Part shown: piece by piece, positions 1 through 64,000 of the stretch
How positions within the stretch are numbered: position 1 is the first letter of the stretch
Layout of the letters: each line of letters begins with the position of its first letter
Assembly (NCBI RefSeq): GCF_020382885.2
Contig: NC_058498.1
Span: 6,422,501-6,486,500, forward strand
Length of the DNA stretch: 64,000 nucleotides
DNA from: Scatophagus argus
Lineage: Eukaryota > Chordata > Actinopteri > Scatophagidae
Reading direction: 5' to 3'
Program-made: the position numbers and the translations under genes
The notes under the pieces: model-generated
Database searches by the model: none
What the model saw: only the letters and a program-made list of their open reading frames with translations
What the model was told of the DNA's origin: nothing

Positions 1-3000
1 TAAAATAATGATGGATCAGAAATAACAGCCGCTGGTATCTTCTACTGCAATGTGTCTGTGCATGTGTGGGAGGTTGAAAAAGCTAAATGATGAATAAGAG
101 CAAAAGGCGGCTGCAGTCATGGAAAATTCCTCCCCAGAATACATTAGCAGAGGTCTGTGGTGAAGCGCACAGGAGGTGATATATGGCACCGACATTCAGA
201 GCTTGGCCTGATGATATCCACCCCTCTCTGCAGATAATCAGTCTCTCACAAAGCTTCAAGCATGTAGTCCTTCAGTATCTCAGTTCTACCTTTTCAGTCT
301 CTATGTGCTTCTACAGACGGTCAGTGTCTCTGTCTTTCTCAAGGCTACTGTAGCTCAGCTTCCTGCAGTTATTTTGTAAAATCAACAGTTTATATTACCT
401 CACCGTGTTTTTACCTTTTCTTACATAATTATGGCTTATTTCAGACAGGTTTCATACACAATTGCACGCAAGTATGTCAGCATGATCTGACAGATGTACA
501 TCTAAGAACAAAACTAAAAGTACCAGATGGAGAAAAATGGCTCAAGTGAGTGCATTCTGTCTTGGGTACTAAAAAATGCATCATATTTTATAAACCCATC
601 TTATGTTTCCACATAAAATCTTCATTTGCATTGCAGTTAGGTAAAAAATACAATATTTACCTCTTAAATGTAGCAGAGCAGAAATGAAATGGCATGAAAT
701 GAAAACACTAAAGTAAAGTCATACCTAAAATTTGGCTTTAAATACCGTAGTTGAGCAATTAGATTCCACCACAGTGTTACTATGCTATATGCTATGCTGA
801 AATATACTGTGAGTGGCCCCAGTCGTAACAAGTCAGACAACACAGTCAGACAACAAACACATAAATTGCATGTCTGTACATAAATTGTATATAGTAAAGA
901 TTATTTGTATATATATGATATCTATGATGATTGTGTGAGTGGTACAGCAAAACGTGTATATAAACGATAAAAACTGCACATGATGCAGTTTCATCAATGA
1001 TAGGCTACACAGAAGGGGAGGCATCATAACACCTTAGTCCTTTGACCTTTTGGTGTCTTTGTCTACCTCTCTTATTTCCTTTACCGGGTCCTTATGACCC
1101 TCCAGGTTATGCCAATAAAATGGTTGAGAGGAACATATTGATTCTGCCCACCCGCCAAGCAATTTATCATTTACTCCTGCATAATGTTAGCATCAGTGGT
1201 TATGTCTCCAGTGGGACAATGTAGTTTTGGTTAGTATGATTTTTCTACAGTCCACAAAGAAAGCACTGCCTATGTACAGAAAATAATATTTCTCTCTCTA
1301 AACCCTTTGAATGTTTGGCGGCTGACTTTTCTGGAACCGAGTCACCATTCAGGACAGTGAGCACTGCTGACTGTAGGATAAGATTATTTTAGCTCATTCA
1401 GTCCTCTCCAATTCAGTGTCTTCCCCTCATCTTTCTCAGGCTCACTTCAGATAAACCTCACAGTGTAGATGGGTGATTTACATCATTTGTTTCCAAACTG
1501 TTTGCTGGAACCTTCCCAAAATAAAACCGAAAAGTCACTTGATGAAAATCTGCTTTTTCATGTGAAATAATGGAGAATTTCATCTCTTCAGGCCTCTAAA
1601 ATTTCCCCTTAATGACTTGACTGTGTCCACATTGAGGCCATAACCTTTTATGAGTGGGTCATAAAAAGCTTCATTTCAAGGAGGCCAAAACCACAAAGGT
1701 TAGAAACCATCGGTTTAGATAATCCTGCATCCTCATTTTGAATATGGACGACTTCTATTGCTTACACACACGCCCAGTATTTCATTCTTCAACTGTCATC
1801 ACTGCTGACCACAAAGCTGTCACTTAGTCTGATTGCCTTCAAGCATTTAAATTGGCTGTGTCAGGACACTGGGTTAACTTGGCTTGGCTTGAATCCCTAA
1901 AGGTTTACTCAAACCTAAACCACTACATGCCTAATCCCAACCCTCACCCTAATCTTAACTAAAGCATGACTTTAATTTTCACCATAAACCAGGTCTTAAT
2001 CAAAAAATACATAAATGGTTAAGCATGTGGGGAGCAACTTCTTGTCCTCAGATGGGAGAAGTGTCCCAAAAGACTGAAAATCCACCTTTTCAGACTACAT
2101 CTCGACACCCAACTGTGGACAAAAGCATCTGCCAAATTAATGTACTGTTAACTATATGTAAAAAGATGATTATGCCCAAATCTATAAATACAAGTATACA
2201 CAGGGACAAATGCAAAGATGGCACTTAGAACGGCTGAAAGTCTGGAGGCCTGAGCTGTGTGATGTGCCGATGCCAAAGTCGCAGTCCGGTGGACCTTTAC
2301 CCCTTGCCTGACTGGCAAGCGAGTCAATCACAATATGATGCAGCCCAGCTTGCATCTTTTAAAGGAGTTGTCTGAGAACAATTTGGGTTTCGGGTCCCCT
2401 GCGACATCATTGGAGGGAGAGTTGTGGACAGTGAGTCGGTGTTGCTCTACTGTTGTTCGGTCTGTGTATGAAAACACATCAAACATGCTAATGCACACTC
2501 AAAGACCAGATAGAAAGAATCCAAATGCATTTTTCTTTGACTGCTGTGCCAAAAGACTCCTAAACCAGAATATGAACTAAACTGTCAACCGTTTCTCTGG
2601 CGGACACAGGCTCTAACGACAGAGGACAAGGAAATAACAAGAGAGACAAAGAAGAGAAGGTAAATAAATATATAAATCTCTATTTGCTTACTCATTCCAT
2701 TCATCCATCTATCGTACATTAAAACACACATAAAAGCACACATCACATGTCACAGGGAGGAGCTGCCAAACAAAGAAGACAAACTGAGGATCAAAAACCA
2801 CAGCTTTCTCTGTGTGTGTGTGTGTGTTGTAAACCCACTGACATTTGGGGTGGGGTTCAGGTTTGAGGTTTGAGGTTTTCAGCTGGCAGAGACTGAGTGG
2901 CTAATGAGGGTGGCAGTAAAAGTAGCTCCATGCCTGTCAGCGCTGAGGTGGCACAACGCTAACGAAGCCCACTCTGCTGCTGAGTTAGGCCTGTCCCACA

Positions 3001-3190
3001 ACAAATACCCTCTAAATTCACGGTTGCTCTTGCTCTGTTCTGCTCAGCTAAAAACCAGCTGTGATGGATGTGTATCCTGAACCAAATCTACCAGTATCCA
3101 CGGTAACCAGACAATAAATTTGAATTAAAAGTTTCTATCTGCTTATGTTTCTTCTTTTCACAAGGCTTCCACCACTGCACTTGGCGACAT
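1..3190. other. Non-coding DNA, no gene seen
   Basis: AT-rich sequence with no exon I could match to a known family and no long open frame. A short GT tract lies near 2814-2828. It sits on the far side of lurap1 exon 1 (minus strand), so it may be lurap1 intron or downstream intergenic DNA; the sequence does not decide between these. Confidence 0.5.
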
Positions 3191-3194
3191 CCAA

Positions 3195-3570
3195 AAAGCA
3201 AAAATATGTACAGATTCCATAGCACCTACAAAAATCAGGAGAGTCAAACCACCTCACATGAAATCATGAAACAACTAAAGTGTACTCACCAAAAGGCAGT
3301 AAAACAAACCAGGACCTCCTATTTCTCCGACATCCTTGCAACCAACCACAATAACCCGGGAGTTCTTTTCAAAACCATCGAATCCATAATTAAGCCTCCT
3401 CCAAGCCAACAAACTGAGGACTCCTCCATGAACTGCGAGCAATTTTTGTCCTTCTTTACAAACAAAATACATGAAGTCAAACAGATTGGTCACGTCCCTG
3501 GTAACTGTTCTCCAAAGGTGAACCATCTGCCTTCCTTGGTTATTTCAAAGCTCTGTCACTGTACACTTTC
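3195..3570 (+). mobile_element. Non-LTR retrotransposon (LINE) ORF2 fragment
   Basis: The plus frame reads like the linker between endonuclease and reverse transcriptase in fish L2/Rex-type LINEs: a YFSDIL-like motif, then NNPGVLFKTIES, a proline-rich PPPS stretch, and an FLSFFTNKI motif. Those blocks in that order are typical of the segment just before the RT domain. No endonuclease or RT domain is present on either side, so this is a short dead fragment. Clade assignment is from memory of the motif style and is uncertain. Confidence 0.6.
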
Positions 3571-5433
3571 AATTATACAATTACCAAATGAAAGAGGATA
3601 TCACATTGTGTTACTACATAAAGGCATGCAAATATTTCCTTAACTCAGATTGGGTTTCACAGTGTTTCCATCCTTCTGCCAATGGTGGAGTCCCAACTGT
3701 GTCATAAATTGTGTGTCATGTCGTTTTCAATATTTCCACATTGATCACAGCCTCTAATTATACGACAAAGTCAAATGTGCTCATTATGTGGAGGGCCCAG
3801 TCGAGTGAAAAAGGTCAGACTGGGGTCAAAACATTTTTTATGTGACAGTGGTCAGCGTGAAAGCAGGGAGTGGACATGCAGGATACTGAAACACCGTTAT
3901 TCTTCTTTTGTTGTTTTTTCCTGCCGTCGATAAGCCAAACAGATTTCAGTTTTCCTACTCAGGCAGGAGGCCAAGCACCTTCTGGCTGACAGAGAGGATT
4001 CTGGAAAGCCCATCGTCCTGCCTTTAGTATCTGGTACATAACTGAGTGTGTGTGTGTGTGTGCGCGCGCTGCAAACAATAAACAGCTAAATATCATTCTT
4101 GATTTATAATGATATGATTTAAATTACATATTTTCATTAATTTTAAGATAAATATTCATCAAGAACCAATGACAGCAGGGTAAATGATTAATTAGACGGA
4201 TGAGTCATTTGTCACGTTAAAAAAACCTGCTGCAACTGCTTCTCAAATGTTAAGATTCGTCTGCTCCTGTCACTTTTATGTCACTTTAGATTAGTATTTT
4301 TGACCATTGGTCAGTCAAAATAAGCAATGTGAAGATACGAGTTGCCGTTATTTTTGACATCTCATAAACTAAACAATCAGTTCTTTTAATTTAAAAAAAT
4401 TGAGACTGAAAATATAGTTTTGGTTCTTGTCTCGTCTGTACGTGCACGTACTCCAAAAGCTTCAGCACTCAAGTGGGAATTTAACAGGAAGTGCGTTTCA
4501 ATCTGACCTATTTCTACCTCTCTGAAAGTAGATGGATAGATACTTTATTGATCCCGAGGGATATTCAATAAGAAGAAGGAACCAGTGAGACACACACAAG
4601 AAGCATCTTCATTTTCAAAGTGATAGCTGGAAAGTTTACCATTACTGATGTGTTGCTGGACTTTTCTCTGAGTTTTGTTTTCTTTGGACACTTTCTTAGA
4701 CTTTTTTTCTGTCAAAATGTATATTTTGTGGTGATAAAATGGTGTTTCTTGAATCACATTTGGACCATGAACCATGTTTTTTCCAGGCAGCTGGACCTAC
4801 AGCTGCTGCAAAACTCCTGACACATTTTAGATAAAAAGTCTTCAGTGATTGCTATTATTAAACATCAACATTGTTTCATGGTTCAAAAGTACAAGACATT
4901 ATGACGTTTTACAAATAACAAATTGCCTAATAGTAGAACATATTTTAAAGGATTGACATGATAAAATTATTTTCGTAGTTTTTGGCCATCATTCTAATGT
5001 GTAATAATAAAATCATTGGCTTGTTTACAACCACTCTTGGCTGACCGCCTGTGCTTCTAGCCCCATCTGTCTTCATGGTAGCAATGTACTCTATTTTGGT
5101 GAGTTCGTTGCTATCATCAGACAAAAATGAACATTAAAATAAAAGTTAGTTAGTTAGTCCTTCAGATGTTTTTGCACAGCAGTCGTCCGTCATCGAAATG
5201 CAAAATCAAGCAGCAAGGTGCTCCAGAATCACCGTCTCTTGTGGAATACGTAGGAGTGCATTTCCAATCATGCACTGACTAATTGAGTGTCTTGATACAG
5301 TACCTTATGATAACATATGCATAGCTGAAACATGATCTGCGACGCAACTTCTCCCATGTGGTGAAAACAGCCTCCCAATGTCACACAGCCACCGAGCAGA
5401 CTGCTGAATCACTGCCAGCAGGGATGTCATAAC

Positions 5434-5460
<27 letters not shown>
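5434..5460. repeat. (CA)n microsatellite
   Basis: Uninterrupted CA dinucleotide tract of about 27 bases. It causes a spurious Val-Cys-rich open frame on the minus strand. Confidence 0.95.
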
Positions 5461-5464
<4 letters not shown>

Positions 5465-7974
5465 TCTTTCATACACCAGCAAAATAAACACTCGCCTCTA
5501 TTGGTACAGTCTCCCCTCCCTCTGTCTGTCTGTCTCATGTCCTCTGGTGTCACTGTCTGTCATTTCACCTTCCCCGCTCAGGCCTCGTGCAGACATACGG
5601 CGACCTTGCAGAGTCCCCTTCAGTCCCAACAGACAGCAGAAGGTCTCAGTGTAAACCTCCAACTGCTCCATCTGTCTGCGCTCACATCTGATTGCTCCGT
5701 AAAATATCCACTCATCCTTGTTTCGTTTTCTCTTTTGTGATTTTGTATCTGACTGATCAAAGTGTTGTCCCTTCTGTATCATCTTTGTTCTCTTTCTCCT
5801 TTCTCAGATCACACAGCAGACATGTATTAGATCTCAAACAAGCTGGATTTTACTGCCCAGTCAGAACCAAATGAAGATAAATGTTTCACGAGATTAAAAT
5901 ACCATCAAGAAAATGCATTTTTGTTCTGATTTCACAAATGCAGTAGTCGCATCTTCAAATGTGACACTCGTTTTCCACTTAGCTTCCTCAGCGCTTCAAA
6001 ATCGTAGCTATGAGCAGTTCTTATCAGCTGAACAAAAAGGAATGTTAAGTTGTTATTGCTGAGGTTTTCCTGTGGTGCAGCTGAGGAATCCTGATGCTAT
6101 GAAATCTGAGAAGCTCCTTTCAGTTCAATAGCAAGTTGCATGCATCAAAAGTGGAGATGAGGGGAAATGACACATAGTAAACAACCCGTCTATTAGGGAG
6201 CACATTTACAGGATTGTAATGCCGGTCACATTGCATTCCTTGGGGAGAGAACACAGTTTTGGTTCATTACTTAAAAAGATTCAAATCACTTGAAGCATGA
6301 GACAACATGGGTGTTAACTTTGTTAATGTTTACCCAAATTCCTTTCCTAACCTTAACCAGAAGGCTTTCGCTGCCTACACCTAATCACACACAGGACTCA
6401 GGATGTGAAACGTCCCATCTTGCAGTCCTGTGATTTGCATGCCCACCTTCCACCTTAGTCTTCCTTCACTTGCAAAACCTGTGAGGATATGTTTCCTATG
6501 AAGAAATATTAAACATATTAGTAGTGAATAAATATAATTTCCCAGAGACAGGGTTGAAAACAACATGGTTTGGACGAATAAAGGGGCTCAGGTCACTTGG
6601 AAATGATTTAATTAGACAAAAATCCTCTAATGACTGTCTCGGAGGAAACAGCCAGGAGCTTGACTAAAGAAGAAGACTGAGACTGGATTTTGAGCCCCTC
6701 GCAGCTCAGCTCTGTACTCCAAGCTGACTTTGCACTGTCCTTCATCTGCCCAGAGCTGGAAGGCAGAGATGGAGATAGAGAGCAACAAAGGAAGAGCTCC
6801 AGAGAGAGAGAAATGACATACCCAGAGAGCAGGATTCACCCTGTAAATCTCCATTTGATGGCTGATAAACAGGTGCTGAACATGTCATGCATAAAGCAGC
6901 GAGTATACAAAGGGCCTTTAGTGCACATGCGTGTGCATGTGGCTGACTGCCAGTCCAGTGCGGCTTTAAAGGAGTGTCTCTGCATGCAGACAGTCTGTTT
7001 AGTTCAGTGGAGAGAGTGTCTTACATCAGACAGCTGGAGACAAAAGGCAGAAGCTTTAAAACTGCTTCCACAGAGATGAACAGTAAAGTCATTAATAAAA
7101 ACATTTGTCAAATGTTCTCTACCATACTGAGACACAAACATTGATGAAGTATCAGCAGACAGCCTAAACCAGCAGACATCACTTTTCACTGATTAAGTAC
7201 ACTTTCCATATACTGTACATATGCTGCTCATTATTTCTGTGACATGCAATTACAAGAAATTTAATCTGCAACATCTCTGTTGATCAATTAAATGTTTCAG
7301 CCAAATTTCTGAAGTGGAAATAGTAAACATCAGGTTCCAGCTCCTCAAACCATTAGAATTTCCTATTTTAAACAACTAACTGAAAACTTGATGAAAAAGC
7401 AAATATTAAATTTAACGCCAGATCATCTTGTTTAAAGTGGAGTTTTCGTGTAAACAAAGTTTCTTCTCACAAACGCACGTCAGTGATTTTTGTCAGGACT
7501 CACTGTGTATCCCTGAGGTCTGGTTTCTTCTTCACAAAACATTTGCAAAGCTTGATTTTTTAAAGCTGCTTTGTTTACATTCAGTCCTCTTGTTCCCTGC
7601 CTTTTGCCTTTGCTTCCCTGCTTTTCTTGGCATTGCCACAACTGACTGTTGATCAATGAAATAGCATGAGACCATCAACAAGAAGGTGCGTCTCATCACC
7701 ACATGCCCGAACAAAACTACACTCCACCCCATGGCATTGTTAGTGGCCCAAAACTCCATTTATACACAAGCTAGACATTATAGACTGGCTGCCTTGTTGG
7801 TCAAAAAATTCAGGTTGACTCTCATGTTGTAACTTGGGGTGACGCACATGTTAACGGCTGCTTGGCAAAGTGAAAAGTATTAGAAACACGAGATAACATC
7901 TTGTTTCCCCTCACAGTTAACAAGAAGCAACACAGCATTTCATTACTGGTATTAACATGGCCCACACACCCACA

Positions 7975-7975
<1 letters not shown>

Positions 7976-8022
<47 letters not shown>
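7976..8022. repeat. (CA)n microsatellite
   Basis: Uninterrupted CA tract of about 47 bases, the longest dinucleotide array in the window. It is the first of a cluster of four CA/GT tracts in about 530 bases. Confidence 0.95.
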
Positions 8023-8023
<1 letters not shown>

Positions 8024-8295
8024 CCATGATCTTGCAGTAGGCAGATGCTGCAGCCCACCATCACCATGCGGTTACAGATACAGTGGAGTAACAGATGACT
8101 GTGGAGTAAACACTGCACACAGACACACACTCACGCAAATACAAATACACTGAAAAAAGTGAGAAAAAGTAACAAATATCAGCTGTGTGTGTGTGTGTGT
8201 GTCTTTGGAGCCCCTGAGATCATCGGTATTACTGTTCAGCATTAGAAAACAGCAAGAAAAAACACGCATACAGGGACCAGATTAAATTTCCATGG

Positions 8296-8297
<2 letters not shown>

Positions 8298-8326
<29 letters not shown>
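8298..8326. repeat. (GT)n microsatellite
   Basis: Uninterrupted GT tract of about 29 bases. Companions lie at about 8184-8203 (GT) and 8467-8500 (interrupted CA), so this cluster alternates orientation. Confidence 0.95.
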
Positions 8327-10419
8327 CACATGTGAGCTCTTCCATTTAGCATTACTCTGCAGACACTCACATTACTGCACGTCTTACTAAGCAGATTTCT
8401 GATGAAAGTGCAACGCTCAGTAGTCTTCTTGTGCACTACACTACACCACTCTTAGAGATGAATGAAACACACACACATGCACACACACACACACACACAC
8501 TCTGTGCTGGAGGTTTCACTCCCCTCCAGTTAGGAAGTGGATCTTTATCACTTCTGTGTCAGTCCCCTCTTTGCAGCAGACTTGATTAATGTCTAAAACT
8601 GGCAACAAAGCAGTCTGACGCTCCACTCTCAACAGCTTTATAGAAGCTTTCTGGATGCTTTGTGATGCTGTGAATCCAGACTGAGTGTTTTGGTCAGGTA
8701 TACACTGAGGAACTGGCTGACATCAGTGTCTGGAGGTTACCACAGTTCATTTCTCTAAAACATTCATATTTTGATAGCCTACTAAATTATATCATTACCA
8801 GTGAATTGAATGGGCTGATACAACACCGTTAACGTCATATTCAGCAATATTTGACTGGTAACTGTCTATGAAGGTCACATCTTTGGTGCATTAGGAGGGA
8901 ACTTTCGTAGTAAATTATAATGCCTTCATAATGCTTCATGACTGTACTCATAAAGCAGCTGAGAAAAACGGCAGTGGATCGAATGATCTCTAAACTATAA
9001 ACTATATAAACTCAGAGGTACAACTGATAATGTTTCTGCAAAAAGTGTTCAGTTACAGTGGAGGACCATTTATTTTTCTGTTCAGGATCTCCAGACTTCT
9101 AAAGCGCATCTGAGCCGCCAGCATCATGACTTTCAGTGCTGTAATCCTGTTCTATTTCAAACATGTGACCAAACTGATAATGAGTTTTGGCTGTTTGTAA
9201 CTTACAGTATGTGTTTTGCAGCAACTCCCTCAGACGACAGCCTGCTTTGGGAGCTCGGTGGCAGTGAATTTGCTCTGTGTCACAACCACAGGAATGTATG
9301 ACATACGTGATCACAGAAGGGAACAAAAAAACAGCTGTAGAGAGGGGCGTTATTATTGCTACGGACCTCCGTCGTTTGGAGGAAGTGAGGTCCATGTGAG
9401 CAGGAAGATGGGGAGATATTTATTTGGAATGGGACGGATCAACCGCTGCTCCATGGGAAGTAATCTACTCTCAAAACAAAGAATAGAAAACAGTGGATTT
9501 GCACTTTGTGAAATTCTTCATGTGATAATTTTTTAATATGTGAAAAAGTAAAACACTCCACCGGGCTTACAGTCAAGATAACAAAAGCTGGGATTGATTC
9601 ATCTCACCGCTTGCCTAACTCTGCAGACAGTTCGAGATAAAACTTCTCAATGGATGTCAGTTTTTGTGCCACAACAAAGACCAAAATGTGGCCAAACACA
9701 AGGCTAAATAAGCTTTGTTTTTAGCTTTGTTTTACATTAGGTTCATGAGAAATCTTAGGAAAATATTTTTGAATTCACAAATCACTCTCCAACATTTTTC
9801 TAATGTGAGTGGGTGCATGGCGGTACTAATATAAGTACAAAACAAGATTCCCAGCTGAAGCAGCTATTGATCACTTGCAGCCCCCACCAGCTGGTCAAAA
9901 GGAGTGAAGGGTCAGGTATAAAACACAGCAGTCAATGTAAGTTTTTAAAAAAACTGTGAACCACCGCTAACACCGGTGACAATAAAAATATTTCAGAGGA
10001 CTGACTTACCAATATGTCACACCAAAGCTAAGTCCTAGCATGTACAGAAATATAATGTGAAGCCAAAAGTGATAAAAACTACAAACAATGTGCACGGTAT
10101 GAGTGGTGTGATTGGAGAGCTAATCATCTGACAATAGATGGACAATGAATTTATCATATTTCTGCACGTCTTTGCTGGTCAGCTCATTTCCTAGCAACCA
10201 GAGCCATCTGCAGCTGTTGGCATGGTGAGGAGCAGCTTGAAGCACTCGAAATGATTCAAACTCCAAATATCACTGTTGTGCTTCATACAGTAACATCGAT
10301 TTAGTTGCAAACATTGCTAAATATTGTGGATATCATCATACAGTAGTTTTCTGTGTCTGTTGTGCGACTGTTTAGCAGATTGAGACACTAACCGCGAGTG
10401 AAAATTGCAAAATTCTGTT

Positions 10420-10740
10420 TATCTGATTGTCTGCAAAGAGAGAAAGAAACTGGGAGACAATATACTTATTTACAAAGTTAGATGAGAAGATCGATGCCCC
10501 TCTGTACCACTCAGTCTCCGCTGGTTGCCCGGCAACTTCACAGAGACCACAAGCAAGTCACTACTCCCAACCAAGAAATAGTCTGGCACATAACCCTCCG
10601 ATAAAACCACATTTTGTTTGTTTTTGCACTTCTGTTCACGTGCAGATTAAACAAACGAGATATATTGAGTTAATTAGTGAGCCATAAAGATGGTGACACA
10701 GATTTTATCACCACTGGAAACAGCCAGGCTAGCTGTCTCC
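10420..10740. repeat. Dispersed percomorph repeat, copy 1
   Basis: Contains the phrases 'TTAGATGAGAAGATCGATGCC', 'CAGATTAAACAAACGAGAT' and 'GGAAACAGCCAGGCTAGCTG', broken up by insertion or decay. A second copy at about 53270-53900 shares the AGATTAAACAAAC.AGAT...TTAGTGA block and the LEADING 'gagaattagat' type start. I recognise this as a common percomorph interspersed repeat. Its class (SINE or MITE) cannot be settled here. Confidence 0.55.
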
Positions 10741-11616
10741 CCCCCACCGTTCACAGCCTTTAGGCTAATGGGCTGTTGACTTAAGCCACATATTTCCTGT
10801 ACAGACTTGAAGGTAGCATCGATCTCATCTAACTTATGGGAAGAAGAAAAAGATAAGCAGATTTGTTAAAACTTCAAACTATTCCTTAAAAAACAGAGTA
10901 CCAGAACATCACAAATCAACGAACTGATTCAAATCACTGTTAACATCATTTATTCATCCATAATCTCTACCATTTTACCATTTTCTTAAGTTTTTTATTA
11001 AAATTAATAAACAATATGCTACTAAGGAAAGAAATTACTAAAAGAAAAATAATGTTAGTGAGATTACTGAAAGCCTAACAACTTAACTTTACAGAGACAT
11101 CTTAAACTGGGCAGCTGTGAAATGTACCTGATTTGACATGAGTGTCAGCTGACAGTACACAGCAGTACACAGCAGTACACAGTGGGTACCTGAAAGGCTT
11201 GTCCCACTGGACAATAAGACTAATTATTAGGTCTGAATCATCAGCAGATGTTCAGAGATTGTTTTCGATGCCACGTTTGAGGTCTTTAAAAACAGTGTGG
11301 CAGTCATGGTTGATATGAAACGGCTTGCAGTAGCAATTTTTCTAACAATTACTCCTGATGTTGTTTGGATCTGTACGTACTGCTTTCCATTAAGTGATCT
11401 ATACTATCAGGAGTCGTAAAACCTACGCTGCATAGTGCTGTTAATGTAGTTTTTAAAGTTTTCAACCTCAGGACAAACTGATCTGCAGACAAATGTTTCA
11501 ATATTCACAACAACAGAGTCGACCCTGTCAGTGTGACATCTCAGTACTGTGGTGACTTCAGTCAAAGACACATCCTGGAGGACAAGAGTCTGCCACACGT
11601 CCAACAGCATGTGCCA

Positions 11617-11617
<1 letters not shown>

Positions 11618-11649
<32 letters not shown>
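11618..11649. repeat. (CA)n microsatellite beside lurap1 donor
   Basis: CA tract of about 32 bases starting only about 22 bases inside the intron from the lurap1 exon-1 splice donor. Confidence 0.9.
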
Positions 11650-11652
<3 letters not shown>

Positions 11653-11671
11653 TCCATTAAAGCAGTCTTAC

Positions 11672-11878
11672 CATCTCCACCTTCAATTTCCTGATCTTTT
11701 CATCCAAACTCTTCTTCCCAGTCTCCACGCTGGTGTCGTGCGCGGTGCTCAGCTTCGCGTCCCCCCGGAGAGAGGACGCCTCTTCCCGCATCCACCTGAG
11801 CAAACCCTCGGGGGTCTTCCGGCCGATTTTCACCTCAATGTCTTTCAAATCAGGGATGGTCTCGCTGGCTTCATCCAT
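11672..11878 (-). CDS. lurap1: lurap1, first coding exon (partial gene)
   Basis: On the minus strand ATG at 11876-11878 opens a 69-codon exon that ends at a GTAAGA donor (exon end 11672). Residues 9-30 (PDLKDIEVKIGRKTPEGLLRW) match the conserved N-terminal block of leucine-rich adaptor protein 1. The KTPEGLLR wording fits LURAP1 better than LURAP1L, which has KVPESLVR. The exon closes in a short helix, KIRKLKVEM, that continues as a leucine-repeat region in the family. LURAP1 proteins are cytoplasmic adaptors that tether MRCK kinase to myosin18A and have been linked to NF-kB activation (family knowledge). The second exon, expected to encode roughly two thirds of the protein, was not seen between 1 and 11671 and is probably beyond the window. 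The first gene to the right, ttc22, is divergently oriented about 5 kb away. Confidence 0.85.
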
Positions 11879-14800
11879 CGCGTTCGTGCAGTGAAATCAA
11901 AAAGATTACGTCCTTTGCGTTTCTTGGAAATTGTTGCCTGTCAAGCTGCGAGAGTCGCTTCCTAAAGGATTGTATGGCATCCTACAGCGCGCGAGCCGGA
12001 CTGAGTTGGACTGCGCCAAAAAGAGAAAAACACTCTGACAGCATCAACACAGCAACGTGTGGTCACTTCAACAGCATGATGCTCAGAGGGATCAGCCTGG
12101 TATTCTGGATGTATTATCATCTGCTGTCAGACTGATGAAGCCCGTGTTTCTAGACAAACTGAAAGCAGATTTTAAAATAAATAAATAAATCTCTAATTTT
12201 CTGCTTATCCCCCGCGTCTCGGCGACAGATTCCTCCAGAGTCCGGTGTGCGCTCGCTGTGCGCTGGCGGAGGCTGATGTGTCTCACTGGAGCTACACTGC
12301 GCAGGTTCCACCTGCATGATGACAACGACCAGCAGCCGCAGAGTCAGAGAGGAGACCCCCCCTACACCCCCCCGACTGTCAGGTTGTCAAACTCATGCAA
12401 TGACATCATACAGCTTCCTGTGCGACTTTCACAATAAAACACGTTTAAAGGATTTGAGTGTCGGTCGCAACACTAACGCAAAAAACGTGTGTGTACATGC
12501 TGAATTAATCAAGATGGTGCAAATACAAAAGTATAAAAATACTAATTTATAAGTAAATGTCCCACATTCATAAAGTCACTTAAGTATTAGTAGCAGCGAA
12601 AGTAAGAATAGTAAAAATAGCCATTTATTCTGAAGAAAAGTGGCCCCTGTGAGTCTTATGTCATAGACTATGGCATATATCAGGCCCATATTATTAATAC
12701 CTGCTTCAATATGTTACTGTTGTAGCGGGTCAAGGTGAAACTAGTTTTAACTGGTTTATTTACTTCAGTGGAGAAAAGGGACCAGAGCTCAGTGACTGAA
12801 TTTGAGCATTTAATTTAGCAAGGAGACTAATACTTGAACACTTTCAGCTCTGAGACACAGTGGCGTTGAAACATTAGTAGTGCTGAAAGGTGTCAGAGGC
12901 AAAATGCTTTTTGGATGATGAAGACAGTAAACCACAAGTGTGCTAAAGCCCCCCCCTTGGAAGTTTGCTGTTCTCAAACTGAGAAGCACTTGGCTCATGG
13001 GGTTATATATGTCAGTTGTTTGACGTAATTTCAAAAAACTTTATTCACCAAAAGATGCACAGAACCACCTTTGTTCTTATTGCACTTGAGTGTTGTAAAT
13101 TCCCTGACAAAATATCAATAATCAGATTTCCAAACCCCACTGGCATGCATGTGGTGACCCCGGGGCTCCTGAGGTTTTCAGAATCACGCCTGTGATTGGG
13201 CCATTAATTATGCACACATTTTCTTAAACATCATTTTCACACCAAACCACAGTCTGTAGCACAAATACCAAAGCTTGTTTATGTATTAATCCATGACATA
13301 TTGTCATCTAATTGAGCAGCATGAACAGACATGTTGTTCCATCGACTCTGTAAAAACACAAAATAAAGCTCTACCAAAGCAGTTATAAATCTTTTTGCAG
13401 CATTCAGTTTCAGCTGTCTAGACGTTAAATTTTAATTGCTGCCATTTTTTCCAGAAATCTTAGCAGCTCAAATTATGGTTGCAGTAAGTGTTCAGCTGAT
13501 TTCAAATCATTTCAGCCCCTGTGGGTTGGGGTGGATGAAGAGTCTAATCAGTGTAATGAAGTACGACAGATGTCTGTGTTACTTAAGGCTATCGCATTAC
13601 TTTCAACACACTTACACACACACATTCATGCCCTGTGGCTTGCCATGACAACATTATCCCAGCCTACACAGAGTCAGTCTGGGCAGATTTTTCCTCATCA
13701 GGCCTGGACCTCCTCATGTGAAAGCAGGAGCCGTGTGGCTGCCATAATACATCAGGTTAAAGCTCCTCGTTATGAGACTGGTGAGCTGACGTATTGTATT
13801 GGCTACATTTTGGGGCCATAGGGATTAAAAGCTGCTGTCAATGGAAATGGTAAGTTAGACAATTTAATAAAGTCTATGGCAGACATAATTTCCCCCTGAC
13901 ACTTTCCTTAAGGCTTAGGGGGGAAAGTATTTTAAAAGTTGCTTATGCGTCCATATTGGGAGATTATTTTATCCACAAGTGGTAAGTAACAAAAATAAAC
14001 GACTAACAAGGTCATTAAATGTAGTTACCCATGATGAAACAAAAGTAGGACGTTTTTTTGTTAACAATTGCACCATTAGCCATCAATTTTGGTAAATTTA
14101 CTCTGCAAAGATTTATTGATGCCCTGCATACTTACCATTAGATGTTGTTTAAACAGTGCAAAGAGACATTCAGAGGTGTAAGCTGCAGCCAGGGGAGAGC
14201 TGAAGAGCTGCTTTCCACTCTGAACACTTGCTCAAGCTGACTGAGAATGGAAATACAGCCATAGTCAGACAGTGGCTCAGAAAGGCAGAGGGGTTTTCAG
14301 CTGCACTATAAGCACTAATTAAATGTACAAGTGTGTCTCAGGGGAACGAGGGATAAAGGGGGGAGTCTGCACTAAAAATGGGGATGGACATTTGTATGAA
14401 ATGACAATGTGTTAAAAGCAGGATTCAGGGCGTGAAGAGGATTAGGGCTGTGTCGCCCTCTCTGATATAAGAGCTGCTGAGTCTGGGTACCAAAGCGAGG
14501 CTCCTTTTTCAGCATGAGATGAAGAGCATACAGGATTCTTAATAATAATAATGTAACAAAGGTATTAATAACAGAGGAGCTCATCTTGTCGGGGTGGGGG
14601 TTAGGAAGGTACGAAGTCTGCATTAATGAGACTTTCCTGTGATCCTATGATCCTTTGTATTTAGTGTCAAGTCTCATGAGGGGCCCCCAGTCTCCCCAGC
14701 GCTCCTGTCAATGTATCTTTGCTGAGAAGAATTTCAGGGAACTTTGATGCTTCGTTGTTGCCGCCCCTTGCTCTCTTTCGTACAGGTCAAAGCATACCAG

Positions 14801-16972
14801 CATACCTGACTTCCTGTTTATTTCTCTTCATCAGTTATACCCTGTCCTTTGCGCCTGAAATTAAGACAGACACCAAAACAATTAAGTAGGCTAACAAGGG
14901 GTTAGGTTTAAAGCAAAAAGACCTTTATCCGCATGTGGGACACAGGTCCTAATCCTATACAAGGGAGTACTTTAAAGGCTACAGGAATTATGAGGGGTCA
15001 ACATCATCCCCATAATACCTTTGTTTTGTCTCTTAGCTGCCAGGATGTAAAATCTAGCATCTAAGTTGGAACCTTTATAAGCAAAATGGCAGTTAAATTC
15101 TGTATCTTCCTTTCATAGTGCAAACAAGCATCTGTAAGCAGTATTTAACCATGCAATCAGCCTGGTATCCACAATGGCCACCATGGCAACAGCAACCGTT
15201 TTCAGATTTTTGTACACCCACATGGTACAAATGGAAAAGGCTGCCCACGAGGATTCAAATCTACAGTATACTAAACGCACATTATGCAACTCTCAGTATT
15301 TTTCAGGGCAGCCCAGGTGAACTCAGAACTGTTCAAACCTGACTGAGGAATCTGTGTGTGGGCTCGCATGTTCGCCTCACATTTGTGTGGGTTTGTTCCA
15401 GGTGATCCAGTTTTTGAGTATGTCAAAAAAAATGCCTGGTTGGTATTTGAAATACTTGACATTTGTGCTCTGATGGTCCACTGCTGCCAGCTGAGCTCTC
15501 TTCCTCCAAACCACTTCCTTTTCAGATAGGACTCACTTTTCTTTCCTGCTTCCTGTTTTCTAGCGAACTATTCAGAAATCCTGGGCTTCCTCCATCTTTG
15601 AGTATCTGATTCATCAACCCGCCCCTGTCCTTCCAACCTGTGTCCTCGTCATCCTCGTCACTGTCCAGTAAAAAAATATTTTTCTTATTGCTACTGTATT
15701 ATTATTCAAAGCAGAGAACTTTTCCATTACACTGAGGACTTCCCAGGAGTTACTTCTTTATACTGGTATACTTGAGTTTCACTTACTCTCACTGGACTTT
15801 TTTTTTAAATAATTGATTTGTTTTCGCCCACAGCTACTGTTGCACCCCCGCTGTCAGAGAAGAGCTGATCTCTCTTTGAATTATCTCTCCAGAGGTCTCT
15901 TGTGTGCTCAGGCTTTGTGGAGTTTCTCCCTGTCTTCTTAGCGGGTTTGCACTTGCTTGAGAACTGCTTTCGATGTGGGCCAGGAAAGTCCATTGAGACA
16001 GAGCATATGATAGTGGATTCAAACACGTCTCTGTTGAGCTCCACAGCCAGTCATAAACATAATACAAGTTTACCCCCTGGTGGAAGAGTTTGGTTTTGTA
16101 TGCAAAAGCATTCAGAAACAAAACTGTGGTCATCGTGTGTGTATCTGATCTTTTGTGATAAAACTGTGACTTTCAGGATAACAAGGATTCACAGTACATG
16201 TTTGCTTTTGTTCAGGTGAGGATCTTCAAATCCCTTTACAGGTCTTTACATGCTCTGTCAACAACACATCATACAGCTACATGTTTATCTTTTGATGATT
16301 AACTCATCTTGAAATGACTGGTCAAATGAGCAGGAGGAAGCAGGAAGAACGTTTCTCTGAGTTTCCTTCGTTGCGTCAGTTACGCTCATCCTGGTGGTTC
16401 GCATTCTTGAGCTGGCTGCGGTTGACACAGGCAGGGACAGGTGGTGGGGGTTAACTGAAACGTTCTCCAAAACAAGGTGTTAAAAGCATTTTTACAAAAC
16501 TGAAGATTCAAGATAAATTACATTCTGCCAGAATGAACTGTAAGGAATTCGTATTTGCCAGACAAGAAAAAACAACTCAGAGGTGATGTCATCTCCATTT
16601 TGAAAAGGAAAAATTAATACCAAGAATGACTAAAATTGTATGTATTTATGAGAATCGAAAGGGGGACTTGATGTGATAAAGTGTATTCATCCATAGTTTT
16701 TCACTGTTTCCACCTTACGCTCATTCCACTCCCTCGTCACTCCCAAGACTAACCTGTTCAACTTGTCCACACTGGGATGACAAGAGTGGGTGGAGGAATT
16801 CTTTCACAGTAGAGTGAACCATAGGCTGAGGAGGACAAGAGGTATTTTATTATGAAGGATTTTAGGTCAGAATATATACAAACAGGTGATAAATAAAAGC
16901 ATATATATTTTTTGTCTTTATAAATTTCTTGTCTTTTTTAAATAGCAGGTGGAGTAGGCGGAGCTGGAGGCC
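11879..16972. other. Divergent intergenic region between lurap1 and ttc22
   Basis: Five kilobases between the two start codons. The first 450 bases (11879-12330) are comparatively CpG-rich (for example GCGCGCGAGCC near 11985 and CGTCTCGGCGAC near 12215) and presumably hold the lurap1 promoter. The rest is AT-rich and shows no exon of a known family. Just before the ttc22 start, a pyrimidine stretch ending TTTTTTAAATAGCAG at about 16936-16948 looks like a splice acceptor, so a non-coding ttc22 5' exon may lie upstream. Confidence 0.55.
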
Positions 16973-21795
<4,823 letters not shown>

Positions 21796-23970
21796 AGCAA
21801 ATGTGTGACTTTAATGAATATACAGACATTAAAGTAATTAATGAACCTCTTGACAGCATTTCACAGCTAAAACATGAGCAGCAGTCATGTGCTGTAATTA
21901 AGATGTCTTTACTGTGTAACTGTGTATGTTTTTAAGCTGTGATTCTTCTCATTAATTTGCTTGGGTTTTTTTCAACAACTTTTGAAAAGGTTGGATCTAT
22001 TGAGTAACCTACACTCACAGTGTTACAACTCACTTTACAACGCTTTACAATGAAAATATGCTAAACTCCTTGAGATTTTGTGCAAAATAAGACGGTCACG
22101 ACTTTCAAAAGCATTGCTGGATTGAAGAGATAGAGAGGGAGCTCTGGTGTATTCGGTCAGGATGCCCCATATGCCTGTCTACATATAAATGACCACTATT
22201 CAGATTAGCCCTTAAAACCCAGCACAACCAGTTTTATTTCTGCTTGGGAGTATTTAAATCATGCTTGACTACCTCTCCTTCATGTGATAAAAGTTCTGCC
22301 ACCACTGATGACCAGCAGGTGGCGGTATACACCATTGAGATGTTACCTGGCTTATGACATGTTCTGGTTTTAATGCAAAAAGAATTAAATCACATGTCAC
22401 AAGAACTTTAGAAAGACTATAAATAAAACTAAACTAGTTTTGAATCACTCATTATGTAATCTGTGGTTGTTATTTACAGACAGATGAGAAAAACTGGGAT
22501 AAATTAAAATGATTAAAGTTAATTAAAGGTTAAAATATTTAAAAAAGAAAAAACGTGTGATTGTGTGAAATGTCCATAGAGATTTTGTGTTGCTACAGTG
22601 AGTCATTAAATCTATCTTAAATCCACTAGGATTTTAGTGGAAATGGTTTTCATTTCATTTTTACAGAAAAAAAGACAATAACTTTTGATAATATTTTGAT
22701 AAATTATTCAGCCTTATGTTAAATAAAGCCACAAAGTACAAGTTAAAATAAATGTAGGCTCCCAGTCAAGTAAATGTAAAATAAAAATCGCAAAAAGCAT
22801 TGTGACCTGAAAAAAGGCGATGATGTGTGACATCCATGGAAGAACAAGGTAAAACATTGTAGATGAAGCAGTAATTAAACTGAACTAATAGGAATTCGGT
22901 TTTGATTTGTTCGAGGGTTGGGAATTTCGTTGAAACCTATTGTCTGACTGGTCTTTCCACACTTGTGTTAATAAAAAGTATGCTGACTGATGCTCACTGT
23001 TGCTCACTCTTTTGCAATGCATTCAGGTTCAGGTTCTGCAGCATTGCTTTAGCTCAATGTGAAGGATGTGCCACTCCTCATACTACACATAGTTTTTTCA
23101 CAGCTTGCAGAGGTGACAGCAAAACTTCGAGCTTATCAGGTAAGATTTTTTGGTTTGTTATGAACAAATTTATCTAGTAAAGTAAAGTAGTAAAGTAAAA
23201 CAAAAGCTTAATCTGATATACTGTAAACTCACACTAGAAAATGCTACCCTTTACACAAAAACAGAGGTTTCTTTGTTATTTCTGACTACAAGTCACTGTT
23301 GGATTGCATACCAGGTGACTTCACAGCTGCTTACTGGCAATGAAGAAATTCATTCATAAAATGCACAAACACAATGAAAAGTGGCTGCTTGGATAATCAT
23401 TGCTTAAATCTGCGTCTCACACACTCTGCTGCATATGTTGGCTGAGCAAAGGAAACTAAGTGAAGACTTTTCTCTGTCACTACAGCTTCTTCCTCTGTTG
23501 TCAGTGTCTCTTTTTTATTTAAAATGGATGGGAAATAGTGATTTAATTCAAATCCCTGAAAAATCGTTGTTTACTGTACAAACCCATGTGATAGGACATA
23601 CCAGTATGTCCTATCACACACAGAGAATGAGTTGAATGAGTTTTCAAAATAAGGACACAAAAGTCAAACTCCTGCTGCTCATTGCAGTTCTTTTCAATCT
23701 CTCTATGAAGCCTGTAGCCTAGCGAGAACACAGTTAAACTACAGGTAGAGTGGAATTTGAGTATTGCAGCTACAGACAATAATAAGGATGATATTCGATT
23801 AGATTAGAAACATATTTGTACTGTAATTGTCTTTACATAATGCAGGGCTGGTATTCTGGCATTCTATGAAATAAAGAACGTGTAAATTAATTAAAATGCT
23901 GTTGTTTAGCAAAAACAATAAAGTACTGTTGTTGTGTGCTGTTTAATTTCAGGGTGAGGCTCTAGAGCCA
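21796..23970. other. ttc22 3' UTR, intergenic DNA and first plac8-like 5' exon
   Basis: An ATTAAA at 21828-21833 is a possible weak ttc22 poly(A) signal. Several AATAAA hexamers follow (for example near 22423). From about 23000 to 23139 lies a probable non-coding first exon of the downstream plac8-like gene, ending at a GTAAGA donor (23140). Its homologue lies at about 26950-27086 before the second plac8-like gene. The remainder is AT-rich with no gene seen. Confidence 0.5.
23587..23618. repeat. Near-perfect 32-base palindrome
   Basis: Arms TGTGATAGGACATAC and GTATGTCCTATCACA are exact reverse complements separated by CA. Located in the probable 5' UTR intron of the first plac8-like gene. 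Confidence 0.9.
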
Positions 23971-24730
23971 ATGGCTGTACAACCTTTGACTGAGTGGAGC
24001 AGCGGACTCTTCAGCTGCTGTGACGACTGCAGCTCTTGTAAGATTCAACACCATAACTTTCAGTCATATCAAGTCAAGTCAAGTCAACTTTATTTGTATA
24101 GCCCATTTTTACAAGCAGTTTGTCTCAAAGGGCTTAATCTACTCAAAACTTTTTCCTCACTTAAGCGATTTATTATAACCGTACTACAGCTTAAAGTTGC
24201 TTGTCTTTCAGGCTGCTATGGTTTCTGGTGCTGCCCTTGCCTTGCCTGCACGGTTTCGGGAGCTGTTGGGGAGAACCGTTGCCTCCCTATATGTGACATA
24301 TGCAGCCCTGCCATAACAGCATCCTGTGGTTTACCTCTGTGTGTGCCTCCTGCAGCACTGGCTATACGGGTTGGCATTCGACACAGATATGGTATCAAGG
24401 TATAACACTTGTGAAACTTATATCTATAAGTTTATATATATACATATATGTTTAAATGAAAGCCTCATGTACATTTATACAAAATAACACCTGAGGAATA
24501 CAGTAAAAACAGTGTAATTTTGCTCTCCACAGGGTAGTTATTGTAAGGATATTGCGACTTCCTGTTTCTGTGAGTGGTGCTCCTGGTGTCAGATGCATCG
24601 TGAGCTGAAACATCGCAAGAAAAACTCCACTGTCGTTGTGAACATGCAGCCCGCTTCAATGATGACGGCTCCTGGAAACCCGCCTCCTGCTGGTTTTGTG
24701 AGCCAAGGTGTTGTTGTGGCTTCATACTGA
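23971..24730 (+). CDS. PLAC8/cornifelin-like protein A
   Basis: Three coding exons, 23971-24037, 24212-24399 and 24533-24730, join to 453 bases (150 residues plus stop). The middle exon encodes the cysteine-rich PLAC8 core, CCYGFWCCPCLACTVS, followed by GENRCLPICDIC and ...IRHRYGIKG; the last exon has CKDIATSCFCEWCSWCQMHRELKHRK. These are hallmarks of the PLAC8 (onzin/cornifelin) family, small Cys-rich proteins often found at membranes or in epithelia. Residues 1-23 (WSSGLFSCCDDCSSC) are also typical of fish members. The C-terminal tail is low complexity and ends VVVASY. The start codon follows a 5' UTR acceptor at about 23952 (TTTCAG). AATAAA at 24765-24770 is a close poly(A) signal. Protein B, 3.4 kb downstream, is a tandem duplicate with identical exon phases. 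The biochemical role is unknown to me. Confidence 0.9.
24062..24150. repeat. Fish interspersed repeat tail in plac8-like A intron 1
   Basis: The phrase CAAGTCAACTTTATTTGTATAGCCC followed by ACAAGCAGTTTGTCTCAAAGGGCTT is a widely dispersed fish repeat end (recognised by wording). A related phrase, TTCAATTCAGTTTATTCATGTAGTG, occurs at about 46428-46452. Confidence 0.55.
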
Positions 24731-27700
24731 GTTCTGTGGCTTCTCATTGGTCTACTGTATGCTAAATAAATAATAATTAAAAAAAAGTAAAGATTTAGCT
24801 CATGTAAATGTATCTGTGGTTTGACTATGTTGTGGTTGTTCACCGTTAAATGTGATTATTTTTCATTAGGTGTGGGTCTGAGATGAAGACTAGGGTCCTT
24901 GTTTTGACCTGATCTTTTTTCCAGTAGGAAGTTGAACTTGCTGCTGTTACTACACTGAAACTGCACTGAAAAGAGAATTTATCAGTGAAGTACAAAGATG
25001 TGTTTGCTGGATAAATTTCAGGCTTATAATGCTGCAATTACAACAACCATTTTCAGCTTCTCTCTCTTTCTAAAATCTGCTGTAATATAAAAATGGACAA
25101 TTGTTATAAACTTAAACTTAGGCTGGAGGATGGATCAGAGGGCCAAGGCCTGCATCTGTTTCCTGATCATTACTAAAGACTTACTTGACTTTTTTTTTTT
25201 ACTTTTTTCATTATTATTAATGAAATTAATGAAGGAATTATGTATGATTGAGCCATATAACATTGTGTCATCAAGATTATCCCATAGCATTGTGAAGGAT
25301 TTTTATTTCTGTAGCAATAATTGCTTGAAAATAAATTGATGGCTGGTGTCTGTGTGTTGATGAGGGTAAAATCGCAAATTTATGAATGTAAAAAAATGTA
25401 AAAATATTCAAACAATTCACAGTTATCACAGGTAATTGTGAGTGCTCTTTGGGCCGCTCTTTGTTTTAACAAGAAAAACCAGGACAGAAATTGAAATCAT
25501 TTGACCAAATAGTCCTTAAAAACAAGTAAAATTTAAGTATTAATGTTATGAGATGTTAGTAAAGTGAATCTACAGATCAAATGGGTGTCTTATTACCGGG
25601 TATTACTGTAATCAGACCAGGACGACCCCCCAAAAAAGTGACGCGAGCTGTCTAGCTAACATGTGGGCTGTAAGGTTTTTTTGTTTTGTTTTTGGTTGAG
25701 AACACACCCAAAATAATTCTACGTACTGGACAGGAGTGTCAGTCAGTCAGTCAGAGTCTGAACACTAGACCTCCGTAAATATTTATTATGTGACATTTTG
25801 GTCCCAAGTCAGTCTTCAGGCATGAAACAAATGCACAGACGCATCATAGAAGTACCTGTGCAGAAGGATTCACCTGACTGGCCACATGACTACAAACAAA
25901 TACATAAAAGAGTGAACAGCAGATATGCTCAGTGAACCCCGGGTCGTAATCCATGTCTGCTGAAGAACTGGAGGTAATAAACATTGTGTGTGTGTGTGTG
26001 TGTCGGACTCTATTTTTTCCACTGTTCAGGTCAGATCAACACAATCGACCTTTAGCCACATGTCTGTTCACGCTCATGTGGTGCTATACTTACATTTCAC
26101 TGCCCAGAAAGACACAACAGTGATGTGTTGCTGTGATATCAGAACGGGACTGGCTTCACAGATCACTGCTCTCCAGCAGAGTTCAATCACAGGTGCATCA
26201 AAGTGAAATATAAAATGGATTTTATCAATGCCTTTCTTTCACATGTGAGCTTACCTTCACACATACCAACACGTAGATCTCTTTAAGTTCAGTTTATGGA
26301 GAGGCGATGATGCTATTGTGGCACACTGGGAGAACAGTTTTGTGTTTGTAAGGCCTTGTCATCAGATGTCAGAAAGACCAAACCCTCCGAGCTTGTTGGA
26401 TGTGATCATCCTAACCTGCTGACTTTTTTTGATCAAGTTCTTGTCATCAGGAGTTGCATCCTGGGAAACACCCAGCAGCCACATCGGACCTGCCAACTCG
26501 AGTGGAATTTCCTCCACAGTGATCGTGTGTACTGTTGTAGGCTGAAACAAACTGACATTTAAAATAACAATAGAGTTGCAGGAAACAGGATAAATAAGAT
26601 AAACCACAACTGAACAATTAAATGCACCAGTGTGTCACTCAGCATGCACTGTGTGTCAGCAGTGTGTCACGGAGTCTCAGCAGGAAATGCTTACATTTCC
26701 AGCATAGCAGATTTAAGACGTCAAACCATGGATGACATGTAAGACAGCAGGAAAGAAAACTGACCCGATTGTGCTGCTGTCATCATGCAAAGCACAAGAC
26801 TTAAAAGCTCAAATTAAAGACTAAATATTACATAAAGATCATGATGAACTATATTTATTAATATGCTGTCCTGTAGTCAAACACAAAGAAAGAGGAAATG
26901 TTTCCCTCTCAAACTGATTTGCTTTGGATGTCTTTGTTCCTGTGTTTAAACCGGAAAACTCAGACTCAGGTTTTTCAGCATTGTTTATGTTTATCTGACA
27001 CAGATAAACAGGTACACAAAAAGGTGCCACTCCTAATCCAAAGTCACAGCTTCAAAGTCGCAGAGCAGGTCGCCGGTCTCGCTCAGGTAAGAACATATTT
27101 AAACTGACAATAAATTTCACATCTTCATCCTAACTTTTGATCTGAAATGCTGAAAAAAAAGTACATTTTTATATTTTTATTGCTTTTGAAGACAAAAAAA
27201 TATCTTTTCACTTTCATTGTAACTCAGCCAATTAAATTCACTCACACACACGCATACACACACATACATCTTACACACATTTTACCAGTTAGATTGTTTT
27301 AGGACTTCGCAGCTGCTTCATATTGTCATAGAGTGTTGGAGCACATCCTTAAAGAACATACTTGTATCAGAATATAATGTTGTTTTACATGTACACTGCA
27401 TCACAATATAGGCAGCATATAAATTATACACTGTTCTAATATATCATATTGTAGGTAGTCAACATTTATAGTATTTTTCTCATATGTTACCAGTTTTCAT
27501 TTTATTTTTCCTGCCAGTCTGTGTATTTTATTTACAATTTTTGTAACTGATTTGTTTGCCCATTGGCTGTCATCCTGTAGGTGTTTATGTGTTAATCAGT
27601 GCTGAAAATAAATTATGTTGATGTATTAAATCAAAACACAGTTGCCAAAAGTGAAGGCAGACTTAACAGGAAATTCATTTGTTCAAACTACCACAAAGTG

Positions 27701-28110
27701 AAACTGGGAGCTGCCACAGGCACACTCGAAGCTCTTGAGACACTCTCACTTCTTAAATGAAAATAAAATAAAAATTAAAAAAAATAACATAAACAGAAAA
27801 GCAGCAGCTTATTTGAATAATAAACGTATTCATGTGGACCTTTAGCAGTCAGCTGTGGTTCAAACGTTACGTGAAATCAACTCATTCTCTCACGAAGAAG
27901 GTTTGCAACAAGGTGCTTCATAGTCTCGTCAGGATGTCCAGTCTAGAGGATAAATGTGTTTCATTTTTACATGTGCTCATATCTGATAGATTAGGACAAT
28001 ACAATACACACAGATGAGCTTTCTTTATATGTTAAATGAAGTTTTTGATTTGATTTTTCTGTTAAAAGGTTTATTGTTCATGATCTGTGGCTTAAATTGT
28101 CCAACAACCA
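24731..28110. other. Intergenic DNA and 5' UTR exon/intron of second plac8-like gene
   Basis: No coding exon seen. A probable non-coding first exon ends at a GTAAGA donor at about 27087, preceded by wording homologous to the first gene's exon (CAGGTTxTxCAGCATTG and GTGCCACTCCT). A GT tract lies at 25986-26002. The rest is AT-rich and featureless. Confidence 0.5.
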
Positions 28111-28773
28111 ATGGCAGAACAACCCTCAGAATGGAACAGCAGCCTGTTGGACTGCTTTGAGGATGCCAGTACTTGTAAGAATCAATACCACAAATTTAAC
28201 TAAGATTATTTATTTATTTATTTATTTTTTTGACATTCTTTAGTATTGTCAAGTCACTTAAGCGTTTGACTCACTCTGCTGTGTTTTTCAGGCTGCTATG
28301 GTTTCTGGTGCTTGCCTTGCCTTGCCTGCACTGTTTCAGGAAAATTTGGAGAGAACAACTGTCTCCCATTATGTGACTTCTGCAGCTTTTCCGTGATGAC
28401 AGCCTGTGGGATGCCACTGTTTCCTCCTCCCGCTGTCTTGTCTCTAAGGGCGGCCATTCGACACAAGTATAACATCAAGGTGTGACGGATTCAAAGCTGA
28501 CGTTAGCAGAATTTCTCAACACGTTGAATTAAAGTGAGGTATTTAAAACGTTTCCTCTTTTCTTCTCCGCAGGGCTCGCTCTGCAAGGACATAGCAGTGT
28601 CCTGTTTCTGCATGTGGTGCTCCTGGTGTCAAATGCAACGCGAATTAAAATATCGCAAAGAAACTCTCACAGTCATCAACGTGCAGACAACAGTGGTCAA
28701 CATGCAGCCCCAACCAGTCATGATGATGCCAGCAAACCCGATGCCAGCAGGGGTCATGATGGCGCCTTACTGA
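28111..28773 (+). CDS. PLAC8/cornifelin-like protein B
   Basis: Coding exons 28111-28174, 28292-28479 and 28573-28773 join to 453 bases (150 residues plus stop). The middle exon has the same length (188 bases) and phase as in protein A and carries CCYGFWCLPCLACTVS, GENNCLPLCDFC and IRHKYNIK. Exon 3 carries CKDIAVSCFCMWCSWCQMQRELK. The tail is Met/Pro/Val rich and ends MMAPY, a common ending in fish PLAC8-like proteins. Compared with A, the N-terminus is one codon shorter and lacks its paired Cys (FEDAS in place of CDDCS), and one core Cys is replaced (WCLPC versus WCCPC). The left end of the 7.3-kb DNA element lies only 40 bases after the stop codon. Frame and splice sites are intact, so this copy looks functional. 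Confidence 0.9.
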
Positions 28774-28813
28774 GCCCCGTGGTGGCTTCTCATTTTATTA
28801 AGACCTCATAATA

Positions 28814-28833
28814 TTACCCTGTAAAACCTAACA
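28814..28833 (+). repeat. Left terminal inverted repeat
   Basis: TTACCCTGTAAAACCTAACA. It matches the reverse complement of 36081-36100 at 18 of 20 positions; the differences are C/A at position 5 and A/G at position 17. It lies 40 bases after the stop of plac8-like B. An AATAAA at 28843-28848 sits just inside and may serve that gene. Confidence 0.75.
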
Positions 28834-29319
28834 GTACATCTTAATAAATAAGTAAAGTTGACGCAAACTTTGAAAAAGTCAGAGTCACTCATTTCCATTA
28901 ATTAAAGTAACTCAAAAATGAAATGTTGAAGTAGTAAGTCCGTTGCTTTGAGTGCACTTAAAGTGTTGGTGATGCAATTCCAGCTCATTCAACTAACTCA
29001 TTTACTATAGGTTATGTTTATATCATAAAAATGTAAGTTAGTGGGCTGCCATTTAGCATTTTTATTCTTTTGTTATTGTCATTTTAGTTTATAATTCTGT
29101 TTATTGTGAACAAAGAATGCATCCAAAAAAAAGCTTTGTAAGATCTGTGTTTGATGTTGATCGCACAAGAAATAGGATTAATATCAGAAAATGAATCAAG
29201 CACGATTTAGATAATTGATTAACCAAGTACATTTGCAACTAAAATAGAGACTAAAATACACCTTTGTCGTCACTTTTTCCCTTCATCAAATCAACACATT
29301 TATCAAATAAATACACTGT

Positions 29320-29530
29320 CCTCGCGAAGCGTCCAGACTCAAAGTGTTTGCGCACGTCACTGACGTCACTCCGCAACCAACGTCAGCCCGAGGAGCAAGC
29401 GCAGGTGTGTTTGCTATGTGGTTTGCTGTCGCCGACTCGCTGCTGGAGTAGCCTGGATTGTTTTGCTGGAACCGGAGTCATCGTTTATTAGCTGGCGCTG
29501 CACAAGAACATTTGTCCACCTCACAAGGTA
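29320..29530 (+). promoter_or_regulatory. CpG-rich probable promoter and 5' exon of the element
   Basis: In contrast to its AT-rich surroundings this stretch has many CpGs (CTCGCGAAGCG, GCGCACGTCAC, CCGACTCGC) and a full palindromic CRE, TGACGTCA, at about 29359-29366. A possible splice donor, CACAAG|GTAACTTTG, follows near 29527, with a candidate acceptor CCCTAAAG near 30102, just before the first pseudogene. Promoter activity is inferred. Confidence 0.5.
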
Positions 29531-32220
29531 ACTTTGTTGTATTATTTTATTGCTGCTGCGCATGATTTTTGGGGCGAGCCGGTCGTTTGTCGGGCTCTTT
29601 GAACAAGCACAGCGTGGGCGTTGAAGCATGTAACGTTATCTTATAGTTTTCAAACGTTAGCACTAGCTTGCAAACAGCATGGTTTGATAAAACAACCGTT
29701 AACCGCTATTCAGTGAGCGACTTGACTAAATTAAGTGTAAGAAGAATATACATGAAGATGTTAGCTTGTGGGCTTTCAGTGTAAGCTAGCACTAACCATG
29801 ATGTTCATTTAGCTCGCGCCTGGATTTGGCGCTTTCCGCTCGCAATGCATTATGTGCCGCGGTCGCCATTTTTCCGGGCAAAAGTGTTTTTGTTTACAAC
29901 TTTACCAGAGCAGACTTGAGAATAAATGTAATTGTTTGATGAAAATATGTGGAAATGTTAGTTTTGTGAGTTTTCTAGTTCTTTGTAAATAAAGTTGTTG
30001 AGACATTACAGACTCTACCATGATCAGTAGTCCACAGTTTTTCCCTTACCTTGCTTGTATACTATCTGCATGTGCACATTCACAACTTTTAATTCCCTAA
30101 AGGTACATTTGTCAAGAAACCATTCAGCTAGAAGAGTGGTCGGTGGTTACGGTAGTGATCTGATGATTAATCGGGCATTTCATTGCCCTGTGTGTGATTT
30201 TAAGTAGCCATTTGTTGAGAGGGAAGTGTACAGTCATATAACGGGACATTTAAGAAAAAAGGAAATGGTGCCATGGCCATTTACAGCTTGTGAGTTTAAA
30301 ACAAATGTTTACGCCACATTTAATGCCCCCAAATGCAGCGAACATCAAAATGCATCAGACTGTGATGGAGCAGTTGTAGTGCAAAATCTCCCAGATGTTT
30401 CTCAGGACGGTGACATTGAACATGATTCTGTGGAGCAACCAAATGATGATGAAGATGTCTCAGCAGCACACAGTAGCACTGAGGGATTAACAGAGCAGTT
30501 ACAGTACAATCTGACTGCCTTCTTTTTGAAAATGCAAACTATTCTCTGTGTATCACAGAGGGAAACACAGGAACTCACTGAGCACATTGATCATTTGTTT
30601 TCACTGTGAGAACCTGTTGTCATAGAAAATGTAATCAAGATACTGAAAAAACATGACTGTACTTTCACAGACACATTTGTTTTGCATAAATCTATGACCT
30701 CTGAAGGACCACTGTCAACAGCTAGGAGGAGAAAATCTTATTTTGGGGAAAAATTTCCATATGTTAAGCCTGTAGAATACCTCATTGAGTCATCACAGCA
30801 CATACATGTATGTATCTATTCTCACATCTCCTGTTGCAATCACTTGATGTTCTTGAGAAAGTCAAAGAAACAGCATCACATAAGCCTGGACAGTATATGT
30901 GACATTGTGATGGCTCTCACTATAAGGGAAATCAACATCTTTCAGATGAGGGTCAGAAATTTTCCATAATACTATATGTTGATGATTTTGAAATTGCAAA
31001 CCCTTTAGGAACATTAAAAAAAATCACAAAGTATGTGCAGTCTACTGGACTTTAGCTAACATATCAGTTAAGTATCGTTCAGTCCTCCATTCTACTCAGT
31101 TGGCCCTTTTGTGCAACTCAAAAGATGTACGACAGTTTGGATATGAGAAGGTTTTTACACCTGTCTAGAAGTACCTAAAAACTCTTGAAGAAGTGGGTGT
31201 CTACATTGAAGCGTTTGGTAACTGTCTCAAAGGCACAGCCTATTCTGTTATGGCTGGTAATCTTGCTGCCTGTGGGCTAGCTGGTTTCAATGAGAGTTTC
31301 AGGTCTACATATTTCTGCAGATTTTTCCTTGCCATTCTGACAGAAATCAGATGCAGTAACTGGAAGTTTTGAGATGAGAACCAAAGACTTCCATGATACT
31401 CTTGTTCGAGAGCAGACCAATGACAGTGAAGATGATTGTGGTGTAAAACAGAGTTGTGTTCTCTCTGACCATCTCTTCTATTTCCATCCCATCACAGGAT
31501 TTCCTCCTGATGTTCTGCATGACCTGTTTGAAGGTGTGGTCCCCATGGAGTTGGCGCACTGTTTGAAAGGTTTGATTGCAAAGAAATATTTCACTTTGGA
31601 GGAGCTGAATAAAGCAGTCCAGTGTTTTCCCTACCAGCATTCTGATAAGGTTGACCGCACTCACCCAGTTCCTCTAAATTTTGCCAGTCAAGGAACAATT
31701 GTTGGGAATGGGCATGAGAACCATACTCATAATTTCACAGATAATACCATCCAGTACATGGCCTGCAAGCTTTCAGATCACATGCAACTCCTTCAGAAAG
31801 TCTTCCCCAACTTAAGACTGTGACCAAAACATCATTATATTGAACACTGTCTTTGTAACATAAAGTGCTTTGGTCCTCTGGTGCATCGCTGGACATTGAG
31901 ATTTGAGGAAAGTTTTTAAAAATATAGTTCGTGCCACTCATAACTACAAAAATGTACTGAAAACATTGACAGAGAGACATCAAAACATTTTGTCTGTCAT
32001 CACAAATATTTTTCAAGCCACCTGTACAAACTTCAAATGTGGAGTCGGCCTTTATTTAATCATTGCGTATTGATACACGTTCACAGACACGTTCAGTGTC
32101 GAGCATTACAGACAGCAGCTGTGTTTATGGCACAAAACAGGCAACCATTCAAGGCACAACTTTTATGGTGGGTGTTTGTATGTAGTGGGACACATGCTGC
32201 CTTGCCCATGTTCAAAGAGA

Positions 32221-32490
32221 TTAGGGGCAGTCGTGGATCAGCGGTTAGGGTGTCGGACCCGTAACCGGTGGACCGAACCGCTGGTTTGAGTCCCCGTCCC
32301 GGTGTCCATGGCTGAGGTACCCTTGAGCAAGGTACCTAACCCCCACTGCTCCCCGGGCGCTGCACGCGGTCGCCCACTGCCCCGGGTTTGCTGTGTGTGT
32401 GTGCACGTCACTTGGGTGGGTTAAATGCAGAGAACAAATTTCGTTGGAGTGAGTTCCCTTCAATGACAAAATATGTCACTTTAATCTTTA
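32221..32490 (+). mobile_element. tRNA-derived SINE, copy 1
   Basis: Starts GGGGCAGTCGTGGATCAGCG with RNA polymerase III A-box-like (TGGATCAGCGGTTAGGG) and B-box-like (GGTTTGAGTCCC) words. It ends CAATGACAAAATATGTCACTTTAATCTT. It interrupts the element's first pseudogene right after the GTHAALPMFKEI block. Confidence 0.8.
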
Positions 32491-32565
32491 ATCTTAAACT
32501 TTAAACATATTGCTCATTGGAAGTGATATCTTCCTATTCCTAAGAGACCTGATATGTTGAGCATT

Positions 32566-32690
32566 TGCGGTCACGGTGGTGCAGTGGTTAGCACTGTCGC
32601 CTCATAGCAAGAGGGTTCCAGGTTCGAATCCCGGTCTGGGCCCTTCTATGTGGAATTTGCATGTTCTCCCTGTGCCTGCGTGGGTTTTAG
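32566..32690 (+). mobile_element. tRNA-derived SINE of a second family, 3'-truncated
   Basis: GGTGGTGCAGTGGTTAGCAC (A box) and GGTTCGAATCCC (B box), then GGGCCCTTCTATGTGGAATTTGCATGTTCTCC, the head of a common fish SINE. It breaks off at CTGCGTGGGTTTT, where the next SINE begins, so the next SINE probably inserted into it. Confidence 0.75.
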
Positions 32691-32955
32691 GGGCAGTCGT
32701 GGATCAGCGGTTAGGGTGTCGGACCCGTAACCGGTGGATCGCTGGTTTGATTCCCCGTACCGGTGTCCATGGCTGAGGTACCCTTGAGCAAGGTACCTAA
32801 CCCCCACTGCTCCCCGGGCGCTGCATGCGGTCTCCCACTGCCCCGGGTTTGCTGTGTGTGTGTGCACGTCACTTGGGTGGGTTAAATGCAGAGCACAAAT
32901 TTTGTTGGAGTGAGTTCCCTCCAATGACAAAATATGTCACTTTCATCTTCTTTCA
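32691..32955 (+). mobile_element. tRNA-derived SINE, copy 2
   Basis: Near-identical to 32221-32490 (same head, same CCCCGGGCGCTGCA middle, same ATGACAAAATATGTCACTTT tail), differing by a few substitutions and by the absence of a short duplicated piece in the tRNA part. The high similarity points to recent insertion of both copies. Confidence 0.8.
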
Positions 32956-33070
32956 TATGAGCTAACAGGCCAATGAGTGAAATCTCTGAGTCAGCTAACT
33001 GATCAAATGCCACAGATTGTCTGCAAAGTTTCAGGCAGGCTAATTCTGACAACTAAACATTTCATTTCAG

Positions 33071-35695
33071 TGTCTGACTAAAGGAGCAAGCAGCCATCCC
33101 CAGCCTGTTCTCTCCCAGTGAACCAGAGGAGACTGAAGATCATTTGGAGCCTGCTATGAATACTAGCCTCCTTCCACACTCTTGACAAAGTAATGAAAGG
33201 TAAAGCCTTTTGTCTACTATGAGCCATGTTATATAGGAGCATGTTCTCTGTGTGCATCTTATAATCAGAGAATGATTAGCTGGACTACATGTGTGTCTAA
33301 CTTGGTGCACACCAGTGAGAAACAAACATGTATTCAGTGTGTGTATTGATATGTGTTAGTTGTTAAGCAGCTAGTGGAAAGTTTGTTTTTTTTCGTTTTG
33401 TCTTTGTGTTTCAGGTTTCCTTATCACAGTGTAAATGGAAGCAACTGATGTTCTCAAACTAAGGGTGGTCCTTGATGATGTCAATACTGAGAGGCTTATT
33501 TTGCCCTCTTGTTCTGAAACTGTAAAAGCCCTCATATGTGAAGTGAAGGATAAGCTGAATCTGGACTATAACTTTCGCCTTCAGTTTCAAGATCCAGAAT
33601 TTGCCAATGCCCTGTGCAATTTGATTAACATGGAGGACCTACCATCTAAGGCCACTATTACGATAGTTAGTCATTGAGTTCAACTAGCACAGATGACACT
33701 ATGCTGTTGTCTGATAACACAGTATCACCAGAGTGACTTTGCCGATGTCCAGCCATCTTTATTGTTCCAGATTTCTCACATGAGGTTGAGCATGTTGTAA
33801 GAGAGGGCAACTCTGCCTACGTGAGAGAGGGAAAAACTGCCATGTTGACCAGGGACCAAAAGCACAACATACTGGATGTAATGACTGCTGAGTTGTACAA
33901 ACATTAAGCATATCCCAGTACCAAACAGATTGGATTGGCTGCAGAGGATCTGGTGAACAAGCACCCCAGTCTGAAAGAAAATTGTTCCAAAAGAGGCTAC
34001 GAGGATCAAACTGAGCAGGGCAGGCATAAAGGATGTGGCTGTGAATGCAGGAAAGCGTAACAGGACCAATCCAGAGGGTGCAGCATCCAGGGCCAGTATC
34101 AGAAGACCCAGGAGAGGGGAAGTCAACTTCCTTCCCAGCTAGCCCCATGGAGAAACTAAGCAGACCCTTGAGACCTAAAGGTGGAGCAGTTCAAGAGTAC
34201 ATCGATGGAAAGAGACATGATATTCATCCATCCACATATGCAACATACGTTTGCTCTCAGACGTGAAGAAATTGTGACTTAAGCTCCTCCAGTTGCTGAA
34301 CTTATGGACAGATGATCTGCACTCTTTTCTGAAGCACAAGTTAGTATAAAGTTAAAATTTATGCTTAAAAATATGCATAAACCATCAAAGTAGTCATTAG
34401 ATTTGAGTAGTTAGTAGAGTAGTCTTGAGTAATTTGGTATGTCTGTTTGTCTGAAAAGCCCAGTGTTACAATATCACATGGCTTTTGTTTTTCATGCAGC
34501 TCTATAGTGAAATCCACAGGATCACAAATCAAAATCTGCCATCTGCTTTCTTTTCTGCAGTCGACAAGTACACACCCCATCTGCTAAAGCTGTACAAAAA
34601 GAGGAGGAGTGGCATCTTTGGTCAGAAGAGCGATTATGATGGCTTTTGAGGAACAGGTAAATTTTCTTTTTTGTTATTATTTTACACATTACGCTGGTGT
34701 TGAATGTGAAGAGTGAACACTAACATCCCTTATGTATGCACTGTCTTGCAATAGGACAAAAACAACATCTGTGCAGCTCGAACGGCAGCCTTGGCCAGCC
34801 TACCTCTGTACTTGAAGGAGGATTCTTCAGAGATCTTCAGAACTTGCAAGGTATTTGTGAAATGTGGTTGACATTAGGTCTCATCACACACATTAATTTC
34901 AACAGAATTTCAAACGTTGCAAATTAACTGGGAATGTGCTAGTTTTACAGTCTTGGTACTTAATTCTGATTTGTAGTCCTCTAATTTTTGGAGATAAATT
35001 AGGGTCATAAATTTCATTCATTTGAAAAAGACATTTGAAACTCAAAGTTCAAGTTTTGATAATGGAAATTTGAAAAATACAAGAATTTATTTTTAAAAAA
35101 AACTAAATTATTTTATTTGGAATAAATTATTTGACCCTAATTTAGCTCCATACTAATTAACCAAAACATTGAACATTGATATATGAGCGTCATAGGAAGT
35201 TATTGAATTTCTGGTCAGTCGTGTGTGTGCTCTGGCATGTGTGTGGATGCAAGGGAATATTTTGGGATGAATGCACATCATGTTGGTGAAAATAAGAAAC
35301 GATCAACAATCGTCAGCCTTTTAATAAGCGTCATTATTTGTAAAATTAGACGTACACATCTTTTTCTCCTTTATTGTTTTATTCAGGATGACTTGGAAGC
35401 AAACCAGGAAGGAGCAGTGGTTCTGGTGGCCGTGGTCAACGAGGAGGAAGCGTCTGAAGTTCCCTTAGAAACACAGCACGTGTCGGTTGTTCTCGAGGAT
35501 CAGGTTGTCATGTCACACAGATCGTGGACTGATGCACCTGTTATATTGTTTGGACTGGTCTATGCCCTCCATTTGAGGTACCCTGAGAAGTTAAGTGGCT
35601 TCTTTGGATTCATCCAGGTTGTCCTCTTAGATCTGAATGATGGGAGAAAGCAGCTCAAACATACATTGCAGGCATTGAGAAATGCGCTAGAATGA
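33071..35695 (+). pseudogene. SAMD3-like (fish multigene family) pseudogene
   Basis: A probable non-coding exon ends at a GTAAAG donor (33199/33200). After an acceptor at 33415, ATG 33435 opens an 80-codon frame with a PB1/ubiquitin-like start (LKLRVVLDD...FRLQFQDPEFANALCNL) that stops at 33677. Beyond it, homology to the long fish family annotated as 'sterile alpha motif domain-containing protein 3-like' continues through stops and shifts: VPDFSHEVEHVVREGNSAY, DQKHNILDVMTAELYKH then TAA (about 33904-33906), NPEGAASRASIRRPRRGEVNF, FALRREEIV, RTAALASLPLYLKED (34769-34813), and a last exon from about 35388 (SWTDAPVILFGLVYALHLRYPE...) ending at TGA 35693-35695. No SAM domain is visible in this copy. 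At least three premature stops make it non-functional as read. Its function in the family is not known to me. Confidence 0.7.
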
Positions 35696-35790
35696 ATGGG
35701 ATTTGGGAACTAGAATGTTGTTATTTATTGTAGTGAAAGAAAAACACTTTCTGTAACTTCAGAGGCAGCATTTGTGTAAAGAAGAGCCAT

Positions 35791-36031
35791 TTAAGTTAAT
35801 GTGACTTAATTCTGATCAATTAAATTCACACATTTTAAATTAGTTTGGAGATGTTACATGCAAGTGTGATATACTTGTTAGTTTTAAGTTCAGGTAACTT
35901 GATTGGAACAGTAACTGTAACTTAATTTACCCAAGCTACCTTTACAATGATTACTTAAGTTAACAATTCAACTACAAGATTATTTGATTTAACTTAATTA
36001 ACTTAAATCAGATTTAAGTTAATAAACTTAA
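35791..36031. repeat. Cluster of AACTTAA/TTAAGTT motifs inside the right end
   Basis: Exact 7-mers at 35791, 35884, 35919, 35955, 35991, 36000, 36014 and 36025, in both orientations, within 241 bases directly inside the right terminal repeat. Subterminal repeat clusters of this sort are transposase or accessory-protein binding sites in CACTA-type elements (family knowledge). That role here is inferred. Confidence 0.7.
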
Positions 36032-36080
36032 ATGGTTCAAATGCAATCTGTTTCCTCAAATGGTTTGAGTTCAACTAACT

Positions 36081-36100
36081 TGTCAGGTTTTACAGTGTAA
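36081..36100 (-). repeat. Right terminal inverted repeat
   Basis: TGTCAGGTTTTACAGTGTAA, whose reverse complement begins TTACACTGTAAAACC and pairs with 28814-28833. TA follows directly at 36101-36102, mirroring TA at 28812-28813. Confidence 0.75.
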
Positions 36101-36102
36101 TA

Positions 36103-36652
36103 CTTAACCTTTACTTGTTTTAAAGGACTATTAGCTCAAATGATTTTAATTTCTGTTCTGGGTGTTATGGTGAACAGAATATTAAATTTGAATTAAGTTT
36201 GTCTTGATATTTTTGTTAATAAGCTCCAAATAAATTCAGTCAGGTCGAAGCAAATCTGGATCACTCTCAGGTGACTGGTGAGTGTGTTCAGACAAAACAA
36301 ATTCGTCTCTTCCTTTCAATAAAGAAGTTTCGACATCCAAAGTAATGCGAAGCTGAACGAGCTTTTGCTCATCGTTTCTGTTGGTGAGCAACGCTGAGAC
36401 GCGTAACGCCACTCAGGGACATTCTGCTACGATTAGGAAGAGACTCACCAGTCTTATAAAAGTCAGGGACAAAGTCAGAAGGCTTTGTTGTCATTTTGTT
36501 ATGTTTACTTACATCACTTGTTTTTACCCTTTTTGCTCTTCTTGTCATTAGAAAGTGTCTCTTGTGAGCAGTGTGTCCTGCTCTCGGCCACGGTCTCGTT
36601 TCAAGAACAGAGAATTTTGTGTGTTAAAAGTCAGAGTTGAAGGGCAGTATTT
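36103..36652. other. Intergenic DNA downstream of ttc4
   Basis: About 550 bases between the element and the ttc4 stop codon. It should contain the ttc4 3' UTR on the minus strand. No other gene is seen. Confidence 0.5.
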
Positions 36653-39600
36653 TCACAGTCCTTGTATTTTCTTCCCTGTTAAAAACTGCTTCCAGAATAA
36701 GGAGCCTTGGACCAGAATGATGAAACTGGGAGTGCCTCCCTTGATAAAAAACCTGTTAACAGAAGAGAAAGGACGGAGACGAAAGTGAAGGACGTTAGTG
36801 CATCAGGACAGGAAACCTTGACACCAGGGTACAAATATATCCTCATTAAACAGCAGTGGAGTGCAGACAAAAACAAAGTAGTGTGGATCATGGGAGTTGT
36901 GGTCTTCACTGTTAAGCTGTCTATCCGATGTGACAGAAATGTTAGAAAATTTCATTCACGATACGTTTAGTCACATTGTATTTCCTTCTTCGCTCTCTGG
37001 TGAGCAAATGACACGTACTGTTACTGTGACCCAACTATGAATTTCTCTAAGATTGAACATAGTCGGAAACGACAACAACAGCTGGCTTGTTTCTGGACAT
37101 TTTAATGCGGAAATTTTAATGTCTTATATCTTTAAATAAAAAAGGCATAAATCAAAATGAGGTTCCGCTTATGAAAAACAGAATTAATGGACGTACCTTT
37201 TATGCTGCAACACTTTTAAAAGTGACGTCTCTGGGTTTACTTGGTAAAGCGTCTCCTTCTGTTCATCTTCAAAGTACAGCTGGGGTGAGGAAAGGTCAAA
37301 ATGTGGCTCATTAGGATCAAAAATAAATAACTGTCATTTAAAAGCTTTACTTACTTTTGATTACTTGAACTCAATTGTATCTACATGGTGTTTAATATCA
37401 CAGGTCAAACTAGCACTTTGTTTGACAAGTTTAAGGATGCAAAACAAAACATAAAAGACTATGCAGGATGGTGGTGTGAAGGATTCCCAAATATTTCTTA
37501 TGGTCAGAAAGCTCATTTTGGCTTATTCTACTCTTATTGATTATGGGTGACAAATAATCGGCAAACACAAACCTGCAAATTTTGAGGATGGTATTTTCTG
37601 TCCGTGTCCCAGGGTGGAAGTTCTTCTCCAAACATGACTGCCAAGTGATCTATGAAACTGAAACCAGACAACAGAAACAGATTTATCTCAGTTTTACTTT
37701 AATTATTTAGTCAGCTCAAATGGATAAAGGTTGACATGCGAAATACTCTGATTAGCTGCCATAAATTAAACTACACCTTGGCTACAATAAGGACAAAAAT
37801 ACACTAAATCAAAACAGACAAAAAGAACAGGAGGAGTTTACCAGTTGCTCTCACAGAAAGCAGAGATGAAGTCACTCTGCTGGTGTTCCGGATACAGGAA
37901 AAGAACAGGCCAGTGCAGGGAGCCCTGCTGGTCCAGGAAGACCTGAGCCCCCGTGACCTCTTTGGAGCTGAGGCCGTCCAGACTCAGCTGCGATATCGCT
38001 GCTGAGGAGCCTTCGTCCTCATCCTCGCTGTCTGAACCGTGCTGACGATGCTTCACGGGCTGGGCGAGCTTGATGCCTCGATCCTGCGTAAAGCACACAA
38101 AAATGTGCCTGACGATCACCACAAAAAGTAGAAGAACAGAGCTTGCATCATGTTAATGCACACTTGATAGTCATACAGCACGTGTCAGATTTGTTTGTTT
38201 GTTTGCTTCCGGTATCACATAAGTCTTAACTGCACAGATTTCACACTTGACTGAGGGAAAGTTTGCGTACCTTTATAGCAGTTAGGAGAGCTTCCTTCTC
38301 GCCGTGCAGCTTTTTTTCTTTGGCTTTGGCCTTCCTGGCGTCTCTCTCTGCTGCTCTCTAATGCACAAAGTAAATGAAGTTACTTTATTAATCCCAAACT
38401 GGGAAATTACTTCTCTGCATTTAACCCATCACTGATTGAAACACACACACATGCAACATGCGATGAAACACACAGGAACAGTGGGCTGCGTCAAGCGCCC
38501 GGGGAGCATATTGGGGGTTAAGTGCCTTGCTCAAGGGCACATCAGCTGGGGCTGGAGACATTATCACTCCACCACACTCAATTTTTTTCCTGCCCGTCTG
38601 GTGGGGGAATCGAACCAGCGACCTTCCAATCACAAGTCGCTTCTTCAACCTCCAGGCCACCTTTTTTTTTTAAATTTTTAAGTAGGGAATATCCTCCAAA
38701 AAGCTGGTAATACCTTAATGACACTGGAAGGCAAAAGAAATACCACCAAAAGGAGGCGACCGCCGTCTTAGCCAAAAGGCAGAGAAGCGAAAAAACCAGA
38801 GATTTAAACTTGACTAAAACTAAAACCTCCACCCGAAAATCAACTGAACTCCTTGGTGATTGTACCTTGTGTTTATCCGCAGATGCTCTCAGCTCCAGCA
38901 GCTTCTTGTCAGTAGGATGAGCCTTCAGGCCCTCATCACACCACTGCATGGCCTCTGCAAAGAGGCGCAGCTCTATACAACACTGAACACCTGCAGAGAC
39001 ACAAACATTATTTTCTGTCATTGTTCTAAGCAGTGATTTGCTCTCTAACCATATTTATTGTCATATCTTGTGAAAAGATGTCGCTGCAGGTGACAGACCT
39101 GTATGTTTATACTACACACCTCTGACCAGTGCTTTAAGGTGGTCCGGTTTGACCTTCTTTGCAGCTGCAGCATCATTCAGTGCAGAGCGCATGTTACCTG
39201 TGTGACACCAACCAGAGAAGGGAGGATGAAATAAAGAATGAAAAATAATTAAAGACAATATGAGTCTCTGACGCCGTGTAAGCCTGTACACGTCTTTAGT
39301 ACTGATGTGCCTGTATGGCATACAAGAAATCCTAACCCAGGTGGAAGTGAGCTGCGGCCCGGTTGGTGAGGAGAATAGTGTTGATTTCCTGGTCCCCGCA
39401 GTTCTTCTTCAAGCCTGCTGTGTAGCACAGAATGGCCTTTTGGTAGTCCTTCTCTTTGAAAAACGCGTTTCCCTCATCTTTCAGGCTGTTTGCTTGCTCT
39501 GGGGAGAAATGAGGCAAACGAGCCGGATTGTTTCTCACAGTTACAAAGCAGTTTACACTGACGACAAACATGAGGTGCTTCTGAAGCTTGACGGACTGGT

Positions 39601-40003
39601 GGTCCACCTACCTTCCGGAGGTCTGTCTTCATCATGGATCATGGCCTGTAGACAAGCTAGTTCTGGGTATTTTTTGGGGTCAATCTCGTCGGGGGCTTTT
39701 TTCATGAACATGGGTATTTTATCAAACTCCTGAAAAATACAAGAAGTGATGGATCACAGCGGATGGACGGGAAACGTATCTGTTTATGTTACCAGTTAGC
39801 TTACTAGCTTACAACAACACAAGTTAACACAATCAAACTGGCGCAGAAATAATGCCTCCTTGCTGATGTTGATATAGGCTATAGTTTCTTACCTCTTCCC
39901 AGTTGTCCTCGGAAAAGGCATTTTTATATCCGAGGGTCTTAAATTTGTCCATGAACTCGTCCATGCCATCGTCACTGTCATATTGCCCCTCTGAGGACGC
40001 CAT
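36653..40003 (-). CDS. ttc4: ttc4, tetratricopeptide repeat protein 4 (Hsp90/Hsp70 co-chaperone)
   Basis: Ten minus-strand coding exons join in frame: 39893-40003, 39612-39729, 39337-39498, 39120-39197, 38866-38990, 38271-38357, 37842-38083, 37573-37657, 37197-37279 and 36653-36752. The total is 1191 bases, or 396 residues plus stop (human 387). Residues about 77-190 form the TPR domain (EQANSLKDEGNAFFKEKDYQ, TNRAAAHFHLGNMRSALNDA, CCIELRLFAEAMQWCDEGL). A lysine-rich linker follows (KAKAKEKKLHGEKEA). The C-terminal domain includes WPVLFLYPEHQQSDFISAF, FIDHLAVMFGE, YFEDEQKETLY and a last exon FFIKGGTPSFIILVQGS...FLTGKKIQGL. TTC4 and its yeast relative Cns1 bind Hsp90 and Hsp70 through the TPR clamp (family knowledge). 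All splice borders are GT-AG and phases agree. A SINE sits in intron 5. Pars2 lies 1 kb upstream on the same strand. Confidence 0.95.
38362..38675 (-). mobile_element. tRNA-derived SINE in ttc4 intron
   Basis: Read on the minus strand: GGTGGCCTGGAGGTTGAAG (A box), GGTTCGATTCCCC (B box), then GCCCTTGAGCAAGGCACTTAA, GGGTTAAATGCAGAGAAGTA, and a tail with TGGGATTAATAAAGTAACTT. This is a fish SINE inserted antisense to the window, sense with ttc4. It lies between the exons at 38271-38357 and 38866-38990, only a few bases upstream of the former's acceptor. Confidence 0.75.
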
Positions 40004-41000
40004 TTTCGATCAAAATATATTTCTGAACGACTGTTTTATTGTTCACAAAACCCTTATAAACTCCTGTAGATTACTGAAACCAACTCGTCGGCTGTACAAA
40101 CGTGAGCTACTTTAAAAACCAACCCAGCTCGTTTACACATGTGCCCGGGTGGTACTACATGTATAAAGTTCCGTGTGGAAACAACGTAGAGATACATTAG
40201 TTCCACCTCCGCTAAAGTCATATTTTCAGTACGGTTTGTTATTTTGTATTAATCAACAATACATTTTCAAAGGAAATAGTACTATTATAATTTTTACTAC
40301 AGCTAATTAGCCCAACAACTGGTTAAATTATGTAAGATTTCAAGTAAGATTTTTCATACAAAATTTAACAATGAAGTCCTACTATATAACAATATTTGAA
40401 ATTTAAGTAAAATATCTCACCAACCTGCATATTGAGCTACTTCAATATTTTCACTTGTACTTTACATTATTTGTTGCAATGCTACTTTTGCCTTAGTAAA
40501 GAACCTGAGTGCTTCTTCCGCCACTGGAAATGACTAACTTTCATTTCATGGTTGTATTTACAATATTTACCAAACAGCAGCACTATTTTGCACTGTGATG
40601 GTAGTGCTATGTCACAGTTACAAGTGATACTGAAACACAACAGCAAATGGTCCTTATTTGTGTTCACCTCCTTGGTCTTATTTATCTTATCTGCATGGGA
40701 ACATGAAAGGCTGCAATAAACTGTGGCATTCTTGTGTTTTACATTATAGAAACCAAATGTAATGTAGAATAACCTCAAGTCAATTATTAAGCTTTTGTTG
40801 AGAGAGTAATTTTATGCCAATCGGCAACCACTATGCAATTTTTATGGTTTACAACTTGGTAAAACAAAAAGAAACCTCCAGTTCTCCTAATGACATAACA
40901 CAATACTAACATACAAGACTTTTATTTTCCTTCCACGCAATTACATTTTGCTGTGCTCACAAAGGGAAAATTAAAAATATTTCCATTTCAGAGTTGTTAT
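40004..41000. other. ttc4 promoter region and pars2 3' UTR
   Basis: About 1 kb between the ttc4 start and the pars2 stop. The ttc4 core promoter should be just above 40003; CpGs are present near 40135-40185. No TATA box is evident. The part near 40920-41000 belongs to the pars2 3' UTR (minus strand). No other gene is seen. Confidence 0.5.
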
Positions 41001-43123
41001 TCATACAGTTTCCACTCCTCCCAGAAGATCCAAGAGTCCATCTTTAGTCAGAAAAACTGTCTCACCTGTCTGCTGACAGATCACCTCAAATTTTGGAGAT
41101 TCCTTTAGAGCCCCCTTTCCCACTACAATAACATATGGGTAGCCCAGTCTGCTGGCATCCATCAGCCTCTTTCCAATGGTCATCTGTGTGCGGTCGTCAA
41201 AAACAACCTCACCTCTCAAACCAGGCAGAGTCTCTTCCAGAGTGTGAACCAGTTCCTCAGCTAAGTCTACTGCCTTGTGCTCCTTACTGCCTTTCTTTGG
41301 GGGTAAAATGCACACCTGGTAAGGGGCGAGAAGGCCTGGCCAGCGGATCCCCTCTTCTGTCGAGGTCACCTCGATGGCTGCAGCGAGAATACGGGTTACG
41401 CCAAGACCATAGCAGCCCATCTCTGTAAGAACAGGCTTGTTCTGAACATTGCTGAAGGTGGCATCGAATATACGAGAGTACTTCTGACCCAGGTAAAAGG
41501 TGTGGCCAACCTCTATACCCTTCGACTTAACCAGTGTGCCAGTTTTGCACTGTGGGCATTCAGTTCTGTCTGATGACATGGTCTCCGCATTAGCAGCGAA
41601 GGAGCAGTTCCCACACAAAAGAAGCACGTCCTCACCGATGTCTGCTGGCAGCTGAAACTCGTGGGAAAGTTTACCTCCGATGTTGCCTGTGTCTGCCTGC
41701 ACCTTAACGCAACGCAGACCTAGTCGGTCGAAGAGCCTGGTGTATGCATGACACACCAATTCATACGTCTCGTAAGCAGCTTCTTCGCTCGCATCAAAAG
41801 AGTACATGTCCTTCATGTAGAACTCCCTCCCTCGAAGCAGGCCAAACTTCGGCTTTGGTTCGTCCCTGAATTTACGGGTGATCTGTTTTGTTTTTTTTTG
41901 TTGTTTATTTAAAAAAAAAAAAAGAAATCATAATGTAAGAAATGCATCTTATTACAACAAATATGCTGGCACCAACAAGGTAAAGTCTACCTGATAGAGC
42001 AGCAGAGGCAGCTGTTTGTAGGAGACATTTGCCTGGTGAGCGACCAGAGTCGTCACTGCCTCCTCGTGTGTGGGGGCCAAACAGTAGTCGATGTTATGGC
42101 GGTCTGTCAGCCGGAGCAGCTCACTCCCCATCAAGTCCCAGCGCTCACTTTTTTTCCAGAGTTCAGCTGAGCACAAACTCGGCATGTCCAGCTTCTGCCC
42201 TCCAATCCCTTGCATCTCTTGGTCGATTACTCTCATCTGTTGAATTAAGACAGCAGTTATTAAAATATTTAGAGCCAAAAGGAGAACAGTTACGCTCAAT
42301 ATCATGTTGTAATGTTTTGTTCCCAATCTTAGAGCTGTAACCCCATCCCAACCGCCAACGGGCTATAAAAGACACTTCAAATGATTCAAAGAATATAAAA
42401 GAAGAAAAAATATATTTCAGCAACGCATCTTTTCTTTTCTGTTGTCTTTGTTTCAAAGGGTCACAAACCGAAAAGGTTGACAGGTTTTGCACCAGTGTGC
42501 TGTCATGGATGGCTGTCAGACATAGCATATGCATAACATTTACATTTTAATCTTCTTTTTACTTATGTCACTATTAGCTTCCTAAAGTCATTGCTAGACT
42601 TCTAAATAAATGGACATCAAATTCTAAAAAATAAATATGTATTAATGAACAACAGGACAACAGTGATGACAACGATATACACATTCATGTCAGAAAAATC
42701 TCTACAGAAACCAGTTTTTATCAAAATATTTCTGTGTGGACACGACACAATGAGATTCAACCTCTGAGTGCTTACTTGATGCGTTATAATTTTAACAAAA
42801 ACTAGTCTCACCAGCTTCTCCATGGAGCGCACAGCAACAGGGAGGTAGTAGTAACAACCCGGGTTGGATGGGTGAATGAGCCCAGCCTTCAGCATCAGCC
42901 TCTGGCTCTTACAAGTCATCTCTCGGGACAGCCGGGTGTCCTGGCCCACATCATGCAGGGTTGAAGGCAGGTAGAGGCGGGACACTAGGAGTTTGGGCTT
43001 GATATGCCTGGAGTTGGTAGAGGCAGGAACAGCGGGATGATCAGCACATGCTGAAAGGCTCCTCCTGGGAAGCACTGAGGTTCTGTGGAGGTACTGGAGG
43101 ACTCTCGGCCAAAACTGATTCAT
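41001..43123 (-). CDS. pars2: pars2, mitochondrial prolyl-tRNA synthetase
   Basis: Three minus-strand coding exons, 42812-43123, 41991-42236 and 41001-41882, join to 479 residues plus stop (human 475). The enzyme charges mitochondrial tRNA-Pro with proline. The class II signatures are intact: FRDE (residues 191-194, motif 2) followed by PKPKFGLLRGREFYMKDMYSF, and GCYGLGVTR (about 342-350, motif 3). THEEA (motif 2 neighbourhood), the TKDGLLDLL ending and an anticodon-binding domain with GEVVFDDR also fit. Two CxxC pairs (CGNC about 276, CPQC about 295) occur in the middle domain. The first 30-40 residues are Arg/Ser/Leu rich with few acids, as expected of a mitochondrial targeting peptide. A non-coding 5' exon probably ends at the GTGAGT donor at 43820, spliced to 43131. 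Confidence 0.95.
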
Positions 43124-43819
43124 CGTTGGCTCTGTGGCAAATCCAGACGAGACAAATCAATAAGAGATGGAAGGTTAAGTCAACAAAGAGAAAATAATTA
43201 AGCAATATTTTGACCACCGATTAATCATACAGTCATACTACTTTACACATTGTTGTTAATACTCTAAATTTGGACACGCATAATGAATACTGTCACGTTT
43301 AATGTCAAGTACATTTTGCCGACAATACTAATGCACAAGTAGGATTTTAATGTCTTTCCTTATGAGTTGGTAGCGCAGCGTGACAATAGGTCAAAAACTA
43401 GATTTAGTGCTGGTAAAATGAGGAGGCATCGATTCGTGACCACGTCGACTGCAATCGATCGCTATGAATAAATCAATGCTTTGAGCAACATGAGCACTTC
43501 TTAAACCAGTGACACAAACACACGATCCAACTAAGAGCTGCATGCAAGCACTAAGCAGGTTATGTCAAGGTCGTGACAACTCGGGCAGGTATCGAGTTAG
43601 TCATAAAATAAAAATAAAAATAAATAAGCCACGAGTATAACCTTATTACATAAAACAGAGTATTCAAAGCTGAGTTTGATAACTCAGATGACACTGACTG
43701 GTGTCCTAAGCGTCCACATCAATGACAGTTCAGCGACAGTTTAGCCGTTTAGCTAACAACGGATAACTTCCTCAGATAGCACGCAACGAAGAATATCTCA
43801 ACCACGACATTAAACTCAC

Positions 43820-43960
43820 CTTGGACCAGTAATTGCTATCTACTACAGGAGGGAGAAGCACATTTAAGAAAAGGTTGACAAACTGCACAACATTAACGGC
43901 TCCTCCGCCATACTGTTTCCATAAACTGCATGGCGGACTGGCGGCTCCGTCGCCACCTGC
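43820..43960 (-). promoter_or_regulatory. Probable pars2 5' UTR exon and promoter
   Basis: On the minus strand an exon-like, GC-richer stretch ends CTGGTCCAAG|GTGAGTTTA at 43820, and an acceptor (TTGCCACAG) precedes the start-codon exon at 43131. The CCGCCATGCAGTTTATGG and GGAGCCGTTAATG wording and CpGs fit a housekeeping promoter. Transcription start not determinable. Confidence 0.5.
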
Positions 43961-46584
43961 CGGTCTGGAGGAGTAAAACATTTGTGTATCCATTTCCTCT
44001 TTATTTTATTTCCCTTTACATGTCCTCTTTCAGGCAAAACTGATTGTTAAAATTGAGCTTTCGAGTATCAATTAAAAATCAAACAGTTTTTCTGTGTTTA
44101 GATTAAAAATTATATCTTAATGCTCTAAATGTGGCTCTCTTTTAGCCACATGTGTACAGTGTAAGTTTGATGTCTCCCTGGAAGGTGTGCGTCTGTGTAA
44201 ATTAGTTTGCAGTGATGGACCAGCATGCGTGTCTGTTGATGGAAATGCTATCATCCGGTATGGGAAAGTTAGTGTTTTTTTACGGTCAAGTCCTGTAAAT
44301 TTTGGACTGACATTTTATTGAGCTGAAAACAGGAAACATTTACTGTGAAAGGGAAAGATTCAGTGGCCGGCAAACACATTTAGTGACTCATTGGGTGCTG
44401 GCATACACAGAGTGTACGTATTTACATATCAGTTACGTAAGATTTTGCACCATCATTTTATTCACACAACCATATCTGTAAACTTATTTTTCCATTTTCC
44501 TACCTATTAGGTCACATCATTCTATTGTTAATGACAAAAAAGTAATTCACACCATATGTTTATAAAGATGCAGTGAGTATTCCCAGTTTCAGCAAAGGGT
44601 AACCTCCATAACCGGAAATTGCACTTTTTTCTTTTCTTTTTTTAAACTCCATTTCTTTATTGCTCATTCCCTCTGTGAGTACTTTTTGGACAAACGTCTT
44701 GTTACATTCCTGAAATGTGCAAATTCACTTGTCGAAAATAGCAGGACATTCTGTCACCTCCGCCTGATACGAGCTCATTGTGTAAAAGCGAGACTGCAAC
44801 CCACCGTTTCTTGTTTGGTTAAAGCATCTGAGAGATGGAACATTCACAACAGCAACTCACAAAATCCATTAAGCATAAGCCATTCTTTTCTATTCTCTTT
44901 GGTGGCTTTTTCATTTGCACAATTTGAGTGTAAGTATCTCAGATGTGGAATCCTGTCCTCCATAAAAATTCTCTCTTTCAGCTCAGCCTGAAAAGTTGAC
45001 TCCTGGCGTGACAAATATTTGCCACAAACATTACCTTGGAAGAACGCAGTGATGATTAAATGATTTTGGCTCAAAACGTGTGTTTGAGAGTGAAATGAAG
45101 GTACAATTAGGCATATATTTAAAACTGGAGACAAACAGAAGGATAAATTACATCTGCTCACTCTGTAAAACACTTCAAAAATAAAGTTAAATCAGCTGCC
45201 ACGACAGCATCGGGTAAAAGATTTGATGTTTTGGTACAGCTGAACACTTTTTATTGTTCTTACTATACTATCACAGGAAATCTTCGCCTTTTGTTGACAT
45301 GTCACTGTACTGCAGTCTGCGTTAATGTACTTTTGCTGGCTTTAGAGTACTTTATGTCAGCAATTTGAAACCATTATTCCCTCAGTCAATGACACCTGCT
45401 GGTTGTCTAACATGGCCCACACAGCTGAACTCAGAGTGTCTCCTTGGCTCTTCTCTCTCAGGTGAACACCGAGGAGGACATCTTTCAGTCTGCAGGTTAT
45501 ACATTGAAGATGCACACTCGCACTCGCACTCACACACACACACACACACTGACTGATTTCTTGGCCAATTAGGTTTGTGTCTGTGCCATCCATTTATCTA
45601 GTCGCTCTTGTTGTGAGATTTGGTTTTCAGAGAACTGAGCGACTGAAAGTCTCCTTGAGATACCAACAATCCCATTAGGACAAATGTTATCTGCAAACAT
45701 CACATTCGGTTTTATACTGAATATAGAGATTACCTTTTTACTGTTACAAAGACTTAGTTCAGGGTTTCTGGGAAAAAGCAGAGTACAATTAAGTATAAGT
45801 TTGGGTTCAGATGTGACACACTTAAATCTTTCAATTTCTAAGCAAAAAAAGGAATGGTATTTCATTTGAACAAACCTACAAAAGTAACACGTTTTGGTGA
45901 AACTAGTCACAAGGCTTCAAATGCATTAACCGTTTTAAAATCAACCGCATCACCTCGTCATCATAAATCAACCTTATGCTCAACTGTGCTCTGTATTCAG
46001 TCCAGTCAAGCTCCACACCAAACTCATATCTTCATGAACCTGGCTTTGTATTCTTATGTTGAAACAGGAAACCGAAGTCCAGGACTTTCATACATTTCAT
46101 GAAACAGCACCTGCTATTACAAGCTGAAATATTTGTGATTTTAACAATGATCACTTTGACAGCTAAGAGAAAACTACAAGCACTGCAGCATGGATGTGTA
46201 CATCACTGTAACTTGGTGTCATTTATATCCATAAAACTCACCCCAGCTCTCTTGTGAAGTTTGTAATCTCTGCTGTTGAAAACATTCTGCAGCGTTCAGT
46301 CCTCTCTGTCCTCATTACAGACATGTCTTAACTAAAGCCACAGCTCACAAACGTCTGGTGCGTACCGAAACATATATTTGTAAAAGGCTTACAGAAATAT
46401 TATAAAACAAAAAATTAAATTCAGTTCAGTTCAATTCAGTTTATTCATGTAGTGTTAACTCTTTAATTAGATTTTGTAATACAGAGAACCCAACAAAGTC
46501 TGGTTTGTTCTGTTGGTGGTGTAGTTCTAAATGTTAATGAGATCTTGAATGAGGCTTTCGGACAAAAGTATCTTTATTGTTGAA

Positions 46585-46965
46585 TTCAGGTGTGGTATTG
46601 GGCTGTTTTTTCTGGGGTCGGACCTAAGGGAAAACTTAATGCTTCAGCATACCAAGACATTTTGGACAATGCTATGCTTCCAACTTTGTGGCAACAGTTT
46701 GTTGAAGGTCCTTTTCTATTCCAGCATGACTGTGGCCCAGTGCACAAAGCAAAGCTCCATAAAGACATGGCTGGATGAGTTTGGTGTCGAAGAACTTGAC
46801 TGACCAAAATTCAGTCACGACATTGTGGCTTGTTACTGAAATGGAAAATATGTAAGAGCTTTTTAATCGGATCAAAGCTAACAGCTTCCCAGAATGATGG
46901 GAGGGAAGGTTTTCTGATTCACCGCAGCTGCTACACAGCTTGCTAGTACACAATTTCTGTCACAC
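46585..46965 (+). pseudogene. Tc1-like transposase fragment
   Basis: The plus frame from about 46588 reads VWYWAVFSGVGPKGKLNASA, DILDNAMLPTLWQQF and EGPFLFQHDCGPVHKAK, which is the core around the second catalytic Asp of Tc1-type DDE transposases (QHDxxPVHKA). A frameshift near 46765 moves the continuation, KTWLDEFGVEELD, into another frame, followed by a stop. The SPDLNPIEHLWDEL block has been lost. No inverted repeats were found near, so this is an isolated remnant. Confidence 0.85.
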
Positions 46966-48059
46966 ACAAGTTAAAGTGCGCGAACGCTGTACTTGTTTGA
47001 ATTCAGATCACATACCATTGATTGGCTGAACATACATTATAAGAAAACAAAATCACATCAACTTTAGACAGCAATTTAAAGAGAAAATGGTTGCACTTGT
47101 TCTCGGTTCTCTGAATGGCAGATGATGACATGTCAATCACCCGAGTAACTTTACGTCACTAAGAGTCACGAAAGGTCAGGGTAATCAGGGTCATGTTCTG
47201 CACCTCTTCAGGCCTTTGAGTCTGTAATCAGGGAAATCAGACAAAACTGAGTTCATTATGTTTTAAGGAGTTGTAGCTCTAATTACAGACATCACAGCTC
47301 ATCAGCTCCAGACACATGAAGAAGGTAAATGCCAAATAACCGACAAAATAACCCAGGATTGTGTTTCAGCTCTTCTGAAAAATTACAGTAAGCCAACATT
47401 AAAAAAAACACGACAAAAAAACAAAACCTTTGCTAGACTCCCTGCAGTCATTCACGATTTGCTGATATAAAATCGAGGAGATAGAGGAGCCAGAGCAGCA
47501 TCATAATGGAAGCAAACCTATTAGGAAGCCACCAAAGATGGGCTAAATTAATAAACCCGTGTCTGCTGATACTGTGCGATAACCTCACCTGAAAAGAACC
47601 ACGAACATGTTTATTCAACCATTATTTGTTTTGCCTGGCAAAACAATCCTTATACTGGCTTTCAACTGTATCACACGGTCCTCATCAGTGGAGGGAATTT
47701 GCTTGGTTACCGTGGAGATGGAGCTGCTGACACGTGAGCTCGGCAGCTGTCGAGCTGTTGGCAGCTTCAGCAAGGAATTTTCATGCAAAATCTTATGTTT
47801 ATCTGGTTTTAATACATGCAGTATTAGTCTCCCAGTCTGTCCTACTGATGTACAAGCTGCTGACAGGGACAACACCAAGCTTCTGAACAACTAGACAGAA
47901 AAGCAAAGTTGGCAGGTCATTTAGGGCCTGCAATGATTGGCTAATAATGTAGCAATTTTCTGCAAAGAGATTCCATCTTTCACTAACCCACTGTTTAATG
48001 AGCTCTAAGGAGCCCGACCGATGCAGAATCTCTTTAATATGCAAAAACAAACAGTATGG

Positions 48060-48088
48060 ATCTTGAATTTCCTTCAGGATCAATAAAG

Positions 48089-48150
<62 letters not shown>
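48060..48150. repeat. ATCAATAAAG repeat tail with (ATCT)n array
   Basis: TTCAGGATCAATAAAGTATCTATC followed by about 15 ATCT units (48089-48150). The same wording in inverse orientation (GATAGATACTTTATTGATCCC) lies at 4537-4557. This is a common fish retroposon 3' end with a tetranucleotide tail. Confidence 0.75.
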
Positions 48151-48662
48151 CCACCTTAGATTTAACTTTGCTGGGAAATTCTTATTTCTCAAGAATAAAA
48201 GAAAAAAAATAACATTTGTAATAAAGTGCTCAAGTTTTTAAGTTATGTTTCCATTCTATAAAAGACTGACCTTTGTTTTCTCCCCTTTCTAAACACAATA
48301 TAAGTTCATCGACATCCTAAGTGGGACCTCCACCATTAAAGATCGAAGCAACATAACGACCTGCAAGATGGACTGTCAACATTGACTTTTTTCCTCTCAT
48401 ACAGCCCAAACTGCCGTAAAGCCAAAGGCGACCAGGCCATCAAAGTGCTGTAAACAGATGAAACATCTGTTTGACTGCACTTTGCATCGCTTAATTAGGC
48501 ATGCAGTGCAGTGAAGGTCTGTGCAATCACAGCCTTAAATCACATAATCACAGTGGAGCTGAGGAGGCTGCACTCGTCTAATGTGATTGTCATTTGATGG
48601 TTATAAAAGGCTGATGGGTGTCACTCTCTCTTTTACACAGCTAAAAATGAGAGAGAGAGAGA

Positions 48663-48685
48663 GTGTGTGTGTGTGTGTGTGTGTG
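48663..48685. repeat. (GT)n tract upstream of insl5
   Basis: GT tract of about 23 bases following a short GA run, about 90 bases upstream of the insl5 TATA box. Confidence 0.85.
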
Positions 48686-48776
48686 GCTATGTTTGAGTGA
48701 TCGGGATGGGCCAAGGGGCCGGTTAGAGGGAGGAGGTGGAGAGATACTCAGCGCTGATGAACTGAAAGGTGGATGG

Positions 48777-48784
48777 TATATAAG
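48777..48784 (+). promoter_or_regulatory. TATA box of insl5
   Basis: TATATAAG lies 178 bases before the insl5 start codon, with GC-rich sequence upstream. Transcription would be expected to start near 48808, giving a 5' UTR of about 150 bases. Confidence 0.65.
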
Positions 48785-48961
48785 ACAGGGAGATGCGAGC
48801 GCCGGATCAACGAGCAGTCCGCTGTGGAGCAACCTGCAGAAGACCTGCCTCAAGAAAAAAGACTGAACAAAAAGAAAGCAGAGCAACGGAAAACAGCTCA
48901 GGTTGTTTCAGAATAAGCAGACGAAGAGGTACACTTCGCTACAGGCAGTCCGGTATCCAGC

Positions 48962-50262
48962 ATGCGGTCTCTGGTGGTTTTGCCTCTGCTGTTGTGCGCA
49001 GTGGTGTTCGTGGACCAGGTGAGGGCGGAGGTGAAGGCGGTGAAGCTGTGCGGCCGTGAGTTCCTGAGGGCCGTCGTTTACACCTGCGGAGGTTCCCGCT
49101 GGAGGAGATTCCTCACTGATTCCGATATGGATGGTGACGGTGAGACGTTTTATCCTAAAAGCAGCAGACTTCGGTTCAGGATTAACACATAATGAGATTG
49201 TCTGTTTTAATGCACCTTCAGTGTAAGTGAGGAGGGCAAACATCCACAGTCCTAATTCAGTGTGTTGTTCAGTGTGTCACCGCTCCTCCACTGCGGCTCA
49301 GCGGGGAACCACAAAAGGTTTTTCATACTTAAAACGCTGTAACTTTGGATGATATGCATTTGATTTCTCCAGATCAGACTGATGAAGCTTCATATTAGCT
49401 TCAGAAAAAGATTTCTTTTTCCAGAAAACCCTGCAAACTCCAAAAACTGCAGTCTCCAGCATGTTGGGAAAAGTTTTAACAAGTTTAAGTTGTTAAACAA
49501 TTGTTTTTAGACAGACTTGAAAACTTGTGAGCCCAGTTTCCCTACCTCCTTTTTTTTGTGTTACTTTCACTACTATGTGGCCCCACTCAACTGCCAATTT
49601 CTGCAAAGTGTGTTTCCTGTGCTGTCTTGTGTTTTGGGACATTTACATGCAACAAAACTGCAGTGATGCTGCTGTGTACTGTACGATTCAGTGGCTGCAT
49701 GTGGGTGAGCAGGCAAACAGGTTCCCCAGCTGAGAGACATTGTCTGCTGATCTACTTTATTAGGCTGGAGGAGCCCACACATCATGATTAAACACTGCAG
49801 CAGTCGGTTCCCCGGCAGCTTCTATCTCTTACTGTCTGTCACATACTAACAAACCCAGTTAGGCTATCAGCGGTGCTGATTAGAAAGCATAAAGTGACAC
49901 TATAGAAGACAAATAGCTCTGAGGTAATCTGTACAGCCAATTACAGTTTCCTCGTGCAATGGAAACACAGACGTTGGTTACACAAGACTTTGGTCGTCCC
50001 TGTTTGAAACAAAAAAAAAGTGTGTGTGTACTCGGTTATTAGAAGAAATTAGGACACTAAAGTTTGTAATGTCAGAGTGTTTCTTGAGCCTTTGCTGTGT
50101 TTTGTTGTTCCAGGTTTGGCAGTTGGGGAGCAGAGCAGTTTGGAGAGCCTGAGCAGCAGCAACCCGGGCTCCCAGTTGAGCAGACGGGATATTAATAACT
50201 TACTGACCACTGTGTGCTGCCAGGTGGGCTGCAGGAAGAGCGACCTCACCTTCCTCTGCTGA
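48962..50262 (+). CDS. insl5: insl5-type relaxin-family peptide hormone
   Basis: Two exons, 48962-49139 and 50114-50262, join to 108 residues plus stop. Residues 1-22 are a signal peptide (hydrophobic LVVLPLLLCAVVFV). The B chain is about 23-47 with Cys30 and Cys42 (spacing C-x11-C) and ends GGSRW before the dibasic RR at 48-49. The connecting peptide is about 50-82, short and acid/Ser rich. RR at 83-84 releases a 24-residue A chain (85-108) with Cys 94, 95, 99 and 108 (CC-x3-C-x8-C). The single phase-1 intron in the C-peptide is standard for this superfamily. INSL5 is a gut hormone acting on RXFP4-type receptors (family knowledge). Assignment rests on the LCGREFLRAVVYTC wording and on adjacency to sgip1, as in mammals. 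The C-peptide is shorter than usual. AATAAA at 50771-50776 is the likely poly(A) signal. Confidence 0.9.
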
Positions 50263-51719
50263 GGCCAACCCCTGGCTTCTTCTCTTTCACTCTACAAGTG
50301 ACCGGAATGACTCTGTTCTCTCCCGTTTTGCCTTCGTAGAAACCAAATCTGAATCAAGATGCTGATGTTTAAAAACAATACGATCACTGTACTGCATATA
50401 CAATAATGCTCATAACCACAACTGCTATTTTTCTAATTGTTTTTGATATGTTTGTGAGTTATTACTTTAACTTGTGAGGTTTGCAGACCTCTTGAGCATC
50501 TGTGAACTTGTTTCTGCGCCTGAGATGGAAGATATGCGCCAATGCAAAAAATTTAGGCCGTCATTAGACTATATATGAGCTTAAATATTGAGTAAATACA
50601 GTCGGGGTGCAGGACTGTATCACTTTCCACTCAGACTCTGTGTAAAGAGAGGATGGGTGTCTAAGCCCTCTATGTATCCACAGGGTTGCAGGTTTGTAAA
50701 ATTTCCATCTCTGTTTTGATGTATTTATGGGAAATTTAAGCTGTGATCTGTCATTTCGCTATTTTTGTCAAATAAATGTTCTTGCATAGGGCTTACATTC
50801 TGTCAGGTGTGAGATCTTTTTCAAGTTGCATCCCACACACGTCATACCAAACAAAACTGTTCAATGAATTTCTGCAAATGTATCACGCAAGTGCATCATA
50901 ACATCAGTGACGAAAAAGCCAAAACAAATAAAAGAGTACTCTGATGGACTAGATGCTAACCATGAGCCTCAACATCCCCGTCTCCACTTTCTCTCTTCAT
51001 TTCAAATGACTTCTCCACTGTCAACCATCCAGTAAAGGCATTTAATGCCCCCCAAAATAACTCGGACTGGGTCTACAGCCAGGACAGCAGCTTTGAGGCA
51101 CTGCACCTCAACACACCTTTGAGCTGTAATGTAACGCTAACATCCTCACGACGACAAAGCTCATATGCTGAAATTTGCCACCTTCCTCATCTCAGTTTAG
51201 CACGTTAGCATGCTAACATTTGCCCGCAATGAACAAATACTGATACAAATTTTAGTTGGTATTTCGTTAGTTTCATGAAGTAAATTACTGGACAAATTGT
51301 AGTTTATCCTATCATTAGTGATGTGCGTTCCCAATTTTTGGGGATCCATCAAATAAAAGTGAATCTCATGTTGGCGCTTGAGGAAAATTTGGGTACAACA
51401 CCAGAGTTGCTGTGACACACTGTCTGAGAGACACGGATGGTTGTAGGAATTTTGACATGCTGGGTGAACTGGATGAAAGCTCACAGGGTCCCCAAAGTCA
51501 GTAGGATTTATCCTTGGGTGACCTCGAATGTTAGTATAAAGTTCCATGCAATAGTTGTTAAAATATTTCATTTTGGCCAATAAAACCATCTCTAGATGCA
51601 AACTGCTAGACAAAGCACTATAATGTACAGTAGGACAGCACTCATGAGACGCACTAAAGGATTCAAAAACAGATTTAAAAAACAAAAAAGAAACCTGCAA
51701 ACAGACATCCAGTTATAAC
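50263..51719. other. insl5 3' UTR and convergent spacer to sgip1
   Basis: The insl5 3' UTR probably ends just after AATAAA 50771-50776. The remaining 900 bases up to the presumed sgip1 poly(A) site show no gene. The 167-codon open frame on the minus strand at 51197-51700 has no family resemblance. Confidence 0.5.
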
Positions 51720-54700
51720 TTTTATTGGTTTTGGAAAGAAGCAAACTAATTTTCTCAGTTCATCTTAGCATTGTTATGTACTGTACAAACATCTTGCACA
51801 TGTGTTTGAGGTTAACGGTACAGAACCAAAAAGCATTCTGGCATATAGCACACATAAACACACTCCCTGCTCTCTTCTCCACATTAATACAGATAACTGA
51901 CACTCAGCACAACATGTCATTTCAGTACTATCTATCATCATAGATGCACCACCTTTTACTGCATGCTCTGCATGCAATAATGACTTACTGCAGAATTTAC
52001 CACAGAGATTGCAACCTGGAAAATACAAGTTTTGTTCAGTTTTTAAAAAGATGCAAAGAAATATCTGACAGCTAACAGACTGAGAGTGAGTTGTTGTACT
52101 GTAACATAACTTTGAAGCTTGTAAGACATGTAACCCGTACTGTAGTTTAAAACAGATGCACAGTGAGGGATGTGTATGGTGGGCCTCTGTAGATAATGCT
52201 GTAGTGACTGTTGTGACTGTAGCTTCAAGGTTCACTCAGAAGGTTAGAGATTCCTGTCAGCCATGTTGATCCCTCAACATGACGAGCAGACAAGATGAAG
52301 GATCGACATGACTGGAGGAACATGTCACCAAACTAATGTGAGAGCTAAATGGCACCAATCATCGTCATCACCTTGCATTAAGAAATTAAATGCAACCTCA
52401 TGGTAATCCACAATCATCTTTTAGACCGAGTCTGCACACAAATATAAATCAGAAAACAAGATTTAACAACACAGCTCAAATCTGATCTTTTCATAAGCCA
52501 AATAATAATCTGATCGAAAGTACTCTGTCGTTAAATGGGAGTACTGACATGCTGCTTTTCCTGAATTCATCGTAAGATTCTTCTATTGCAGCTCTGAAAG
52601 GACCATGATTGGTTGCATTTAGCAGAATGCTGACATCAGTACAGTACAGAGAGCTTCGTTTACACTTCACACACACTTTTTGTTCTTCATGTTGTGTCAG
52701 AGCATTCAGGAAGTTCAACATCATCAGCACAGTGTTTTTTTTTCCACATTAAACAATATAATAGTTTTCACTTTTATCTGTTTTAAAAATATTCAGCTTA
52801 TTCTCCTTACCAGAGGACTGACTGTCCGGGGAACACACACATAAAATACAAAAGAAAAACAAAAACATTTTGGTCAACTTAACCTTGCTTCACAACCTCA
52901 TTCAACGCATGTCATCTCACAGAGACCAATACAATTATGCAAAATAAAGCCATGGATTCAAGCTCTGGCTGGACAAACAGAGTGTGTGCTAATGATACAG
53001 TCAGGGAGTTCAGGTACCACTGAGGTGAATGGAAACAGGGAAGAAAACAGGTCAGACACGAGGCTGAAGCTGAGGAATAACTGAAGATGTGAGAACTGAG
53101 AATGCTGGATTAGTAAAACAATGTTCTTCTTTCTGAATTAAAAACAAACAAAAACAAGCTGGTCCCAGTAAACAAATCCTGCTCCAGTAGTGGTACCAAG
53201 GTCACCAAACTTCATCACCGCTGTGGAGGAAAACTGATTGCTTTTGTAATCATTGCGCTGACCTTACTGAAGGGAAATGTTAAACAATTTGGGAAACATA
53301 TTCATTCACTTTCTTGCTGAGAATTAGATAGGCAGACTGATGTCACTTTAATGTCTGTCTGTTAAATGTAAAGCTGAAGCCATGAGGCTGCTAGCTTACC
53401 TTAGCGTAAAGACTAGACACAGAGGGGAAGTCTGGTTCTGAAGGTAAACAAGACTGCGAGTCTACAGTCAGGCTGGCAGCTGCTAACCAATGCTGATGTT
53501 GATGGGGGTGTTATATTTAGCATGTTCTCATTCATAGTTCAGCATGCTAACATTCACAAATGAGTACAACCGAGGCTGCTTTTCCGAAGCTAATGATTAG
53601 TTCTGCAGGTAGACATAAACCAAAATACTAGAAAAATACATTTTGACCTTATGGTGGTCTGAGAGGGATACTATAAAGTAATTACAATTTATCCTCTGGA
53701 GACTATGAATGTCTGTAGAAAAATTCCAAGCAACACTTATTGAGATGTTTCAATCTGGACCAGAGATGCAGACTAACCAAGCCAGCAGCAGGGCTAAAAA
53801 TCTGCCTACAAGCAGCTTTATGTCAGTTTTTGTACAGATTAAACAAACAAGATTTAGAGCGTTGATTAGTGAACTTCAGAAGTCCATTAAGCAGTTGTTT
53901 TTTTTTGTTTGTTTTTATACCCTCAGACAGTGTCCATCTGTGTCCAGTGTCCCTCTCCTGGCTCCAGCTTTGCACTGAACAGACACATACTGATCACCAC
54001 TAACTCTTGGATAAAGAAAACAAATGAGCCAATTTCCCAAAATGCTAAACTAACTGTTCAAAGTATTGACCTTGCCCATGATATAGCTAACTCTACAGTA
54101 ACACTGCTTTCACAAAGCATAACACAGCATCCAGGAAGATATTTATCTTTTTCTTTAAATTACCCCCCTCCCCCACACCCATATATAGCTCAAATCTTCT
54201 GTTGCACTTGAGTTAAAAAATTATATCTGAAATAAATTCAAAAATTATACCTTATACTGTACACAGGTTACTCAACTACACAGATAACAAAAAAAGAGAG
54301 AGAATTCAAATATTTATACCTTTAAGGGTTCTGAGTTGTGTGATACCATTCAAACTCTATTCGTATACAGAATCACATTTTATACAACAAATCATCGTCA
54401 TCAATAAATAAAAATAGAATGCTGTCATGTACTCTGGAGTCTATCACTGCTGTCCTGGGAACAACAGAAAGGCTATCTGACAATACGAGGAAAACACCAA
54501 ACGCCCTTTAAGATATACAGTATATTAGTGATTTAAAATGACACTTTGTACACTTCTTTTGTTCTGACGGGAAAACATTTTTTTCTTATTTCTCAACCAG
54601 TACGTTGATTTATCATTGCAGCTGCCTACCTGGCTAAAAACCTCTCCACATCTGTATACTGAAATAAAATGACCGTTTCATTCCTATTAAAAAAGATGCG

Positions 54701-55405
54701 ATCCAAAGTCATGTGACCCTGTACTACCAGTAAGTGATGCATGAAAATCTAGTTCAAGTTCGTAGTGACTTGATCCTGTGTTTCGTATGATCGCAAACAA
54801 GGAAAGTGTAACAGCATACGCGTCAGAGTTTGAGGACAATCGTCTCAGGCTTTGAGCTCAGACTCTGACAGAAGGATTATTTATAGAGCTGATTGTTTTA
54901 TCTGCTAATGATGCATAACTTGCTATGAATTGTCCTGGGCCCTACTTCCACTGAGATGTGTGTTTGACCACAAAGGTTTAAATCAAAGGTATTTTTTTTT
55001 TTTTTTTTTTAACCACAGCCAAATCGTCAGAAATCGCTTTCCGTTTACGTCTTCGGTCAGGCAGCTGCAGTGAAACTTTAAAAAAAAAAAACACCACCAC
55101 ACATTGACCAGAGGAGGATGGAGACAGAGGCACAGACTTTAGAGGGAGGAAGAACCCAGGTGTCAAACTGCAGCAATACAGATGTTGTGAAATGAATACA
55201 AATACGATAATTACATGACCTAAAACAGTTCCACAATGCTATATGCAAGTTATACAATACTGCTGGGTAGGCTGCGGACCTGTCGTGTGGGTTCAGAAAA
55301 GGTGAATGGAAAGTCTGCCTGGTGTCTGTTTGTCCTCTGTCCTCGGTGTCAACCTCAGTCCACTGCAACTGTTTTGTTCAACAGCGATGTTCTCAGTAGT
55401 GCGGG
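51720..55405 (-). other. sgip1: sgip1 3' UTR (probable)
   Basis: TTTATT at 51721-51726 is AATAAA on the minus strand and is the farthest convincing poly(A) signal before insl5. Several closer ones exist, so UTR length is uncertain. The stretch contains the dispersed repeat copy at 53270-53900 and long T tracts on the plus strand at about 54991-55010. Confidence 0.45.
53270..53900. repeat. Dispersed percomorph repeat, copy 2
   Basis: Contains TTCTTGCTGAGAATTAGATA, ATGTCTGTCTGTTAAATGTA, AGCTTACCTTAGCGTAAAGAC and CAGATTAAACAAACAAGAT, the ordered words of the same repeat as at 10420-10740, expanded by internal unrelated sequence (53480-53760). Confidence 0.55.
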
Positions 55406-58400
55406 TTAGTTGTCGGCCAGGTATTTCCCTGAAAACGAATCAACGAAATGTTATTTGTGGATCTTTTATGTTCCTATTGTTACCTCCTGAGACAGTTCTG
55501 ACAGTGAGTACAAGCTGCATTGTGACATAATGGTGGAGGTAACCTAATGAATAAAAAGAAATATTTCTGTAAGAATGAGATAAGAAAATCTCTTCAGGCT
55601 GCACCGACTTAAAAAATGTAACTTAAAAGCTTTTTTTTTTTTTTTTTTTTTTTTTAAATGGGAAAATATTATGTGTTATTATTTTTCAACATCAATATCC
55701 AGTAATTATAGTTTAGTACTAATGGAATAAATACTTTCATCAGTTGACTGACTTGTCAACCGACCTTACAGAAAGTTTAAATTACCTTGATCCAATACAA
55801 CAGGGATTAATACACAGATTTTTAGCTTTAAATAGTTTTCAAAATGTATAACTGAAGAAAAAAGCTGACCAAACACCTTTTACTTGCATATCTGACAGAG
55901 CTTATGTTTGACACTACAGACAGCAATGGTTAACCTTTTCATGGCCAAAATGCTAAACTGACCTGCGGCAAACCTCTTCTTGATGAGAGAGAAGCGGTAT
56001 CCTGGCCCAGCCAGTTCAATGTCACAGCCTGACAGGGTGGTGCCCTCACTGGTGAACTGCACAGCCAGTGGAGCCGGTTTACTGGGGCCTTCCGTTAGCT
56101 GAAAGCGTGCTAACAACGATCCCACACCTGAGGGATGAGGGCAGATTTAGAAAGATGTCTTCTGGCCCTCATTAAAAGGTTAAAAGCATTTAAATGTAAA
56201 CAGCTTTGGAAACTATTTTGGACAGCAAAGCAAAGACGTGTGATTTCTTTAATAAAATGAGAAATGCAGATAGGAGCTCCAGACAAAAGGTTTACTATCA
56301 AATCCTGATTGATATCAGAATCAGAATCAGCACAAAAAAGATCGTCCACAGGGTGGAGAGAAACTCCATCTTGGATGTTCAAAATGAGATTCATTGGAAA
56401 AGGAGATTACAAATCATTTCAGAGTCATTTTTGTCAGGTAAATAGATAATAGACAGACATAATCTAGTTCCCTGTCCTTCCCCTGGAAACCAGGTAAACC
56501 TCAGAGGATTTTCTGCTTTGTAACATATGAAACAGACCACTGATTTAAAGTACATCAGATCAGACGTCGAACGTACAAATCAGACTATGATTTAATATCT
56601 GAAAATATGTGCAAAACTTGTTTCATCATTTGAGAGCAAGAGAAGCTCTGCAAATGTACACATACAACACACACGGCCACAGTGCACTGAGATGTCATGA
56701 ATAAAATGCTTTGGTGAAGTAGATGTAATACCATGTCTAGACAGAAGGGGGCATAGTTTGTTCAGGCAGAGCTGCCTATCACAACGGGCCCCATCGTTTC
56801 CTGGGGTGCATCATGTGCTATATTCTCTTTATCCTGTAGGCCCCTTAGCGAGCATCCATACTGTCCCCGTGGAGGAGCCATGCAGCTCCTCAAGGCTGCA
56901 GAAACTCCATCACACCTCAGTGCGATCAGGACAATGTTCAGGCTGGCTGTACTTTACGTTTTAACTTTAATCTCTTTTCTTTCTTGCTCTTATCTGTGGT
57001 TGCCAATTCGGCTGTGTCTGCACAGTTGGTGTGCCAGTAAGAGCAAAAATGTACATAAATATTTAAGCTTTAATCTTTGAACACGCATAGCAAACTACGA
57101 AAACCGATTCAATCTCTTGTGTGCTGATAAAATCTGAGCGACTCTCAATGATGAGAACAAATAAAAATCTGAGTCCAAATGTGAGTCCAAAACCTGTCCT
57201 CAGATTGTTTTGAGCGCAGAATTGTGTCTGACCTTTGTAAATATCAAACTAAAAGCAGAGGTCTCTCATCAAATGCCACAAGGCTATCCTTAAACAGTGT
57301 TACTTTTAATCGTACTGTACGTACCTCCATTTTCAGACTTGTGCGAGATATCAGGAATCTTCCAAAGGATTCTTTGCTGCTCTGCATTCCTGTAAGGAAA
57401 AAAAAAACACACACTTATGAAGTTTCTGAAGACCCAAGGAAAGTCAAACCCACAAAGTCAAACCATCTTAAAGTAAACTCTTTCTGAAGACACTGCACAG
57501 TCCATTGTTAGAGAAATAAAATACAATATACTTGTGAAGTAATCTAAATGGTGTTTGATGATATAGCAAAGCTCTGACCGTACCATGCAGCAGGGGGTAG
57601 GACAGCCTGTAGTTTTGAAACCCCTCCATCGACAGGGACAAGGAACTGGACGTTGTTGAGGGCCACTGGCGTCGTCATGGCCTCCCCGTTGTACTTGTAG
57701 TCTATCCTCAGGTCAGTGCTGGTTGGCTCACATCTCCAGCTCACTGCTAGATTCAGAGGAACCGACTGGAGCCCCCCCGTTGACACCTGCACACATGTAT
57801 AATGATACAAACGCATATTCAGAGGGTAACAGCTGCAGTTGGAGCTTTACAAAAGCATCTTTATACTTTTAGGGGCTGCTTTGTATCTCTTGGTTTAGTC
57901 TTGCCTTCTAACACCTGAGGGCCGTTCTTACCTGATACTTGAGCATATCCACGTTGTAGTACGTTGCCTGTGGCTTCTGCTCTGCCACCTTCTTTAAATG
58001 GGATATCAGGTTTGGCATGTTCACCCAGAAGTCCTTGGCATCGGCCTTGGCCTGTGTGGTGGTGTCGCTTTTGGGGAAGCAAGTAGAAAGGCACGATCAA
58101 ATTTTTCTGTATCGTACTGTTCAAAACAGCACCCAGCGTCTCAGTTTGCCCGTAAAAACAAAATTATTTTGGCACTAATAGCTGGATATTTGTGGTCAGC
58201 ATTTAGATTTTAACAATCAGCCACAAGACGTCATGCTGTACACTGACTTTACGACAACAAAGTGTTGCTGTGCATTTTCCAACAGGTTCAAAAACTGATC
58301 AAGAAAATGAGAATCGAGGACAAACAAACACACACAATAAATAAATAAATGCTGATGAAAGCAGCTGTTCAGTAAACTCAGATGACCTCACGATGATTCA

Positions 58401-61400
58401 GTATGCAGTCAGCATTAGTGTCTGAGATGATCTCAAGTTTACTCATCCTCACTGGTCATCACCAAACTCTGCCATATGGGGTCATGAATGTTTTATGATG
58501 TCTCAGATACTTTTACATTTTTCTATTGTTATTCCAAATATAGAAATGTGTCACACGATCACACCAGAAGACATTTCCTGGTGTACGAAATGTGAATTAT
58601 ATAAATTAATTTTGCTCAGTCCCTATAACATACCTTAAGTGTGATAAGCAGTTTGTGTTGTATGCAGGCAAACCTGATTATGACGATTAAATATACACAA
58701 TGATTTAGAAATGTGAAATGACTGATATTTATATTTTATAAATATAAAGAGAAGATGAATCATTCTGATTAAGAGCCCTTTAAGTTATTATCTTACATGC
58801 TCTGTGAGTGAAATTAATATTCTTAATGCAAATTAAAATGCACAGTGAGTAAGTACATTTGATTTGGTTTTAATGAAGTTTAGTTAAATTATAAAAACAA
58901 AAACTAAACATTAATGGGAATTTCCAAACTGGACAATAAAATTTTCAAATTTGAAGTCTGCAAGTTAAGCAATGAGCAGTTTTGGTGCAATCTTATCTTT
59001 TCACTTCTGCCTCCGGTGGCAAACTGTGTATTTATTGTTTCGTTCCGACAGTGAGGTGGTGAGTTCACAGTGGTGTCATTACCAACAGAGCAGCTGGGGG
59101 TTAGGCAACACATGCTCCAGTCGGCTGTAGTTGGTTATGCTGAAAGTTAGCACAGCAGGGGACGGGTTATTGGCAAAGTGCCGTGTAATTCCCGCCGGAA
59201 ACGACAAAACCATCTCACCTATGATCTTAACAACACACCTGAGAGGAAGAGAAGAAGAGAAAGACAAAGATATGTGGGTTAGAAAGAGAGAAAGACACTT
59301 TACATGTACGGTACTCACTTGATTTCTCAGTTTTTTCTTCTTTGTGTTTTCTTTGGTGTAGTCAACGCCCCCTCACCTTTCAACCAATCGCATGCCCCCT
59401 GAATCTGAAGCTACTGTTTCTATCGAGTGACACTCATCAATAGCGTCGAGTGCCCTATCATAACTCAGGATTAAGTCTGAATCAGCTATCCAGCTGCTCC
59501 TGTTGGACATAAACACAGTACACTGATACAGAAACTAACCAATATTGCTTATTTAGTTAGCTTAACTGGTCTGCACATGCTAGCTTTGGAAATCAAGTCA
59601 TCAAAGTGAAGGGTTGATGTTAACGGCGCCAGTTAGTATAATTAATTCAGAGAACACACTCTTTTCACATCAGCCACACACACACAAACCAGAAAACTGT
59701 GATCCTGGCTAGAGGAATCCTGCTGCTACAATAATGACAGATAATGTTAGAACATGTGAACCTTTCACAAGACCTACTTGCTGGGATCAGCTCCTTTAAA
59801 GAAGGCATTGACCGTCTCTGTGAATGCGGCGGCCACAGGAAGTGTGTCCTGAGCCCCCATGGTGAGAGGACTGGGCCCTCTGGAGCAGCCTGGAGGTATA
59901 ACACACACACACACATACAGACAAATACACATTAAAATCAATGGAATACACACACACATACCTGAACTGAGTTTTACATCAATGTTGAGTAGCTTCAACC
60001 CAGTATAGAAAGATACAAGTTCCAGCTCCCAAACCACAACTCTGTGCTCTTCCTAACCAACTGCATGTGAATGAAATGACAATAACATATGGTGTAAACT
60101 ACTGTGATGGAGTGAAACTATTTGAGATGAGAACAACAAAACTGGTGTTAGTAAGGTGGCATGAAAACAGCAGGTCATGTGCATAGAGGACACCAATTTC
60201 TCTCTGCTCTTTGACTGTGAAATTGCAGCATTTAACACAATTTGTTCAAATATCTCCCTTCGGTGTATGAATTATTATACAGTATGCTACACACTGATCA
60301 GCTTTTAGTTAAACAAGCTCAGGTAGATGAGAAATTAAAGAGAAGAGGCTGAGATAGAGACAGACGGAGAGGCATGTGCATGCTTATTCCAGACATGCTG
60401 TTGAAGCTGAATTATTCTGACAAGATCAAAGAAGATCTAACAGTCCAAAGATCAAACCAAGAACCAAAGCACCAAAAAGACAAAAGTGAAGACAAAGAGA
60501 TTAGTAAAACACATGAAGAACGACCATTCTTCAGGGAATGAGTGAAAGGCGGTCAGCGCAAACGAAATGAGAATGAACAATGTCAGAAAGAGAAAGCAGA
60601 AGAAGACAAGACTGCATAGTTGACTGCATATGCCAGGAGTTAGCATGGCATAGTTAGAGTGATGGAGGGATTGCAAGGGAGGAAGATGAAAAGGGTGGGA
60701 GGAAAGAAGGGGCAGGGCAAAGGAGGGGCGAAGCTTGCACAAATGAGCCTCGAAATAGTGTGTGTGCACGCTACCCTGGTGTAGAGAAAACTTACCTTCA
60801 AAGGTTAAATAAAACTTCCCTCTGTCAAACCATACAAGGGATGGCTGGTCATTCTCTGTGTCGGGTGGAGGGGTGGAGTTCAGGAGAAAGGTACGAGGAG
60901 GAGGGAGGAAGAAGAGGGATGAAAGGGAGGGAAGTGGGTGAAGAGGAGGGGGTGAGAGGGGGAAGGAGAGAAGGACAGTAGCGTGAGTCTCACATGGCAG
61001 GTCTATCACACATCACAGTGAGGTGAAACGTGGAGGTCGGGCGACGAAAGAGGGACAGAGAGCCACGGTGAACCGAGACAGAACGCGTGATCACACAGGT
61101 GTGATGGGGATGTTTTCGTTGTGAGTGCCTGCGTGCGTGAGGAAATGCAGGAGTGAGGTGGAGCGAGCGGCAGGTGTGTGACTCGATGTGCAAGATGTGC
61201 AACACGAGAGAGAGGAAGTCGAGGCTGTTGTGCTTGGGGGCGGAGGGGGTTGTCAGCCTCAGCTGCTTAGTGGCTGGGATGCATGCATACCAGGTGTGCA
61301 GAGACAAAGCCAACATCGCATCCAGACAGCCCTGGCCTGGCAAAGCTTAGTCTTATGCTGATCATCAAGAAGTTGCCCTAAAATGGCTGACAGAACTTAG

Positions 61401-63639
61401 AGCACACACTGGCAACAATTTGTGTCACTTTATGTATGAAGGACAACAGGCAAAAAATATACCAGGTTAATGGTAACTATGTAATAATATACTTTCATTT
61501 TTCAGTAGTGTCCAGTAGTTATTACGTCTTTACAAACAGACGCTTAAGCCTGACCTTATTTACCTCCTGCAGCGTCCAAATACAGACCAAACGATCCAAA
61601 AGGCAGATCAATTAGTAACATTCCCTCTTCAGCACAAATATCTGACAGATTGTCGATTTGTTGGCCTTGTGATTTTATGGAAATTGCTTGAATACTTGCA
61701 ACTGTCCACTGAACAATGTGTGCATTTAACTCTTGTCAGTGTTTCAGTGTGACACTGAGAACTAACAACAACAATCCTGGTAGAGCAGGGTAGGCTTGTT
61801 CTTGTCCATACGACTGTTTTGATGCGAGGTCTCAGCTATGAAGGTGTGTCGCTGAGTGAGTGGGTCAACTAGAGTGTTGGGTGATGGACCGATGAGAGCG
61901 GCGCAGTGCTTCATGAAGAGAACAAAGAGACAGGTGTTCAGATGGGGAGGGCGGAGTTTGGAGTTGCATTTTTCTATGGCTCGGAGAGTGCGTGAGTGAA
62001 AGGTGGGAGTCAGGGGTCGAGTGTGGAGTAGATTGAGGCTTTAAGGCCAGTGAAGACTGGCTGAACTTGAGGCTGTGTCGTGATACTCCAGCAATAGGGA
62101 GAGGATGGTATGAATACCAAACAGCTGCCGCCTGTCTAATTCATCCTAATTTTCATGCCAGACTATAAATGACTCTGTGAGCAGCAGCTCTGACCTGACA
62201 GTATGCGTTTGAGTGTGCGCGAGAGCGAGAAAAGACAGACAATATGGGCCTCAAGGGCCCACAGATAAGGAACTCTTCAGTCATGCTCATTGAACGCACA
62301 GCACACAAATACCCAAACACGCTCTTGTGGTGCAGAGTAAAGGTATCTGGGAGTGACTGCACTGCACGCACACACACACACAATATGTGTCGCCAAGAGA
62401 AGACACAGGCGGTTGCTATGGTGACATGGCGAGACAGCCACTGGTGCACAGTCATAAAACAGAGAGAAAAGTCTCAGGAGTGGGCAGATGGGCAAAGGGG
62501 AAGACACTCAAACTTATCCGCTGAACAAAAAATGTTATGCAATGGATGAAGCTTTTGGTGTCACCACAGTTTTCTTATTTTTTCTCTGGCAGGTTTTTTT
62601 TTTTCTTGGGTGAGTGAAGGAATGAGAGAGTAAGATGTGCAGAGAGAGAGGAAGTAAGTGCTTTAAGGACTATTGTATCTATTAAATGTCCAGGAAATAT
62701 AAAATATGGACAAAAGTATTGGGACATCTGACCATTACACCAAAAGGGACAGCGAGATCTTAACACACAGAGAGCTTTGCAGCAGTAACAGCTTCCACTC
62801 TTGTGGGAAGGCTTTCCACAACACGTTGAAGTGTTTCTGTGGGAGTTTTTGTCCATTCATACAGTAGAGCATTTGTGAGGTCAGACACTGATGTTGGACC
62901 AACAGGCCTGGCTCACAATCTCTGTTCCAGTTCATCCCAAAGGTGTTGGATGGGGTTGAGGTCAGGGCTCTGTGCAGGTCCACAGAGTTCTTCCACACAT
63001 GGACCAGCGGGAATAGAAAACGTTCTTCCCTTCACTGGAAGTAAGGGGCCGAGCCCAACGCCTGAAAAACAACCTGATCCCAATACTTTTGTCTATATAG
63101 AGTGTGTGGGTGTGAGCTGGCAAGAGCAAAACAATGAAGAAAAATGATGATTTCAGTGAAAAATGCTGCCACATTTGAAAGGAAGAAAAAAAAAAGAATG
63201 AATGTATGGTATGTCCCTACATCTGTGACTAGTCAAACATGTAGGTATTAGGATAATGACACAGATATAGTCTTTTTATACATCTAATAACTTGAGATGT
63301 ATTTAATTCAAAAGGATTAACACAAAGTTTAAAAATAAGCCTCCTGAATCTGTGCCAGAATGTGGGACAAAAGACCCAAAAGAGCCTCACTGTCCCAATA
63401 CCTACACTTTAAGACTGACAAAGCTCTAACACACTCAGAGATGGCCTTTACCCTTGCATGTCAGGTGCACTCTGGGTAAAGAGCGTCAAACAGATTGAAA
63501 ACAAAACACAGGAACACCCCACTCCAACCCGTTTCCCAACCCTGTCTCCCTTCTTTCTCTGAGGGGCTCGTTACTGTACCTGCAAATGAATCAAAGTGCC
63601 TCTCAAAGGTGGGCAGTTTGTCTACATAAGCATCGTCTT
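55406..63639 (-). CDS. sgip1: sgip1, 3' exons (SH3GL-interacting endocytic adaptor), partial
   Basis: Nine minus-strand exons with agreeing phases: 63580-63639, 60796-60855, 59778-59889, 59083-59238, 57932-58067, 57584-57786, 57325-57389, 55963-56127 and 55406-55428. They encode [21 protein letters not shown], then the C-terminal mu-homology domain: [108 protein letters not shown], and [20 protein letters not shown] followed by stop. SGIP1 acts in clathrin-mediated endocytosis, binding endophilin and membrane phospholipids, mainly in neurons; its muHD recruits cargo (family knowledge). The N-terminal membrane-binding and proline-rich exons lie beyond the right edge. The 20-codon exon at 63580 ([21 protein letters not shown]) has good splice sites and phase, but I could not match it to the standard human form; it may be alternative. 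Confidence 0.92.
60856..60980 (-). promoter_or_regulatory. Extended polypyrimidine tract before an sgip1 exon
   Basis: On the minus (sense) strand roughly 120 bases of almost pure C/T (CTTCTCTCCTTCC, CCTCTTCTTCCTCCCTCC and similar) lead to the acceptor CCGACACAG|AGAATGACC. CUCUCC/UCUUC words are binding sites for PTB-type splicing regulators (general knowledge); a regulatory role here is inferred. Confidence 0.5.
61000..63579. other. sgip1 intron
   Basis: Intron between exons 63580-63639 and 60796-60855. No further coding exon recognised. Contains the Tc1-like deletion element at 62705-63105. Confidence 0.6.
62705..63105 (-). mobile_element. Tc1/mariner-like deletion derivative with TIRs
   Basis: Left end TATGGACAAAAGTATTGGGA and right end CCCAATACTTTTGTCTATATA are inverted counterparts. 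The minus strand between them reads a transposase C-terminus: [19 protein letters not shown] then stop, and [16 protein letters not shown]. About 400 bases remain, so it has lost the N-terminal half and is non-autonomous. Confidence 0.85.
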
Positions 63640-64000
63640 CTGACAAGCCAAAGGACAGATAAAGAGACAAACAAACAACGAAACAAAAACAGAAATCAAA
63701 TCAAACCAAGGACAAAAGATTTAAAGTAAAAATCTGCAAAGTGAGAGATAAAGAAATGATAAAATAACAAAAAATGAATCATCTAAAGCTCAAACAAAAA
63801 GAAAGTGTCAAAATAGGGACTGGAATGGGGGCAGTTTATGATTAAAAAGATCTCAGTGATCTTACTCATCATTACTCATCATCAGCTTTTTGGTCCATCA
63901 ACAAAGGCACAGTGAATAAATAATGTATACAGTTAGAGCTGTAACAAAATCTTCAGTGCAATCTCCATAGAGAAATTTTTTTCAACTCACTAATGAAGCC
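63640..64000. other. sgip1 intron to window edge
   Basis: AT-rich, no exon recognised. Upstream sgip1 coding exons must lie beyond 64000. Confidence 0.5.

Follow-up and report, generated by a model that had tools for sequence, protein, structure and literature searches.

A decayed two-gene element of Scatophagus argus resembling CMC-type transposons, with a putative partner protein gene

In En/Spm, one promoter serves both genes and the TnpA protein binds subterminal repeats. TA target duplications are made by Mirage and, strictly, by Tc1/mariner elements. En/Spm (CACTA) elements have CAC-type ends and two ORFs, for a DDE transposase and a second protein, which in some plant CACTA families is reported to support excision and transposition (PMC4158355, excerpt). 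The CMCT clade, defined by C(2)C and H(3-4)H motifs between the second D and the last E (PMC12730594), comprises EnSpm, Mirage, Chapaev, Transib, Plavaka and Lanisha, and RAG1 shares its motifs. According to the excerpted text of PMC1636069, animal CACTA elements of the SmTRC1 type have a 2-bp duplication (7/14 SmTRC1 copies) that was shown against empty sites, a D-x-x-H motif, a CxxC, a box A that ends L-G, and Transposase_21, and the TIRs of two insect relatives begin CCC. The elements from which ESTA was described are fungal and carry a TET/JBP gene. From fish, the 346-bp non-autonomous zebrafish element EnSpm-N6_DR is filed as EnSpm (PMC3485254, excerpt). A literature search covering titles and abstract openings found no description of the gene pair reported below; Repbase, outside the scope of that search, may list such families under EnSpm names.

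The window analyzed here is a 64,000-nt stretch of the genome of Scatophagus argus. It contains an element with a transposase pseudogene followed by a second pseudogene (hereafter gene 2). Our best reading of the system as a whole is a two-protein, CMC-like transposon with a plant En/Spm-like organization and a different-looking partner protein. With a probability of about 0.85, the window copy is a dead cut-and-paste transposon of the CMC/RAG1-like clade, with gene 2 encoding the partner protein. The features are as follows; families A to F are relatives in the same genome.

25466..25567, minus strand: empty site, paralogous to the insertion site but lacking the insert (flank matches to 36098-36174 and to the left flank)
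28815..28816, no strand: left target duplication, TA (empty-site comparison; flank table)
28817..36097, plus strand: whole element, decayed, 7,281 bp (TIRs; TA duplication against the paralogous empty site; second copy on C18)
28817..28833, plus strand: 5' TIR, CCCTGTAAAACCTAACA (inverted-repeat match to the 3' TIR)
29117..30016, plus strand: CpG-rich promoter-like region with a CRE, TGACGTCA, at 29361-29368 (CpG observed/expected ratio 0.94-1.14 in three 300-bp bins)
29950..31995, plus strand: transposase pseudogene with N-terminal C2H2-like fingers and a DDE-type core (the intact family A transposase matches by tblastn at E 3.9e-106)
32221..32488, plus strand: first of two SINE-like repeats that lie as insertions within the element (95% identity between the two)
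32687..32949, plus strand: second of the SINE-like repeats, likewise an insertion (95% identity to the first)
33435..35692, plus strand: gene 2 pseudogene (family A gene 2 matches by tblastn at E 2.1e-31, and in the C-terminal part at E 4.6e-14)
33435-33677, plus strand: N-terminal part of the gene 2 pseudogene
33671-34339, plus strand: central part of the gene 2 pseudogene, with 7 stops
Within 35387-35692, plus strand: C-terminal exon of the gene 2 pseudogene
35798..36097, no strand: 3' subterminal region with seven AACTTAA copies, both strands counted together (reached by 0/300 dinucleotide shuffles)
36081..36097, minus strand: 3' TIR, reverse complement CACTGTAAAACCTGACA (4 exact occurrences of this 17-mer genome-wide)
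36098..36099, no strand: right target duplication, TA (empty-site comparison; flank table)

A preliminary description had bounded the element by 20-bp inverted repeats with TA directly outside both. The match itself was reproduced (28814-28833 aligned with 36081-36100 in reverse complement, 18/20 identical; 91% over 22 positions including flanks), but the borders were corrected to 28817-36097, with TIRs of 17 bp that are identical at 15/17 positions. TA is indeed present outside both 20-mers, but it is target sequence, and the duplicated TA lies within them. Taken alone, the TIR pair is not striking and lies near the chance level: allowing up to 3 mismatches, the 17-mer was found at 2 sites in the window, and 15/100 shuffles gave at least 2. 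A chance repeat was therefore suspected, and was ruled out by the empty site and the other copies. The right flank (36098-36174) was 84% identical to minus-strand 25542-25466 (83% over 82 nt in a second alignment), and the left flank extended this match in register by 27 bp, TA being the sole duplicated bases. The left-flank score against the empty site was reached at 8/20,000 random places, a figure from which self-matches were not excluded. Another, nearly complete copy at C18:18966732-18976926 shares its 3' end and the order of both genes with the window element. The inverted repeat is taken as real because of this copy and of the empty-site paralogue in which only TA is duplicated. Related starts elsewhere in the genome (L003, L005, L006) read CACTATAAAACCTAACA at the 5' TIR.

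Both are plus-strand genes and both are disrupted, as tblastn and stop counts confirmed; the transposase pseudogene is interrupted by frame breaks and by stops, 5 in one main block and 6 in the other. The transposases of the relatives are ~810-940 aa long, are encoded on the same strand as gene 2, and combine four N-terminal C2H2-like fingers with a DDE-type signature (D, D, C(2)C, H(3)H, E) that is conserved in 6/6 families. One of them (P0001) was unrecognized in a Pfam scan, with no match to Transposase_21 (PF02992); a search of the genome for PF02992 gave a sole match, at C15:22573426. A profile of five transposases drew 41 matches in the PDB at E up to 10, none of them to RAG1 or Transib.

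All relatives come from one genome, that of Scatophagus argus, the only one searched. Five further families (A, B, C, D, and F) were delimited, and a sixth, E, carries both genes, its ends not being read. The borders of A to D were set by comparing near-identical copies, and those of F by copy comparison at the 3' end and by a TIR match in one copy at the 5' end; deletion copies derived from C were delimited as well. Two copies each of A, B, C, D, and F were 98-100% identical over the compared stretches. Gene 2 recurs with the transposase in elements whose near-identity implies recent movement, and such intact copies make the partner-protein role directly testable. Open frames of both genes were present in families A, B, C, D, and E, and the second gene lies inside the element in most intact relatives. 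Intact copies with both genes between TIRs and target duplications were found in A, B, and D, which bears out the earlier proposal that these are the two genes of one TIR-bounded transposon family. In family F, a gene 2 homologue scored profile E values of 2.7e-6 and 3.5e-5 among the 167 frames, above 200 shuffled elements, and was present in 4/4 copies.

Both ends were read in 13 copies, and each of these has an exact 2-bp duplication (TA in 9, CA in 3, and TT in 1, the last being a copy with a truncated 5' TIR); a third duplicated base matched in 0/13. The elements end in CACTG, CACTC, or CACAG, and the window's own 5' end reads CCCTG. A TCTCCC repeat outside TA in the C4 copy was set aside, as none of the remaining 12 copies shows it within 10 bp of its ends.

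Assignment to the CMC/EnSpm type, with a layout like that of TnpD and TnpA, had also been proposed. The CMC-type ends and the En/Spm-like layout stand: a transposase and a second ORF lie inside the TIRs in A, B, and D, the C(2)C and H(3-4)H motifs occur between the second D and the last E in 6/6 families, and the 5'-CA..TG-3' ends with a duplication within 2-5 bp are those of the CMCT clade, though the window's 5' end reads CC. In contrast, the elements are not En/Spm in the strict sense, as the duplication is 2 bp rather than 3 bp (3 bp in 0/13 copies), the ends vary and are not CACTA, and the transposase scanned lacked Transposase_21; nor is the gene order fixed, as seen in the F lineage. 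The SmTRC1 type is similar in its duplication, D-x-x-H and CxxC, but box A here ends E-G and no Transposase_21 was matched, a comparison drawn from the excerpt of PMC1636069. Set against the TA duplication of ESTA and Mirage, the 13 copies were mixed (9 TA, 3 CA, and 1 TT), the comparison with ESTA being drawn from its description. Membership in Tc1/mariner was rejected on the CA and TT copies and the transposase length. Zebrafish EnSpm-N6_DR shares the host group and the EnSpm filing but, as excerpted in PMC3485254, is short and non-autonomous.

The CpG/CRE upstream region of the preliminary description was confirmed in the window, where the CpG observed/expected ratio was ~1 at the element start against a background of 0.39; no CRE, however, turned up in families A, B, D, or F, in a C-derived deletion copy, or in C, of which 1,839 bases were unread. 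The ratio was ~1.03 at 0.4 to 1.2 kb in the window element and 0.74-1.08 across the first 0.8 kb in A, B, C, D, and F, and lower in their other bins (mostly 0.1-0.4), each delimited family, the window element included, having one CpG-rich region at its start. Subterminal repeats were significant in the window element, C, and F, weak in A (29/300 shuffles), and absent in B and D by the same shuffle test.

The preliminary description called gene 2 'SAMD3-like'. This stays a label, as Pfam gave no match, to a SAM domain or otherwise, at E up to 1 in P0002, which is the first long exon of gene 2 in family A. No recognized domain was found in gene 2 by Pfam or by structure and profile searches. A single-sequence AlphaFold2 model of its N-terminus had, with low confidence (pLDDT 53.8), the order strand-strand-helix-strand-helix-strand; compared with PB1, the N-terminus had no Pfam match and a best Foldseek E of 0.35, the model being too poor for a fold assignment. 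A literature search gave no paper joining CMC-EnSpm with PB1. A likeness of the central part to the FOXO forkhead was weak (best E 0.95) and was not used. The N-terminal part is only 25-41% identical among families A to E with its frames still open, which implies selection on the protein. Between C11 and C16, gene 2 differed by 1 silent and 2 replacement codons in 341, too few for a selection test.

If the locus is the transposon proposed here, the N-terminal fingers would bind the element ends and the core would excise and then reinsert the element. The CpG-rich region may be a single promoter from which both genes are reached by splicing. Gene 2 would supply a partner protein needed for transposition, most likely, by analogy with TnpA of En/Spm, a DNA-binding or complex-assembling factor on the 3'-end repeats. 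That two separate pseudogenes merely lie between a chance inverted repeat has next to no probability: the TIR pair alone would allow it, but the empty site with its TA duplication and the 2-bp duplications in 13/13 copies contradict it, and the intact families A, B, and D already refute it. Linkage of the two genes argues in the same direction. A same-strand gene 2 was located within 10 kb downstream at 31/66 transposase loci (mean 0.144, largest 2, in 1,000 random placements); with F-type queries added, 43/77 loci were linked (random mean 0.193, largest 3), gene 2 being downstream in 31 and upstream in 12, mainly in the lineage of family F.

We consider it quite improbable that gene 2 is a passenger or captured host gene that is dispensable for movement. 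It does exist alone too, as 75/121 gene 2 loci had no transposase match within 10 kb and 3/121 had one on the other strand only (68 and 2 of 101 before the F-type queries), the borders of most such loci being unread. No gene 2 match was present within 10 kb at 32/77 transposase loci. Among 18 intact long transposase rows (no stop, frame of at least 800 aa, match of at least 470 aa), gene 2 was alongside in 14, and the queries used gave none at the other 4, which are distant ones (C7:21635087, C16:1249601, C16:1319301, C9:4957910). The identities of the two proteins also correlated weakly (r 0.27, with 24/120 permutations as high), which failed as proof of co-evolution, although the two gene trees for A to E have an identical unrooted topology (chance 1 in 15). 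Against a passenger, gene 2 is kept, with open frames and in both gene orders, across families that share only 29-55% transposase identity, and internal-deletion copies keep it open, whereas decay or variation would be expected of cargo. Somewhat less improbable, though still unlikely, is a role as an element regulator outside the cutting complex, either a transposition repressor or an anti-silencing factor for the CpG-rich promoter. The CpG-rich start kept in the window element, A to D, and F, above a CpG-depleted body, may be read as an unmethylated promoter, and an element-encoded regulator could favour the core-less copies with open gene 2 (family C derivatives at 6 loci, 2 of them read, and F-lineage copies at 3 loci). 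However, no domain backs a repressor or anti-silencing activity, and the second protein of some plant CACTA families, as excerpted in PMC4158355, would by analogy favour a direct role.

The partner-protein reading may extend further, although we hold the extension to be doubtful: vertebrates would host an undescribed two-protein system of a CMC-like transposase and an obligate partner annotated 'SAMD3-like' in fish; those genes, and possibly the central domain of SAMD3, would be transposon proteins or domesticated descendants; and core-less copies would spread because the partner prefers its own element. A poorly explained multi-copy gene class would then be transposon cargo, which annotators could test by looking for a DDE transposase nearby, ends of the CACTG type, and duplications of 2 bp. 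The system, with its nearly identical intact copies, would parallel in an animal the two-protein scheme of En/Spm, and should the central domain of vertebrate SAMD3 prove to be shared by descent, one more host gene would derive from a transposon accessory gene. Within the window element, ARAGORN reported no tRNA in 32000-33100, the region of the SINE-like repeats; in our reading, these two repeats have a tRNA-like look.

By its sequence, the feature in the window is a real two-gene transposon (element W), CMC-like (CMC being the transposase clade that includes En/Spm) and duplicating mostly TA. Its second gene (gene 2) would be a partner gene of the transposase and matched no known accessory protein in the searches made.

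The terminal inverted repeats (TIRs) of W were present as described in the preliminary description, matching at 18 of 20 positions. Taken alone, this pair is near chance: with up to 3 mismatches, the TIR was found at 2 sites in 64 kb versus a shuffled mean of 0.54, and at least 2 sites occurred in 15 of 100 shuffles. Despite this, the insertion is real, because an empty paralogue of the site matches both flanks in register. The right flank (36098-36174) matched the minus strand at 25542-25466 with 84% identity, and the left flank carried the match on in register for 27 bp across the junction, a score equalled at 8 of 20,000 random places (self-matches included). The unoccupied paralogue reads CAT-TA-ATACTT, and the occupied site has TA at both sides. 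The element therefore spans 28817-36097 with a 2-bp duplication; of the ends proposed earlier (28814 and 36100), the TIR pair stood and the exact borders were corrected.

Features of the window
28817-36097: element W, TIR-bounded, 2-bp TA duplication (basis: paralogous empty site)
29950-31995: transposase homology; the two main blocks hold 5 and 6 stops
32221-32949: span of a pair of SINE-like repeats nested in the dead transposon, with a stretch resembling another repeat between them (about 32569-32686)
24190-24739 and 28270-28773: PLAC8-like genes in tandem, their proteins 61% identical across the last exon portion
25466-25567, minus strand: inverted fragment between the PLAC8-like genes, matching the 3' flank of the second; the empty site

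The central block of gene 2 in W contained 7 stops, and the C-terminal exon was open. The SINE-like pair (95% identity) sits between the two genes. In our reading, the window copy is dead.

The genome (570.7 Mb, 48 contigs) was searched for relatives of W. The first 587 bases retrieved one close relative (84%, on contig C18), as well as six more distant starts; the 3' end recovered this C18 copy again, in pieces, plus an additional end on C2. The C18 copy (~10.2 kb) carried both genes in the same order as W, with a truncated 5' TIR and flanks TT and TT. The exact 17-mer of the 3' TIR occurred four times, in the window and at C18, C2:405228, and C22:17919025; on both C2 and C22 it had an inverted one-mismatch partner (spans of 4.0 and 5.6 kb, respectively). 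Gene 2 matches lay on the expected strand within the C22 span (17920523-17922728), where protein searches of the genome found no transposase match; the C2 span contained no protein match among those listed. With up to 2 mismatches, the 17-mer barely exceeded the control genome-wide (445 vs. 355). Six element starts on C8, C16, and C11 (loci L003-L008), three reading CACTATAAAACCTAACA and three reading CACTATCAAACCTAAC, apparently represent a single insertion multiplied inside a larger repeat, because the outside flank TTTCCTGACCTGTTT was common to all six (in L007, as far as printed).

Five related families (A-D and F) were delimited in the same genome, with borders of A, B, C, and D set by comparing near-identical copies at separate loci; a sixth, E, was recognised by its two genes.

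Families related to W
Family A (C4/C12): 6.65 kb
Family B (C13/C15): 8.89 kb
Family C (C8/C18): about 10 kb, 1,839 bases unread; C8 copy with an extra ~730-bp piece
Family D (C12/C1): 7.98 kb
Family E (C2): both genes carried
Family F (C21): 7.31 kb; 3' end from the C11 comparison, 5' end defined solely by the C21 TIR match

All 13 copies with both ends read, including the window, had an exact 2-bp duplication (9 TA, 3 CA, 1 TT), which extended to 3 bp in none of them. TA is thus the duplicated target and not a fixed element end, since CA and TT duplications also occur. Both genes recurred in A-D with such duplications, in support of the earlier suggestion that they belong to one TIR-bounded transposon.

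In A-E, gene 2 follows the transposase and shares its strand; what we read as a splice-acceptor-like stretch precedes the first long coding exon of gene 2 in A, B, and D. Before F-type queries (proteins of the family F lineage) were used, gene 2 lay downstream within 10 kb on the same strand at 31 of 66 transposase loci (random placement, 1,000 runs: mean 0.144, maximum 2) and on the other strand at 2. Family F seemed an exception to the pairing at first, but reading its upstream part revealed frames immediately 5' of the transposase that matched the central and C-terminal domain profiles of gene 2 (E 3.5e-5 and 2.7e-6 among F frames; 17.2 and 20.9 bits, respectively, vs. 10.9 and 11.2 bits for the best among 200 shuffled elements). 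F-type queries recovered this arrangement in all four F copies, and of the 20 F-type gene 2 loci, 12 were directly followed by a transposase match. With all queries pooled, gene 2 was on the same strand downstream in 31 and upstream in 12 of 77 transposase loci, on the other strand only in 2, and without a match within 10 kb in 32 (random mean 0.193, largest 3). The pairing has thus outlived a switch in gene order. For A-E, the transposase tree and the gene 2 tree had an identical unrooted topology, in which C paired with E and B with D, with support of 0.99-1.00 and 0.86-0.96, an agreement expected by chance in 1 of 15 cases; the pairwise identities of the two proteins were weakly correlated (r 0.27, 24 of 120 permutations as high).

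Transposase frames were about 810-940 aa long, with identities of 42-55% among A-E and 29-33% between F and the others. Invariant Cys/His spacing in A-E was compatible with four N-terminal C2H2-like fingers, and the weak best PDB matches were C2H2 proteins (E 0.007). A Pfam scan of the family A transposase gave no match. Transposase_21 (PF02992), the domain of En/Spm proper, was found at just one locus in the genome, outside these transposases (C15:22573426-22573737, 35.2 bits, one stop). The transposase shares the signature of the CMC clade and would act like a CMC transposase, yet it differs from En/Spm in the tested features; of the proposed CMC/EnSpm-type assignment, the clade held and En/Spm did not (no Transposase_21, 2-bp duplication).

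A CpG-rich stretch was present at the start of all six delimited families (W, A, B, C, D, F; observed/expected 0.74-1.08 over the first 0.8 kb), located in W at 0.4 to 1.2 kb, consistent with the CpG upstream region noted earlier. A single promoter for both genes would be the simplest reading, because none of the six had a second stretch of equal level ahead of its other gene. Intermediate ratios (0.6-0.8) were seen in W at the inserted repeats and close to 6.4 kb, in C at roughly 2 kb, and in A in the final short bin. The last 300 bp were crowded with heptamers in W (7 copies of AACTTAA), C (5 of AAGTAAA), and F (6 of GTGTTAA), counts equalled by 0-2 of 300 shuffles; in A the signal was weak (29 of 300), in B and D no crowding was seen, and no 5' end was significant in any family tested.

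Against the two-gene reading count the unpaired loci: of 121 gene 2 loci, 75 lacked a transposase match within 10 kb, 32 of 77 transposase loci lacked a gene 2 match, and no gene 2 was found for 4 of 18 long intact transposases. The absence of any recognised domain in gene 2, by domain and structure searches, also counts against our reading; the label "SAMD3-like" and any tie to vertebrate SAMD3 are assumptions.

In family C, open gene 2 frames occurred at six further loci without a transposase match (C3, C11, C12, C16, C20, C21) vs. two with one. The two of these six that were read, on C11 and C16, were 5.26-kb internal-deletion copies with intact ends and CA duplications, and the C11 copy retained about 60 transposase residues. 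These gene-2-only elements (L090, C11:6066400; L091, C16:16022600) were 98.6% identical to each other. In the F lineage, gene 2 was open at C2:12577526 and C11:1784386, where transposase matches were limited to the first 142 residues and roughly the last 160-170; at C21:15646395, the transposase matched in its last part only. That two lineages (C and F) lost the transposase core yet retained gene 2 suggests that gene 2 is of value to the element carrying it. Many other gene 2 matches, including C5:4357941 and C5:13134869, were C-terminal only, had open frames, lacked a nearby transposase match, and may represent additional mobile families or host genes.
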